A DNA stretch of 64,000 nt. It comes from Prorocentrum cordatum. Lineage: Eukaryota; Sar; Dinophyceae; Prorocentrales; Prorocentraceae. The notes below the pieces were generated by a model. The model had not been told where the DNA came from. It searched no databases and worked only from the letters and a program-made list of their open reading frames with translations. The stretch spans positions 32,501 through 96,500 of the forward strand of contig CAUYUJ010015028.1 in the NCBI GenBank assembly GCA_963575745.1, given 5' to 3'. Each line of letters starts with the position of its first letter. The first letter of the stretch is position 1. Both the position numbers and the translations under genes were made by a program. Positions 1 through 64,000 of this stretch are shown piece by piece.

Positions 1-790
1 GGACGGCCCGTGCTTGAGGCTGCCCAGTGGGGTGGCAACGTTGACGATGGGTGGGTGGACCGAGCGCAGTCCGCCCACGTCCCCGATCCACATCCCATTG
101 GTTCACGCCCACACTCCGCCGACCACCCTCCCTTGGACGCGTCCAGACAGAGAGGAGCAGCCTTCAGGTGCGAGGTCATAGCCCATTGCCCCCCCCTGGC
201 AACAGTATCGTGGCGACAGGTGGGATTGCTGCTGAGGGAACGCCCGCAGTCGGTGACCAGCCTTCTCCCGAGAAGAGTTCCACGACGCCTCCCCGAGCGG
301 ATGGTGGAGGTTATCCCGAGCCTCCTCGCAGCATCGAGGGCCAGGAGTTTACACCGGAGCGTGCGTGCGTGCGGGCCACAGACGGGCGCGTGTTTGCGAC
401 CGGCGCCGACCCTCCAGCCAGCGCCTCCGAGGCCATCCCCGTGGCCGACGGTCGATACGGAGCCCATTACTTGCAAAACTTGGGGCTGTCGATACAGATG
501 GTTTCCTTTCAGCGTGTGGCACGAGCTCAAGCTATCAAATTGCCTGTCGCCGGGGCTGTCGGCCACCACCTCAGATCCCATTGCTCCCCCCCTGGCAACA
601 GTTTCGTGGCGACAGGTGGGGGGGCTGCTGAGGGAGCGCCCGCGGTCGGAGACCAGCCTCCTCCCGACAAAGACGCCCTTTCAGCCCGGGGAGCACCGTG
701 CGAGACAGCAGGAGTGGACGAGGACGCGTCTTGACCGAGAGGAGCAGCCTTAAGCTGCGAAGGGGGTCGATATTCTTGGCTTTGAGTGTG
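1..790. repeat. Diverged direct repeat, no gene seen
   Basis: Positions about 181-275 and 579-672 are two copies of one segment, sharing CCCCCCTGGCAACAGT, TCGTGGCGACAGGTGGG and GACCAGCC, about 398 bp apart. A second shared block, GAGGAGCAGCCTT, lies at about 151 and 740. Open frames cross the region but carry no recognisable domain and differ between the copies, so I read it as non-coding repeat DNA. Confidence 0.55.
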
Positions 791-872
791 GTCCATCCTT
801 CTCGGTTGCATTGCTATGTGCTCCCGAGGCGCGCTTAAGACGTGCCTGAACCCTGGGACTCCCCATCAAAAA

Positions 873-1480
873 GCGGCCTTCAGCCGCTCCTTGGACTACG
901 GACCAGCTTGCGGCATCCTGCCGCCACTCCTGGTACGCGCACTTCCTGCCCTTGGATCCAAATGTGTGTGCCAGCAATACCGTCCACATCGCAATCTCGT
1001 GTTGCGTGTGGCCATAGTGGCCCCTGCCCACTGTAGCTGTCTTCACCCTGCCAGGCCCCGCCTGGCGCGCAGTTCTGTGGCCGACGATTTGGCGGTTTCC
1101 GACCCGCCCCCAGATGTGCGCTCAACTCCCTGGGCTCTTAAAGTTTTTACGGCCGTCATCCGTGCTCTATCAGACAGCGGCCTTCAGCCGCGCTTTGGAC
1201 TACAGACCCGCTTGCGGCATTCTGCCGCCCCTCCTGGTACGCGCACTTCCTGCCCTTGAACCCAAGTGCGTGTGCCAGCAATACCGTCCACATTGCAATT
1301 TCGTGTTGCGTGTGGCCATAGTGGCCCTTGGCCCCACTGTAGCTGTTTTCGCCCTGCCAGGCCAAGCCTGGCGCGCAGCCATGTGGCCGACGACCTGGCG
1401 GTTTTCGCCCTGTCCCCAGACCTGCGTTCAACTCCCTGGGATATCCAAGTTACTACGGCCTTCAGCCGTGCCTACCTCGT
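873..1480. repeat. Tandem duplication of a ~304-bp unit
   Basis: The unit starting GCGGCCTTCAGCCG at 873 recurs at 1177 (period 304). A third, partial start (CGGCCTTCAGCCG) lies at 1456. The copies share the stretch containing TGGTACGCGCACTTCCTGCC, GTGTGCCAGCAATACCGTCC and CGTGTTGCGTGTGGCCATAG. Small indels shift the reading frame between copies, which argues against coding. Confidence 0.7.
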
Positions 1481-2089
1481 TCCCCTGGGAGCAAGGCGAG
1501 ACACGGATGGACGCGCAGTCCAGCGTCGCGGGTCGTTACGCCGAACGTGCGGAAGGCTCACCTGGTCCGCCTGCGCCCTGCTCCGACTGGGCCGATGACC
1601 TCACCCGATTAGCGCCGCCTACCGATGCGGTGCGTCACGACCCTGGCTGCCGCACGGTTTCGGAGTATGACGGGCACTCGGTCCTTTTTCGTTGCTCTCC
1701 CGCGCACTCAGGTGTGCGGATATCCCTGGGATTCTGTGACTGTGAGGGACTTGCTGTCTTGGGTATACGACGGTTGCTGTCCATCGAGCGCTTCTTCACA
1801 TGGTTGTGTGGGTCGCCTGGCGTTAAGTCACATTGTTGTTCGGTGCACGTCCATTCCCGAGCGACCTCGCGTTCTCACAGATTGGTTGCCCGTGTACCCC
1901 TGCTGCGTCCAGAGTAGATCGCTTGTCTTCTGAACGCAGGCGCATCGCTCAGCAGTGGTTGGGTCTTGCCTTTGCCTGCTCGGCCTTTGGCTTCCCCTTG
2001 CGCGGATGCGTTTCTGATGCTGCGACGGTTCGCTGGCGCTGTCAGAATCACCTCCTGCTGGACGACGTCACCAGTTTCTGTCTGCTCAT

Positions 2090-2340
2090 ACCCGTCAGAC
2101 TCCCTGGATTGTTTTTCCCGCACGGAGATCGTTCCCTACCCCGCGGTTGTCTCGACACGATCACGGCCTGGAACGCACTGCGCGCCATTTTGGTCGCGCC
2201 TGGCTCGCCCGGATGGCTGACCTCTCAGACTCCCTGGGTTGCAGCTTGCACAACCGCCTCGGGTGACTGACCTTTCAGACTCCCTGGGATTGCGCGACCG
2301 CCTGGCCTCTCAGACGCCCTGGGTTGCCGCTGCTTTGCCG
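2090..2340. repeat. Short interspersed motif cluster (CAGACTCCCTGG)
   Basis: CAGACTCCCTGG or CAGACGCCCTGG occurs at about 2096, 2226, 2276 and 2308, with related ACTCCCTGGG motifs upstream at about 1125, 1430 and 1722. It looks like a decayed tandem repeat. No gene is seen. Confidence 0.4.
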
Positions 2341-2379
2341 CCTAATCCGCGGCCCCGCGCGCGCCCGGGAATTTAGTCG

Positions 2380-2625
2380 CGGCCGCAGCCCGACCGTGAC
2401 TGCTCGCCGCCGGCGCTTCCGCCTGCGTTTTTTTTTTTTTGTTTGTTTGTTTGTTTGTTTTTTCTTCTTTTTTCTCAAGAACAAATGTTTCTCATACTTT
2501 TGGTTATATATAAACAAAAAATCCCCACCAGAGTTTCGGCCGCAGCCCGACCGTTACTCGCCGCCGCTGGTGCTTCCGCCCGCGGCTGTAAACCAAAAAA
2601 AAAAAAATCCCCACCAGAGGGACGT
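2380..2625. repeat. Duplicated GC-rich block separated by homopolymer tracts
   Basis: GCGGCCGCAGCCCGACCGT at about 2382 recurs as CGGCCGCAGCCCGACCGT at about 2539, each followed by a CTCGCCGCCG and CTTCCGCC context. Each copy is followed by a T-rich or A-rich run (about 2429-2475 and 2594-2606) and the motif ATCCCCACCAGAG. The second A-run could be a poly(A) relic of retroposition, but no coding sequence is attached. Confidence 0.4.
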
Positions 2626-3299
2626 TTTCGCGCTCACGCCGACGTCCGGGGCCTCGCCATTGCATTTCACTTTCCCACCTCGACTGGCGGTTCGTTGGCC
2701 GTGGCCACCCTGGTGCCCACGCAGTTGCTCGAGTTTCGGTATCATGCATTATTTCTCGGGGTTGTCCCTGGTCGTCGTTTACATCCCGACTTCCTGGCGC
2801 CTTCGACGTGTCTGCATCTTTGCACGCTGGCAGTTCCACTCAGCTTCAGTTCCTCACGCCACCCGCCCGCCGCTGGGCCGCTGCGTGAGGCTTCGGCTTG
2901 CCGCGTTAGTTGTAGCCCTTCCCGCCGCCTCTGCCGAACTAGACTCTGCGTAGCCCACTTTGACCAGACTCGCCGCTGGCGCGCTCGCCCGCGGCCGCTA
3001 ACTAACAAGTATCCCCACCAAACCATCAACAAACAGGCACCAGGCGAGTAGCCCTAATCAGGGAAGTGTAGCAGCATGCGGCCTGACTGGAACCCCAAAC
3101 AGCTCCTTGTAGTTGTACTGGTTGAGTGGTTGCGTGTTGTCGCCTGTTGTGCTTATAATTCATTGTGCGTCCCTGGGGCCGCTGTGGTGGAGTGCTTGCC
3201 TGTCGTTGGTCGCCGTGGGTGCATTCAGTTAGCCGCGTGCGCACGACAACGACAGCGACAGCAATCAAAGTCAAGATTATCACGAGATTTCGTTTTGGG

Positions 3300-4015
3300 A
3301 GCTTCCTGATGGCCTCTTGGAGCCATCGTGGGGGTTCTCTTGTAGCCCTCTAGGAGCCATCTTGGGGGTCCTTTGGGGGCTATCCCGGTGCCCTCTTGGG
3401 GCGCTTTTGACGCCCGCTGGGGGGGCGGCCCTCGGGCCCTCTCGGCGCTATCGATCAAACAATGGGGGGGGGATCTTGATGACGGTCCCCCCGTCGGAGC
3501 CCCAATTGAGCCTCTTGGGGTTCTTGGGGCGCTGGCTGGGCCATCATCGGGCTATTATTGGGGCCCTCGTGAGCCATCTTGGAGCCGTGTTGATGCCTGC
3601 AGAGCCCATCGGAAACAACGCGGCGAGAAGGCACACACCAGGTTTGATTAGTAGGTCGGCCCTGCCAAATCAAGCGTGCCCTCATGTCCTGCGTTCAGCG
3701 ACTCCTGGCTTCTACGGTCCTATGGTTATGCGGCCCTCGGAAGGGTATCGTGTCCACTCGCGTGTCCTCTCCAATCAAGCTCGATTGTAATGGTTTGAAT
3801 AATTGTGGCCTCTTGGGAGCCTCCCTGCGAGGTTCGGAGGGCACTTGGAGCCGTCATGGTGCAGTCTTGAGGGCTCTTGGAAACAAACATACTGAAAACT
3901 ATCTTGAGCACTGTGGGGGTTTCTTTTGCGATTTTGGAGACCATATTGGGCTCTCGCAGGCCTTCCTGGAGCCATCTTGGGCCTTCGGTCGTTTTGGGCG
4001 CTCCTCCGACCCGTG
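3300..4015. repeat. CTCTTGGGGGCC-type degenerate repeat
   Basis: The segment is a degenerate tandem of 10-14 bp motifs around CCTCTTGGGAGCC, CATCTTGGGGG and GGCCCTC. Similar tracts lie at 6505-6800, 6890-6990, 45165-45740, 51110-52030, 61375-61690 and 62940-63420. The long open frames (rich in Pro, Arg and Gly) are a by-product of the periodicity. No gene is seen. Confidence 0.55.
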
Positions 4016-4539
4016 AAACGCCAAATCCAAACCCAGGAGGGGCGGGGGGGAAGGGGAGGGGAAACCCCCACCCCAAAGGGCAAGAAGGGGGGACCGCTCA
4101 CTTTCAGAGGGCTGGTGGGATTTGGCGACGGACTTCGGCGCATAGACGCTCCAGTGCTCCACAAACTGGGAAGCTGGAGCGTCGATGCGCCAACCTCCCT
4201 GGCCGACCAAACGACGCAGTTCATACATCGAGCCCCTCCCGTTGCCATTGAGTAAGCAAGCAACACGATTAGCGCTTGTCTTGATTTGGATTTTGATGTT
4301 GGATTTGGACCTTGCAGACGATGACGACGAGAACGAGGAAGACGACGTGAAGGAAGAGGATGATGAAGATCAGGGTGGGCATGGGAGGACGTGGAGGACG
4401 CGGTGGAGCAGCAGGAGGAGGAGCAGGATGCGCAGGAGGATGAGGAGGGCGAGAAGGGGCAGGGCGGGGGCTTTAGGGGGCCGGGCAATCAGCAGTAGGA
4501 GGACGAGGAGGAGCAGTCGGATCTGAGAAGGAGGAGGAT

Positions 4540-4735
4540 GCGGAGGAGGGGCGGAGGAGGGGCTGGAGGAGGAGGATGGGTATGGGGAGGAAGAGGTTCA
4601 GGTGAGGTTGCGGAGCTCGGGTGTAAGATCACGCGGCAGAGGGGGGGAGCAGGAAGAGGAGGATGAGGGGGAGGGGGAGGGGAAGGGGGAGGAGGAGGAG
4701 GAGGAGGAGGAGGAGGAGGAGGAGGAGGACCCGAC
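4540..4735. repeat. GGA-rich microsatellite
   Basis: A GGA/GAG-rich tract ends in a near-perfect (GGA)n run at about 4688-4731. It abuts the 3' end of the minus-strand LINE remnant, where the open frame runs on into a proline homopolymer with no biological meaning. Confidence 0.8.
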
Positions 4736-4749
4736 AGCTTGAGGCAGAA

Positions 4750-6240
4750 CATCCCGATGAGCCGCCTCAAATGGGCGGCCGCCTCCTTGGCTCGAATGCG
4801 TTCGGCCAGGGCACGTAGCCGATCATTGTCGACCAGTCGGGCCTTGCCTGCAGCGTCGGGGCCAGGAGGGGCGAGGAGCGCCATGGGCGGCGCCCTGCAC
4901 GGTGCAGCAGCACCATTTCCCTCAACATTGTTTCTGCAATGAAGGCGGAGGCCTTGCTCGATACGCTTGAGAGCACTCTCTCCTGAGGCTCCCAGCTTCT
5001 CCAGACACATCTGACCTTGCAAGTGGCACCGATGATTGGTATGTGATGCGCACCTGGTGCAAAACAAAACAAACAAACGGCTTTTTTGGCTCAAATTCGC
5101 AACGCCCAACTTGTGTCGATGAACCGACTCGGCACCGTCGAGGTGCCTCAGGGCCGTGGGGGCCCCAGCACAAGCGTTCACAGGTCGGGCGCCACCATGA
5201 AAAGAAGCCAGGAGCCATGTTGTGTGCACCTGGCCCTGGCATCGCTCGGAGGTGTGCATGTTGTTCTCGGCGAGGGCCCCGGAGGAGCATCCTGGATCAT
5301 CGAGCAAGCAGAAGCACGCACGAAACCGAAAAATGCACAGGGAGTGGGCGTCCGATCGATGGCAGGTGGCCCGGCCCTCCACCTCGAGCTCTTCCCACGA
5401 ATGCCAGTCGGGCGGTGGCTGCACTCGGGTGCGGCGGGCCCGGGTGCGGCAGGCAGGTGGACTCCAGCTCGGGGAAGAAGGGGGGAACGGCACCGAACTT
5501 TTTGCTGCACAAGAGGGGAGCTTCTTCACTTGCCCGTCCAGGGCCTCCAGGTCGACTGGGGACGCCTGTGGGGGAAGAGAGAGTGCGTGCTTCGCCAAAC
5601 GGTCTGCATCCGCACTGGCTAGTGCAATTTGTCTCTCCTCCTGGTGGCAGAGCTTGAATCATGCCCTCAGACCTGTGGGCTCGGGTACGGTGGGCCTCGC
5701 CAGCAGCACTAAAGCCTGATGCCTGCTGGGCAGCCTTGCGGACTCCCACAAACATTTGCTTGGGGCCCAGTTGGGCCGCGTCCAAAGCACTGTGCAATCG
5801 AACGGCTCCCTTTCAATCGCTGTACGGGGTGCTCATCCCAGACGCGAACGCACAAACAGTAGCCAGCCCAATCTGCTTAGCGGCTTGCGGGGTCTGGGGA
5901 AGTGAGGGCCAATTCGGGGCCGTCATCCCGGTCCGAACTTTGTAATCGGACCCAGGTTCCAGAAACAAAGAGCCGCGAATGAAGCTTAATTCAAATATTT
6001 CATTGTGTACTGGGTTGCCGAGCCATCCACCACCACATCGCAGCCCTCGCTTCGCTCAACAAACTCCTGGAGGGTCAGTGGCCTGCCGTCGCCGTCTTGG
6101 AGGAGGGGGTCCGTCGCCACAGAGGGAGGAGGGAAGGACTCTCTAGGCTGGGCCAACACCAGCCTGCTCCAAAAGGGATGCTCAAATGACTCGATCGTTC
6201 TGGTTTCCTGAACAATTTCATCATCTATCGTCTGGCTGTG
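4750..6240 (-). pseudogene. LINE remnant: RNase H domain plus Cys-rich C-terminus, frameshifted
   Basis: Read on the minus strand, three frames join into the end of a retroelement polyprotein. The first frame (about 6240-5986) gives an RNase H start, DVVVDGSATQY, and then ends at TAA. The second (about 5945-5640) gives YSDWKGAV (a likely third RNase H Asp) and TRAHRSE (likely the RNase H His). The third (about 5640-4740) gives ADADRLAKHAL (terminal Asp), then a Cys/His-rich segment, LFVLFCTRCASHTNHRC, and a basic helical tail, LRALAERIRAKEAA. This order matches the C-terminus of dinoflagellate non-LTR elements. The RNase H Glu is not visible. Two frame changes and an inserted hairpin element (5238-5363) show it is dead. 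The RT half is not recognisable upstream. The motif order convinces me; the exact limits are uncertain. Confidence 0.55.
5238..5363. mobile_element. Family E hairpin element (TIR GCCATCGMTCGGACG), copy 1
   Basis: The left end is GGCATCGCTCGGAGGTGTGC; the right end is GGCGTCCGATCGATGGC, its imperfect reverse complement. The interior shares CACGCACGAAAC and AAATGCACAGGGAGTGG with the copies at 36807-36948 and 41138-41262. It lies inside the Cys-rich coding part of the minus-strand LINE remnant, so it jumped in after or during that element's decay. It has no coding capacity, as expected of a MITE. Confidence 0.6.
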
Positions 6241-6504
6241 TCTCCATAGATGGTCCGGCGGTTGTTTCGATGGGGGACGGCTTCGGCGTACACAATGGAA
6301 ACGTATTATACAAGCGTGCAACTGGTTCGAAGGAGGGAGTGTAGCCAGGCAAGGTGGAAAGGGAAGACGGAGGGATGGGAGGAGGCGGATCGGGGTGGAG
6401 GCAGGGAGACCATCCAGCCTGGGAGCCAGGGCCGCTAGCGACGGCGATGGCGGCGGCGACGGCGGCGACGGTGACCATGGCGACGACAACGACAACGACG
6501 TCGA

Positions 6505-6990
6505 CGACGCGTTTGTTCGGCCTCTTGGCGCCTCTGGGGGCCTCTTTGGGGCCTCTCGGGGACCTTGTTGGGCCTCTTGGAGGCCTTTGGGGCCTCCTGG
6601 GGGCTTCTTCGGGCGAAAGGCTGGGATTTTCAGGTCGCGTTTCCTCTCATGAGCCTCTCTTGTGGCCGTCTTGGAGCACTCGTGTGCCGTCGTGGACGTT
6701 CGTTGGATGGTTTTGGAGCACTCTTGGGGAGTCGTGGGGCTATCTTGGGAGCCTCTTGGGCCGTCTTGGGGCGACCTTGTGGACCTGTTGCGCTGTGTTA
6801 GAGCGTCGGATGGTAAGCACCCCCAAAACCAGTAAACAATGATTGGGGGATCCGTGTTTGTTGCTCGTGTCCGGCCTCTTCAAAGGTCCTCTTGGAGCGC
6901 GCTTGAAGCCTCTTGGGAGAGTCTTGGGAGCCATCGTGGGCATCCTGGAATGCTCGTGGGCCGTCCCGCAAGCCTCTCGGGTGCCCGCAT
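6505..6990. repeat. CTCTTGGGGCC-type degenerate repeat
   Basis: This is the same 10-14 bp motif family as at 3300-4015 (GCCTCTTGGGG, CGTCTTGGGGC). It is preceded at about 6433-6515 by GGCGAC/AACGAC triplet repeats. No gene is seen; the overlapping frames are periodic artefacts. Confidence 0.5.
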
Positions 6991-6999
6991 GCCTCTGTG

Positions 7000-7150
7000 G
7001 GGTCGCCGCAGAGAGGCAGGCCGTCGTGTTTGACCCGCGTACACCCCCCGGGACCCCATCCTCCCCCCCCCCCCCGGGAACCCCTCCCCGCCCCGGCGGT
7101 GGAGGGAGCAAGGGAAGGGGGGTCCCTTCGCTCGGGTGCGGCAAAGAGGG
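7000..7150. other. C/G homopolymer-rich spacer, nothing recognised
   Basis: The stretch contains runs of C and G and CCCCGGGAACCCC-like sequence. No gene, RNA or repeat family was recognised. Confidence 0.4.
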
Positions 7151-7154
7151 GGGT

Positions 7155-7322
7155 GATGACCAGGGGGGGAGTGGATACCATGGCGGGGGCCATGACATTT
7201 CCTCAGATTTCATGGCGCCTCTCCTTATTCCATACGTCCCTGGCTCCCGCTCGGCCGCGCTCATGCCGCCGGTCATGATTTGCACCCCCCCTCTTGGACA
7301 CCCCCCTCTTGGCCGCTCCCGG
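7155..7322 (+). repeat. Dispersed repeat pair, copy 1 (partner at 50243-50418)
   Basis: Both copies share TCATGGCGGGGGCCA-like and GGTCATGATTTGCACCCCCC blocks, then CTTGGACACCCC and TTGGCCGCTCCC. The match is close over about 170 bp with few indels, and it stops abruptly on both sides. The copies are in the same orientation. Function unknown. Confidence 0.65.
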
Positions 7323-7837
7323 TTCGCCCTTCGATGCTCAGACGACGTGTCCGAGTTTTGCTGAGGGGCGATCGTGTCGGAAAACGAACGAACGACGGAG
7401 AGGACGAGCCGAACGGAAGAACCCCTCGCACACGCCGACAGGGTCGGCGGATTCGCAACCATTTGTGTGTTGGGGAGCACGCATGCGTTTCAGTTTGCAC
7501 TGGTATATCTGGCTATAGAAGCTATCCGCATCACCAATGTTTCTTGCCCTTGAAGGTGGCCCGTCTGGGGCCCAGACGGGAAATCAATGAGAGATGTTTG
7601 CCCACGTGTGGGAGCTCCCCTTTCAAGCGTTGGAAGTCCTTTGGATCAGACGGCCCGTGGTGAGCGTCAAGTCAAGCCCGAGTCCGTTGGCGTGAGGCCT
7701 TGGGACTCTCGCCAGAAGTCCAGGCATCTCTGAGTCCCGATGTCCTCCGTCGTGAGAAAAGGGCACGGCGTCGTGACAGATCACGACTGGGAGCCCCAAG
7801 ACGGGAACGACGTCTTCGCGGGCGTTTGGCAATTAGG

Positions 7838-8070
7838 AGGAGGAGGAGGAGGCGGAAAGGAGGAGGAAGACGAGATAGGAGAAGGATGAGGAGGATGAGG
7901 AGGAGGGTGAGGAGGAGGACGAGGTAGGAGGAGGAGGACGAGGGAGGAGGAGGACGAGGTAGGAGGAGGACGAGGTAGGACGATGAGGAGGAGGGTGAGC
8001 ATGAAGAGTAGGAAGAGCAGAGAAGCAGAGCTGGCAAAGCCTCCTCCTCCTTCTCCTCCTCCTCCCGAGC
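7838..8070. repeat. GGA/GAC triplet array with CTC end
   Basis: GGAGGA/GACGAG triplets run from about 7838 to 7995, and a CTCCTCCT block at about 8040-8068 in the opposite sense could fold back on them. The overlapping frames are Arg- or Ser-rich artefacts. Confidence 0.75.
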
Positions 8071-8319
8071 GACTGACAGCTGCAGGTGGTTTCGAGTCAA
8101 GCCTCGGTGCAGTTGCCTCCTCTACCGCTTCCGCTTCCTCCTCCCGCGGGATCCCAGCGCGTAACTATTGGGAGCTTTGAGACGGGGGTCAACGCAATCT
8201 GGGGTCAGCCAGAGCGCCGGAACGTGAAGGATCCTCAAGAGTCAGGGGTGCATTGACCCAGGTGATCGCGCAGGATCTTGCAGGATTGTGCGAGGACTGT
8301 GACTGACCCGGGTTTGCAG

Positions 8320-8450
8320 TACCTTAGTGTTTTTCGTGCTTGTTAGATGTTCTTGTGCATCTAGGGGAGGGCAACCTTGGATGTTCTGTGCGTTTTGGCC
8401 GACGAAGCGTCTCATGTTCTTGAGGGGTGGTATTCTGGTCAAGATCCGAC
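8320..8450 (+). repeat. Dispersed repeat (TTTTGGCCGACG...TTCTTGAGG), copy 1
   Basis: GGATGTTCTGTGCGTTTTGG, CCGACGAAGCGTCTCATG and TTCTTGAGGGGTGG match blocks at 53983-54060 and 54640-54760, where the same sequence flanks both sides of a 99-bp minisatellite. Open frames differ among the copies. Confidence 0.5.
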
Positions 8451-8563
8451 TGTATGCCAAGTGGCTTCTCCGCCAGCGGCGTCGCCGGTTCCTCCTGTCT
8501 TGGATTGAGTCTGGAGAGTCCAGGGTCGGGAAGAGGTTGCACTTTTTGCTGAGTGTATTGAGA

Positions 8564-8789
8564 GGTTATGTCGGCTGCGAGCGAGGGGGGAAAGTGAGAT
8601 GGAGAAGGCCTTATCAGAGGGCTGCGGGGCTTCTCAGAAGCCCTCGCGCCTTCTGAGAGGAGAGGTTTTCTTTGCCTCCGGGCCTTCGTGCAAGGCTGAG
8701 AACGCTCCTCAGAAGGCCAGGGGACGTCCGAGCCTTCTGAGAAGGCCCTCTCCTTCTCTCTTCCCCCCTGGCTCGCGGCCGAGTTATTT
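8564..8789. mobile_element. Hairpin element with ~50-bp terminal inverted repeats
   Basis: The left arm (about 8564-8622) contains GCGAGCGAGGGGGGAAAG and GGAGAAGGCCTTATCAGAGG. The right arm (about 8733-8789) contains CCTTCTGAGAAGGCCCTCTC and TTCCCCCCTGGCTCGC, its reverse complement with a few mismatches. The loop is about 110 bp and has no frame of interest. No second copy was noticed, so it is either a single MITE-like element or a local inversion. Confidence 0.55.
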
Positions 8790-8819
8790 TGGGGGGGCTC
8801 TGGGAGTCCTGATGGCTCG

Positions 8820-9540
8820 TCCTCCTGCCCCCTCCAGAAGGAGATGGCGACCCCTCTAGAGGTGACCCCCCCTGGCAATGCCTGGCTCCCTCTCCCGGCC
8901 CCCTCGTTCGACCTGGGAGTCAGGTCGGCACGACGCTCCCCGGGCAGGGCCCGGCCTCGTCGATCCTCCCTCCTCCTCCCTCGACGTCCTCCCGCCTCCT
9001 CGACCCTCCCTTCTCCTCCCTCCCCCCTGCTCCTGCCCGATCCCCCCCCTCCTCCTCGATGCCCCCTCCCTCCCCCCCCCCTGCCCTGCGGCGCCCGACG
9101 GCCCGGCGGCGGCGGAGGGCCGCGCTCGCAGCCAGATTGGCTCCGGCTCCCGGCCCCCCGAGATGGCCCAGCCCTTCGGCGGCCATGGGGGCGGCCTTGG
9201 CGCCCCCCGCGCTTCGCCGCGCGCGCGCGCGCCCCCCCGCGCGTCGCCCTCTCCGCGGACCCGGCCCCGCCCGGCCCCCTCGCCCTCCTCGCCCTCCTCG
9301 CGGCCTCCTCGCGCTCTCCCGGCGCTCCCCGCGTTCCTCGCCGCCCCTCGTGCGGGGGCGCCCCCAGCGCACGGCCAAGGGGCGCTGAGGCAGGGGGGCC
9401 GCGCGGGGGGGGTCCGAGAGGCGCGTCTCCGGCCTTCGGGCCGTCCCCCACCGGGGTCCGGTCGGGGAGCCTCACACGGTGGGGGGCCCATGCTCGGGGG
9501 CTCCCAGGCGGGGTGGTGGCCACACTGTGTGGTGAGTCTC
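8820..9540. other. Very GC-rich low-complexity stretch, no gene seen
   Basis: CCTCCTCC, CCCTCGCCCTCCTCG and CGCGCGCGCG runs dominate. Long frames exist on both strands, but all are Pro/Arg/Gly/Ala-rich with no domain, as expected from composition. A short palindromic context (GGGGGCCCATGC) lies near 9482. Confidence 0.5.
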
Positions 9541-9541
9541 G

Positions 9542-9688
9542 CTGGGCCTGTTTTCCACCACCACCACCATAAGTTGGAGGGGGGAAGGAGCTGGATGAGG
9601 AGGAGGAGGAGGAGGAGGAGGAGGAGGAGGAGGAGGAGGACCCCCTCCTCCTCCTACTTATGGTGGAGGTGGTGGAAAACAAGCCCAC
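9542..9688. mobile_element. Family F hairpin element carrying a (GGA)n loop, copy 1
   Basis: The left arm, GGGCCTGTTTTCCACCACCA then CCATAAGTTGGAGGGG, pairs with the right arm, CTTATGGTGGAGGTGGTGG then AAAACAAGCCCA. Between them sits a (GGA)n array (about 9598-9640) and a CTC block. Copies with the same arms lie at 22356-22527 and 46693-46872. The element is non-coding. Confidence 0.65.
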
Positions 9689-10099
9689 CAGAGTCGGTGG
9701 GGGTTTGGGGTCACCGCACGGTTTTGGGACCCGGGTCGTTCTCCGAGGACGTCTCGGGCGGCGTCCCGGGCATCCGAGGTCCCAAAGCCGTGCGTTGGCG
9801 GACCGTGCGGTGAGATCTTGGGGGATTTCGATGTCCCCGCACGGTCTGTCACCGCACCGTTTCGGGACTCCAAACATGCCAAGAAACACCCTGCTTGCTT
9901 CCACTCTGCCCTGGGTTTCTTGGGTCTCGACGGTTTTGCTCATGGAGGGCGTGACGCTCCCGCGCCCAAAACGATGGATGTCCTGGGGTCTCAGGGTTGG
10001 GCTTCTTGTGGAAGGCTTCTTGTGGACGGACGTCCACTGTGGACTCGGGGCGACCAGACAGGGAAAGCGCACGAGGGGCCCCCTCAGGCTGGGGCCCCC

Positions 10100-10342
10100 C
10101 ATGTCTAGGCCTCCCAGGTGGGGTCGGAGTGGACGGGGTCGGAGGATCGCGCCGCATCGCCGATGCATCGCCGATGCATCGACGATGCATCGACGATGCA
10201 TCGGCGATGCGGAGCCCGATTTCTCCACGCCGACGTCGCCGATGCATCGCCGATGCATCGCCAGTGTATCACCGATGCGTCGCCGATGCGGCGCGATCCC
10301 CCGACCCCATCTACTCGGACCCCATCTAGGAGGCCTCTACCA
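10100..10342. mobile_element. Hairpin element with CGATGCATCG tandem loop
   Basis: The left arm (about 10100-10165: AGGCCTCCCAGGTGGGGTCG, GGGTCGGAGGATCGCGCCGC) is the imperfect reverse complement of the right arm (about 10275-10342: GCGGCGCGATCCCCCGACCC, CATCTAGGAGGCCT). The loop is a tandem of the self-complementary word GATGCATCG, with about ten copies interrupted once. It will extrude strongly as a cruciform. No coding sense. Confidence 0.6.
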
Positions 10343-10482
10343 TGAAATGCCGGAGCCAGCGCCTCGCGGCCGAGGTTCGCCCTGGGTTCGAGGCCGAGGT
10401 TCGCCCTGGCCAGAGGCAAGCACTGTGGCGCCTTCTTCGGCAAGCCTTATGGCAGCACGACGACTGTGATGGGGGTAGGGCT

Positions 10483-10647
10483 GAATCGGGCACGTCCCTC
10501 TACCGGAGGAATATTCAAACATGTTTAAACATAGTATGGGGGCGATTGTTGTTGTTGCTGTTGTATCGTTTTGCTATGTTTGAGCATTTGTTTGACCATG
10601 TTGTATATTTCGTCAAATCCGCCTCTAGGAACTCATGCCCGACCTAA
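10483..10647. mobile_element. Family A hairpin element (TIR GTCGGGCAYGTCCC), copy 1
   Basis: The left end, TCGGGCACGTCCCTCTACCG, and the right end, ATCCGCCTCTAGG..ATGCCCGACC, are imperfect inverted repeats. The interior is AT-rich (ATTCAAACATG, TTGAGCATTTGTTTGACCAT). The flanks carry a near-duplication, GGGTAGGGCT (10473-10482) and GGGTAGGGGCT (10648-10658), suggesting a 9-11 bp target-site duplication. Confidence 0.65.
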
Positions 10648-11049
10648 GGGTAGGGGCTCTAGGGAGTTGTGGATGCTGTGACCGGGGCCACGATGTGTCT
10701 CCCATCTGTCGTGGTCCCTTTTTGTTCAACGCGTCCCTTGACGTCCCCCCCCCCCGCCCGCGCACATGCCTCGGGCCGTGCTAGTCCACCCCTTTCCGGC
10801 CACCCTCTTCGGCGCACGCGACTCGACCGAGTGGTCCCAGCTGGACCGGGGGATTTCCCGCTGTGCGTGGAGGCAGAAAAGTCGGTTACATATTACACGC
10901 TGGTCGTTGGAAGTAGGCATTTTTGAATTCCCAGAACCCAATCTACTTCAAGCGCCTCCCTACTTCAATAATCGATATGTTTTTTTTCTGTGTTTCGTGA
11001 TTCTCTGGGAGGGCCCGAACCCAATCTACTTTGTCCGCCTTCCTGCTTC

Positions 11050-11235
11050 ATGCTTTTACCTACTTCTTCCGGCCGACGTGTAAATGTTCGACGAGGGTCC
11101 GCGCGGATTTCTCCCAACTGCGCTGGCCCCTCCTGGCGCCACCCCTGGCGCGCGCCGCGCGAAGGGGCGGGGGAGCCCGCTGCTGAACGAAGAAGTGCGC
11201 GCGGACCTCCGGAAGCTCATGTTTAGGCTCCGCCC
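11050..11235. mobile_element. Probable family G hairpin element, diverged copy
   Basis: GGGTCCGCGCGGATTTCTCC on the left and GTGCGCGCGGACCTCCGGAA on the right are imperfect inverted repeats around a GC-rich centre (TGGCGCCACCCCTGGCGCG). The layout matches the clearer copies at 49535-49700 and 53493-53648. This copy is more diverged. Confidence 0.4.
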
Positions 11236-11334
11236 ACCCACCGTTACCAGTGCCATCACCTCGGCCACCCGGAGCTGTGCCAGATTGATTCCCTGAACTG
11301 CTTGTTTTGTGAGGGTTGTGTGGAATTTTGGGGA

Positions 11335-11570
11335 ACTACACCTGCTGAGGCTAGAATGGACGATTTGGTAGACCGGAGGACCTGGCGGAACCTATGGCGC
11401 AATGATTCACCCGCTGAGGCAGCGGACGATCTGATGGCGCAACCCATGGCGCAATGGTACACACCCACTGAGGCAACGGACGATTTGGTTGATTGCAGGG
11501 TGCATGTCGCAACCGATGGCGCAGTGGTGCACTCGCGGAGGCAGCGGACGATGTGGCACCGATTCCCTGG
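11335..11570. repeat. ~60-bp degenerate tandem repeat
   Basis: CTGAGGC(A/T)...GGACGAT(T/C)TG recurs about every 55-70 bp (near 11345, 11416, 11470 and 11535), with ATGGCGCAA between copies. The ATGGCGCAACC core is shared with the 54-bp minisatellite around the LINE (12490-12573 and 18870-19325), so the two arrays are probably related. Confidence 0.55.
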
Positions 11571-11774
11571 TGCTGTCTGCTCATCCCGAGCATTATTGTT
11601 ACGGCCCCCTTTTTGTCGCTCGTGCTTCCCTCGCTTGCTCCCCCTCGCATCCCGTCCCCGCTCCTCGCACGCCCCTCCCTTCCTTCGTGCGTTCTCCCCT
11701 CTCCGAAATGTTTTGTCGACGCGCCTGTGGGCGTACAGCTTCTGTCTGTCTGTCTGGGCTCCGACACTGGTCTC

Positions 11775-12065
11775 CCGGGGACCTAACTCAGGAGGAGGAG
11801 GAGGAGAAAGAGGCGGAGGAGGTGGAGGAGGTGGAGGGGGAGGAGGAGGAGGAGGAGGAGGAGGAGGAGGAGGAGGAGGAGGAGGAGGAGGAGCAGGAGG
11901 AGAGGAGGAGGAGGAGGGGAGGAGGAGGGAGGAGGAGGAGGAGGAGGAGGAGGAGGAGGAGGAGGAGGAAGAGGAAGAGGAGTTGGAGGAGTTGGAGGAG
12001 GAGGAGGAGGAGGAGGAGGAGGAGGAGGACGGGTCGCCTAAGCCCTTCGGAGAAACCCTCCACTC
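11775..12065 (+). repeat. Family H: GGA array with conserved flanks, copy 1
   Basis: A long (GGA)n array is bounded on the right by GGTCGCCTAAGCCCTTCGG and AGAAACCCTCC. The same right flank borders the GGA array at 48850-49135, and its reverse complement borders the CTC array at 53165-53365. On the left, CCCGGGGACCT resembles the CCCGGGGCCGTAGG seen at the other copies. The arrays therefore sit inside a dispersed element. Confidence 0.6.
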
Positions 12066-12260
12066 CTGGGGCCCAGACTCGCGAAGAAGCTGCCGCCTCG
12101 GTTGTTTCTCGCACGGCCCAGCTTCCTGGGCGCCCGTGTCCCAGACGCCGGCCTGTCCAAGAATCCCTCGAAGGGGAGCCCCCGCCCGTGGCGAGGAGAG
12201 GTTTCCCCCCCCCAAGTCCCAAGAGGGTGCGGGGACCTGCAGCACACAGGTGGTCGTCAT

Positions 12261-12386
12261 GTCGGGCATATCCCTCTACAGGAGGAGTATTCAAACATAG
12301 TCAAAATAGTCTGGCGACGTTTTTTAGTATTGCTGAGTATTTGTTTGACTATCATCAATTGTTTCATTCAAACTCCGCGCCCGACC
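12261..12386. mobile_element. Family A hairpin element, copy 2 (right arm shortened)
   Basis: GTCGGGCATATCCCTCTACA, then GGAGGAGTATTCAAACATAG on the left and TCCGCGCCCGACCTAAG on the right. The right arm lacks the CTGTAGGGGGACATG part found in other copies, so it is internally deleted. The interior GAGTATTTGTTTGACTAT matches the family consensus. Confidence 0.6.
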
Positions 12387-12489
12387 TAAGCGTAGCCCGA
12401 ATTTGTTTCTCGCGAGGTAAACTGGACTGGATGGGACTGGGCTGGACTGAGTAAACTGAATTGAACTCAGCTGATCTGGCTGGTCGCGC

Positions 12490-12573
12490 TCGTTGCGCGA
12501 CGTCTTTATTCTCGGCGACACAGGGCGCAACCCAAGGCGCCACCGATAGGAGACGGTTTTATTCTCGGCCGCC
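12490..12573. repeat. Minisatellite (~54-bp unit), part left of the LINE
   Basis: About one and a half units of the array, with TTTATTCTCGGCGACAC, GGGCGCAACCCAAGGCGCC and GGAGACGGTTTTATTCTCGG. The same unit continues at 18870. The LINE therefore split a pre-existing array. Confidence 0.75.
12562..12573. repeat. Target-site duplication, left copy (TTCTCGGCCGCC)
   Basis: These 12 bp directly precede the first base of the spliced leader, and the same 12 bp at 18870-18881 directly follow the element. After the right copy the minisatellite unit resumes (GAGGGC), as expected for one interrupted unit. Because the target is itself a repeat, chance identity with another unit cannot be fully excluded. 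Confidence 0.75.
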
Positions 12574-12594
12574 GCCGTAGCCATTTTGGCTCAA
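12574..12594 (+). other. Spliced-leader relic at the 5' end of the LINE
   Basis: GCCGTAGCCATTTTGGCTCAA: the first base plus the 20-nt core CCGTAGCCATTTTGGCTCAA, matching 21 of the 22 dinoflagellate spliced-leader positions, with A in place of the final G at 12595. It is followed by AATC and not by a GT donor, so it is not a spliced-leader RNA gene. It marks the 5' cap end of the mRNA that was reverse transcribed. Confidence 0.9.
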
Positions 12595-12729
12595 AATCAT
12601 GCCTCCCCCCGAGGAGGACACGGATACCGCTAGTCCGCGGCTCGCCCCCAGTCTTCTTGCTGGCGCCGCTGCGCTCAGCAAACTCACCCTACTGTGTCTG
12701 CTGACCGTACTCGTTTGGGAGCTGACGCC

Positions 12730-13866
12730 ATGGCGGAGCATTGGAAGTGCAGCTGCGGTGAGTTCAATACCAAGGGCCGACGGACTTGCAACAACTGTGG
12801 AGATGCCAAGCCACCGCCTCGTCCATGGAACGGCGGGCCGAAAGGGGCCGATTTCTGGATGCAGCGCAATGGGCAGCAAGGAGGATGGAAGCCTTGGACC
12901 AAGCAGGGAGGTGCCCCGCAGGCACAGCGACAGCAGCCCGCCGCAGGAGCGACCCTTTCGCCCAGCGATGTCAAGGAGTGGTCCGAGCTTCCTGCAGACG
13001 TCTACGAGAAGACGAAGAGCGCCTTGTCCCATTCTTCCAGGCAGAAGGTTGAGTACGCCAGGCGGGCTGCTGCTGCTGGGCTGCTTGGCGCTGCTGGTCG
13101 AGAAGCTCCTCAGGCCGTCGACAAAGCCGCCAGGGCCCTCCAGAACGCGAAGGACCGCTTGGCAAGCAACAAGGACAAGGCTTTCAAGCTGCTGGAGGCG
13201 GTGTCAACCTCAGAGGCCGGGGTGGCTAAGTTGGAGAAGGAGCTCGAGTCTGCGAAGCAGGACGCGGCGAAGCTGCACGGTGCATGCGCGTCCGCAGCTG
13301 GAGCGTTCACGGCGCAGCAGCTCAAGGCCAAGATCGGGGAGATCCCCACGGAGGGCATCTCGCTTGCCGACTTCCTCAAGTCCCTCCAGGCTGCGGTCGA
13401 CGAGCTTGACAGCGCTAGCAGGCCGACCGAGCCACAGCAGCACGAGGCGCATGCAGCTCAAGTGCCAGTCCCCCCCCCTGAAGGAGCAGCAGCTGGAGGA
13501 GAAGCGGCCGCCGCTGAGGGCGGCCCTTCGCAAGGGACCTCGCCCGACGAGGCTTTCGAAGCTTTTTGGCTGGCGATGATCCTGGCGGCCTGCTGGGTTC
13601 TTGTCAGGACGAGGGGGGGCGCAAGCGGCTTGCCGAGGCCATGGGGACCATCCGCACTGCACAGCGATCCAAGACGGCAGGCGGGTAGCTCTACCAAGAG
13701 GCGGTGGTGGACGGCGCTCGCCATCAATGCCAACGCCTACAGCGGGTTCGAGGCGCTGCTCGACGAGAACCAGGTGCGCAACGCAGACATGATTGCGGTG
13801 CAGGAGACCCACCTTTCCGACTTTCGGCGCGCAGAGGTGACCGACAAGTTCAAGAAGCAGGGCTGA
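12730..13866 (+). CDS. LINE polyprotein, N-terminal part: RanBP2-like zinc finger, coiled coil, start of endonuclease
   Basis: The start is the ATG in the strong context GACGCCATGG; the frame is open slightly further upstream but has no earlier ATG. Residues 5-23 read W-x-C-x-C-x3-N-x6-C-x2-C (WKCSCGEF.., RTCNNCG), a RanBP2-type zinc finger with one residue fewer between the first Cys pair; such fingers bind RNA or ubiquitin. Residues about 125-215 are Ala/Lys/Glu-rich and helical (KLEKELESAKQDAAKL), probably a coiled coil for ORF1-like multimerisation on RNA. The last 45 residues already belong to the endonuclease (INANAYSG, MIAVQETHL with the metal-binding Glu at 13804-13806). The segment ends at an in-frame TGA (13864-13866) and resumes in the same frame, so it is one broken polyprotein, not a separate gene. 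Confidence 0.75.
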   Translation: MAEHWKCSCGEFNTKGRRTCNNCGDAKPPPRPWNGGPKGADFWMQRNGQQGGWKPWTKQGGAPQAQRQQPAAGATLSPSDVKEWSELPADVYEKTKSALSHSSRQKVEYARRAAAAGLLGAAGREAPQAVDKAARALQNAKDRLASNKDKAFKLLEAVSTSEAGVAKLEKELESAKQDAAKLHGACASAAGAFTAQQLKAKIGEIPTEGISLADFLKSLQAAVDELDSASRPTEPQQHEAHAAQVPVPPPEGAAAGGEAAAAEGGPSQGTSPDEAFEAFWLAMILAACWVLVRTRGGASGLPRPWGPSALHSDPRRQAGSSTKRRWWTALAINANAYSGFEALLDENQVRNADMIAVQETHLSDFRRAEVTDKFKKQG

Positions 13867-14688
13867 CGTGCCCTCGCGTGCCCCGCAGTGGGCACGGGCC
13901 CAGGCCTTCACGGCCACGGTGGGCTACTGCAGCTGGCGCCGCGCGCGCACGGCCTCGGCGCATTCGAGATGAAGAGCGGGTTTGAGCTCGTCCCTGGCAG
14001 GGCGTCGGTCGCCCACTTCGCTGGCCTCGTGCTTGGCGGAGTTGCCTGGTTCAACGTCTACCTCAAGGACAGCGAGGGCATTTCCGACTTCAACTACCAG
14101 GTGCTGCAGGCCGTCTTCCGCGCGGCGAAGCAGATCGCCAAGCCCATCATCATTGGTGGCGACTTCAACCTGGAGCCGCAGGAGTTGGCGGCGTCAGGCT
14201 TTCTCAGCGCACTCAAACTCAAGGTGGTCGCCCCCGCCGAAGGCACCTGCCGACCCGGGGGGCGCATCGTCGATTACTGGGCCATCAGCGCGACCTTCGG
14301 CGTAGCAGAGGCCAAGGTGCTGCAAGGCTGGAACCTGGCTCCGCACTTCCTTGTCCAGCTTGGGGTTGACGGCAGCATCTTCGCCATGAAGATGCAGAAC
14401 ATGGAGATCCCCAAGCGCCTGCCCTGTCCGCTGCCCGCCGCGTGCTGCAGCAGGGACCGCTCAGCTCACTGGGGGGCCACTCGGCAGGCCATGCAGGCCA
14501 CGAGGTCGCTTTCCTCGCGCTGGCAGCTGTTCGTCTACCAGGCCGAGTGGAACATCATCGACGCCGTGGGCTTGGCACGCGAGCACGACGACTACGCAGG
14601 CCGCGGCGCCAGGCCCCGCATCAAGATGGCCAAGGTTGCGGTACCCAGCCCGCCACGCATTCCCAAGTGCTCCAAGGCCGCCTCCTGA
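13867..14688 (+). CDS. LINE polyprotein, middle part: AP-type endonuclease domain
   Basis: Continues in the same frame after the TGA at 13864. The exonuclease/endonuclease/phosphatase fold is recognised by GGDFNLEP (Asp at 14161, Asn at 14167), RIVDYWAIS and a terminal APHFLV His (14344-14346), with the catalytic Glu in the preceding segment. This enzyme nicks target DNA so that the exposed 3' end primes reverse transcription. The last ~90 residues lead towards the RT. It ends at a second in-frame TGA (14686-14688). It has no credible start codon of its own and would only be made by read-through or in an intact relative. Confidence 0.75.
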   Translation, partial: RALACPAVGTGPGLHGHGGLLQLAPRAHGLGAFEMKSGFELVPGRASVAHFAGLVLGGVAWFNVYLKDSEGISDFNYQVLQAVFRAAKQIAKPIIIGGDFNLEPQELAASGFLSALKLKVVAPAEGTCRPGGRIVDYWAISATFGVAEAKVLQGWNLAPHFLVQLGVDGSIFAMKMQNMEIPKRLPCPLPAACCSRDRSAHWGATRQAMQATRSLSSRWQLFVYQAEWNIIDAVGLAREHDDYAGRGARPRIKMAKVAVPSPPRIPKCSKAAS

Positions 14689-17600
14689 CACAAGAAGGTG
14701 GCGATAGCGATCAAGGGTTGCGCGCAGTTCGACATTCCCCCCCGTCGGCTTCGGGCGCTGCGGGTCCTCAGCAAGATGACGGGCGATGACTTGGTTCAGA
14801 CCACCGACCATCGCAAGCTGAATACGATCACCATCTTCGCTACGTTGGCGGAGGCCACGCCCTTCCTGGACATTGGCACGCTGCAGGGCATCGCCGCTCA
14901 CGTCGACGCGGCTGCCGACAAGTTGGTCCAGAAGGAGGCCGACGCGAGGCAGGCGAGCTACAACGACTGGGTGATCGACCACCACACTAGAGGCACGGGG
15001 GCCCTCCACGCCCTCACCAGACCTCCACAAGGCTGGGCTCCTCGCCTTACCGGGGCGTCCCCCGATGGCTCTCCTCCCACCCTCCAGGAGACGGTCGCTG
15101 CCTTGGTGAAGGAATGGTTTGGGTGTTGGGGCCTGGGGGGCCCCACCTCCTCCTGCGTCAGCTCGCAGGAGGCCCGCATCAACTGGCCCGACGGGCTTGG
15201 CGAGAGGCCGCCCAGGCCCACAGCCGAGGAGGTCGGGAAGGTTATCGCCAGCTTCAAGGAGGCCACGGGTGCGTCCTTCGACTCGCTCAGGCCCAGGGAG
15301 CTGCAGCTAATGGACGACGAAGGCATCGAGGCCATGATCGGCTTGTTTGACGCGATAGAGCAGAGGTGCGAGTGGCCTGGCTTCGTCACCAAGATGGCCT
15401 TCATCCCCAAGACGGACCAAGGACTTCGCGCAATCGCGCTGCTGGGGGCTCTCGCGCGCATCCACGGAAGATTGCGACGGCCAGTCGCGAAGCAGCGGGA
15501 ACGGGAGCACGACAGGCCATACTGGTGGGCCAGCGCGGGCAAGAGCTGCGACCGTGCCGTGTGGCAGCAGCAGGCCAGGGCCGAGTGGGTCCACATGGTG
15601 GGCGCGCTCTACGAACAGCATGACTGGGCCTCGGCGTCGATCCCCCTCGACCTCTGGAAGGCTTTCGAGCAGATGCTGCACAGCCAGCTCCTGAAGGCCT
15701 GCCAGGCCCACAATTCCCCGCTCTGGCTGGCCAAGCTGCAGATTAACCTGTACGGGATGCCCCGCGTGGTCTGCCTGGAAGGCTGTTGCTCGGATGAGCT
15801 GGCGGTGATGCAAACGGCGCTGGCAGGCGACGCGTTCGCCACGACGTTCATGAAGGTGATGCTCCCCACGCCGTTGGATACGATGGTGATCAAGCACCAC
15901 GCGGTGGTTCCCGCAGTGGTCGTGGACGACCTGGTGATGCAGCGCTGGGGCGGCACCAGCAAAGTTGAGAAGGACCTGATCGCCAGTGCCAAGCTCCTGG
16001 TCAAGGAGCTCAGCAAGGTGAAGCTCAAGGCCGCTACGAAGAAGTCCAGGATCCTCGCTAGCAGCGCTCAGCTGGGGAAGGGACTCCAGGCCAAACGCAT
16101 CAAGGCTTGCGGTGCTGTTGCAGCGGCGAGCGTGCGCAACCTTGGAGTCGACCACGCTGAAGGAGGGCGGTGTGCCAGCGCGGTGCGCAAGCTGCGCATG
16201 GCCAACGCCAAGGCGAGGCTCCCTCGCATCAAACGACTGCTGGGGCATCGGCGAGGCCGAACAGCCGCGGCTAAGGTCGCCTTCGCAGGCCTCATGCCCA
16301 GCATAATGTACGGCGTCTCGTGCACTGGGATGTCGGACAGCGAGCTCAAGCACACCAGGGCGCTGGTCGTCGAGGCAATCGAGCCAAGGCCGCAGGGCAA
16401 GTCCACAACTGGCTGCCTCGCCTTCGGCGGGCCGGGCGAGATCGACCCGATGTACGGCGAAACCTTGGCGCCTGCCTGCACCCTTGCACGTGCGCGCTGG
16501 GAAGGCTGGGTTCCCGCAGGAGTGCTCAAGTCGACCTCCGACGGCTTCGCGAGACACGTTCGCAGCTGGAGTGGGGTCCGAGGGCCTATCTCTGCGGCAG
16601 TCTCGACGCTCAGGCGGGTCGGCTACGACTTGCGCAGCTTCGACCAGTGGCTCAGGCACAGCACCTGCGAGACCATTGACATCACAAGACCTTCCCCCTG
16701 GTACATCAAGCAGGTGCTGCGCAAGGACGTGCAGGCCTGGCAGCTACGACAGCTGGCGGCGGACACACGCGAGGGCATCACCAACGGCGCCTTCGCCCCA
16801 CAGGTGCGCAGGTGGCTCAGCACAGGCAAAGCCTCCACCTTCGAGGGCCGCAGGTGGAAGCCCCTGGACGACAAGCAGCGGGGCTACGTGAGGTCTCTGC
16901 TGGTGCACGGCGAGTGGCTCAACCAGCGAAGGTTTGAGGCAGCGCCGAGGCCCGCTCCTGCACCGCACTGTGAGCCACACCCGCACTCCCTGGGCACCCT
17001 GTGGCACCGCCACCTGGAGCTCTGCGACAGCTGGCCCAGCTTCGGGCTGCCTGAGGAGCTGGAGAAGTTTAAGCAGTTCGAGTCCAGCATCACGATCAAA
17101 ACTCTGTTCGGGCGGCTCCTGCTGCCCGAGCCCAGCCACGACTGGCGCCCCCCGCAGGGCGACCTGCCTCAGGGGCCGCGGTGGCTCAAAGGGGACGCCG
17201 ACCCGTTCATCAACACCGAGCTGTTCGCCGACGGCTGTTGCTTCGAGGCTGGCACTTCGCTGGCTATGGCAGGATGTGCAGTAGTCGAGTTGCCGCCTGG
17301 GCCAGAAGGAGAAGACCCAGGCAAGGGATCGTGCGTCAAGGCCATGGGCGCCCTTGTGCCTTGGCCAATCCAGTCAATCGACGGCGCAGAGCTGCTCGCG
17401 CTCTACGCGATCCCCAGGCACTCGCTTCCTCCCACCACGGCCAACTTTGACGCCGAGTATGTGGGCAAAGGCTTGATGGAGAGAGGGCGCGAGGCCACTA
17501 CCTCGCATAAGTCCGCCTGGGGAGAGATCTGGCGCAGGATTTGGCACGCGCTGGGCGACTTCGGCGACCTCAGCAGCGACGGCCTCGCGGTGCGGAAGGT

Positions 17601-18648
17601 CAAGGGCCACGCGACTTTCAAGGGGGTGGACGAGGGCAAGATCACTCTCCGCAGTCGGCGGGGCAACCACGAAGCTGACCGAGCGGCGAAGTTCGTCACG
17701 GAACGCTTCAGGGCGCCGCCGCAGGCGCGCGAGGCCAGGGGGACAAGGGCGCTTACCTTGGACGGTGCGGTCTTCTGGGTATCGCAGGCAGGCGCCGAAG
17801 CTGCTGACCTCAGGACCGACTTTCGTGACAAGTACAGGGGGCCCGAGTCCAAGGACCCCAGGCTCTACATCACCAAGCACGAGCTGGTCAATAGCAAGGG
17901 CGGAGCAGAGGGCGTTCAGGCGCTCCACTGTCTGCGCTGCTCGCGGTCGGCCTTCACTGACATCTCGACCAAGAACCTCCCAAGGCAGAGCTGCACGCCG
18001 AAGGCCTTCGCTCCCGACGCCTACACCAGTGGGGGCAAGACGCGGCCGAGCGCCTCGGCCCTGGCGCACGCTGGAGCCGCCGCGGTGGCGGTCGCAGCAG
18101 CCCGCCGTTTCGTTGAGGACGAGAGCCAGCCCACCCATGCCAGCGGTGAGGCATGCAGCAGCGAGGCGAGCTCCTCCTTCGTTCAGCATCGTGGCGAAAG
18201 TCAGATTCTGGGATCCGTCGGTGACGGTGACCTGCGTGCTGGCGAGGGCGGTCAGCAACGTGGCGAAAGCCAGATTCTGGGATCCGTCGGTGACGGCGAC
18301 CTGCGTGCTGACGAGGAGCAGCCGTCGGCGGGCTCCTCTCCCTTTCAGCATCGTGGCGCGAGCCAGAGTCTGGGATCCGTCGGTGACGGTGACCTGCGTG
18401 CTGACGAGGAGCCGCCGACGGCAGGCGACGGGGGAGCCAAGGCCCAGCCTGCGGCGCCGCCGCCCAGCGGCTCTGGCGCGCTCGACGTGGACGGAGGCGG
18501 CCACGACCTGCGCACGTACTTCGGGCACCGCGTCTGCCTGAAGCGCCTGAAGGGCAAGCGCAGCACAGGGGACTCGGCCTGGCCTGTGCCCCAGCGCTCA
18601 AGCCCAGCGCCCATGCGGAGCGCAGGAGGAAGGCCGAGAAGATCATGA
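14689..18648 (+). CDS. LINE polyprotein, C-terminal part: reverse transcriptase and RNase H
   Basis: Same frame, 1319 codons. Counting from 14698 as residue 1: FIPKTDQGLRAIALL (about 235-249) is RT motif 2; LDLWKAFEQ with Asp 318 is motif A; AGDAFATTFM is around motif B; VVVDDLVMQ with Asp 410-411 is the catalytic motif C (VVDD in place of the usual FADD or YADD). RNase H follows with a complete set: Asp 845 (LFADG), Glu 898 (GAELLAL), Asp 918 (NFDAEY), His 971 (VKGHAT) and Asp 994 (NHEADRAAK). Then comes a Cys-rich knuckle, HCLRCSRSAF, and three copies of a 17-residue unit, RGESQILGSVGDGDLRA (DNA at 18190, 18259 and 18352). No frameshift anywhere. The protein would copy its own RNA, and possibly host mRNAs, into DNA in the nucleus. 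The domain call is very secure; activity of this copy is unlikely because of the upstream TGAs. Confidence 0.88.
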   Translation, partial: HKKVAIAIKGCAQFDIPPRRLRALRVLSKMTGDDLVQTTDHRKLNTITIFATLAEATPFLDIGTLQGIAAHVDAAADKLVQKEADARQASYNDWVIDHHTRGTGALHALTRPPQGWAPRLTGASPDGSPPTLQETVAALVKEWFGCWGLGGPTSSCVSSQEARINWPDGLGERPPRPTAEEVGKVIASFKEATGASFDSLRPRELQLMDDEGIEAMIGLFDAIEQRCEWPGFVTKMAFIPKTDQGLRAIALLGALARIHGRLRRPVAKQREREHDRPYWWASAGKSCDRAVWQQQARAEWVHMVGALYEQHDWASASIPLDLWKAFEQMLHSQLLKACQAHNSPLWLAKLQINLYGMPRVVCLEGCCSDELAVMQTALAGDAFATTFMKVMLPTPLDTMVIKHHAVVPAVVVDDLVMQRWGGTSKVEKDLIASAKLLVKELSKVKLKAATKKSRILASSAQLGKGLQAKRIKACGAVAAASVRNLGVDHAEGGRCASAVRKLRMANAKARLPRIKRLLGHRRGRTAAAKVAFAGLMPSIMYGVSCTGMSDSELKHTRALVVEAIEPRPQGKSTTGCLAFGGPGEIDPMYGETLAPACTLARARWEGWVPAGVLKSTSDGFARHVRSWSGVRGPISAAVSTLRRVGYDLRSFDQWLRHSTCETIDITRPSPWYIKQVLRKDVQAWQLRQLAADTREGITNGAFAPQVRRWLSTGKASTFEGRRWKPLDDKQRGYVRSLLVHGEWLNQRRFEAAPRPAPAPHCEPHPHSLGTLWHRHLELCDSWPSFGLPEELEKFKQFESSITIKTLFGRLLLPEPSHDWRPPQGDLPQGPRWLKGDADPFINTELFADGCCFEAGTSLAMAGCAVVELPPGPEGEDPGKGSCVKAMGALVPWPIQSIDGAELLALYAIPRHSLPPTTANFDAEYVGKGLMERGREATTSHKSAWGEIWRRIWHALGDFGDLSSDGLAVRKVKGHATFKGVDEGKITLRSRRGNHEADRAAKFVTERFRAPPQAREARGTRALTLDGAVFWVSQAGAEAADLRTDFRDKYRGPESKDPRLYITKHELVNSKGGAEGVQALHCLRCSRSAFTDISTKNLPRQSCTPKAFAPDAYTSGGKTRPSASALAHAGAAAVAVAAARRFVEDESQPTHASGEACSSEASSSFVQHRGESQILGSVGDGDLRAGEGGQQRGESQILGSVGDGDLRADEEQPSAGSSPFQHRGASQSLGSVGDGDLRADEEPPTAGDGGAKAQPAAPPPSGSGALDVDGGGHDLRTYFGHRVCLKRLKGKRSTGDSAWPVPQRSSPAPMRSAGGRPRRS
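18187..18411 (+). repeat. Three in-frame 51-bp peptide-coding repeats in the LINE C-terminus
   Basis: The units at about 18190, 18259 and 18352 encode RGESQILGSVGDGDLRA twice and RGASQSLGSVGDGDLRA once. Their DNA is nearly identical, including CAGATTCTGGGATCCGTCGG. The spacing (69 and 93 bp) is a multiple of three, so the frame is kept. Function unknown; it looks like a recent expansion in a disordered tail. Confidence 0.7.
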
Positions 18649-18869
18649 GGGGAGTGGCTCCGTCTGGGAGGCCACTCGCGTGACGGCGTCGCGGCGGGCT
18701 CCACGTCTACTGAGCTGCCGCCCGCGACGCAGCTGCGTCGCCGCCGCTCTGCCCTGTCGAGTTGCCGCCGTTTGCGGCGACTCCAGAGGCGGCCAACAGG
18801 GCTGCCGTGCGGCCTGCGACGCAGGAGCTGGACGTGCGCGCTGCGCGCACTCAGGCTGCTAAGGAAAAC
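18649..18869 (+). other. 3' untranslated region of the LINE
   Basis: From the TGA at 18646-18648 to the duplicated target. It contains no repeat or frame of note. It ends GCTGCTAAGGAAAAC, with only a short A-rich stretch and no long poly(A) tail and no AATAAA signal. Confidence 0.6.
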
Positions 18870-19325
18870 TTCTCGGCCGCCGAGGGCACAACCTATGGCT
18901 CAACCGACAGGAGACGGCTTTATTCTCAGCGGCTGAGGGCGCAACCTATGGCGCAACCAATTGGAGGCGGTTTTATTCTCGGCCGCAGAGGGCGCAACCT
19001 ACGGCGCAACCAGTAGGAGACGGTTTTATTATTGGCGGCCGAGGTCACAACCTATGCAGCAACCGCTCGGAGACTGTGTTATTCGTGGCGGCCGAGGGCG
19101 CAACCGATGGCGCAACCTATAGGAAACGGTCTTGTCATTGGCCGCTGAGGGCGCAGCCCATGGCGCAACCATAGGAGACGGTTTAGGAAGCAACCTATGG
19201 GCCAACCAACGAGAGACGGCTTTATTCTCGGCCGCAGAGGGCACATCTTATGGCGCAGTCAATTGGAGATGGTTTGATTCTCGGCGGCCGAAAGTTCAAC
19301 TATGGTGCAAGCTATAGGTCACGGC
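18870..19325. repeat. Minisatellite (~54-bp unit) right of the LINE, with right target duplication
   Basis: About eight units with the consensus blocks GGAGACGGTTTTATTCTCGG, CCGCCGAGGGCGCAACC and TATGGCGCAACC. The first 12 bp, TTCTCGGCCGCC (18870-18881), are the right target-site duplication. Units differ by substitutions and small indels, so the array is old. Confidence 0.75.
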
Positions 19326-19354
19326 TATATTATCTTGCTCAGTGTGTCTAGAGC

Positions 19355-22175
19355 TCCGACGACCTATTTCGGCACGGCACCGGTCGATGCAGCCCCTAGG
19401 CCCCCACCTCCCAGCGCGTCCCTCCGCATCCACATTCTAAAGCAGCCGTGCCGAAGCCCCTCGGCTCTCCGCATCCCTCCCGCGCCAGCCAGCGCAGCCA
19501 GCTCGCCAGCCAGCGCGCCCTTTCGGCATCGGTCCCACCAGCCAGCGCGCCCCCTCCGCCCCAACCGCTGCATTTCGGCACGGCACCGGTCCCACCAGCC
19601 AGCGCGCCCCCTCCGCCACCACCGCTTCATTTCGGCACGGCCGTGCATGGTCCCACCAGCCAGCGCGCCCCCTCCGCCCCGACCGTGTTTTTTTCGGCAT
19701 GGCACGGGTCCCACCAGCCAGCGCGCCCCCACCGCCCCGACTGCTTTATTTCGACGCGGCACCGCCCCCCTGCACCTTCCGCGCAGCCAGTTCCTCCGCC
19801 TCGACCCCAGCTCGCCCCCTCCGCCTCGACCGCTTCATTCCGGCACGGCACCAGTCCCACCAGCCAGCGCGTTCCCACCATTCAGCGCCCCCCCCTCCCC
19901 ACCAGCCAGCGCAGCCAGCCCAGCCAGCGCGCCCCCACCGCCCCGACTGCTTTATTTCGACGCGGCACCGCCCCCCTGCACCTTCCGCGCAGCCAGTTCC
20001 TCCGCCTCGACCCCAGCTCGCCCCCTCCGCCTCGACCGCTTCAATCCGGCACGGCACCAGTCCCACCAGCCAGCGCGCCTCTTTTTGCCCCGACCGTTTC
20101 ATTTCGGCACGGCACCGGCCAGAGCCCCCCCTCCGCCCATAACCTGTTCATTTCGGCACGCCCCCCCCTTGCGTCCCTCGCGCAGCCAGCCCCTAAGCCC
20201 CGACCCCCAGCGCGGGCCCTCCGCCCCCGCGTTTTTTTTTGGCACGGCACTGGCCCCACCAGCCAGCGCGAGTCTCCTCCTCGACCCTTTGATTTCGGCA
20301 CGGCACCGGCCCCGCCAGCCAGCGCGCCCCCTCCGCCCCGACATCGTTCTTTCGGCACGGCACCGCCCCCCCTCCCTCACCAGCCAGCGCGGCCCCCTCC
20401 GCCCCGACTTCTTCATCCACCAGCCAGCGCGCCCGTTCCGCCCCGAATGCTATATTTCGGCACGGCGGAGGTCCCACCAGCCAGCGCGCCCCCTCGCCCC
20501 GACCGCTTTATTTCGGCACAGCACTGCCCCCCCACCAGCCAGCGCGTTCCCTCCGCCCCAACCCCTTTCTTTCAGCACGGCACCGACCTCGCCCCCGCAC
20601 CGCCCGCGCAGCCAGCCCGTCCGCCTCGACCCCAGCGCGGGCCCTCCGCCCCGACCGCCAACCCCCCTCCTCGCCATCCCCGCGCCCGAGTCTCCGCCTC
20701 CCTTTTATTTCATCACGGCACCAGTCCCGGCCAGCGCGCCCCCTCCGCCCCGCCTTTTTGCTCTACCAGCCAGCGCGCCCGCTCCGCCCCGACCGCTTTA
20801 TTTCGGCACGGCGCTGGTCCGACCAGCCAGCGCTCCGCTCCGACCATTTTATTTTGTTTGTGCAGTGTATCTAGAGCTCCGACCACCTTGTCTTGGCACG
20901 GCACCGACCCCCCATCCCGCGCTCCACCTCCGCATCACCCCGACCACCAGCCAGCGCCTTCCCTCCGCCCCAACCCCTTTATTTCGGCAGGGCACCGCCC
21001 CCCCCCATCCCGAACGCTCCATCCGCACCCCTTCGCCCGCCAGCCAGCGCGCCCCCTCCACCACGACAGTTTTTTTTCGGCACGCCACCGCCTCCCCCAT
21101 CCCGAGCGCCACCTCCATCACCCCACCCACCAGCCAGCGCACCCCCTCCGCCCCGACATTTTTGATTTCGGCACGGCACCGCCCCTCTCCCCCCGCGCGC
21201 CCCCCCCCCCCCCCCCCCGCATCCCCCAACCACCAACCAGAGCGACCATTCCGCTCCGACCCCTTTAATTCGGCACGGCACCGCCTCCCCCATCCCGCTC
21301 GAATCCCCCGCGCCCTCCCACCCACCAGCCAACGCGCGCTCCCTTTGCTATAGACCCTCCGCATCCTCACACCTACCAGCCAGCGCGCCCCCTCCAGCCA
21401 GCGCCCCTCCCGCAGCCCCCCATCCACCAGACAGCACGCCCCCTCCGCCCCGACACCTTCATTTCGACACGGCACCGCCCCCTCCGCCCAGACCTTGTCA
21501 TTTCGGCAAGGCACCTGGCCCCTCCGATCCCGCATGCCACCCCTACATCACCCCACCCACCAGCCAGCGCGCCCCATCCGCCCCGACCGCTTTCTTTCGG
21601 CACGGCACCGCCCCCCCAATCCCGCGCGCCCCCCCTGCATCAGCCCACACCAATCAGCGCGCCCCCCCCGCCCCGATCCTTTTTTGTTCGGCACAGCACC
21701 GCCCCCCCTCCCATCACGCGCGCCCCCTCTGCATCCCCCCGCCTGCCAGCCAGAGCGCCCCCTCCGCCCCGGCCTCTTCATTTCGGCACGACACCGCTCC
21801 CCCTGCTTCCCGCGCGCCTTTTTTTCCGCATCCCCCACCCACCAGCCAGAGCGCCATCTCCGCTGCGACCCCCTTTTTTCGGCACAGCACCGCCCCGCCC
21901 CGACCCCTTCTCATAGGCCCGCCGCCCGCGCCCACTCCGCTCCCCCCCACCCGCCCGTCAGCGCGCCCCCTCCGCCCCGACCCCATTATTTCGGCGCGGC
22001 ACCGCCCCCTCCGCCCTGACTCCTTCCAGTTCGGCACCGCCCCCCCCCCCATCCCGAGCCCCCTTTTCCGCATCCCCCCGTACACCAGCCAACGCGCCCC
22101 CTCCTCCCCGACCTTTTTCGTTTCGACACGGCACCGCCCCCCCCATCCCAAGTGCCTTCCGCTCCCCATCTCCTC
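19355..22175. repeat. Large minisatellite array (~55-75 bp units)
   Basis: About 2.8 kb of degenerate units built from TTTCGGCACGGCACCG, CCCCACCAGCCAGCGCGCC and CCCTCCGCCCCGACC. A subunit, AGTGTATCTAGAGCTCCGAC, seen near 19338 and 20860, suggests higher-order structure. Frames of over 600 codons cross the array in several frames at once (Pro/Ala/Ser-rich on plus, Gly/Arg/Trp-rich on minus); they are products of the repeat, not genes. Confidence 0.8.
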
Positions 22176-22355
22176 GATCATTTCTGTCATGTGTCCCGCA
22201 TTGCGCGTGCTGTCTTGGCAGGCCGCGTGCCAGAGGCCAGGGCCTCGCCCACTTAGCCTCAGATGTGCTCGGGTGACCGCGGGGCAGCGTTATCTCCGTT
22301 CGTTCTCTGCTCTTTACGTCCCCCCTTCCTGCGGGCCGGAACCATCACCATGTCT

Positions 22356-22527
22356 GGTTGGCCTGCTTTCCACCACCACCACCATAAGTTGGAGGGAGCG
22401 GGGATCCCCCTCCTCCGCCTCCTCCTCCTCCTCTTCGTCCTTGTCCTCCTCCTTGTTTTCCTCATCCTCCCCCCGTCTAACGTACAGTGGTGGTGGTGGT
22501 GGTGGTGGTGGTGGGAAACAGGCCCAT
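22356..22527. mobile_element. Family F hairpin element, copy 2
   Basis: The left arm, GGCCTGCTTTCCACCACCAC then CATAAGTTGGAGGGA, pairs with the right arm, AGTGGTGGTGG..GGTGGGAAACAGGCCCAT. The loop is a CTC-rich array. The arms match the copies at 9542 and 46693. Confidence 0.6.
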
Positions 22528-22876
22528 GAACATCCGCAGCCTCGCGGCCGCATGTCGCGGACGCGGCCCCCCATGGACACGAGGCGGCGCTGCGCGGCTG
22601 GCCCGCGCGGAACGGATCCACAGGGTCGCGTATCCGCGGCACCGCGCCCGTGTGCCCAGGCCGCGGAGGCACGCATCTGCACGGCAGGTTCGCGTCGTGC
22701 CGACCGGCGGCGACCCCAGCGCGTGCGCTGAAGGTTGAACGCCGCCCGTGGCCCAGAGTCGGCCCGTCGTCGAACGGTCCGGCGTTCACGGAACGGCCGC
22801 TCGTTCAAGTTTGCACGACCCCCTGCGGTGTCAGGAACCAACGCCGGGGTCGACACGACGCGAATTTGCCTTACAT

Positions 22877-23040
22877 TCAGGAGGAAAAGAAACACACAGA
22901 CACAATTAATCCTCGATTCCCCAGAAAATATGGAAAAATATGGGAAGTGGGGGGGAAGACAGAAACCCAGAAAATATGCGAAAATATGGTACATCTTTTT
23001 ATTTGTGTGCATTTATTTGTGTGTCCTGGGGCCCCTTCAT
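22877..23040. mobile_element. Family B element (TCAGGAGG...CCCCTTCA), copy 1 with 4-bp TSD
   Basis: 164 bp, starting TCAGGAGGAAAAGAAACACA and ending TGTCCTGGGGCCCCTTCAT. It is flanked exactly by ACAT (22873-22876 and 23041-23044). The ends are imperfect inverted repeats. The interior holds AAAATATGGAAAAATATGGG and TTATTTGTGTGCATTTATTT. Two further copies (57104-57282 and 57471-57634) also have perfect 4-bp flanking duplications. No coding capacity. Confidence 0.75.
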
Positions 23041-23234
23041 ACATGTCCGTCGCTGATCCTCCCCTCCCCGCCCCTCTCGGTGCCAGCGCAGGCGCGCCGA
23101 GCTTCGGCGCGCCCGTCGCCGCCACCAGCAAGGCCACCTCAGGGGGGGCGGGAGCGGCGGGGGGAGCGCTCCGCACACCTCGGGCTAAGGTGTCCCACGC
23201 TTGTCGCTGTGTGGGGCACCCCCGGGCCCTTCGT

Positions 23235-23460
23235 CAGAGCCCCGAATCATCAGGGGTAACTCGGGTCAGGGGTAACTCGGGTTCCTTTTTCGGGAGTCCG
23301 AACCCGACTTACCCCGGACCCGAGTTACCCCGGATAACTCGGGCGTCCAGAGCCCCGAATCATCAGGGGTAACTCGGGTCAGGGGTAACTCGGGTTCCTT
23401 TTTCGGGAATCCAAACCCGAGTTACCCTGGACCCGAGTTACCCCGGATAACTCGGGCGCC
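23235..23460. repeat. Tandem duplication of a 113-bp hairpin unit
   Basis: Two near-identical 113-bp copies (23235-23347 and 23348-23460) begin CAGAGCCCCGAATCATC. Within each, GGGGTAACTCGGGT motifs pair with ACCCGAGTTACCCC further on, around a TTCCTTTTTCGGGA centre, so each unit folds into a strong hairpin. No coding sense. Confidence 0.8.
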
Positions 23461-23757
23461 CAAGGATAGAAACTCTTGGAAAGAGGCCCCTCGGCTCCGG
23501 GACCCGTTTCGCGAGGGACCCCTGTTTCGTTCGTGCCAAGCTCGCGTCTCTGGACGGCGAGCGCCCGAGGTGCGACAAGCGCCCATGCTGAGGTCTTCGA
23601 GCGTTCTCGTCGGTCCCCAGAGGTGTCCTCGGGCTGCTGTCAGGGGTTTCCGGTCCCGCTATCGCCGGTTTCCCCTCCCCCAGCTAGTGACTAGTGCCCC
23701 TGCAACGCTGCCCATCAAGGATCAAGGATGAGGAATGGGGGTGAGAGAAGAAGTGGA

Positions 23758-23761
<4 letters not shown>

Positions 23762-23812
<51 letters not shown>
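23762..23812 (+). repeat. (CAG)17 microsatellite
   Basis: An uninterrupted run of 17 CAG triplets (CTG on the other strand). It is preceded by GGAGCAA and followed by CCAGGGGAGAC. No exon was identified around it. Confidence 0.95.
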
Positions 23813-23814
<2 letters not shown>

Positions 23815-23939
23815 AGGGGAGACAAGTAGGAGACGGAGGGTGACACTTCAAATCAATGGCAGAATCCATCCTACGCTTCCCTGCCGCCATCCTCCCTCCG
23901 CCTACTCCCCCTTAGTGTATCCAGCATCATCCCCTGTCC

Positions 23940-24640
23940 TCCCCCCTCCGACTGTCTCCTTCCTTCTCCCCCCCTCCTCCCTCCTACTTCTCCTCGGATC
24001 TCCTCCTCCTCCTCCTCCTCCTCCTCCTCCTCGAACTCTTCGTCCTCCTCCCATCCCTCGTATCTCGGGCCTGCCTCTCGGGCGGCATGTCAGTCCCATG
24101 CCGCATGTTCCAATCCACCGCACTCGCGATCCAGGTGTCGTCTCCCTCCCCTCGAGAAGAGACGGGGGATGGTGACTACGATGAGTGGTGATGATCCTGA
24201 TGAGTCGTCCTGATGGTGATACACGAGGAAAGAGGAGATGAAGCCAAAGTGTGTGTGTGTGTGTTTGTGTTAGTTTAGATTTTCGGTGCTGCTGGGCTGT
24301 TTTAGTATCTGGGCTTCGGTTGGTGATCAGGCCACCCCTGCCTCGCTACCCCCCCTCCCTCCCATAGAGAGGCAGGGGTGGAGCCGATGGAGGACGGAGG
24401 GAGGAGGAGGAGGGAGGGAGGGAGGAGGAGGAGCGGGGATGAACGCGATGGAGGGAGGGAGGGGGGCTTCCTCCTCCATCGCCGTTTGCTTGACCCGAGG
24501 GGACCCGTCGCGTTTGCGGTGCCGACGAGGATGGACGTGGACGTGGACGTGAGAGGAGAGGACGACGACGAGCTTGATGATGGCGATGGCGATGACGACG
24601 GAGATGATCATGGCGATGACGATATTGATGCCCACGCCCT
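23940..24640. repeat. CTC, GGA and GAT microsatellite cluster, no gene seen
   Basis: A CTC array at about 23990-24032, a GGA-rich block at about 24395-24475 and GATG/GACG triplets at about 24560-24630, joined by non-repetitive spacers. A GTGTGTGT tract lies at about 24250. I saw nothing gene-like. Confidence 0.6.
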
Positions 24641-25153
24641 TCGTGGGCCTTGGACAAGACAGGGCAGTTTTTAACGGGTCCGTTTTGCAGTGTTTGTTGC
24701 TTGTTCTGGCGCCGTTTTGTCCCTGGGTCCGTCGCCCGTTTCAACTATGGTCGGGGTTCCGGTTCCAATCCCAGAGCCATTTTCGGGGGATGGGCACAGG
24801 AACGTCAGATGAAGACGAGTTCCGACGCCTTCGTCAATGCCGCCGGGTGGCTGGGACCAAGTCACGGGACCCGTTGGGACCGTCCTCTATACCTTCCGTC
24901 GCCGTGGCTGGACCGCCCGAGGATTCTCCGCGGGTTTCTCTGTGGACCCTGGAGTCCTCGGGAAAATGCCCCTTCAGGTTCTGGCCAAACAGGGCACCAA
25001 ACGAGTGCTTGCGCAGAGTACATCTGACGTGCTTCATGGACTTTCTGCGGTCCCCCTGCTGGTGCCCATCGTGCAAAAGTGGCAGCCCCTCCGTGCTAAG
25101 GTTACGGGCTCGAGATTGTCACCGTTGCGAGAGTTGTCGTTGGAGGCTCTGCT
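24640..25153. other. Non-repetitive stretch, no gene identified
   Basis: One plus-strand frame near 25030-25150 has clustered cysteines (CWCPSCKSG, DCHRCESCRW), which could be the end of a degraded Cys-rich retroelement protein. The signal is too short to name. No SL relic or splice structure was recognised. Confidence 0.25.
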
Positions 25154-25439
25154 TAAGTCGAGCACGTCCCACTACAGGAGGAATCTTCAAAAATAGTGTA
25201 AAACAATTGTCGGAGACTATTTTTAAGACTGTTTCTAATTATTCGGGGGGTATTTTGTCATTATTTCGCAACCACTATTTGGAAGCATTTCCCAACCATC
25301 CTGTGGTGTTGGGTCCTCGTTTTGAAGAGACGGTCCCCGCGTTCTCCTCCTCCCGCCTCCTTCCTCCCGCCTCCTCCCCCTCGTCCCTCCTCCCCCTCCT
25401 CCTTCCTCCCTGCGTTTCGCCCACCCAGCAGAGTGATTC

Positions 25440-25880
25440 GTGACCCCGAAGGGAGCTCCACCGAAGGCGCCAGTGGATGGTGGCCTCGGGCCATTTCGGC
25501 ACAGCTCTCATGAGGATCGTGGCCCCGTGGGGAGCTCCACCGAAGGCGCCAGTGGCAGGGTTCGCATGGCGGCCTCGAGCCATTCCGGCACACCTTTCAC
25601 GAGGATCGTGTCCCCATAGGGAGCTCTACCGAAGGCGCCAGTGACAGGGTTCGCATGGCGGCCTCGGGCCATTCCGGCACACACCTCACGAGGATCGTGG
25701 CCCCGTAGGGAGTTCCACCGAAGGCGCCAGTGGCAGGGTTCGCGGCCTCGGGCCAGTTCGGCAGACCCCTCACGAGGATCGTGGCCCCATAGGGAGCTCC
25801 ATCGAAGGCTCCAGTGGCTGGGTTCGCATGGCGGCCTCGGGCCATTTCGGCGCACCCCTTACGAGGTTCGTGGCTCCATA
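25440..25880. repeat. 89-bp satellite, first block (~5 units)
   Basis: GAGGATCGTG recurs at 25512, 25601 and 25690, an exact 89-bp period. Consensus blocks are GGGAGCTCCACCGAAGGCGC, CAGTGGCAGGGTTCGCATGG and CGGCCTCGGGCCATTTCGGC. Frames across it are artefacts of a period that is not a multiple of three. Confidence 0.85.
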
Positions 25881-26310
25881 GTTGTGCTGCTTCAATAACC
25901 GCGCCTGGGCGTCGTACTCCGCCTTGTCGGCGTGCATCGCCACGTCCTCCCTCACGGTTCTCAGAGCCGTCTCTTGCTTCTGCTCCTCTGTCAGAGGGAC
26001 GCCGTCCTCGTCGTCGCCGGCGCCCGCGAAGACGGCCACGAACGTGTCCCTTTGCATGTCGAGCTCCGGTGGGCGAAGATATTATTCACAATTGCGGTAT
26101 TCTCAACTGCATATGGTTGGGTCCTTCGCCAGGCTAATACTGATTGTTTCCCAACCATCCTGTGGTGTTGGATCCTCGTTTGAAGAGACGGCGCCTCGCT
26201 TTCTCTTCCTCCCGCCTCCTTCCTCCCGCCTCCCCCCCTTCGTCGCCATCGTCATCTCCTTGCCTCTGCCATCCGCATGTCTCTGTTTCGGCACGCCCAG
26301 CGCAGCGTTT
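25881..26310. other. Unique spacer between satellite blocks
   Basis: Holds the right end of satellite unit 1 (GGTTGGGTCCTTCGCCAGGC near 26114) and the left end of unit 2 (CCCAACCATCCTGTGGTGTT near 26151). Before these lies about 180 bp of non-repetitive sequence (TGCTTCAATAACCGCGCCTG to CTTTGCATGTCGAGC). Read on the minus strand, this gives a charged frame, FVAVFAGAGDDEDGVPLTEE, that may be a captured piece of host gene. I cannot identify it. Confidence 0.45.
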
Positions 26311-27905
26311 CGTGACCCCATAGGGAGCTCCACCGAAGGCCTCAGTGGCAGGGTTCGCATGACGGCCTCGGACCATCTGGGTACACCTCTCACGAGGACC
26401 GTGGTCCAAAACGGAAAACCGCCGAAGGCGCCAGTGACAGGGTTCGCATGGCGGCCTCGGGCCAGTTCGGCAGACCCCTCACGAGGATCATGGCTCCGTG
26501 GGGAGCTTTACCGAAGGCGCCAGTGGCTGGGTTCGCATGGCGGCCTCCGGCCATTTCGGCACACCCTTCACGAGGATCGTGGCCCCATACGGAGCTCCAC
26601 CGAAGACGCCAGTGGCAGGGTTCGCATGGCGGCCTCGGGCCATTTCGGCACACCCTTCACGAGGATCGTGACCCTATATGGGGCTCCACCGAAGGCGCCA
26701 GTGGCTGGGTTCGCATAGCAGCCTCGGGCCATTTCGGCACCCCCCTCACGAGGATCGGTGGCCCATAGAAACTCCACCGAAGGCGCCAGTGGCTGGGTTC
26801 GCATGGCGGCTTCGGGCCATTTTGGCACACCGTTCACGAGGATCGTGGCCCCATACGGAGCTCCACCGAAGACGCCAGTGGCAGGGTTCGCATGGCGGCT
26901 TCGGGCCATTTCGGCACACCTCTCAGGAGGATCGTGGCCCCGTGGGGAGCTCTACCGAAGGCGCCACTGGCAGGGTTCGCATGGCGGCCTCGGGCCATTT
27001 GGGCACACTCTCACGAGGATCGTGGGCAAGTAGGGAGTTCCACGGAAGGCGCCAGTGGCAGGGTTCGCATGGCGGCGTCGGGCCATTGCGGCACACTCCT
27101 CACGACGATCGTGACCTCATCGGGGCTCCACTGCAGGCACCGGTGGCAAGGTTCGCATGGCGGCCTCGGGCCATTGCGGCATACCCTTCACGAGGATCGC
27201 GGCCCCTTGGGGAGCTCCACCGAAGGCGCCACTGGCAGGGTTCGCATGGCGGCCTCGGGCCATGTCGGCACCCCCCTCACGAGGATCATGGCTCCGTGGG
27301 GAGCTTCACCGAGGGCGCCAGTGGCAATGTTCGCATGGCGGCACTGCCCAATGTCGGCGCACGCCTCACGAAGATCGTGGCCCATAGGAATTCCACCGAA
27401 GGCGCCGGTGGCAGGGTTCGCGTTGCGGCACCGCCCAATTTCGGCGCACCCCTCACGAAGATCGTCCCTCCATAGGAGCTCCACTGAGGATGCCAGTGGC
27501 AGGGTTCGCATGGCGGCCTCGAGCCATTTCGGCGCACCCCCCTCACGGGGATCGTGGCCCCATAGGGAGCTCCACAAAGGGCGCCAGTGGTAGGGTTCGT
27601 ATGGCGGCCCCGGCCACGTACGAAGCTCCACAGAAGGCCCGAGTGGCAGGGTTCGCCTGGCGGCACCGCTCCATTTCGGCGCACCCCTCACGAGGATCGT
27701 GGCCCCACAGGAGGCTCCACCAAGGGCGCCAGGGGCAGGGTTCGCCTGGCGGCACCGCCCCATTTCGGCACACCCCTCACGAGGATCGTGGCCCCGTGGG
27801 GAGCTTCACCGAAGGCCCCAGGGGCAGGGTCTGCATGCGGTTCCCCGCCCATTTCGGCACACCCCTCACACGGTTCGTGGCCCCATAGAGAGGCCCGTCG
27901 AGCGA
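26310..27905. repeat. 89-bp satellite, second block (~18 units)
   Basis: Same 89-bp unit as at 25440, with gradual divergence towards the right end (GGCACCGCCCCATTTCGGCG replaces GGCCTCGGGCCATTTCGGCA). It ends near GGACCCAGGACGCGG and is followed by the unit's right end, TATGGTTGGGTCTTTCGCCA. Confidence 0.85.
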
Positions 27906-28013
27906 TGGACCCAGGACGCGGTATCCACAACTGTTTATGGTTGGGTCTTTCGCCAGGCTGATTTTTATTTGTCTTCCAACATCCGCCTGCAGGGGGACAT
28001 GCCCGACCTAAGG

Positions 28014-29010
28014 CTGCGCTACCCAGAAGGCCCTGTTCGAGGGGCGCCGCGTCCTGAGCCCTTTCTGTGAGTGGTGCGGCGCCTTCGGCGGCAAGCCCAG
28101 ACATCGGCTTATCGGCTGCGACGGCAGCTTTGCGGTGCGTCAGAATTTGTTGATTCGAAGGTTCATGTTGGCTAAAGGGCGGGATGCGTCTGACAACGAC
28201 CTTGGCTTCTCCAGGGCCCATTTTCCGAGCCCTGAGTGGACCTAGCCAAGTTTTTGTTGGATGGTGCACCCCCTTCTGGCAGCCTCGAGACGGGCCAAAT
28301 CTGTTTTGATGATTCTGCGTTTGACCCCATCCGCGATGTGTTCGCGAAGGCCGGTTGGGGAGGCGCTCCTGTGGATGAGGGGGGGATCACGGGCACGATC
28401 GATGGGCATGCGGCATCTCCCCCATCCGCTCGGCTGGGCGGGTGGAGGAGAGGTCTACGCCCTCCCAATGTCCTTCAGGAGCCCTGGGGCGTGCGAAACA
28501 AAGTTAGCCACTGATGGCCAGATGGTCCTGGACATTTGGGCTAAAGGACCGGTCGAAAGTTGCGGTCGGCGAGCTGCGGTATAACATCCTCCCTGGGGCC
28601 AGGAATGTGGGGTTGCCCCTCTCAACCCTCGCCAGCATCAAAGGTCACATGTCTCGGGTCCGCGCCCTGGACCAACGGATCCGTTTCTTGGCTAGGGTTG
28701 GGAGCCGCGAGGCTGATACACTGGCCAGGCTGGGGGCTGAGATGCGCCCGCGCAACCCTGAAGTGCGGAGACTGGCTATAGCCCAGGAGACCCAGGTCAG
28801 CCAGATCGCGACCCCTCATCCAGACCACGATGAGGACGCTATCCCAGCTCGGCCTCCCGGATGTCCAAATAGTCAGAGCAACATTGCGCACCCGTCCGTC
28901 TCAGCTCGAATTGTTGCCAGAAGTTCGAGGCCACCGCCTGGTCCGTGTCAACCAGAATGGTAGGTATCAGTGAACTGTTTGTAGAGTGGCGGGCGGTAGG
29001 GTAGATATTT
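28014..29010 (+). pseudogene. LINE remnant: zinc knuckle, RNase H and C-terminal tail, frameshifted
   Basis: The plus strand encodes the end of a retroelement polyprotein in changing frames. First is a Cys/His knuckle, FCEWCGAFGGKPRHRLIGCD (about 28064-28123), ending at a TAG near 28242. Next is an RNase H start, CFDDSAFDP..FAKAGWG (about 28297-28365). Then comes TDGQMVLDIWAKGP (third Asp, about 28512) in another frame. Finally ASIKGHMSR..READTLARLGA (about 28630-28742) gives the RNase H His and last Asp. A tail, RGHRLVRVNQNGRYQ, follows. At least two frameshifts and one stop make it non-functional. The order is the same as in the LINE at 12574 and the minus-strand remnant at 4750, but the sequence differs, so it comes from another subfamily. 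No RT part is seen; the upstream side is the family A element. Confidence 0.55.
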
Positions 29011-30045
29011 GCAGGGTGGTATGCCGTGGCGTTCGCAGGATCGCGAGGTTCTGCCCACCAGACTCATTCTCTCTGATTGCAGGTGGGTCGCGTCGTTTGG
29101 TGCTCCAGGCGTGGTGTTTTGGGGACCTCTCGGTCGAATCTGCAGTCTGCCACGGCCCTCCCCGTTAGAAGCACGCCAGCAAGAGCCTCCAGATGCTCAC
29201 AGCTGGCGTGGACCCGTCCTCTCATAAAGAAGAGCTCTGATGGAGTATGCGTATCCATCGGTGGGCGCCGCTTGTCAGTGTGTGTCGTCGCGCTGCTGCC
29301 GCCGCCTTCGACGGCACCTACGACTTCCATGCGGGCGGGCCCCTCTCTGCTCTCTCGCTTTTGCATTGCCTCCGCCTTACTCGGCGTGGGACGTTTGCTC
29401 TTGACTCCGAAGGAATCAGTACGAGGAGGGACAGGATAATCACAAGGAGGAGGAGTCGACGGAGGAGCAGGAGTCGAGGGAGCAGGAGGGGGGATAAACG
29501 CTCGGATGGCCAGGGGTCGGTTTCAGAAAGGGTAGACTTTTACTCACAGGCAAGTGGCGGGAAGAGGAGCAGGAGCCGAGGGAGAGGACGAGTCGAATGA
29601 GGAGGAGGGGGACGAGTTGGAGGAGGAGAAAAAGGAAAGGAGGAGGAGGAGGAGAAGTGGCCGATGGAGAGGAGAGGAGGTGGAGGAGGAGGAACGAAAA
29701 GATAACAGGGGGAGGAGGAGACCCCCTCCCCGAAGATAGGCGTCGATGCCCGGCCCGATGGTCGGCGGCACCGTCCCGATGCTCCTCGCGCCGCCCCCGC
29801 TTCTGCCGGCCGTCGGGGCGTCGGTGCCGCAGCTGCTGCCAGGCGCGGCGCGCGGCTTCGGATCCTGACTGCCATGCAATTGCGGATCAGAGTGGCCAGA
29901 CGGGGACGGGGTGGGTCGCGGGTGGGTCTCGGATGGGTCGCGGGTGGGTCGCGGGGTGGGTCGCGTGGGGGGTCTCGGGTGTGTAGGTCGCGGGGTGAGT
30001 CGCGGGCGTGAACAACGACAACAGCAACGCCGGTTCGCTCTCACA
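29010..30045. other. No gene seen; GGA/GAG and GGGTCGCG repeats
   Basis: Non-repetitive at first. A GGA-rich block then runs from about 29440 to 29725 and a short tandem of GGGTGGGTCGCG-like words from about 29905 to 30005. Arg/Glu- or Ser/Pro-rich frames follow the repeats. Confidence 0.45.
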
Positions 30046-30480
30046 TACACGCGTGTCAGCCAACACGTGTTCGGCATACCTTGTACATCCCAGAGTTTCG
30101 ATGCCGGCCTTTTTCGTCTTTGATCGTGCTCCCCTTCGGGAAATCTGTTCCGTCTGTGCCGTGTGCAATTGAGGAAGCTCCTGAGACGAGAAGCAACTTC
30201 AAGCATGGAGCAGGAGAGAGCGACGAGGAAGGGAGTGCTGGAAGGAAGGGAGGCGGAGGGGAAGGGACAAGAAGGCAGGGCCGGTGGAGGACGCGAGGGG
30301 CCAGCACGAGGGGTAAAGAATCCGGTGTGGGAGGGACGTCTCGGGCGAGAGCGCGGTTCCAGGGTGAATTGCGGGGGCGCCCTGGGCGAGAACGCGGCTC
30401 CAGATCGCCGAGAAAACGGTTCGTGATGAGATGTTTGGGAGGTTTCAGGCGACAGCGCAATTCCTGTAGAAACTGCATAG
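30045..30480 (+). repeat. Dispersed repeat family (CGCGTGTC...TCTTTGATCG), copy 1
   Basis: CACGCGTGTCAGCCAACA, CGATGCCGGCC and TCGTCTTTGATCGTGCTCCC match the blocks at about 33815-33960, 34700-34840 and 36350-36480. A reverse copy lies at about 36030-36150. Downstream, GAGGAAG and GAGAGCGCG words recur irregularly. The family is strongly diverged and has no conserved frame. Confidence 0.45.
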
Positions 30481-30819
30481 AAGTCTAGAATTGGAGCGCG
30501 TTAACCTGTTGCGACATATCCGTCGGGAGTCGCTGCTGTAGTATTTCAAAGGCGCAACAACGCAGTCTTGAAACCCAATCTTTCCTTTATAGAAAACGGG
30601 GTGCGACCCCGGGGACGGGTATTCAATTGAGGAAACACGAGGTGAACCAGACGGGGGCCGGCAATTATCAAGCTGAAAGTGACTATAGTTAATGCAGACC
30701 TCTTTACAGAGTTCATTGTGTTTCTAGCAGTCTATGTAGCACAAGTTGGAGCAATCCCTGTGGTGCCATTAATTTTCGTTCGCAGTGAGTTGTCAACTCC
30801 GCTGCCCGCGCAATCATCC

Positions 30820-31960
30820 CACCCACCCTCCCACAACTTGGTTTGCATGAGCCCAAATGACGGGGATTGCGATGAATGCTTGGTGGTGGCTGGTGCGTAT
30901 CTGCGGCCGCGCTGGCCCGCGAACGCTCCGCGCGCAGCGGTCAGCTAGTTTGGCACGACCGACGCGGTTGCGGTGGCGCCGACCACTGGGCGCTTCCCAG
31001 CAGGCGCTTCAGTGCGAGTCGGCGACTTGGGCGGGCGCGGTATCATTGCAACGTCGACGACGGTAAGCACGAGGATGATAGTAGCGATGATGGTGGCGAC
31101 ACCAACGACGACGGCAGGGCCAATGACGGCGCCGATGCTGATCTCGCCGACGACGATGATGGTGCCCCCACGTCGGAGATGAAGGTTTTGGAAACAGATC
31201 GGCATCCGCGCGGCCGGCGCGCGAGAGTTGCCCGCCTGGTGTTATTTGACACGGATCGCGCCGCCCGCCCCAGAACGCGCGCAAGGACATCCGAATGGTT
31301 TCGACATGCGGCGTGAGAGGCATATGGCAGAATGCAATGAACAGGTTGAAATGGGTATGGTTTTTTGTTGTTGTTGAAAAAATCCACAAATACGCGAGCG
31401 GAGGCTTCTTGGGAAAACCAGCGTTGCAAAACCATGTTTTTAATTGCAAAGAATTGTCGGAACACTCGGTTCTGAAAACTTGACCAAATACAGAGTATTT
31501 GGATGATTTTGGGGTGCGCGCTCGACGACGCGACCGTGCGCACTTCGTCCCGTTTGTTGCAGAGGACTCTTGCGACAGCATGCGCGCAAGGGCGTTCGAA
31601 TGATTTCGGCACGCGCGCGCTGGAGGCCCGGTTGGCAGCGTGTTACGCAAATGTGGAGCAACCCATGCTCTTTCAAACAAGCAATCGCAAGAACGTGGGC
31701 GAAAGTTCCGGTTGAACCGTCGAATTGCGAAACCATGTGTTGTTATATGCTTTCGAAACACCCGATTGGGATCATGGCAGAACCCAGAGTTGTGGAAGGA
31801 TGTTGGCATGCGTGCGCGAAAACTCGCGCGTGTTCACTGCGCTTTTTCCTTGCACTGGATTCTGGGCAATCGCTGCTTTGTGGTAAACGATTGCGCGCGC
31901 ATCCTAAGTTTGGATAAAAGACATAAAATACGGGGTGGGGTCCGATCTTGGCCTGCATGG
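30820..31960 (+). repeat. Segmental direct repeat, copy 1 (partner 32390-33345)
   Basis: Shared in order with the partner about 1.57 kb downstream: ATCCCACCCACC/GTCCCGCCCACC, CTGCGGCCGCGCTGG or similar, GACCGACGCGG, CAGTGCGAGTCGG, GCACGAGG, GATGATGGTG, a GTGTTAT(T/G)TGACACG block, and CGAATG(G/A)TTTCG. Identity is moderate. Frames are not conserved, so it is an old duplication of non-coding DNA or of a dead element. Confidence 0.55.
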
Positions 31961-32389
31961 GATGGTTAACACTTGTTTTTTTGGATGGACGATACGGACA
32001 GAGTCATATGTATATTGAAAAACGAAAAGAGGAGCCGTTCATTCCGGTATGGGGGGGGGTCGATTCTATTATGGTTGTGGGAACGAGAGTGCACGTGTTG
32101 TTGCAATTTAGGTTTCGTAATCTATAGGTATATCTTTACTAGTGCAATTCAGGTTGTGCAATATATGTGGTGCAACGTACGTAGCGCAACCAATGTTGTG
32201 TAGTATTTGTGGGGCAGATTCTGTTGCGTAAATTGTGTCAATCAATCGACTTGTTGTGCAGCGTCTGTGTGCCAACCTGCGTGTGGCCATATATGTGATA
32301 AGCCAAGTAATGGAAAACATGTGTTGCCATCTACGGGGGGGAAGGTTTGTGGCGCAATTGGTTTTTACTTTCTCGCGCGCGGCCGCCTC

Positions 32390-33345
32390 CCATGCTCGCG
32401 CAAGCGTCCCGCCCACCCACCCGCAACTTGGTTCGCATAGCCCTCGAGGCGGTGATTCCGATGACTGCTCGGCGTTGGTGGGTGCATCGGTGCGACCGCG
32501 CTAGCTCCCGCAGGTTCGGGCGCTGAGCGGCCAGGTCGTTTGGTGCGACCGACGCGGCCGCGCTGGCGCTTACCGTTGGGAACATGCCAGCGCGTGTCGC
32601 AGGCCGTGCTGACACGCGGACACAGCAGTGCGAGTCGGTGATTCGAGTGCGCACGGTGTTCTGGCGACGCCGACAACAGCAGGCACGAGGTGACGATGAC
32701 GGCAGCAAGGGCAATGACGACGCCGATGCTGATCACACCGGTGGCGATGATGGTGTCCCCGCGTCGGTGATGAAGCTCTTGGTGAATTCGACATGCGCGC
32801 GCCGCCGACGCGCGCGATGGTGCGCGTGGTGTTATGTGACACGTATCGTGCCACCCCGGCCCGCAGGGGCGGTCGAATGATTTCGGCATGCGCGCGCGAG
32901 AGGCGCGTTCAGTACTATTTGAATAAATCGTTGGAGCATACATGTTTGTTTTAAGGATTTGCAAGCAAATGGGCGGCGTTTTTTTTTGGCGGTGTTTAAA
33001 CCATACATGTTGCGAGGTCAATGCTTTTTCAACAACGTCGGGACGCCTGATCTTGAAACCCGTACGAAATTCAAGATTGTCGAAGGATTTGGGCACGCGC
33101 GCGCGACGACGCGCGCGTGCGCATTTCGTCTTGTGGTTCGCTACATGTTGTCTACGGCAGCACGCGCGCATGGAGGTTCGAACGATTTCGACATACGCGC
33201 GCGGGGGGGGGCACGTTTGTTCGAATTTGATTCGGATGTTGAACGCCGATGTTTTTTGCGATTCCGGAAAAACAAACACGAGGCGGGGGGGTGTAATCCC
33301 GTCCTCGGGGTGGTGGTAGGTCTTGAAAATGGGAATTGCAACGAT
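32390..33345 (+). repeat. Segmental direct repeat, copy 2
   Basis: Partner of 30820-31960 in the same order and orientation. Both copies end in a stretch with GCGCGCAAGG/GCGCGCATGG followed by GTTCGAA(T/C)GATTTCG and CGCGCGC. No gene is recognised. Confidence 0.55.
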
Positions 33346-33411
33346 GCAGGCTATGTGGCGCAATCGGCGTCGTTCGGTCTGTGTGGTGCTATTCATGCTG
33401 TGCAACGGGGC

Positions 33412-33715
33412 GGCGGCGACGGGACGAGACGACGACGGCGACAACATAGCCCCCTGAGTGGCCCCCAGGCCGATACGTCGGGAGGCGACGGTGAGGCGAC
33501 GGCGACACCATGCAAGTCAGACCGATCCCCTGGCCCAGACGACGGGCGGCGACAGGGCGGAGACGGCATGGCCGCCGCCCCGACCTTCAGGCCCAGACGA
33601 CGGGCGGCGACGACGCGGCGACGGCGACGACATAGCCGCCAGACCGACCCCCAGGCGCAGACGACGGGCGGCGACGGGGCGGCGACGGCGACTACATAGC
33701 CGCCAGGCTGCCCCC
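33412..33715. repeat. GC-rich minisatellite (~75-bp unit, ~4 copies)
   Basis: GACGACGGGCGGCGACGGGG, CGGCGACGGCGAC, ACATAGCCGCCAG and CCGACCCCCAGGCCCAGACG-type blocks repeat. A long frame crosses it only because the unit is close to a multiple of three. Confidence 0.6.
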
Positions 33716-34679
33716 ACGCCCAGTTCCTCATTCCAGCAGTAACAGCCCCAAAGTGCAAGCAGTTTTGTGGGGAAAATGCATCAACAATCATTTTCAGACT
33801 GTTCGCTCTCATCTGCACGCGTGTCCATCAACATATATATCCCAAGCCCTCGATACCCGTCCCCCTCGTCTTCGAACGTACCCCCTTTGGGAGAATGTCT
33901 CTCTCACCTGCTACGCGTAGTCGGCGCAGCCCCCAGAACAGGTAGGGGCACAGAGCAAAGGACAGAGCGAGCAAGAAAGGACAAGCGGAAGGGAGAGAAG
34001 AGGGAAGGTGCAAGGGGGATGGAGGAGGATTGAAGACGCGAAGGATTAGCAGGAACGGGAAAGAGAGGAGGAAAGCAGGACAACAGGAAACGGACCCAGG
34101 TGGGCGGGTCGGGCGCGCGGTCATGGCGGACTCTAACGCGCGGGGCATTTCAGCAGCAGTGAGTGGCGATTGCGGGCCTCAGCGGGCGGGTCGGGCGGGC
34201 GGGCCCCGGCGGGCAGGTCGGGCGGCTGTGCCATTCAATTCACAAGTAAATCGCAAGGAAATTGCAGTCGAGTTTGCAATTCCGGGGCAAACTGCGAGGA
34301 AGTCCTGAGCTAGAACGCCGGTTTGGTGTAAAGTGCATGGAAGTCCCGAGGGAGAGCGCGAAGCAGTAATGAACAGCAGAGGACCACCCTGAGGAAAGTT
34401 GTCAGGAAGTCCTCGGCGACGGCGTGATTCGTGAGTGAATTAGATTGGGATGAAGGCCCATGTGAGAGCGTGAGTGTTCTATCAATTGTGAGGAAGTACC
34501 TGGCGGGAACCGTTGATGTAGTAGTTCAGAGGCCAAGAGCGCAGTTTAGAGACCCAATACTTCAACTGTAAAAACACTGCGAGCCCCAGGAGGGGCACGT
34601 CAATTGAAACATAGAATGGGCACCGAAGGGGGGTGAACACACCATATTCTTCAGAAGTGAAGATCCAAGACCTATCATT

Positions 34680-36150
34680 TCAATATTGTTCGCTCTTATC
34701 TGCTCGCGTGGTGATCAACCTGTACATAGTATCAACGACCCTCGATTTCCGTCTTCCTCGTCTTCGATCGCAGTCCCATTGGCGGCACACCGTCTTCACA
34801 TGCCAAGCGTAGTTGGCTCAGCCACTACAACGGACAGAGGATGGAGGTAGGACGCGCTATATAGCGAGGAGCAGAGAAAAGCGGGGCGGGTGGGAGGATG
34901 GAAGGGGCAAGGGGGGGGAGAAGGATATGGACCACAAGATAGATTTGCAAGAGGGGGGTAAGGAGCAGGAGAACCAGACGGGCGGGTCGGGCGGGCGGAT
35001 CCCAACGGGCGGGTCGGGCGGGTGGGCCCAGACGGCCGGGTCGAGTTGTTGGGTCTTTGAAGCGTGAGTGAGCATGGATCGGGAGGAAGTCTCGAGTGAT
35101 AGCGCGATCCCCCCCCCCTCAAGTAATGTATGAGGAAGTCCAGAGTGGGAGCCTGACTCCTCAGCGTCGAGGGCTCGGCGTGTCAATGAATTGGGGGAAG
35201 TCCCACGCGAGAGTCTGATCCCTGGGTGACTTGCCAGGACGTCCCGAGCGGGAGGGCGCTTTTCAGTGTGAGGAAATCTGAGGCGCGAGCCGTTGTGGGA
35301 TGATTATCGCCCCCCCTGTCCAGTGCACCTCATATGTTTCGATTGAAGAGCCCTTTCTGGAGTTCGCATCGCGTTTTCAAAAAAGAAACATCTTGAGGCT
35401 CAGATCGGGCCCCTGGCCCCTGAACTAGAGCGACTCCCGCTTGACAATTCTGTACAATTCATCCAAAATCGCGCTCTCGCGCTGAACTGCCCGACACGTT
35501 TTTACGCAGGGATCGCGTTCACGCATTGGTTTTCGGCTTATTGGGACGCCGCGCCCTCGACATGCAGGGATCACGCTCACAGTCTGGACTTCCTCACGAT
35601 GCTGTTGGAAATCGCGCTATCGCTCGAGATTTCCTCGCGGTTCATGCCAGACTGCTGTCTCAGCGGTCCGTCCGCTCGACCCGCCCGTCTGGGCCCGCCC
35701 ACCCGACCCACCACGTGAGGGTCTGCACGCCCGACCCGCCCGTCTGTTTCTGCCGCTTGTTTACCTCCCCCTAGCCCCCATTATGTTGTGAATCTCTCTC
35801 CCGTTCTCCCTTGTCTCGCCCCCCCCGTCCCTTCGACTGTTTTATGTCGGAGGGAGGAGAAGCGATACCAACACCACCAGGGGGCCCGCCTCCAGCCAGG
35901 AGGTCCACGATGCCTCCCCGAGCCGGATGCTAGGGATGTCTCGAGCGAGAGGGGGGGACCACACCACCAGGGAGACTCCCCTTGCCTCCTCGCACCTCCT
36001 CGCCCTGCTGGTGTTGGTGTCGCCTTTCCTTGTTCCCATTTATGGGGCTGCGAAAATCTACCCACCATCGAAGACGAAGAGGGCGGGTGCCGGGGTTCTC
36101 GATCGACATGTTGAAAGGCATGCGGGCACACACGAGCGAGCAGTCTTAAC
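34680..36150. repeat. Large imperfect inverted repeat (~1.45 kb)
   Basis: The left arm starts CTCTTATCTGCTCGCGTG and contains GATTTCCGTCTTCCTCGTC and many GAGGAAGTC(C/T) words. The right arm ends in the reverse complement (AAGACGAAGAGGGCGGG, GCACACACGAGCGAGCAG) and contains GACTTCCTCAC and CGCGCTATCGCTCGAGATTT. The centre is near 35350. Short CGGGTCGGGCGGGCGG tandem words lie in the left arm, and their complement (GACCCGCCCGTCTGGGCCCG) in the right. No frame is conserved. Confidence 0.45.
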
Positions 36151-36339
36151 ATGATGGTGGTTGTTGCAAAACGGGTCAGGGGCCGACAACACAGTTTGGA
36201 GACCCAATATTTCCCGTGTTGGAACAGGCATGACAACACAATTGTATGCCAGCCCCAGGAGGGGCGCTTCAATTGAAGCAGCTCAGATGTTTCCGCAAGG
36301 GGGGCATCAACAATTGTTCTTCAGCAGTGAGAAACCATC

Positions 36340-36480
36340 ATGTTCAGATGGTTCGCTCTCGTCTGCTCGCGTGTCGTCCAGCATCTGCATCACAAGCCTT
36401 CGATCCCCGCCCCGTATGGGGGGGGTATGTCTTCCTCACCTGCCACGTGCAGCTGGCGCAGTCCCTAAACCAGGGGAGCG
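36340..36480 (+). repeat. Dispersed repeat family as at 30045, copy near 36340
   Basis: GGTTCGCTCTCGTCTGCTCG, CGTGTCGTCCAGC and CTTCGATCCCCG match the copies at 33785 and 34680. It is preceded by GAGACCCAATATTTCCC and CCCCAGGAGGGGCGCTTCAA, which also precede the copies at about 34550 and 30570. Confidence 0.45.
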
Positions 36481-36806
36481 GGCCCAGGCCAGGCGTGTTG
36501 AGCGGATGGGGCTCGGAAGCACCCGTCGGGAGTGTCTCGAGCGCTGGCGCGACTCCCGACGAGCTTGCGCGCGAGGAAGTTCGGAATGGGAGCGTGAGCT
36601 CTAGTGTACAGTGACGAGAGCGCGGCGTTTCGGAAACATCGCAAGGAGCTCCCACGCGTGAGCGCGGTCCTGGTAACGCTCGTGTGAAGCGTGAGGAAGT
36701 CTCACGCGAGAGCGTTATGTTGGATGCATTGTGAGGCAGTGTCAGGCAGGAGAAGGTGTTGCTGTAGTCCGGGGGCCAACAACGCAGGCTAAGGCGCAAG
36801 ACTCGT

Positions 36807-36948
36807 GGCATCGCTCGGACGTGTACACTTCTTGGGGGGGGTTATCGAGGACCATCCCATTTGGGGGGAGGACCATCGCGTAGCATTCAGCAAATAATGC
36901 ACGCACGACATGGAAACATGCCTGTGGAATGGACGTCCGAGCGATGGC
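36807..36948. mobile_element. Family E hairpin element, copy 2
   Basis: The left end, GGCATCGCTCGGACGTGTAC, and the right end, GGACGTCCGAGCGATGGC, are near-perfect inverted repeats. The interior TGCACGCACGA and TGTGGAATGG are shared with the other copies. Confidence 0.65.
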
Positions 36949-36949
36949 G

Positions 36950-38340
36950 ATGACTTGTCTTCTTGTAGAAGGCAAGGTGAGAGTTATGATGTTCCAATCT
37001 ACTTCAGCCTTGATCACCAAAAAGAGTTCCGTGCACCAAGGAAGTACCGAAGCTGGAGGGTTTTCACGTGTCGGGCCCTGGGAGGCGATACTCGTTCGAC
37101 ACGGTTTCGATGTTTTTCTGGGTGCTCGAAGTTGTGTTTGGGATGTGGTCTTCTAGTACGATGAGAGCAACATAAGTTGAGAGCCCCGGGAGGGATACTT
37201 CAATCAAAAAACATTGGGTTAGCGGGAGTTCGAACCGTGGAGGCACGTCGTCGCCACGGCCAGAGTTGGGCCCGCTCTCGATGACGGGTCAGGCTCTGGA
37301 GCAGGAGGCGCACCACCGCCACAACCTGGGGGGGTGAGGACGAGCTGGTGTGCGGGATGCGGGTGCACACCATGTCCTGCGAGAGCGCCCGAAACGATCT
37401 ACACCACCACCACCACCACCACCACCACCACCACCACCACCAGGACCACCACCCCTGACCACCCTCTGCCTCCATCCTCCAGGTGCTGGTGGTGGCGCGT
37501 GTCCTTCTCCTTCTAGGAAGGATCCCGTGAGGGGGGGGCTGGGGACGGATTTTGAGCGGATCTGGGGCGGGCGGGAGAGCCGCCGTTGTCTCGACCGTGT
37601 ATCGCCGTCCTCGGGTTCTCGTCGTCGCAGCTGGATCCGCTCCGGCGTTGTGTCAGCTGGCCCTCATGCGACGTCGGATGATGGGGGGGGCGACGTCGGA
37701 TGAGGGGGGGGAGGGGGAGGAGCAAGGTTGCGGGTAGGGGACAGACTCAGTGGCGGCTGCATCGACCCCCAATTACGGCAGGTTCGCGTCGTGTCGATTG
37801 GCGGCGACCCCAGCGCGGGCGTTTTAGGTTGAACGCTGCTTTGTGGCCCATGATCGGCCCATCCTTGAACGATCTGGCCTTCTCGAAAGGGCCGATTGTT
37901 TGAGTTTGAACGATCCCCGCGGTGTCAAGAGCCAGCGCCGGGGTCGACACTGCGCAAACGTGCCGCGCCCATGTATTACCGATAGGGGATATAGGGGCCC
38001 GATAGCTCCACCCCTCCCAGGAGCGCGAGGATCCGCTATCGGGGGCATATCGCCGATCGATCGGCGATGTCTCGCACAGTCATGGTCAACGTTTCCCCGC
38101 CGCCTGAGCGAGTCCCACCCTGTCCTTGCCTCTCAGGGAAAGAGGGGGAGGGGTTGGATCCTCGATGTTCCTTCTCCTCACCTTCTGTCCGCGTCCGTCG
38201 GTTGGTTTTGTGGCCTCGTACATGCTGTTTCGATTAGTCCGAACTCCAGCCGATGTTTTGCACATCCGCGTCCGCTCCGTGTTATAGTAACACTGTAGGA
38301 CATTCGTTCATTCCGTCCTCACCCTCCCCTCTTCCTTCTC
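36950..38340. other. No gene seen; CAC microsatellite and family C-like fragment
   Basis: A (CAC)n run lies at 37401-37443. The stretch 37975-38075 contains CCGATAGGGG, CGATAGC, CTATCGGGGGC and CGATCGATCGGCGATG, matching the interior of the family C element at 44092 but without clear ends. The rest is non-repetitive with no recognisable coding. Confidence 0.45.
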
Positions 38341-39038
38341 ACAAGTTATCAGAATCACTACGGCTCTCTGCTCTCTTTCTCCCTCTTGGCGATGCGCGGC
38401 GGTGCTCTCGCCCCCCCACCGCCTCCGCGTCTTCAAAAGGCGGTGTGCCATCAGTGTTCCAATGGGAACGGTCTCGCTTATTCAAAACGGTGCTCCCGCT
38501 GCAGCGTTGGCCCACTTCCATGACCAGCGCTTTGCTCCCGTCGTTCAGCATGGCGCTCTCGCCACATCGCGGGCCACATTTTTGGATCCGATTCCTTCCC
38601 CGTCGATGTTGCCGCTCCCCTCCTTCCCCCCTCTCAGCCTTCGCCTCGTCCTGCTCCCGCTTCTCCTGCTCCTGCTGCTGCTGCTTCTCCTCCTCCGTCT
38701 TCCTCATTCTCCATTTCCTCTTGTTCAGCATCATCCCTCTCCACCCTGCTCTGACCTCCCCCTTCTCCCGGTCCTCCTGCTCCTCGCACTCCTCCTGCTG
38801 CTAGTGCTGCTCCTCTTCCTCCGCCCCCGTGCTCCTCCTCCCGTTCACCCTCGGGCCTATCCGCCACCTCTGATCTCGCACCATGCGACGGGCCATGGGA
38901 GCCAGCCGTCGGCGGATAGAGAGAGCATCCTCGCCGTGTGATGGGGTGAGTGGTGGGGCCGGAGGCCGGGTGTGGTGCGAGCGCAACCGGCTTGTCCACA
39001 TCTTTTTCCGCCCCCTGTTGCTGCTCCTCCTCCTCCTC
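38340..39038. other. Spacer upstream of the cellulase-like retrocopy
   Basis: CT-rich with a CTC/CTG block at about 38635-38700 and CTCCTC at about 38755-38850. Frames on both strands are low-complexity (Pro/Leu/Ser or Glu/Arg). It ends in the CTC array into which the retrocopy inserted. Confidence 0.5.
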
Positions 39039-39055
39039 CTCATCCTCCTCCAGCC
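39039..39055. repeat. Target-site duplication, left copy, of the cellulase-like retrocopy
   Basis: CTCATCCTCCTCCAGCC lies directly before the spliced leader. The same 17 bp occur at 40910-40926, after the 3' UTR. Identity runs three bases further (TCC), which is microhomology with the start of the leader. The CAT and CAG interruptions make it more specific than plain CTC repeats. Confidence 0.75.
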
Positions 39056-39077
39056 TCCGTAGCCATTTTGGCTCAAG
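39056..39077 (+). other. Complete 22-nt spliced-leader relic
   Basis: All 22 positions of the dinoflagellate spliced leader: T, then CCGTAGCCATTTTGGCTCAA, then G. The next bases are TCGTCTT, with no GT donor, so it is not an SL RNA gene. It marks the 5' end of the mRNA from which the gene was copied. Confidence 0.95.
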
Positions 39078-39140
39078 TCGTCTTGGCACAAGCTCAAGCC
39101 TCTGCAGCCCTCGCGATCGCGGCGAACCGGCCGCCCTCCA

Positions 39141-39170
39141 CGGCCCCCCTCCGCTTCCGCCCCGCCGCAG
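39141..39170 (+). promoter_or_regulatory. Candidate trans-splice acceptor before the cellulase-like CDS
   Basis: A pyrimidine-rich run (CCCCCCTCCGCTTCCGCCCC) ends in GCCGCAG at 39170, four bases before the ATG. A new spliced leader could be added here or at an AG nearer the relic. No promoter motif was recognised. Confidence 0.35.
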
Positions 39171-39174
39171 CGCG

Positions 39175-40602
39175 ATGGCCGCGACCTTCTCCCAGCGCAT
39201 CGTGCCGTCAGCGCTGGCCCTCGCTCTCGGCGGCGTGGGCTCGAGCGGCTTCGCGGTCTCGGAGCTGTACGGGAAGAACTACGAGGACCCGATGGTTGGC
39301 CTCTGGTGTGTGGGCCTGACCGCCAGCGGCTTCGAGCAGGGCGCGGGCGTTCAGGCGCAGTTCAGCGAGCCCGACCAGGAAGACATCGAGCACTTCCACG
39401 GGCAGGGGGCCAACTGCTTCCGGGTGCCCATCACTTGGAATCGCCTACAGTCCAGCCTCGGCAGCAACGAGCTTGACCCTGTGTCGGAGTTTGTCGAGAC
39501 CATCAGGTACATTACGGAGGACCTCGAGGACTACGCCATTGTCGTGCCCTTCAGCGGTTCGGCCAACGGTGGCCTAAGGTACGAAGAGCAGGAGGCCACC
39601 ATGGACGATTTCGTCAACCTTTGGACGGCGATCTCCAAGGAATTCGCCCAGAACGACCGCGTCATCTTCGAGCTGTTCGACTACCCCGAGTATGGTTGTC
39701 ACAATGGGGATTGCGGCGACGGCAACACGGGCTTCTTCGGTTGGGGTGACGACACGAACGGCGTGTATGTCCAGGCCTGGCTGGAGTGGTGCCAGGGAGC
39801 GGTCGACGCCATCCGCGCGCAGGGCGCTGACAACTACGTCCTCGTGCCCGGGCTGAAGAAGTCCCTCGCCAGGGACTGGCTGGGCGCGCAGTGGTGGGGC
39901 GAGTCCCTGGACGGCTACAGCAGGGCTGGCAACCTGAGGCTGTTTGCGCTCCAGGACCCCTCCAACAGGACCGCCTACAGCATGCGCCAGTACTTCGACT
40001 TAGGGCAGATTGGTCTGAGCCCCGGCTGCGAGGGCCACGACGCGCACGTGAACGGGGGCTTGTCCGCGGACGAGGCGCTCACCTACACCATCGCCATTGC
40101 ACAGAAATACAACAAGAAGCTGTGGATGACCGAGGTGCTTTCCATTCCCGACGCGGATGCCACCACAGCGGAGAGGGAGGAGTGCGAGAGCAAGCTGGGG
40201 GACTACCTGGCGGAAATGGCGGACTCGGGGGTCTTCCTCGGCTACCAGGTGTGGCAGTTTGGGTGCAAGGACTGCGCAAAGGGCGTGGACCTGTCCCCCG
40301 AGAGCATCGACGAGAACTACAACAACTTCGACTGGTACAACCTCGAGAAGTACGGAATCACCAGCACAAGCACCTCGCGTACCCAGACCACGGTCACCAG
40401 GACCTCCGTCACGAGCACCACGGCCACCACCTCCACCTGCACGGGCTGCACGCACACGCAGACCAGCACCACGGGGACCACGATAACGGCCACCACGGCG
40501 ACGTCGACCACTACGCCGGAGGACCTGAATGGCGCGCCGTCCGCCCTCCCCAGCGCGGGCTTGGCTGCCGCGGTGGTTCTCGCCCAGCTGCTGGCGTGCT
40601 GA
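39175..40602 (+). CDS. Secreted GH5 cellulase-like protein with altered catalytic site
   Basis: 475 residues, no introns. The start is the only in-frame ATG after the spliced leader, in the context AGCGATGG. Residues about 8-28 are a hydrophobic signal peptide (LALALGGVGSSGF). The body has GH5 order: GANCFRVPITWNRLQ (strand 2), RVIFELF at strand 4, then GADNYVLVPG and KKLWMTEV with Glu 320 as candidate nucleophile. The acid/base position is unusual: where the family has Asn-Glu-Pro, this protein reads Asp169-Tyr170-Pro171, and the usual His of the HQY motif is Arg 271 (MRQYFD). Hydrolysis is therefore doubtful. Residues about 390-450 are a Thr/Ser linker, probably O-glycosylated, and the tail SAGLAAAVVLAQLLAC is hydrophobic, like a GPI-anchor signal. 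It likely acts at the cellulosic thecal plates or in the secretory path, perhaps as a glucan-binding protein. The fold assignment rests on motifs only. Confidence 0.8.
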   Translation: MAATFSQRIVPSALALALGGVGSSGFAVSELYGKNYEDPMVGLWCVGLTASGFEQGAGVQAQFSEPDQEDIEHFHGQGANCFRVPITWNRLQSSLGSNELDPVSEFVETIRYITEDLEDYAIVVPFSGSANGGLRYEEQEATMDDFVNLWTAISKEFAQNDRVIFELFDYPEYGCHNGDCGDGNTGFFGWGDDTNGVYVQAWLEWCQGAVDAIRAQGADNYVLVPGLKKSLARDWLGAQWWGESLDGYSRAGNLRLFALQDPSNRTAYSMRQYFDLGQIGLSPGCEGHDAHVNGGLSADEALTYTIAIAQKYNKKLWMTEVLSIPDADATTAEREECESKLGDYLAEMADSGVFLGYQVWQFGCKDCAKGVDLSPESIDENYNNFDWYNLEKYGITSTSTSRTQTTVTRTSVTSTTATTSTCTGCTHTQTSTTGTTITATTATSTTTPEDLNGAPSALPSAGLAAAVVLAQLLAC

Positions 40603-40909
40603 GTGTGGATATCGGGGGAAGCGAGAGGGTGGGAGGGGGGTGGCTCGAGTCTTGGGAGGAGGCAGCCAGCCTGGCCCTCGCAGCGAGCGCGCGCGGCCAG
40701 CGTATCGCGGAAACCCCGGCCTCTCCAGGAAGAGGCCCCGGGTCAACCGAGCCCGGGCCCCGCACTTCTTCTGCCCGGCGTGCTGCCCCCACGGGCCGGG
40801 TGGCTTCCACATGCGAGGCCTCCCCCGCAGGGCCGCGCTCCGCGCTCACACGCAGCGCCCCAGCGGCGGACTCGGATACTGGCGACCACCGTCCTGGCCC
40901 ACTAGCTGA
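40603..40909 (+). other. 3' untranslated region of the cellulase-like retrocopy
   Basis: From the TGA to the right target duplication. Non-repetitive, GC-rich, with no poly(A) and no AATAAA. A plus-strand frame continues through it without any recognisable domain. Confidence 0.5.
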
Positions 40910-41012
40910 CTCATCCTCCTCCAGCCTCCTCCTCCTCCTCCTCCTCCTCATCCTCACCCTCATCCTCATCCTCATCCTCATCCTCCCCCCTTCCTCCTCC
41001 CCCTCCTCCTCA
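40910..41012. repeat. Right target duplication followed by CTC/CTCATC microsatellite
   Basis: CTCATCCTCCTCCAGCC (40910-40926) repeats 39039-39055. It continues into (CTC)n, (CTCATC)n and CCTCCTCC, the other half of the array split by the retrocopy. Confidence 0.75.
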
Positions 41013-41137
41013 TTGCGCGCCGAATGGGGGCGACGAGCACCCAAGCTGAGGTCTCCGGACATCTTGTTGGCTACAGGAGGTTTTCCGGCTTGGGAGTTAT
41101 TTTCAGCAGATGCGCCCCGCCGAGAGCGTTCTTCTTG

Positions 41138-41262
41138 ACATCGCTCGGACGTGTGCACTTGTTCTCGGCGGTTGCCATCTAGGAACCTGTTGGGCCCTCT
41201 TGCGTCAAAACGCACGCACGAAGCCGACAAATGCACGGGGAATGGACGTCCGAGCGACGGCG
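41138..41262. mobile_element. Family E hairpin element, copy 3
   Basis: The left end, ACATCGCTCGGACGTGTGCA, and the right end, GGACGTCCGAGCGACGGC, are inverted repeats. The interior CTTGTTCTCGGCG and CACGCACGAAGCCGACAAAT match copy 1 at 5238 closely. Confidence 0.65.
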
Positions 41263-41547
41263 AGTCTTAGGGTGGTCGAGTCGTCCCGCCAGAGTCTTGC
41301 TCTGGCCTGGAAGAACGCGACCTTCCCCTGCCCCGCAGGCGCGCTGTTGTTTGTGTTCCTTTCCCGACTTCGGCGGCCCTCGCCAGGGTCCAGGGCCGTC
41401 AGAGAGCGACCCGGCACGAAAGGGCGGCCCTGGGGAAAAGGGGCCAGGAATTCCGAGGACGCCGTACTGAACAAGTACAAGCTGCATCGGATCGGAACTC
41501 TGTGCACACTTTGGGCACGATTCGCTGTCCGGCCAGATGCTCGGCAC

Positions 41548-41752
41548 GAGCGAAATTGGTGCGGAAAGAATGGGTACAATGCCCAACAGCAGTTCCTGTT
41601 CATTTTGAACAGGACTCGCTGTCCGCGCCGCCGCGGCCTGTGTCCATTTGAGACAGAAGGCCGCCTGCCCAACAGCGGCCGCTGTTGGTTTCGGACAACA
41701 TTTGTTGTTGGGCATTGTGTCATTTTTTCCGTACCCATTTCGGGCGTCCAAA
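41548..41752. mobile_element. Hairpin element, single copy
   Basis: The left arm, GAATGGGTACAATGCCCAAC, pairs imperfectly with the right arm, GTTGTTGGGCATTGTGTCAT then TTTCCGTACCCATTTC. The loop holds CGCTGTCCGC and AACAGCGGCCGCTGTT, the latter a further palindrome. No target duplication was identified. Confidence 0.45.
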
Positions 41753-42154
41753 GATGCGAGCGTAGCGGACCGCGATGTTGGTTCTGGTGGGCCGACACGG
41801 GTACGAAACGAGTTGGGACGATATTTCGGGAGGCATTTGCCGGGATGCTTTCGTGGGAACGACTCTGGGCGATAAGGAACTATGTTGCCGGATTCGGGCA
41901 GTTTGCCGTTTGAGGCAGCATTAGGTTGTCATTCGGCAAAGGATTTAGATATTAGGGCCGATGTTGAATCCCACCTCCCAGGATCTGCAACCCTAGGACG
42001 TCTGATCGCTTGTAGCCTCCCTCCGATATCTTGTCTTGGTCGGAAGTGGGGTGATGATCGTCGAAAGTCGGGGCAGTCGCAGTCGCAGCAGGAGGAGCCG
42101 TCGTCGCCGTCAGTTCCGTCGGTCCACACAGTTGCACGGCGAGGCGGGAGGAGC

Positions 42155-43040
42155 GTTTCCTTCCTCCTCCTCCTCCTCCTCCTCCTCCGCCCACCTCCTC
42201 CTCCTCCTCCTCCTCCCTCCTCCTCCTCCTCCTCCTTCTCCTCCTCCTCCTCCTCCTCCTCCTCCTCCCGGTCGCCAGGCAAGGAGATGTGCGGGGACTT
42301 CCGCAGGGGCGTCTGCCTGCGCGGCGACCGCTGCAAGTACTCGCACGGGCAGGCTGCCAACGGCGCCGCTGCAGGACATCCGCGCCACGGCCCGTCTGCC
42401 CACCCGCGGGGGCAGCGACGTCAGCGGAGAAGAGGGCGATGGAGCCGATGTCGGCAGCACCATCCTCCTCCTCCTCGTCCTCCTCCTCCTCCTCCTTCTC
42501 CTCCTCCTCCTCCTCATCCCCCTCCTCCCTCCTCCTCCTCCTCCTCCTCCTCTCCCTCCTCCCTCCTCCTCCCCCTCCTCCTCCTCCTCCCCTCTTCCCT
42601 CCTCCCTCCTCCTCCTCCTCCTCTCCTCCTCCTCCTCCTCCTCCTCCTCCTCCTCCTCCTCCTCTCCTCCTCCTCCCCCTCCTCCTCCTCCTCCTCCTCC
42701 TCCTCCTCCTCTCCTCCTCCTCCTCCTCCTCTCTCCTCCTCCTCCTCCTCCTCCTCCCTCCTTCCTCCTCCTCCTCCTCCTCCTCCTTCTCCTCCCCCTC
42801 CTCCTCCTCCTCCTCCCCCTTCTCCTCCTCCTCCTCCTCTCCTCCTCCTCCTTTCCGCTCCTGCTCCTCCTCCTCCTCCTCTCTTCCTCCTCCCCTTATC
42901 CTCCTCCTCTCCTCCTCCTCCTCTCCTCATCCTCATCCTCATCCTCATCCTCATCCTCATCCTTCTCGTCCTCCTTCTCCCTGCGCTTGTCCTCCTCCTC
43001 CTCCTCCTCCTTCTTCCTGCGCTCGTCCCTGCGCTTCTCC
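42155..43040. repeat. Long CTC (GGA) array with interruptions
   Basis: CTC triplets dominate from about 42162 to 42270 and 42460 to 43010, ending in (CATCCT)n (about 42928-42962). Read on the minus strand, the end at 42960-43060 gives a charged frame, HFREKRRDERRKKEEEEE, which could be the edge of a real acidic/basic coding region, but it dissolves into the array. All other long frames are poly-Ser/Pro/Leu or poly-Glu/Arg artefacts. Confidence 0.8.
42287..42376 (+). CDS. Possible exon: CCCH zinc finger
   Basis: Starting at the ATG at 42287, the frame reads MCGDFRRGVCLRGDRCKYSH, a C-x7-C-x5-C-x3-H zinc finger (Cys 2, 10, 16; His 20), followed by GQAANGAAAGHPR. Such fingers bind single-stranded RNA. 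It is preceded by a long CTC tract ending CCGGTCGCCAG nine bases before the ATG, which looks like a splice acceptor (cis or trans). After about 30 codons the frame loses meaning and runs into another CTC array, so a 3' exon boundary, a fragment or a pseudogene are all possible. The right limit given is where the frame stops looking coding. Confidence 0.4.
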
Positions 43041-43619
43041 CTGAAGTGGCAGGAGGCTGTCAGGCAACGTGGCGTGGACACAGATCCTTCCTGCCTCCTC
43101 GCCCGCCTCGAGCGCCAAAAGAGTATTCCGAGCCTGGAGGCTTGCCGCGTCGATCGGGCCCTGGGAGGCGGGGCTCCTTCGACACACGGGATGTGGTCCC
43201 TGAGCACGATGGGAACAGCATCACCCTCGCTCGTTCTCGTGATCGTTTTTTATTCATTGTGCTGCCGATCGGCGCGGGCCCTCGCACCCCCCCTCGCACC
43301 CCCCCCTCCATGGAGTAGATCTGGGCTGTTCTGGGCGGCGTCTGTTTCAAGCAGGGGAGTCTCCCCCAGAGGACGCGCGGTTCCGAACCGCCACGCTGAG
43401 CAGAGGTCCGGAGCCAGGACCCTCCCCTCCGCGCATCCCCCCCCCCCTTCCGCCCAGTGTCGCCACGTGGCACAAGAGGACGCCCACGCCGGTCCCTCGC
43501 CCCTCTCCCTGCCAGGAGAGGGCCCCTCGGCCGAGAGCGGCCCGCCGAGGCCCTCGGGGGGAGAGGCCCCCCCTCCCCCCCCTCCCGAGGCCGCCGGAGG
43601 GGTCCGCCCCCCCCCTTCG

Positions 43620-43695
43620 GTGCCCCTCCTCCTCCTCCTCCTCCTCCTCCTCCTCCTCCTCCTCCTCCTCCTCCTCCTCTTCCTCCTCCTCCGCC
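43620..43695. repeat. (CTC)n microsatellite
   Basis: A near-perfect CTC run at about 43626-43690 between GC-rich sequence (CCCTCCCCCCCCTCCCGAGG on the left). No gene nearby. Confidence 0.9.
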
Positions 43696-43749
43696 CACGC
43701 CTCGGCCTTCAGGGGAGCAGTCGGGGGCAAGGACAGCGGGGGGATGGGC

Positions 43750-43912
43750 GCAAGTCGGGCGCGTGCCTCTACGGGAGAAGCATGCAAACATATGAAAGCG
43801 CAGTAAGCTTGAGACGATGCGTCTAACGCTTTTGTTTCCATGAGGGAGTATGTGTTGACGATGTTTAACGTTTCGCCCGAAATTCCCCTGTAGGGGGACA
43901 GGCCCGACCGAA
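43750..43912. mobile_element. Family A hairpin element, copy 4
   Basis: The left end, AAGTCGGGCGCGTGCCTCTA, and the right end, CCCCTGTAGGGGGACAGGCC then CGACC, are inverted repeats. The left flank GGATGGGCG resembles the right flank GGATAGGCA (7 of 9). It is directly followed by the next copy, so the two are in tandem. Confidence 0.6.
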
Positions 43913-43921
43913 GGATAGGCA

Positions 43922-44081
43922 CAAGTCGGGCACGTGCCTCTACAGGAGGAATGTGCATAAGTATTCAAAAAATAGTATGGGGACGACTGTGTGACTATTC
44001 TTGAGTATGCTTGCATATTTTTGGAATATGTTTTTCGTTGTTCGTCCAAGCTCCGCCTGTGGGGGGACATGCCCGACCTGA
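43922..44081. mobile_element. Family A hairpin element, copy 5, with 9-bp TSD
   Basis: The left end, AAGTCGGGCACGTGCCTCTA then CAGGAGGAATG, and the right end, CTCCGCCTGTGGGGGGACAT then GCCCGACC, are inverted repeats. GGATAGGCA flanks it perfectly (43913-43921 and 44082-44090). The interior is AT-rich (TATTCTTGAGTATGCTTGCA). Confidence 0.75.
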
Positions 44082-44091
44082 GGATAGGCAT

Positions 44092-44246
44092 AGGGGGGAT
44101 GCATCGACCCCCAATCGCCCGTGGATCCCCGATAGGGGTCCGATAGCCCCACCCCGCCCAGGAAACCGCGGATTTTCACTATCGGGGGCCTCTCGCCGAT
44201 CTCTATCGACGACGTATCGCTGGTTCTGGGTCGATGCATCCCCCCT
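44092..44246. mobile_element. Family C hairpin element with perfect 19-bp TIR
   Basis: AGGGGGGATGCATCGACCC at 44092-44110 is the exact reverse complement of 44228-44246. The interior has CCGATAGGGGTCCGATAGCC and TTCACTATCGGGGGC, which also pair. A diverged full copy is at 59877-60024, and interior-like fragments lie at about 37975-38075 and 50400-50490. No coding capacity. Confidence 0.75.
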
Positions 44247-44249
44247 GTG

Positions 44250-44840
44250 CCCATTCCCCCGTGTCGTTGCCCCTCAAGCAAGTCCTTCCGCGCCACGGCC
44301 CTGAGCGCCCCTAGGCCGGTGGGCCGCGAGCGGCTCGCCGAGGCCCTCGGAGGCTCCCTGCCCCCCCCCGAGGCCCCTGGAGGTCGCCCCCCCGCGCGCC
44401 CCCTCGCCGCTCGAGGCCGACTCCAAGAGCATGTCGCTTTTTCTCCTGGACTGGGCGATCGCGGCCGTGATCGGCCCTCTTCCGCCCTCCTGGCCCCCCC
44501 ACGGATAGCGTCACGCGATGTTGCCTACACCTGCAGAGATTGATTGCGGATTCCCCGGGGATGTCCCAAGATTTCCGGCGGTTTGCCGCCGTGATGTGAT
44601 CGGGGGGGTACGAAATCCACCCCCTCCCCCGATCACGCCCGTGATCGCGAATAGTAGGCAGGCTCATGCAATCAGAAATAAAACATTGCGACACTATTCC
44701 CTAGATACTCACAAAGGCAAGCTCTTCACGTCTTGCGGACCCCCCTCGGCTCACGCATAATCGCTGCCCGTTAGAGAGCTGGCGGGAGGTAGGAGGGAGA
44801 GGCACACATAGTGAGTCAGAGCGGGCAGCCATGGTGACCT
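44250..44840. other. No gene seen
   Basis: GC-rich, then mixed sequence. A short palindromic pair (GCGATCGCGGCCGTGATCGG near 44455 and CCCCCGATCACGCCCGTGATCGCG near 44630) could form a hairpin of about 190 bp. Nothing else was recognised. Confidence 0.35.
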
Positions 44841-45165
44841 GAGGATGTGGAGGAGGAGGGGGGAAGAGCAGGAAGAAAAGGAGCAGGCGGAGGAGGAGGA
44901 ACAGGACGAAGAGGATAAGGACGACGACGAGAGGACAAGGAGGAGGACGAGGAGGGCAATCTCGAGGAGGACGACGAGGGCAAAGACGAGGAGGAAGAGG
45001 ATGACGACAAAGACGAGGACGAGGACGAGGAAGAGGACGAGAACGAACAGGATGACGAGGAGGAGGAAGAGGAGGAGGATCAGGAGCAGGAGGAGGAGGA
45101 GGAGAGGAGAACGACGAGGAGGACGAGGACGAGGAGGATGAGGACGAGGACTCTGGCAGCCATCC
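44840..45165. repeat. GGA/GAC triplet array
   Basis: GGAGGA, GACGAC and GACGAGG triplets run almost continuously. Glu/Arg/Thr-rich and Ser-rich frames on the two strands follow from it. Confidence 0.8.
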
Positions 45166-45740
45166 GGAGATCTTCTTGAGGCCCTCTTGGAGTCCTCTTG
45201 TGACTCTCTCGGGGCCCTCTTGGGCAGCTCTTGCGTTTCTTTGGGGGGGTCTTCTGGGGTGTCTTTGGGGGGTCTTGGGGGCCTCCTGGGGGCCCTCTTG
45301 GGGCTCTCTTGGAGCCCTCTTGGGAGCCCTGGAGGACATCCTGGGGCCTGGGGCCATCTTGGAGGCCATCGATCAGAAGGTGTGGTTTCCCGATTTGCCT
45401 ACCCCTGGGGCCATCAAAATCGCTTCGTGGGGCCCTCTTGGGACGCTCTTGGGGACGTGCGGAGGGCCTCTTGGGCCCCTCTCGGTGCTCTTTTGAGCCA
45501 TCTTGAGGCCCGAAGAGCACATCGGAAGCGAAAAGACGAGAAGGCAGACATCACTGCTCTCATCTTGGTGTCTGAAGGATTCGGGCCTCTTGAGAGGGGC
45601 CTTGGGGGGCTCCGAGAACAATTGGAGCCGTCTTGGAGCGGTCTTCGTGGCTTCTTAGAGCATGTTGAGGGCCATCTTGGAGGCCATCTCGGAGCATCGG
45701 ACGCCCTCTTGGAGCTACCTCTGGCCATCGTGGGCGCCTT
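45165..45740. repeat. CTCTTGGGGCC-type degenerate repeat
   Basis: Dense GCCCTCTTGG, TCTTGGAGCC and GGCCATCTTGGAGG motifs with 10-15 bp spacing. Same family as at 3300, 6505, 51110, 61375 and 62940. Confidence 0.6.
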
Positions 45741-45929
45741 GACCGCTCGCGCCCCCCCCCCCTCCCCCCTAACAGAACGACTCCGAGGGGGAAGGGGGAG
45801 GTCTACCCCTTCTCGAGAGGAAGAGGGCTTTCAAGAGAATAGAGAGACATCTTTAGGCAAGTTGCGCCCAGAGGACTGGTTGCATAGGTCATGATAGCGA
45901 TACGTTGAAAGGCTTCCAAAATTGGACAT

Positions 45930-46208
45930 GCTTCGGCTTACGCGCAGACAGACTCCCCAGGTAGTCTGAGCTGGCCTCAACAGGCCCCCCGAGTAGCCCC
46001 AGCTGGCCTCAACAGGACCCCGGGGGCGGTCTCAACACCTTGGCGCCGCCTCCAGCGGCGCCCCTGGAGCGCTCCGCGCCGTTGGGTTGGGGTGTCCAGA
46101 CCGCCCCGTACTTCTCGAAGGGCGTGCTATGGTCAGCTGGGACTACTCGGGGGACCTGTTGAGGCTGGCGGATCTCCCTTGGGGGGGAGTCTGTGTGCAA
46201 CCCGAAGC
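45930..46208. mobile_element. Hairpin element with long imperfect arms
   Basis: The left arm (GCTTCGGCTTACGCGCAGAC, AGACTCCCC, GGCCTCAACAGGCCCCCCGA, GTAGCCCCAGCTGG) pairs with the right arm (CAGCTGGGACTACTCGGGGG, ACCTGTTGAGGC, GGGGAGTCTGTGTGCAACCC, GAAGC). The centre has GGCGCCGCCTCCAGCGGCGCC. Arms are about 90 bp. Single copy here. Confidence 0.6.
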
Positions 46209-46692
46209 TTTCCCAATAGTGTTGCGTTCAAAGGTTTCATGATTTCCTAGATCTTCTAACGTTCCACAGTTCCCAGGATTTTGCAGAAGCCCGAGTGTTC
46301 CACACGAGAATCAGGAAGCGATTGCCACTGGATGCTGCGAACTTTCTGGAACGCGCTTTGAGCCAATCGCATCATGGCATCATTCTCGTCTTACACTTGC
46401 TCCTGCCCACCCTATCGTCCACACAGGCGCCCACGGCGACGGCAGACCCGGAAACCGGCCCTGCCCGACGGCGGGCCGACACCGACAGGCCCCCGCCAGC
46501 CTGCCTACAGTACGGCGATGCGGCGCGGCCGACCTGCGAACCGCCGAAGCGACAGGACCGCGGGCACCCATGCCTGCGACCACCTGCGAACCTGAGTTTC
46601 CCCGGCGGATCAAGTCGCCGCTGGGATATCGGACACCCCCGTTGGGGATCACTTGGCTGCAGACATCCTTGGAGTTCTGCGCCCCAGTCGTG
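46209..46692. other. No gene seen
   Basis: Non-repetitive. A plus-strand frame of about 200 codons from 46295 is Pro/Arg/Ser-rich and runs into the GGA array of the next element, without a domain. Confidence 0.35.
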
Positions 46693-46872
46693 CTTCATGA
46701 TGGGCCGATTTCCCACCACGACTACCATAGGTAGGAGAGGAAGGAGGAGGAGGAGGAGGAGGAGCAGGGGGAGGAGGAGGACGAGGACGAGGAGGAGGAG
46801 GAGGACCTCCCCATCCTCCCTTATCCCCCGTCCTACCTCTGGTAGTGGTGGTGGAGATTTGGCTCATCATTC
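46693..46872. mobile_element. Family F hairpin element, copy 3
   Basis: The left arm, ATGATGGGCCGATTTCCCAC then CACGACTACCATAGGTAGG, pairs with the right arm, CCTACCTCTGGTAGTGGTGG then TGGAGATTTGGCTCATCAT. The loop is a (GGA)n array. It is the most diverged of the three copies. Confidence 0.6.
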
Positions 46873-47394
46873 CAGAAACCTGACCTGCAGGGGCATTATC
46901 TAGGATAGCGATTAAGAGTTGCCCGGGGCGCCGTCACGCAGTAGCGCCCTGGGCGATGACTAGTGCATCGGAGTACCGGCCTGCTCGAGGGCGTCGTCGT
47001 CGTCGTCAGTGAGTTCAGTTGACTGTCCTCTCCAATATCTTCCCCAGCGGCATGAAACTGTTTTCTGAGCACCGTCGTCCTCGTCTCCAAAGCTGCCCCC
47101 CCCTCCACCCCTTCCCACGCCACTCGCCAGACAGACAAGACGGATCCCCCACGCGGGACGCCACCGCAGTATCAAATGTGAGCGTCCTTGTGTCCCCTCC
47201 CCAACCTCTCCTTCTCCTCACCTCCCCCCCTCCCCCGTCTTCTCCTCACCCCCTTCTCCCCTATCCTCCCCCACGTCTTCTCCTATTTGTGCTACCTATC
47301 CCTCCTCTGCCTTCTCCTTCTCCTCCTGGCGCTCCCGTCGCAGACCCTGCCTCCCGCGCCATTTCTCGTGCCAAGGACCTGCAACAAACAGTTC

Positions 47395-47705
47395 ATGATC
47401 AGGAGGAGAAAGGAGGAGGAGGAGGAGGAGGAGGCCGAGGAGGAGGAGGAGGAGGAGGAGGAGGAGGAGGAGGATGGGGAGGAGGAGGAGGAGGATGAGG
47501 AGGATGAGGAGGAGGATGAGGAGGATGAGGAGGAGGATGAAGAAGATGTGGAGGAGGAGGAGGATGAGGAGGAGGATGAGGAGGAGGAAGAAGAGGAGCA
47601 GGAGGAGGAGGAGAGGGGGGTGGAGAGAGGCGATCAGGGGAGGAGGAGGAGGAGGAGGAGGAGGAGGAGGAGAAGGAGGAGTAGGAGGAGAAGGCGTGGG
47701 AGGAG
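47395..47705. repeat. GGA/GAT microsatellite
   Basis: (GGA)n with GATGAG interruptions over about 300 bp. The poly-Glu/Arg and poly-Pro/Ser frames are artefacts. Upstream (46873-47395) is CT-rich with nothing recognised. Confidence 0.85.
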
Positions 47706-47711
47706 GATGCG

Positions 47712-48378
47712 AGCAGGAGGATCAATTTGCCTGGCGAAGGAGCCAACTATGTGCAAGTGGAAGTACCGCAGTTGTTGGTATCGCCTTCGGTGGAGCTCCC
47801 TATGGAGCCACGAAACGTTGTGATGGGTGGGGGAGGCGCATGTGGACACCGCCACTGGGGCCTTATGTGGAGCCCACTCTGGGGCCACGCAACGCTGTGC
47901 CAGGCAGGTGAGACAGATGTGGACACCGCCACTGGGGCCTTAGGTGGAGCTCCCCGCCAAGGGGGCCTTAGTTGGAGCCCCCTATGGGGCAACGAATCGC
48001 TGCGCTGGGTTGGGGAGACGCATGTGGACACCATCACTGGGGCCTTAGGTGGAGCTCCCTATGGGGCCACGAAACGCCGTACTCGGTGGGGGAGACGCAT
48101 GTGGGCACCGCCACTGGGGCCTTCGGTGGAGCTCCCTGTGGGGCCACGAAATTCTGTGCTGGGTGGAGGAGACGCGTGTGGACACCGCCACCGGGGCCTT
48201 AGGTGGAGCTCACGTTGGGGCCACAAAATGCTGTGCTGGGTGGGTGAGGCAGAGGCAGGGATGGGAGGAGGGAGGAGGGAGAGGAGGAGGAGAGGAGAAG
48301 AAGAGGAACGAGGAGGAGGACCGCGGGGCGCTGCCTTCTCAAAGCGAGGACCCAATACCAAATGATGTTTGGGAAAAC
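47712..48378 (-). repeat. Satellite-bearing unit, third copy, reversed
   Basis: On the minus strand it begins near 48378 with TTGGTATTGGGTCCTCGC, like CCATCCTGTGGTGTTGGGTCCTCG at 25300. It ends near 47712 with TTGGCTCCTTCGCCAGGC, like GGTTGGGTCCTTCGCCAGGC at 26114. Between them is a ~75-bp tandem with GGAGCTCCCTATGGGGCCAC, ACGCATGTGGACACCGCCAC and TGGGGCCTTAGG. The terminal sequences match the composite at 25154-28011, but the internal satellite differs in length and sequence. Confidence 0.6.
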
Positions 48379-48379
48379 A

Positions 48380-48394
48380 GGAGCAGGAGGAGGA

Positions 48395-48427
<33 letters not shown>

Positions 48428-48485
48428 GGAGAGGAGGAGGAGGAGGAGGAGGAGGAGGAGGAGGAGTAGGAGGAAGTGGAGGAGC
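48380..48485. repeat. GGA microsatellite
   Basis: AGGAGGAGG over about 100 bp with few interruptions, directly outside the reversed satellite unit. Confidence 0.85.
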
Positions 48486-48849
48486 AGGACGGGAAGGGAG
48501 CAGAGGAGGCGGGGGAGGGAAAGCAGGAGCAGCAGGAGTCCCCCCTCGTCTCCCTGGAGGTCGAGGGGCTCGACGGGGGCCCCGCAGCAGGCGGAGCCGC
48601 ATCGCGAGGAGCCTGCAGGCAGCAGGAGCAGGAGACAGACATGAGGAGCAGCAGCAGCGGGAAGGCGGATCCTGCATCGGTGGTTCTTCGATCTGAAGGG
48701 GCTTATTCCCTAGACAGCTTGTCTGCATGGTTGTGTGCCTGATGTCTCGACGAAGCGATGGAGTGGTCTGCCGGCGCTGTGTCAGAGACCAACGCCGAAG
48801 TCGGCACGGCACGAAACTTCCGTATGCATGGGGCTGGAGGAGTGCACGG

Positions 48850-49135
48850 TTTCCCCCCGGGGCCGTAGGCGACCCGAGGAGGACGAGGAGGAGGAGGAGG
48901 AGGAGGAGGAGGAGGAGGAGGAGGAGGAGGAGGAGGGGGAGGAGGAGCAGGAGGAGCAGAAGGAGCAGGAGGAGGAGGAGGAGGAGGAGGAGGAGGACGA
49001 CGAGGAGGAGGAGGAGGAGGAGGAGGAGGAGGAGGAGGAGGAGGTGGAGGAGCAGGAGGAGGAGGAGGAAGAGGAGGAGGAGGAGGAGGAGGAGGAGGAG
49101 GACAGGTCGCCTGAGCCCTTCGGAGAAACCCTCCA
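48850..49135 (+). repeat. Family H: GGA array with conserved flanks, copy 2
   Basis: The left flank, CCCGGGGCCGTAGGCGACCC, and the right flank, CAGGTCGCCTGAGCCCTTCG then GAGAAACCCTCC, enclose about 230 bp of GGA triplets. The inner ends GGCGACC and GGTCGCC are inverted relative to each other. Confidence 0.65.
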
Positions 49136-49321
49136 GGCCGGAGGAGCGCAAGAGCGGTCTGCAGGTCGCCCGCCGTGCGCCCGCAAAAGACGCGCCCGGA
49201 CCGCCGCGCGCGCAGGCGGCGCCGCCACCGCCGCGCTGCTCTCCAGCCTGGCGGCCGCCTCGGGCTCGCGAGCGGCCCGGCGCCTCCGCCCCACAGCCCT
49301 CGGGGGTGGACGGACCTCCTA

Positions 49322-49471
49322 CCCTGACACGTCGATGAGCGAATCGGCCGTTTTCGGCTCGCGAGGGGGCGTCGCGGCCGTCATTTTTGCGTGTCCAGGT
49401 CCGTCGGTCTCGGTCCTGGGCCGTTATCACTAAAGGGAGTTTTTTTCAAGGGAGGTTTGTCCACCGCCGAA
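49322..49471 (+). repeat. Dispersed repeat pair, copy 1 (partner 58971-59120)
   Basis: CCTGACACGTCGAT, GGCCGTTTTCGG, GAGGGCGTCGCGGCCGTCAT, TGTCCAGG, CGTCGGT and AGGGAGGTTTGTCCACCGCC are shared in order with 58971-59120. The pair is colinear over about 150 bp with abrupt ends. Function unknown. Confidence 0.7.
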
Positions 49472-49534
49472 GCCCGGGGACAGCGTCAGGCAGGTGGTGA
49501 GTCGGTCGAAGAAGGAGGCAAAAACATACATAGA

Positions 49535-49700
49535 CATAAGTTTAAGCTTTCGGCGCTCCGCGCGGATGTCTCGGATCAGCGCAGGGCCCCCCCTCTGGCG
49601 GCGCCTCCGGCGCCGCCCCTGGCACGCTCCGCGCGCCGGGAAGGGGGGTCCAGCGCAGATCCAAGAAATCAGCGAGGAGCGCCAAAAGTTTATGTTTATG
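49535..49700. mobile_element. Family G hairpin element (TIR GGCGCTCCGCGCGGA), copy 1
   Basis: The left arm (CATAAGTTTAAGC, TTCGGCGCTCCGCGCGGATG, CTCGGATCAGCGC) pairs with the right arm (GCGCAGATCCAAGAAATCAG, CGAGGAGCGCCAAAAGTTTATG in part). The centre is GGCGGCGCCTCCGGCGCCGC. The copy at 53493-53648 has the same layout. Confidence 0.6.
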
Positions 49701-50242
49701 GCGTTTTTTTCTTCTTCTTCTTCTCCTTCTTTTTCTTATTCTTCTTCTTCTAGTCAGAGAAGTTTCCGCTCGTCTTTGATTGATTGTAATAGCGTGCAAG
49801 TAGCGCCCAAGAGTGACCACTAGCGTCCAATGGCGACATGGAACGGAGATGCGTGGTGTCCGCTTTGCACGCGATCGGGCGAGCTATTGGCACCATGGGC
49901 GCGACTAGAGGCTTCCGAGTGTTGCTTCCTTACGTCAGGGGAGGAAGCGGCTCATGTTGGCATCGGAGTCGTGGCAGGGGAGGGGTGATCCGGGGCCAGC
50001 CTCAGGGGCGGATGCGTCGACCAGGGCCGCGCGTTCTCGGAATCGAGTCCCGAGGTGTTCCGGGGCTCTCGTGGAGCCTCGGCGGTTCTGCAGCCGCGGG
50101 GTGGACCCCAGCAGCTGCGCCTCGCCGAAGGCGCCCTGGGGCTGCCCGGAGCGTCCCGAACGGCCGGGGGGACGCATTGACCCGGGGGCCCGATGGCCCG
50201 GTGGCCCGTCCGGCCCAGGATCTCGGGGGCGGAAAAGAAGGG

Positions 50243-50418
50243 GATGATGATTAGGGGGGGGTGGATATCATGGCGGGGGCCACGATGTTTCCCCAGATGT
50301 TATGGCGCCTCTTCTTACTTCATTACGTCCCTGGCCTCCCCGCTGGGCCGCGCACATGGCGCCGGTCATGATTTGCACCCCCCCTCTTGGACACCCCCCC
50401 CTTGGCCGCTCCCGAAGG
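50243..50418 (+). repeat. Dispersed repeat pair, copy 2 (partner 7155-7322)
   Basis: Contains TATCATGGCGGGGGCCACGA, GGTCATGATTTGCACCCCCC and TTGGCCGCTCCCGA. Colinear with 7155-7322. It is followed by family C-like interior sequence (about 50420-50490). Confidence 0.65.
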
Positions 50419-50510
50419 ATCGCGAGGTTCGCTAGCCGGGGGCCTGTCGCCTAGCTCTCGGCGAGGTATCGCCAACTCCAGGCCGATGTTTCCCCGCTCA
50501 GAGCCTTACG

Positions 50511-50630
50511 TCGGGCCCGTCCCTCTACAGGGGGAAAATTCAAAGATGGTCAACAAAAATAGTCTGGGGACGATTTTTCCACTGTGTTTTGGGCAATTGT
50601 TGGTGCATGTTTGGACTATTGCGACGACCT
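50511..50630. mobile_element. Family A hairpin element, left half only
   Basis: GTCGGGCCCGTCCCTCTACA, GGGGGAAAATTCAAAGATGG and AGTCTGGGGACGATTTTTCC match the family. The right end (CCTGTAGGGGGACATGCCCG) is missing, replaced near 50630 by GCGACGACCTTACGG. A truncated copy. Confidence 0.55.
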
Positions 50631-51109
50631 TACGGTCGGTGCCGCCGACCCTGAATGGCGCCGACGACGACGAGCCAATTCCAGGTCGATGTCTTCCCCC
50701 CTGGGCCGGTCCCCCCCCCTCCCCCGAGTTGTGCTTCACCCCAGCGCGCACGAGCGCGCGTGCGCGCCCGAGCGCAAGTCCCGCCACCGTGCCATGGCCC
50801 AGCATTCTGGGTGGCCGCTGTTCGGGAGGCGCACCGGAGGGCGGCATGCTATAGACGCGTGGTGGAACCCCTCCAGCCCATCCATCCAGAAACGATGCAC
50901 AACTCGTTGATCAGGGATTTGAGGAGAATGCTGTTGAAGAAAGGTTTCGGTAGGACGTCGTACCCCAAGAGGGTGAGGATGGAGGAGGAATCGGAGGAGG
51001 AGCAAGATGATGAAGAGGAGGAGTAGGGAGATGGGGGAGGGTCGGAGGGACGATGAAGGAGGAGGAACAGGCGGATGAGGAAGATGACGAGGAGGGGGAG
51101 GGCGAGCAG

Positions 51110-52030
51110 AAAGGCCAGAGGGTCTCTTGGTCGTTTCTCGGAGTCTCTTCGGATTTCTTTCGAGAGTTTCTTGGAGTCCTCTTGGGGCGCCTTGGGGGTC
51201 TCTTGGTGGACCCGGTGAGTTCTTGGGGCGTATCGGGTTCCTCTGGGAGCTTGGAGGCATCTTGGGGGCCTCTGGGGGGCCTCTCGGGGCATCCTGGGTA
51301 CCTCTTGGGGCCGTCTTTGGGCAGGCACCCTTGGAAGCCTCGGGGGCCATCTTGGGACAGGTCGATCAATCGAGGGGGCTGCTTACGTAGGGCCCCCGCA
51401 CCAGGAGGCAAGCATGTGGCCAACCTTACTGGGGCCCCTCTCCATTCCCAAGAGGCAAACATGTGGCAAATACCTTCAATTATCTTGGCGTTCTCGCCGA
51501 GGCCTCTTGGGGCGTCTTGAGTGCCTCTGGGGGCTCTCTTGGGAGCCTCTTGGGGGCATCTTGGGGGCCTCGTGGGGGCCTCTTGGGGCCTCCTGGGCAC
51601 CTCTTGGAGCAATCTTGGGGCACTTTTGGACGCCTCTGGGGCCGTCTTGGGGCCATCTTGGGGGAGATCGATTCAAGGAGGGGGCTTCCTTAATCAGGGG
51701 TCCCCCCCAAAAGGAGGCCAACATGTAGCCAAGACCGCAGTAACATCAGTGACTTTGGCATTCTCGCCGAGGCCTCTTGCAGCGTCTTGGGGGCATCTTG
51801 GGGGCCTCGGGGGGGCCTCTTGGGGCCTCCTGGGCACCTCTTTTGGCCGTCTTTGAACACGTGGAAGTCTCAGGGGCCATCTTGGGAGAGATCGATCAAA
51901 GGAGGGGGGCTCTTACTTAGGGCCCCCCCACCAGGAGGCAAGCATGTGGCCAACACCTTACGTAGCAGCATACATTGTTTTGGCCATCTCGCCGAGGCCT
52001 CCTGGGGCCTCCTGGGGCGTCTGGGGTATC
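51110..52030. repeat. CTCTTGGGGCC-type repeat with ~250-330 bp higher-order copies
   Basis: The 10-15 bp motifs are here arranged in larger units: GGCATTCTCGCCGAGGCCTC or a close variant occurs near 51485, 51757 and 51983, and CACCAGGAGGCAAGCATGTG near 51400 and 51930, with AGATCGATCAA before them. The array therefore has a nested tandem structure. No gene. Confidence 0.6.
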
Positions 52031-52424
52031 TCTGGGCGTGTGGTCCAGTCCATGCTGACCTCGAGGCGGATCCAGCCGTGTCGCCGTGGTCTCAACTTGG
52101 CCATCCTCCGGTTGTCTTCGGGCGCTAACTCAGCCCTCAGGAGGCCACCTGGGACGATTCTGACATCTCCGGAACGCCCGTGACGAGGCGCAGTTGATGG
52201 GAACCGTCCTGAGCCCCGACAGCCGACGAGATCTTTCTGGCAACTTGACGAACTAACAGCACCGACCCGTATCCAGATGGGGATCGCAGGGAGGAGGGTT
52301 GGCCATGGGCATGGGCGCGCGCTGTCCGGGGGGAGGCTCCCGCTCGGGCGGGGACCCCTCATCCGACAACGCGCACCCACATCACGCTCCGCCCTCCCTG
52401 TGGGTATGGGGTGTGGATGTGTGT

Positions 52425-52708
52425 GACGATGCTGCTGCTGCTGCTGATGCTGCTGCTGCTGCTGATGATGATTATGATGATGGTAACAGTGATGATGCTG
52501 CTGCTGATGATGACGATGACGATGATTATGATTATGACGATGGTGGTGATGACGATGCGGATGCTGCTGAAGATACTGCTGATGATGATGACGATGACGA
52601 TGATGCTGATGCTGATGCTGATGCTGCTGATGATGATATTGGGATTGATGATGCTGCTGATGATGATGCTGATGATGATGATGCTGATGATGATGATGAT
52701 GCTGCTGC

Positions 52709-52741
<33 letters not shown>

Positions 52742-52760
52742 CGCTGATGATGACGCTCGT
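52425..52760. repeat. GAT/GCT triplet array
   Basis: GATGATGAT, GCTGCTGCT and GACGATGAC triplets over about 330 bp. Poly-Asp/Ala, poly-Met/Leu and poly-His/Gln frames are artefacts. Confidence 0.9.
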
Positions 52761-52922
52761 CGGCCCTCTCCGAGCCGAGCGGCAGCCGGTCCTCCCCCCC
52801 TCGCGTTGCCGAGGCCGGCGCGCTGGCGGGGGCGCTGGGGCCGTCCGCCGGCGGCGGTGGGCCGTCGCCGTCCAGGCCGCGCGCGCGGGCAGCGTCAAGC
52901 AGTGACGAAGCGTCCTGGCTCG

Positions 52923-53098
52923 CCTGTAGCCCTACCAAACAATGTTCTAAGAACCTTTTGTGGTTTCCACGAAATGTTCTTAGAATATTTCTGGCGGAGT
53001 CTGTTTGTTTTACCACATCGGGCGTACGTTCTATGAACATGTATGTTGTTCTCAGGACATTTTTGGGTTCTGAGAACATTTCGTGGTAGGTCTATAGG
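52923..53098. mobile_element. Family D hairpin element (CCTACCA..ATGTTCT), copy 1
   Basis: The left end, CCTGTAGCCCTACCAAACAA then TGTTCTAAGAACC, and the right end, GGTTCTGAGAACATTTCGTG then GTAGGTCTATAGG, are inverted repeats of about 33 bp. The words TGTTCT and AGAACA recur inside. The copy at 58460-58618 has the same ends. Both are followed by the same 22-bp flank beginning GGGACGGTCGGTCCCTGCTC. Confidence 0.65.
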
Positions 53099-53164
53099 GG
53101 TGCCGGGACGGTCGGTCCCTGCTCAACATCCCTCGCCAGCACGCTCGCGCCGAGGGCGGGCAGG

Positions 53165-53365
53165 ATCGGCAGGGCGGAGGGTTTCTCCAAAGGGCTTAGT
53201 TCGGCGACCCGTCCTCCGCCTCCTCCTCCTCCTCCTCCTCCTCCTCCTCCTCATCCTCCTCCTCCTCCCTCCTCCTCCTCCTCCCTCATCTCCTCATTCC
53301 CCTTCCCCTCCTCCACCTCCTTCTCTTCTTCCTCCTCAGGTCGCTTACGGCCCCGGGGGGGATTC
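53165..53365 (-). repeat. Family H: triplet array with conserved flanks, copy 3 (reversed)
   Basis: GGAGGGTTTCTCCAAAGGGC then TTAGTTCGGCGACCCG, a (CTC)n array, then CAGGTCGCTTACGGCCCCGG. These are the reverse complements of the flanks at 11775 and 48850. Confidence 0.6.
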
Positions 53366-53492
53366 TTGCACGGCAGGGGTGCGGTCGGACCGCAGCAGAA
53401 GAACGAGGTCGGTCTTGGGAGGGTACCCCAGTGTTTTCCGTCTTTGTTGGGTTCTTCGTATCTGTTGGGTTCGGAGAAGAAAAACGCCACAA

Positions 53493-53648
53493 CATAAACT
53501 TTTGGCGCTCCGCGCGGACTTCTTGGATCCGCGCCGTGCCTCCCCGGCGGCGCCTCCGGCGCCGCTCCCGGCGTGCTCCGCGTGCCAGGGAGGGGGCCCG
53601 GCGCAGATCCAAGCAATCCGCGCGGAGCGCCACAAGATTCTGTTTATG
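53493..53648. mobile_element. Family G hairpin element, copy 2
   Basis: The left arm (CATAAACTTTTGGCGCTCCG, CGCGGACTTCTTGGATC) pairs with the right arm (GATCCAAGCAATCCGCGCGG, AGCGCCACAAGATTCTGTTTATG in part). The centre is GGCGGCGCCTCCGGCGCCGC. Just outside, CCCCAATCCCGGATTGGGGG is a separate perfect palindrome. Confidence 0.65.
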
Positions 53649-53982
53649 CTGGCTTTTCCCCAATCCCGGATTGGGGGAAAAACGGCATAAACAGATTGTA
53701 AGCACTGATTGGCAATCAGTGCTTGCAAGCACTGAAGGGGTCCTAGCGGGAGTTGAAAGATTTGGCGAAAGTTCCCACCGAATTTGGTAGCAGGCTGGGT
53801 TCCCAGGTTGCCGGTTCCGGGTTCCTGGGTTCCCTGTCATTGGTTCCATGCCGATTTCGGTGGGTTCTGGGTTCCCGGGCTCCCGGGTTCCCGGTCGATC
53901 TCCTCAGCGAAAACCATCCATTGATTGGGGCTTTTCTTTGGTGTAATTTTTCTTCTATGTTTGTGGTGTTATTCGTATTTGT

Positions 53983-54760
53983 TGGGTGTTCTCCGTGTTT
54001 TGGCCGACGGAGGGTCTCAGGTTCTTGAGGGGTGTTCTTCTGGCCTGGGTCCGGCGAAGGATGGGAGCGAAGGGATGCAGCAGTTTGGGGTCGGCCAGAC
54101 CGAGGTAAGTAGGAGAGCGAGGTCGGTTCGAGGTCGGCCGGATAATTATTGGGCGGTGTGCCGCGGAGGCCCTCGATCTCGCCTTCTCGATGGTGGTGCA
54201 GTCGGACCGAGGTGCGAGATCGAGGTCGGTTCGAGGTCGGCTGGCTATTGGGCGGTGTGGCGCAGATGTCCTCGATCTCACCCTCTCGAAGTGGGTGCAG
54301 TCGGACCGAGGTAGGAGATCGGGAGATCGAGGTCGGTTCGAGGTCGGCTGGGTATTGGGCGGTGTGGCGCAGATGCCCTCGATCTCACCCTCTCGATGTG
54401 GGTGCAGTCGGACCGAGGTAGGAGATCGAGGTCGGTTCGAGGTCGGCTGGCTATTGGGCGGTGTGGCGCAGATGCCCTCGATCGCCCCCCTTCGATGTGG
54501 GTGCAATGGGACCGAGGTAGGAGGTCGGACGGATATTGGGCGGTTTGGCGCAGATGCCCTCGATCTCGCCCTCTCGATGTGGGTACAGTCGGGCCGAGGC
54601 AGGAGATTGAGGTCGGTTCGGGGAGGGTGCCCCAGTGCTCTTCGTGTTTGTGAAGCGGGGCGGGTACCCTTGCATGTTCTGTGTGGTTTGGCCGACGGAC
54701 GGTATCAGGTTCTTGAGAGATATGTTTTCTGGCCTGGGTCCCACTGTACAGAACGGAGGG
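53983..54760 (+). repeat. 99-bp minisatellite (~5 units) bounded by copies of a dispersed repeat
   Basis: GACCGAGG recurs at 54205, 54304, 54411 and 54510, then GGCCGAGG at 54592 (periods 99, 107, 99, 82). Units contain GATCGAGGTCGGTTCGAGGT, TATTGGGCGGTGTGGCGCAG and ATGCCCTCGATCTCACCCTC. TTTTGGCCGACGGAGGGTCT then CAGGTTCTTGAGG near 54000, and TTTGGCCGACGGACGGTATC then AGGTTCTTGAGAG near 54690, bound it on both sides. Confidence 0.75.
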
Positions 54761-56097
54761 GAGCGAAGGGGGGCAGCAGTTCCTGTCTCCTCGTACACAG
54801 GGCAAAATTGAGCAGCGGAGCTGTAGCGTTCTAAGTGCCGAACAAATAATGCGCTGAACCGCCGTAGGCAAAGCGCAAACAAGCTATGCACGCCGGGCGT
54901 AGAATATTGAATGAACAGGGCATGAGAGACAAGCAAAAAGAAGTAGGCCCAAAGGCTGGAAGTATACGCTGGCCACGCAGTGCTGGTGGGACTGTGGAAC
55001 CGAATCGAAATCATATGATACTCCTAATGCGAGGAGGCACCGAACGAGGGAGAGGACGAAACTCGCGTGCAAGCCTGTAAGGTTCTACAACAGCGTAGTG
55101 TAACTGCAGGCTGTGGGCTGGATGGTCTCTTGAAAGCTGACTGGTCGGATACTCTCTCTCCCCAGACCTATGACCAGCCCCCACCCTTAAGTACACAGTA
55201 GCTGGCCTATAAGCAATGGTAATGATAGAGCAAACATAAAGCAAACTACTGACGCAGTGCACAGTTGGTATGCTGGCTGCCGTGGGGCCTGGATGGCCCA
55301 GCCTGGCCAAGTCTGTACTTGCTGGCCTCGTATCAGAGGCGGGTGCACTAAGCGGTGCCAACTGCTGTATCTAATCTTGGAGCGTATTGCTGTCGGCAGC
55401 CCGCAGTGGGGTTTGCCTTGGCGGCTCGTCCTCCTCCGACGTGCCATAGTGGCCTCTATCAGCAATCGTCCGCACATGCAGATGTGAGGTCAGTCCACGC
55501 ACGCAGACACACACACACACCATCCACATCAGTCCGACCTCCCACCACCATAGTGCAGCAAGGAACGCCGACCTCCTACCACCATCAAATCAAGGAACGC
55601 AACCATAGTAAATCAGGAAATGCTGGGATTAGCCCTCGTTGATGCCAGGCAGGTAGGCGATCGTGATGTGGCGTGTCTCGTTGGTGTATGCCCATCCTAG
55701 GGACAGGTAGGAACCCGAAGCAAAGCCAGAGGGAGATGTATACGAATCGTCTGCCAATGTCCATGTTTGCCTCCACGTTTCTTGTTGTTGCGTTGCCTCC
55801 ATGCTTGTAGGGCGGTTGCTTCTGGTGGATCGTGTGCGGCATCGGTGGTGGCTATGCGCTGTAGTGGCCTATTCTGTAGTCTGTGTTTTTTTGTTGTTGG
55901 CTGGTAGTGGTGCATGCGTTTCGTCTGCGTCGTCGTGGTGGTGTTTGTTCGATGTGCGGTACTGTGTCTACAGCATGTGCTTGCGTTCGCGTGTGCGCTG
56001 GTCGTCGCCTCTCTCGGAGTGCGCCACGCAGATCTCCAGTGCGGGACTCCAGACGAAGCGTGGTCCGTCGGCGCAGTCGTTGTGAGATGGAGGGTTC
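54761..56097. other. Least repetitive stretch of the window, no gene identified
   Basis: About 1.3 kb of moderate GC without microsatellites except CACACACACACAC near 55508. Repeated short words (CTCCTACCACCATCAAATCA near 55570) are minor. Frames stay below about 200 codons and have no domain. It could be intron or intergenic; I found no splice evidence. Confidence 0.4.
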
Positions 56098-56279
56098 TCA
56101 GGTAGTCACCACCCACCAAACCACCCCAACCCAACCCGAAGGCCTCAATTTGCCCTCCATTTCCAGTTGGGGGGGGGGTCGGGGAACACTGAAACAACAC
56201 ATATGGAACCCGTACCCCCCCCAACCCGAAATTGGGGTCTTCGGGTTGGGTTGGGGTGGTTTGGTAGGTAGTCAGGTAG
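56098..56279. mobile_element. Hairpin element with 8-bp TSD (TCAGGTAG)
   Basis: TCAGGTAG flanks exactly (56098-56105 and 56272-56279). The left arm, CACCAAACCACCCCAACCCA then ACCCGAAG, is the reverse complement of the right arm, CTTCGGGTTGGGTTGGGGTG then GTTTGGTAGG. The 166-bp interior holds GGGGGGGGTCGGGGAAC. An 8-bp duplication is typical of hAT-type transposition, though no transposase is here. Confidence 0.7.
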
Positions 56280-56589
56280 CGTGCCAAGCTTGGCATTTGA
56301 GCAACGCTGCTGCGGTAAAACTTGAGATGGCAGTCTGACGCTGCCCTCTGCCGTCTCCGTATGCGAGGACGTGCTCACAAGGACAGGCGTGCGTGACGTT
56401 TTTGTTGCACCTCCAGCGAGCACGATGGTGTGATGCTTGGGCCTCTGTACACAGCGAGGCGAGCACAGCGCCTGAAAAACAGACGTCGCCGTCTTTGTAT
56501 ATAGTATGTATGTATGGGTTGTGCTCGGCTTACCCTGTGGCCCTTCCCCGAGGTATGCTATATGGGCTCCAATGCTGGGTATGGGGTTG

Positions 56590-56715
56590 GGTTCCTGTCT
56601 CCTCCTCGCCCTCCTTCTACTCCTCCTCCTCCTCTTCTTCCTTTTTCTCCTCCTCCTCTTCCTCGTCCTCCTCCTCCTCCTCCTCCTCCTCCTCCTCCTC
56701 CTCCTCCTCCTCCCC
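56590..56715. repeat. CTC microsatellite
   Basis: CTCCTCCTC with TTC interruptions, ending in a long pure CTC run (about 56667-56712). Confidence 0.9.
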
Positions 56716-56794
56716 TCTCTGCACTGCAGCGTCGCAGAGCAGCCAAGGACAGCCGCCAAGGGGCAGTTCCTGCCATTTCTGCAGGAGACTCGCT

Positions 56795-56849
56795 GTCGGT
56801 GTGTCGGTGTCGCCACGGACGCTGTCCGCGCTGACACCGACACACCGAC
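56795..56849. repeat. Perfect 17-bp stem hairpin
   Basis: GTCGGTGTGTCGGTGTC (56795-56811) and its exact reverse complement (56833-56849) are separated by 21 bp. No T-tract follows and no gene precedes, so a terminator role is not supported. Confidence 0.8.
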
Positions 56850-56949
56850 GGACGATGTCCGTGTCCGGACGATGTCCGCGGCGATTGGACAGGAGGGTCG
56901 TGTGCCCAGCAGCGGCCGCTGTCGGCTCAGCGCTTGAAGCTTGCCGCAG

Positions 56950-57298
56950 GTTAAGTCGGGCACGTCCCTCTACAGGAGGAATAGTAAAACATTGGATTGA
57001 GGCAGTAGTCGGGTGACGATTCCTTGAGCAGGTTTGACCACTTTGGAGCCTGTTTGTTGGCTATGTTCTATTTTTCGTTCAGAATCCGCCTGTAGGGGGA
57101 CACTCAGGAGGGGAAAAATCACACAGACACAATCAATCGTCGATCCCCCCAGAAAATATAGGAAAATATGGGAAACGATGGGAAGTGGGGGGGAAGACAA
57201 GCACCCATGAACTATGGGACGATATAAGGGAATCCTGTTATTTGTGTGTATTTCTGTGTGTGTGTCCCAGGGCCCCCTTCAGACACGCCCGACCTAAG
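56950..57298. mobile_element. Family A hairpin element interrupted by a family B element
   Basis: The left end, AAGTCGGGCACGTCCCTCTA then CAGGAGGAATAG, runs to AATCCGCCTGTAGGGGGAC. It is then interrupted by the family B insertion and resumes at 57287 with GCCCGACCTAAGC. Removing the insertion and one ACAC copy restores a normal family A end, which dates family B activity after family A. Confidence 0.75.
57104..57282. mobile_element. Family B element, copy 2, nested in family A, with 4-bp TSD
   Basis: Starts TCAGGAGGGGAAAAATCACA and ends CCAGGGCCCCCTTCAG. ACAC flanks it exactly (57100-57103 and 57283-57286). At 179 bp it is slightly longer than the other copies. Confidence 0.8.
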
Positions 57299-57470
57299 CC
57301 TAACGCCGTTTGGCTAGAAGCACAGCGCTCGAAGTCTGGCCAGACGCCTACGACGAGGGCGAGAGAGAGAGAGAGCGCGAGCGACGCAGCGAGCGCGAGC
57401 AGGCCGGCCGGGCCTGGGCCGCTGCTCCCCGGCCTGCAGCTCGGCGGCGCCAGGCGGCGCGGCGCGCCTC

Positions 57471-57634
57471 TCAGGAGGGAAAGAAACACGCAGACACAAT
57501 TAATCGTCGACTCCCAGGAAAATATGCAAAAATATGGGAAGTGGGGGGGGAGACAGAAACCCAAGAAATATGGGAAAATATGGGGAATATTTTTATTTGT
57601 GTGTATTTATTTGTGTGTCCTGGGGCCCCTTCAG
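57471..57634. mobile_element. Family B element, copy 3, with 4-bp TSD
   Basis: Starts TCAGGAGGGAAAGAAACACG and ends TCCTGGGGCCCCTTCAG. CCTC flanks it exactly (57467-57470 and 57635-57638). At 164 bp it equals copy 1 in length. Confidence 0.8.
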
Positions 57635-57638
57635 CCTC

Positions 57639-58459
57639 CCTGGCAACCATGAGAGCTCCCGGCAGGGCGCGTGCTCGATCCCTCCGGCTCGCTTCGGGTC
57701 GACCTCGGTTGGCTTCCCAGAGGAGGAGAAGTAAAGCGACACGAAGATCGGGACAAATTCGGATCGGGATAACTCGAAATCTCTGAGAATCGGCGGGTTT
57801 GGAGGATGTATTGGGCGCCGCGGCCGCTCCAGAGCGTTCCGGAACGCTCTGAGAGCGCTCCGGCACGCTCTGGAGCGATTTATCCCGATCCTAGCCCTGC
57901 TTTGAGAAGGTGCCCATACCGCTCGACCACTTCCCCGTTCTCCCCTGCTTGGGCCTGGCAATCTGGCTCCTGGCGGGGCTCGTGCTCGGCTCCTCCGATT
58001 CGTTCGGGTGCAACTCCTTACGTGGGAGGTCAAGCTCTGTTTTTGCACTGGTCCGAAATCCGGCTCAATCTGGCTTGATCCCGCTTCATCCGGCTTAGTC
58101 CCGCTCAATCCCGCTTAATCCGGCTTAATCCGAGGCCCACTCCGGCACAACAGCCCCCGAATGGGGCTTCCGTTTCTGTAATCTTTCCGACGGAAACCTC
58201 CCAGTAGTTGCCTCCTAAGATTCGCCTCGAGTTGATTTCGATTGTTTTTCAGAGGAGGAGAAGGTACCCATACCTCTACCCCTCCTTCGTTCTCCCCTGT
58301 TTGGGCCTCCTGGGAGGCCCTCGTCGCCACCGCTGGATTCGGCTCGACGTCCTGGTCAGAACGCAACCCGGGAGAGGCCCGGGGAGTAGCGGTGTCGGTA
58401 CTTTTTGGCTTCCCCAGTTTCCGATTCCGAGTCGATTCCGATTTCCGATTCCAGTTTCG
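57639..58459. other. No gene seen; short inverted repeats
   Basis: CCAGAGCGTTCCGGAACGCT then CTGAGAGCGCTCCGG near 57828-57878 is a nested palindrome. The words CCGGCTTAATCC and CCCGCTTAATCC repeat near 58065-58130. CAGAGGAGGAGAAG occurs near 57718 and 58250. Nothing gene-like. Confidence 0.4.
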
Positions 58460-58618
58460 CCTAGATGCCAACCAAACAATGTTCTAAGAACCTCTTGTGG
58501 TCTGCACGAGATGTTCTTAGAAGATTTGTGTTGGTTGGGACTGTCTTGTTTTGAACACATCGGGCTTGTGTTCCAAGAACATTGGGGTTCTAAGAACATG
58601 TCGTGGTAGGCCTATAGG
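58460..58618. mobile_element. Family D hairpin element, copy 2
   Basis: Left end CCTAGATGCCAACCAAACAA then TGTTCTAAGAACC; right end GGTTCTAAGAACATGTCGTG then GTAGGCCTATAGG. The same 22-bp flank as copy 1 follows at 58625-58646, so this flank may belong to the repeat or be a preferred insertion site. Confidence 0.65.
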
Positions 58619-58970
58619 ATTTCCGGGACGGTCGGTCCCTGCTCAATTCGATTCCTCCGATGCGATCCCATTCGATCTCGATTGTTTCCGATGTCGCTTC
58701 GCTTCGGCGTGGGATTCCGATGTCTTATTTGGGAGGCATGCAAGGCTGCCGATGTCCGCCCATTCGACTTTTCCCGACTCGGCTGCCTCTTTCGGCCGAC
58801 CCGATTCACGTCGATCGCCCATCCAACTTCTCGATTCGATTTTGGGCTGTCCTGCCCTGGCATCGACCAGCCGGACGGCCGTCAGAGCCGTCGTCGGCGG
58901 CGGCGTCGTTCCAGAGCGTTCGCGGAGCGTTCGCGGAGCGTCATGATTCGGAGGTTGGTAGATCTCCTAG

Positions 58971-59120
58971 CCTGACACGTCGATTAGGGAATTGGCCGTT
59001 TTCGGTTCGCGAGAGGGCGTCGCGGCCGTCATTTTTGTGTGTCCAGGCCCGTCGGTTTCGGTCCTAGGCCGTTTTCACTGGGGGGAGGCTTTCTTACAGG
59101 GAGGTTTGTCCACCGCCGAA
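58971..59120 (+). repeat. Dispersed repeat pair, copy 2 (partner 49322-49471)
   Basis: Contains CCTGACACGTCGATTAGGGA, GGCGTCGCGGCCGTCATTTT and GGAGGTTTGTCCACCGCCGA. Colinear with 49322-49471. Confidence 0.7.
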
Positions 59121-59444
59121 TGATTGACCAGCCCGGAGCGTATGTTACGGCACACGGCTTTTGACAGTGTATTGGGAGATCATGCAGTCGAGATGGAGGA
59201 CGGAGCTTCGGAGATTACCAGCGTAATGCCCGATCGCCCTGAAGCCGAGCCTTTGGGTCAAGCCGCCTTTGGCGCTGGTCTCGCAGGAATGCTCTGAAAC
59301 GGCCGCGGCGCCCGATAGTGTAGGATGACGATTAATACATGACTGGAGGTCGTGTTGCGTCGGCGGCGCCCTGGAGGATGATAAAAAAAAACCAGCCGCG
59401 GGCTGGGAAGCTATTTTTTGAATCGTTCCCTCCCAGCGTCCATG

Positions 59445-59675
59445 TGGCGTAACATTTGATTCCGACTTCAAATGAGCATTAAATGCAGTGTCTGAAGCCG
59501 ATGTGGAACGCGTATTTGACGTAAAAGTTTGAAGCCGACGTTGAATTCGTATTTGACGTGAAATTTGAAGTTGACGTCGAATGATTATTCAACGTGAAAA
59601 ATTTGACGACGTCGTGAAATGAGTATTCGACCCAATATTCGAAGCCGACGTGTAATAGACATATGATCGTCCTCC
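59445..59675. repeat. ~38-bp degenerate minisatellite (~6 units)
   Basis: GAAGCCGA(T/C)GT...TATTTGACGT(G/A)AAA recurs near 59492, 59532, 59566 and 59641, with a GACGTCG-rich variant between. AT-richer than its surroundings. No gene. Confidence 0.6.
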
Positions 59676-59876
59676 CCCCGTTGAAAAATCACACCGGAAT
59701 CAAAGAAACTTGTTTTTATTTGTTCCTCCGATTGATTAATGAATTTTCATCGTGCATTACATCCTCCAAACCCGTCGATTTCAGAGCGGTCCGCTTTATA
59801 TCGGTCCGATAGTGTTTCCATGTTTCCTTCGTCTAAGATAAGTCTTGGCCAACGTTACAGGGGAATTAGGCTCAGT
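59675..59876. other. AT-rich stretch, no gene seen
   Basis: Contains AAACTTGTTTTTATTTGTTC and GATTGATTAATG. Nothing recognised. Confidence 0.3.
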
Positions 59877-60024
59877 GGGGGATGCGTCGACCCAGAATCA
59901 CCCGTTTTTCGCTGACAGAGTCCTGCTAGCACAGTCTGCCCCAGGAACATGCAGATTGGCTATCGGTCGCCGATCGCCGAACTGTCGGCGATGTATCGCC
60001 GATTGAAGCTCGATGCTTCACCCC
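59877..60024. mobile_element. Family C hairpin element, diverged copy
   Basis: Left end GGGGGATGCGTCGACCC; right end GCTCGATGCTTCACCCC. The interior has GCTATCGGTCGCCGATCGCC and TCGGCGATGTATCGCCGATT, similar to the loop of the copy at 44092. Confidence 0.5.
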
Positions 60025-60536
60025 TGAACTGGCCCCCCATGCCCTTAAGATTGCCCCTCCAGAAAGAGGTCCTGAGGGAAGCGGGTCCTCGAGGCTTCTC
60101 GCCGTCTTCGGAGTTCCGGGGCCCTCCAGGGCCCCTGGGGCTGTCAGCAAGCGGCGCCGCAGGATGAACAATTGGTTCTGCCAAGGCCCTGGTGTCCAGG
60201 ACCTGTTTCCCTCGGAACCTGTTTCCGGCAATGCAGTTGTCGTCGTCGCCATGGCAGTTTTCATCCTTTTTGTCGCAGCGCATGTTAACCCCGGTCTGGT
60301 CTATCGTGGGGCCATGTTGAGCCGATGCGTGGGTAGAAACGCGACGACACCAAGGCAATGCAGGCTAGGTTTGGCTATATGGAACCCTCCGCAGTGCCAC
60401 CTCTGGTCGCCCACTGGCGCTGTCCAGCTGCCTGCGGCAAGTCCCGCCACCGTGCCAGCCCAGCACTCTGGGTGGCGACTTTTCGAGGGGGCTCAGGAGG
60501 CCGTCAAGTGTGACACCTCGTGTCCCCAGGCGTGGG

Positions 60537-60537
<1 letters not shown>

Positions 60538-60629
<92 letters not shown>

Positions 60630-61280
60630 CGATGAATATGATGGTAATGTTGATGGCAATGGCAATGCCAATGGTGATGGTGATATTGATGCTGATGGTG
60701 GTGACAATGATACAAGTGACGATGATGATGCTGATGATGATGGTGATGCTGATGCTGATGCTGGTGATGAGAATGATGGTATGGCGGTGATGATGCTGAT
60801 GATGATGGCGACGGTATGATGATGATCATGATGGTAATGATGATGCTGATGATCATGATGCTGATGATGCTGATGATCATGATGGTGAGGATGATGGTGA
60901 TGGCAATGGCGATCGTGATGCTGGTTTTGGTGGTGATGATGCTGGTTATGATGGTTATGATTGTGATGGAGATGGTTATGGTGCCGCTGGTAGTGCTTGT
61001 GGTGTTGATGATGATGATGAGGAGGAGGAGGGTGCGGGTGAGGGTGATGGTGGTGATAGTTGTGGTGATGATGATGCTGGTGATGCTGGTGATGATGATG
61101 ATGATGATGATGATGATGACGATGACGATGACGATGACGATGATGATGGTGGTGGTCAGGAGGAAGATGAGGAGGAGGAACGTGAGGATGATGATGATGA
61201 TGCTGATGATGATGATGATGAGGATGATGAGGGTGATGCGACGGATGAAGTGGAGGATGAGAAGGAGGAGGAGGAGGAGG
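60538..61280. repeat. GAT/GCT triplet array
   Basis: (GAT)n pure at 60539-60628, then GATGGTGAT, GCTGATGAT and GGAGGA mixtures to about 61280. Poly-Met, poly-Asp and poly-His/Ile frames are artefacts. Confidence 0.92.
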
Positions 61281-61374
61281 GGGAGGAGTAGGAGGAGCTG
61301 GAGGAAGAGGAAGGCCGTCAAACGTGACTCCTTTTGTCTTCACTAATGGAAGAGCCCTCATGGAGTTCGTTTTT

Positions 61375-61690
61375 GCTGTCTTGTGACCGTCGTGGCCTCC
61401 TGTCAGGCAGTCTTCGGAGGCCTTGTAGGCCCTCCTGGGCCGTTTTGGGGACCTCGCAGGCCGCCTTGGGGTTCTGTTGGGCTGTCTTGAGGGCGTCTTG
61501 GCCAGACGGTGCCTGGGGGCTGTCGTGGGGCCGTCTTGGCGCCGTCTTGGGCATCCGAAGGGCCTCCCGGGCCGTCTTGGGCCTCCCGGGCCGCGGGCCG
61601 CCTTGGCGCCATTTTGAGTTGTCTTGGGGCCAGCGCGGGCAGTCTAGGAGCCGTATTGGGCCGTCCTGGAGGCTGGAGGCGTCCTGGCCT
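61375..61690. repeat. CTTGGGGCCGTCTTGG-type degenerate repeat
   Basis: GCCGTCTTGGG, GGGCCGTCTTGGCGCC and CTCCCGGGCCG motifs every 10-20 bp, the same broad family as at 3300. No gene. Confidence 0.5.
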
Positions 61691-62157
61691 CGGGAGCGCG
61701 CACCTGACGTAGTCTACGGCGGATGGCCGCCTCGGGAGCACGAGAGCGACGTGCTGTACGAGAAGGTTGTGGCTTCGGGAGGGGGGCGGCGCGCGCAGCC
61801 GAGTGCGACTCAGGGGGGGGGGCACGAGAGGAAGACGGGAACCATGCCAGGCCGCACGTGGCATTACAGCACGCCTGACCTTGCCAGGGGGGCACGTTGC
61901 TGGTTGACCCTCTTGGGGCGGTGCAATAGGTTTGGGGCAGTTGTGGTGCAAATGCACTGCGCCAGAGACTTGCGTTGCAGTGCACTGCAACTCACGCATT
62001 GCACGCGAAAGCTCGTCAATGCATCTGCGCCCCAGAAGGTGCTGCACGCCCAAGATGTGCTGCAGTCCCACAAGTCTATGGCACCAAGCCTATGGCACCA
62101 CCCCCGTCTCGCTGGACCCCCTTCTGGGTCAACCCGAACGGTGGCGGAGTTTGCCGC

Positions 62158-62313
62158 CGAGCGCGTTCCACTACTCGCAAAGTGCCTACTCGCAACCGTC
62201 CGACCAAAAAAACACCTGTCTGCTTCTTTGATATAATTGACCGTGGGTCCCCACTGAGGGATCCAGGCCATTTGCGAGTGTGTACTCTGCGAGTAGAGGA
62301 ACGCGCTCGTCGA
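62158..62313. mobile_element. Hairpin element, single copy
   Basis: The left arm, GAGCGCGTTCCACTACTCGC then AAAGTGCCTACTCGCAA, pairs with the right arm, TTTGCGAGTGTGTACTCTGC then GAGTAGAGGAACGCGCTC. Arms are about 38 bp with few mismatches. The AT-rich loop includes AAAAAAACACCTGTCTGC. Confidence 0.6.
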
Positions 62314-62436
62314 TCGATGCGACCTCGGGGCTCCGCCGGAGGCAGTCACAGAGCCGGCGTTGTGTCATCGCGGGCGGCTTCGCCCGCGGGCCACCGTGGG
62401 CCATTCGGCTGGCCGCGGGCCCAGTGCAGTAGTACT

Positions 62437-62590
62437 ATGTCGGGCGTGTCCCTCCACAGGAGGAACATTCAAACATAGTAAAAAATAGTCTGGGGACTAT
62501 TTGTTGTACTTTTGCATATGTCTGGATATTTGTCGCGCATGTTTCATTGTTCCTCCAGACTCCGCCTGTAGGGGGACATGCCCGACCTGA
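62437..62590. mobile_element. Family A hairpin element, last copy
   Basis: Left end GTCGGGCGTGTCCCTCCACA then GGAGGAACATTCAAACATAG; right end ACTCCGCCTGTAGGGGGACA then TGCCCGACC. The interior AAAAAATAGTCTGGGGACTA and ATGTCTGGATATTTGTCG are close to the consensus. Best-preserved single copy; no clear target duplication. Confidence 0.7.
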
Positions 62591-62939
62591 CCATGGTTTC
62601 GGAGAGATGTGGGGCGCGCAACTTTCGTTCGCGATCTTGTCCCCGCCTCCAGACCTCTCTGACGGAGATTGGCGAGAGGCACCGCCGCACCTCTCGCACG
62701 CCGTGTCACACCAGGCAAGTGACAGGTGAGGGTCGGCGGGCTCCGTCTTCCCCCTCTCCACCCCTCACTCGTGCTCCCGCTGCTGCTGACCCTGCTGCCC
62801 CTGCATCTCCTCCTCTTCCCCCCGCTCCCAACGTTTAGACGCTTCGCATATCCCCAAACCTCCATCCAGTTACGATGCCCAGGCGAGTTGACGACGACGA
62901 CGATGTCAACGACGAGTCAACGATAGAGGTTTCGTTTGG

Positions 62940-63430
62940 GAAGCCTCGCGGAGGCCTCTTTGAAGGCCTCTTTGAAGTCCTCTCGGAGCCTTGGGCTCCA
63001 TCGTTCAACAAGGGGAAAGGCTGACCTTCAGGTCCCCTCATCGGATGCCGACAAAAGGGCTCGTTCGGCCCTCTTGGGGCCCTAGTGGGGCGCAATTGGG
63101 GCCGGCTTTGGGCCATCTTAGGTCCCTTTTGGATCTCTGTTGGGCCATCTTGGGACCGTCTGGAGACCTCAGGGGCCCGTCAGAGGCGAAAAGGCGAGAC
63201 GGCGGCAGAAACCACCGACCTTCCTAATGTATTGAACGGGTTTGGGCTTTTTTAAGGGTGCTTTCGGTATCTCGGAGGACACACGGAATTGTCGTAGGGC
63301 TATCTTACAGAACGTAAATGGGAGGTATGTCGGGAATTGTATTGAGCCATCTTGAAGTATCTTGGAGGCACTTTGGGCCCCCTCGGGGCCATATTGCGCC
63401 ATCTTGGGCGCTCCTATGGGTCGGCTTCCC
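62940..63430. repeat. CTCTTGGGGCC-type degenerate repeat
   Basis: GGCCTCTTTGAAGG, CCTCTTGGGGCCC and GCCATCTTGGG motifs with irregular spacing. Frames across it have no domain. Confidence 0.45.
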
Positions 63431-63542
63431 CCCATCCAGGCCCAGGGGGGGAGGGGAAGGTGTCATGCTTGACTCCCCGCCCGCAAACTGTCTCGCTCAC
63501 TCCCATCCGCCCTCCCAACACATAAGCAACGTCCGAGTCTCA

Positions 63543-63718
63543 GCATATCGCTTGCGCGCGGCAAGCAACATGCCAGCACCCCCGCCGTCCTCGGGAAAGA
63601 ACAATGCAAGATGCTCGCGGAGGGCCTGCGCATGCTCCACATCTGGAGGCAAAGTGCATTTTGCATTGGTTTTGAAAAGGATGGCCGGCATGCGCGCAGC
63701 AAGCGATATCCCGCCCCC
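63543..63718. repeat. Imperfect inverted repeat around ~170 bp
   Basis: CATATCGCTTGCGCGCGGCA then AGCAACATGCCAGC pairs with GGCCGGCATGCGCGCAGCAA then GCGATATC. AACAATGCAAGATGC and AAGTGCATTTTGCATTG lie inside. Possibly another small hairpin element; no second copy noticed. Confidence 0.4.
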
Positions 63719-63836
63719 CCCCTCCGCCGTCTTTTTGAAATCACAATGCGAAGTGGTCGTGAATTTTATGTTGCATTGATTTTGTGACATGGGTTGCGGG
63801 CGGGGGAAGGGCGCATGAGTCCGGGTTAGCTGCCAG

Positions 63837-63838
<2 letters not shown>

Positions 63839-63901
<63 letters not shown>
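63839..63901. repeat. (GT)n dinucleotide microsatellite
   Basis: About 31 uninterrupted GT units followed by a run of G to about 63912. Confidence 0.97.
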
Positions 63902-63903
<2 letters not shown>

Positions 63904-64000
63904 GGGGGGGGGGCTAATCTATAGGGAGCAGTGATAAACCCCTGCCCATCTCTGAACATGTGAAGGGCTCTTGGGAGAAGCAAACCCAGAATTCGTCGTA

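Follow-up and report, generated by a model that had tools for sequence, protein, structure and literature searches.

A spliced-leader-tagged GH5-like retrocopy in a CTC microsatellite of Prorocentrum cordatum and its probable insertion by LINE-type enzymes

The window, a stretch of 64,000 nucleotides from contig C14179 of Prorocentrum cordatum, carries a retrocopy of a GH5-like, leader-tagged mRNA within a split CTC microsatellite. The parent gene, the loss of its interruptions in the copy, the leader joined at the parent's acceptor and both edges of the insertion can be read directly. We propose that a fully processed mRNA of the interrupted GH5-like gene at C10791:49520-78626, trans-spliced with the 22-nt leader, would have undergone reverse transcription through to the extreme 5' end, and that the cDNA would have entered the array with a target duplication of 16–20 bp. 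The enzymes would presumably be those of LINEs, working by target-primed reverse transcription; many LINEs of this genome carry the same leader and insert into arrays of this type. We hold this whole explanation, with LINE enzymes as its inferred part, to be correct with a probability of roughly 0.8. The genome searched comprised 4.128 Gb in 21,875 contigs. The features of the insertion are as follows.

39020..39055, forward strand: CTC-type trinucleotide array, left part of the target (sequence; tract scan)
39039..39055, forward strand: target-site duplication, left copy, 17 bp, continuing to 39058 through the leader's TCC (sequence)
39056..39077, forward strand: spliced-leader relic, 22 nt, complete (sequence; consensus in PMC6050394)
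39078..39092, forward strand: 15 bases that follow the leader directly and double as the 3' part of what looks like an older, decayed leader relic that the parent already has (11/15 matches here, 16/21 for the full relic of the parent) (sequence)
39078..39174, forward strand: 5' UTR inherited from the parent mRNA, 1/97 bases differing
39175..40602, forward strand: intact GH5-like CDS, 475 aa, with a Thr-rich tail and a hydrophobic C-terminus (ORF; PF00150)
40603..40909, forward strand: 3' UTR inherited from the parent, ending in GCCCACTAGCTGA, without an A tail (parent alignment)
40910..40926, forward strand: target-site duplication, right copy, to 40929 with the overlap (sequence)
40910..41011, forward strand: split CTC array, right part (sequence)

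The 5' edge of the insert is formed by a complete 22-nt dinoflagellate spliced leader, TCCGTAGCCATTTTGGCTCAAG, at 39056-39077 (the consensus is that given in PMC6050394). The leader 21-mer occurs once exactly in the window and once more with one mismatch (at 12575); when the window was shuffled 100 times, matches with up to three mismatches averaged 0.00. As the first base of the leader (T, at position D) also fits the target repeat, 21 leader bases are unambiguous. The insert between the repeats measures 1,854 bp (39056-40909), and the 17-mer CTCATCCTCCTCCAGCC that flanks it occurs exactly at only two places in the window, 39039-39055 and 40910-40926. The match extends to 20 bases (39039-39058 and 40910-40929) because the leader itself starts with TCC, and the first C of the repeat is common to the parent sequence (one base), so that the duplication amounts to 16–20 bp. 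Since CTC arrays are common in the window, chance recurrence of the 17-mer was tested at the 1,896 interrupted CTC/GAG-type positions found there on both strands, with recurrence sought 150–8,000 bp downstream. A 17-mer recurred at 46 of these positions and a 20-mer at 30; at positions whose left edge is not an array the numbers drop to 8 and 2, respectively, all of them belonging to the CTCATCCTCCTCCAGCC repeat itself, and no other of the 1,896 interrupted array positions of the window showed such a pair at an array edge. The preliminary description had reported all 22 leader positions and a 17-bp repeat at both edges, splitting a CTC array, and both statements withstood these tests. Of the marks expected of a processed retrogene, the target-site duplication is present at both edges, and a poly(A) remnant is absent at the 3' edge, where the junction reads GCTGA/CTCATCC.

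The parent was identified by a DNA search of the genome with the insert (39056-40909), for which 60 matches were listed and 40 of 47 candidates scored. At C10791:49520-78626, 12 colinear blocks of 93–100% identity are spread over 29 kb; apart from the insert itself, this locus stands out among the matches listed, where the weaker relatives were C12370 (77%) and C15155 (65–73%) and the remainder were short. The parent is interrupted 11 times and the copy joins the blocks, as is expected of a processed retrogene whose parent has introns. Eight of the interruptions allow an AG acceptor, one, in the 3' UTR, has a border that is not sharply placed, and two are inverted-repeat elements in the UTRs, which may be introners or later insertions. 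Relatives of these two introner- or MITE-like elements lie in the window at 10104-10335, 10487-10550, 12263-12325, 27980-28011, 50512-50579, 56957-57021 and 62441-62591, and introner-rich introns are reported in Prorocentrum cordatum in PMC10666404.

At the 5' junction the parent reads ...CCCCGCAG/TCGTCTTGG, compared with leader/TCGTCTTGG in the copy; in a longer reading it is CCACCATCGTGCCCCGCAG/TCGTCTTGGCACAAG against leader/TCGTCTTGGCACAAG. As the leader joins at the exact base of the parent AG, this AG, read from genomic sequence rather than from cDNA, fits a trans-splice acceptor, and the copy has the junction that is expected of a DinoSL-relic gene. The parent itself is without an intact leader at its 5' edge. 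At the 3' junction, the parent has GGCCCACGAGCTGAC/AACGAGC where the copy has GGCCCACTAGCTGA/CTCATCC, and the alignment stops at 40909/40910, although 200 bp of flank was offered on each side. Finding the parent and comparing the 3' ends had been suggested as a check on the processed retrocopy proposed in the preliminary description, and the outcome was the predicted one: similarity ends at the far duplication. The retrocopy is supported by the 11-times-interrupted parent, by the acceptor match and by this 3' end. A leader RNA gene at 39056 was also considered and rejected, because a spliced UTR follows the leader and the parent exists.

The acceptor suggested at 39170 for the addition of a new leader fared less well, being merely an AG within parent exon sequence, whereas the parent's leader acceptor corresponds to 39077/39078. 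The acceptor is more likely to be the AG within the relic, at 39061-39062, or the one that ends it, at 39076-39077. If the copy is transcribed, the CTC tract and the AG inside the relic could act together as an acceptor for a new leader, and splicing at 39061-39062 would give a transcript that starts with leader + CCATTTTGGCTCAAG + TCGTCTTGG.

The CDS of the copy (39175-40602) consists of 475 codons, is intron-less and has zero internal stops, and its product matches PF00150 with an E value of 2.5e-21, in agreement with the intact cellulase-like reading frame described earlier. The copy belongs by sequence to the same family as the GH5 cellulases (PF00150) and shares their conserved nucleophile region, where E320 is invariant in 10 of 10 aligned GH5-like sequences. 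We take NEP to be the acid/base motif of GH5, the catalytic positions being assigned from GH5 motifs and the alignment. Unlike in those cellulases, this motif is replaced by DYP, NYP, RYP or EKP in all 10 aligned sequences, namely the copy (39682-39684) and the homologues P0002-P0004 and P0006-P0011; the acid/base position holds Y in nine of them and K in one. The two catalytic glutamates of a GH5 cellulase are not both present at the positions set by these motifs and the alignment. It is possible, judging from the residues, that the NEP-less GH5-like proteins are pseudoenzymes or unusual catalysts.

Between copy and parent, the 5' UTR shows 1 difference in 97 positions, the CDS 18 in 1,419 and the 3' UTR 18 in 304, the last count coming partly from one poorly aligning stretch (the last two blocks alone give 9 of 266), and there are two in-frame indels in the CDS. 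With dS 0.039 and dN 0.005, the retrocopy is fairly recent. Its youth had been proposed from the completeness of the leader, an argument that is weak when taken alone; the conclusion stands on the CDS differences and the dS value. Unconstrained drift over half the synonymous distance would be expected to yield approximately 21 amino-acid-changing differences (0.0195 x 1,089 sites), and only 5.5 were seen in both lineages together, which argues for selection on the copy, barring gene conversion or unequal rates. The copy has kept its open reading frame, and its protein is probably under selection. The one near-identical protein in the protein database, P0002 from JGI contigs, has the parent residue at the four changed GH5 positions (138, 197, 277 and 307), three of which are V197, G277 and A307 in the copy, and does not have the additional Asn of the copy. 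Within the Thr-rich tail, P0002 agrees with the copy at residue 449 and in one two-residue indel, which we read as changes on the parent side in this strain. As its residues are mostly of the parent type, P0002 speaks mainly for the parent and not for the copy.

The parent appears to carry an older relic of its own. The sequence CCGCAGTCGTCTTGGCACAAG, which contains the parent's acceptor, matches the leader at 16 of 21 positions, with the leader's own AG serving as the acceptor, and is preceded by a degenerate GTC/CAT array. In the window and the longer loci, which together gave 684,642 further 21-mers, a score of at least 16/21 is reached by 12 that are not exact leaders; seven of the 12 sit stacked on an exact leader, and two score exactly 16. 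On these grounds the parent appears to be an earlier retrocopy, one that contains introns today, and since it seems to carry an old relic, the copy is probably at least a second round. The parent would probably have passed through the same cycle earlier. Exact stacked leader relics number 1,202 in the genome. A variant leader may be the origin of the inner relics that have GGCAC in place of GGCTC just past the leader or acceptor, as at L005, L016, L052 and the parent (L095). L020 has a further leader-like relic (19/21) just past its far duplication, approximately 5.9 kb downstream of the leader.

The genome contains 14,218 exact leader 21-mers (7,201 and 7,017 by strand) and none of the reversed pattern. 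The reverse-strand counts were used genome-wide because each site appears there once in the rows listed. Of these 7,017 leaders, 2,133 follow a CTC array (CTCCTCCTCCT) within 12 bases and 786 follow a GGA array (GGAGGAGGAGG), while the mirror pattern, a leader followed by CTC (the only motif covered on that side), was found at 0 of 14,218 sites on both strands. We read 82 exact leader sites, comprising 81 of the 100 places listed (19 were left out) and the window's own. In the 30 bases before the leader, 32 sites had a CTC array, 14 a GAG array, 10 another simple repeat and 26 none. CTC/GAG arrays thus precede 46 of 82 leaders against a background of 3.8% (1,412 of 37,376 sampled positions), and any simple repeat precedes 56 of 82 against 6.35%; the same array test applied just after the leader as a downstream control gave 0 of 82. 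This excess over background is what is expected of microsatellite-targeted insertion, and the 26 sites at no simple repeat, together with those at AT, CA and CAT arrays, do not fit a strict CTC target. Among other dinoflagellates, Polarella is described as TTG-rich (PMC7245778). The array orientation seems to be family-specific (8 CTC, 0 GAG and 4 neither among 12 members of one motif family, and GAG in 3 of 3 of another), which is suggestive only, as the motifs were chosen after looking. On contig C39, the flanks of three leader sites (L054, L055 and L056), spaced at approximately 3 and 5 kb, are near-identical; these sites may be leader RNA genes and were kept in the 82-site counts as misses. 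Two stacked leader-tagged insertions are present at L006:1500-9939, where the 3' array of the first is the CTC array before the second.

A selection of the longer ORFs behind the leader at the first 20 loci was compared with Pfam (E up to 0.01). RVT_1 and/or Exo_endo_phos matches were obtained at 10 of the 20 loci, six of them above the curated cut-off and some with RNase H; the ORFs submitted from nine loci gave no RVT_1 or endonuclease match, and L005 gave a weak RNase H match alone. Several leader-headed inserts are LINEs with an endonuclease and a reverse transcriptase. L004, which lies between CTC arrays, has an open frame of 1,869 codons behind the leader and shares 91% identity with L015 across 5.7 kb; the best matches of its reverse transcriptase are the solved R2 and LINE-1 enzymes. 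Several tagged elements have arrays of one orientation at their two widely separated ends, and the tagged LINEs in these arrays carry full-length 5' ends. A second leader-headed element lies in the window itself:

12562..12574, forward strand: 13-bp repeat, left copy, within a 53-bp minisatellite unit, flanking the 12575 element
12575..18869, forward strand: second leader-headed insertion (1 mismatch), LINE-like, with in-frame stops and a weak endonuclease-type domain match below the curated cut-off
18870..18882, forward strand: 13-bp repeat, right copy, flanking the 12575 element

The pieces of this element that were searched gave no reverse-transcriptase match.

At leader sites with non-repetitive flanks, duplications of 12–24 bp were found beside A-rich ends at six of nine: 15 bp after A8 (L005), 13 bp after A11T (L084), 15–18 bp after A6C (L089), 19 bp after a CAAA repeat (L094), 23–24 bp with 2–3 mismatches (L092) and 12–13 bp with one mismatch (L020). 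No duplication was found within about 8 kb at L090, L091 and L093. Both edges of such insertions had been described as rarely recoverable, which these six sites contradict. Placed outside the nine-site count were L009 (AT repeat), L002 (purine-rich flank), L085 (GTC-type array), L010 (20-bp minisatellite on both sides) and the 12575 element (13-bp repeat inside a minisatellite). An upstream control for chance duplications, at loci with 1.4–1.5 kb upstream (L005 and L020), gave 5–6 bases at best. The leader-tagged insert of approximately 3.2 kb at L010:1500-4760 is flanked by its 20-bp minisatellite, which also precedes a 19/21 leader-like sequence. Before the far array, L081 (CTC) ends in A6 and L083 (GGA) in GAAA; the cellulase copy and the array-inserted LINEs L004, L006 and L007 are without an A tail.

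LINE insertion by target-primed reverse transcription leaves duplications of variable length, roughly 7–20 bp, and the lengths found here vary likewise (16–20 bp at the copy, 12–24 bp at the six sites). Together with the A-rich ends and the EEP/RVT_1 elements, these duplications fit LINE-type target-primed insertion and not LTR integration, and the evidence points to a LINE-type machinery that prefers microsatellites. We infer that the array preference reflects endonuclease targeting rather than better survival or breakage at arrays. Against the LINE explanation stands the tail-less copy, whereas the six duplications with non-repetitive flanks adjoin A-rich ends.

This tail-less end at 40909 is also what would be expected if the cDNA had been captured during break repair at a fragile microsatellite, without a LINE endonuclease, and arrays had become enriched by breakage or survival. 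Tagged sites at AT, CA, CAT and minisatellite arrays and the one shared base at the 3' junction agree with such a course; yet the duplication at the copy is a clean one of 16–20 bp, those at six of nine other sites lie beside A-rich ends, and LINEs themselves, with full-length 5' ends, use the same arrays. We consider break repair unlikely. The same retrocopy could have been made by LTR-retrotransposon enzymes (Ty1/copia), which would allow a 3' end without a tail. LTR integrases leave short, fixed duplications of 4–6 bp, and an LTR origin is disfavoured by the variable 12–24 bp found here beside A-rich ends; every tagged element that allowed typing is, moreover, an EEP/RVT_1 LINE. This makes an LTR origin very unlikely, although it is the one proposed for dinoflagellate retrogenes in section 7 of PMC6050394 (Song 2018), which leaves the choice between LTR and non-LTR undecided, leaning to LTR.

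That the arrays grew beside the leader only after insertion, the flanking repeats then being no target duplication, is suggested by the density of microsatellites in the window and by their general instability. The repeat, however, is an interrupted 17-mer of which no other such pair exists at array edges in the window, arrays of the same orientation stand at both distant ends of several tagged elements, and CTC follows none of the 14,218 leaders, all of which makes later growth highly improbable. A duplication of an intron-less gene at the DNA level, next to a chance leader-like sequence, has practically no probability left: no point in its favour was found, and it was rejected once the interrupted parent had come to light, for in the copy the parent's blocks are joined and the leader stands first, at the acceptor. 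The reading we prefer thus remains retroposition of the leader-tagged mRNA by LINE-type enzymes.

Mammalian L1-type LINEs make processed retrogenes, and the present copy resembles these in deriving from a spliced mRNA with a full-length 5' end; the LINE-like duplications and, at the sampled sites, the A-rich ends are also alike. It differs in the trans-spliced leader at the 5' end, in the strong CTC/GGA preference and in having no A tail. R1-clade and other LINEs target repeats or microsatellites, and share with the elements described here the endonuclease, the reverse transcriptase and the entry into a tandem repeat; here the preference is strong and not absolute, and the sampled copies carry the spliced leader. 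The SLACS/CZAR elements of trypanosomes, which insert into leader RNA genes, are likewise LINE-type elements linked to a spliced leader, whereas in Prorocentrum the inserted RNA carries the leader and the target is a microsatellite. DinoSL-relic retrogenes were reportedly described by Slamovits and Keeling in 2008. In such genes, according to PMC6050394 and PMC12014239, a leader relic upstream marks a reintegrated mRNA, and relics can stack. Our copy is a relic-marked gene of this kind, and its 15-nt inner relic fits splicing at an AG inside an older leader; what differs is that the parent, both edges, the duplication and the target type were identified for one copy and sampled genome-wide. 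Titles and abstract openings, with subscription journals thinly covered, contained no description of leader-tagged dinoflagellate insertions with target duplications at microsatellites, which may even so already be published.

As the leader relics fix the 5' edge, the duplications, tails and targets become readable over thousands of insertions, and the question of LTR or LINE origin for dinoflagellate retrogenes becomes directly testable. In a broader and tentative view, to which we give somewhat less than even odds, gene recycling in this organism may be a LINE-run cycle aimed at CTC/GGA microsatellites, in which the leader would mark mRNAs as full-length substrates, copies in CTC orientation would receive a ready acceptor, and introns would be regained before renewed retroposition. 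If this is true, CTC-orientation copies would not be dead on arrival, since the pyrimidine array and the relic AG would provide a ready-made trans-splice acceptor, and the cellulase parent and its copy would exemplify intron regain followed by retroposition once more. Copies may owe both their splice acceptor and their survival to the preference for pyrimidine arrays, which may also bear on the dispersed duplicates that, according to section 5 of PMC10666404, make up 64.8% of Prorocentrum cordatum genes.
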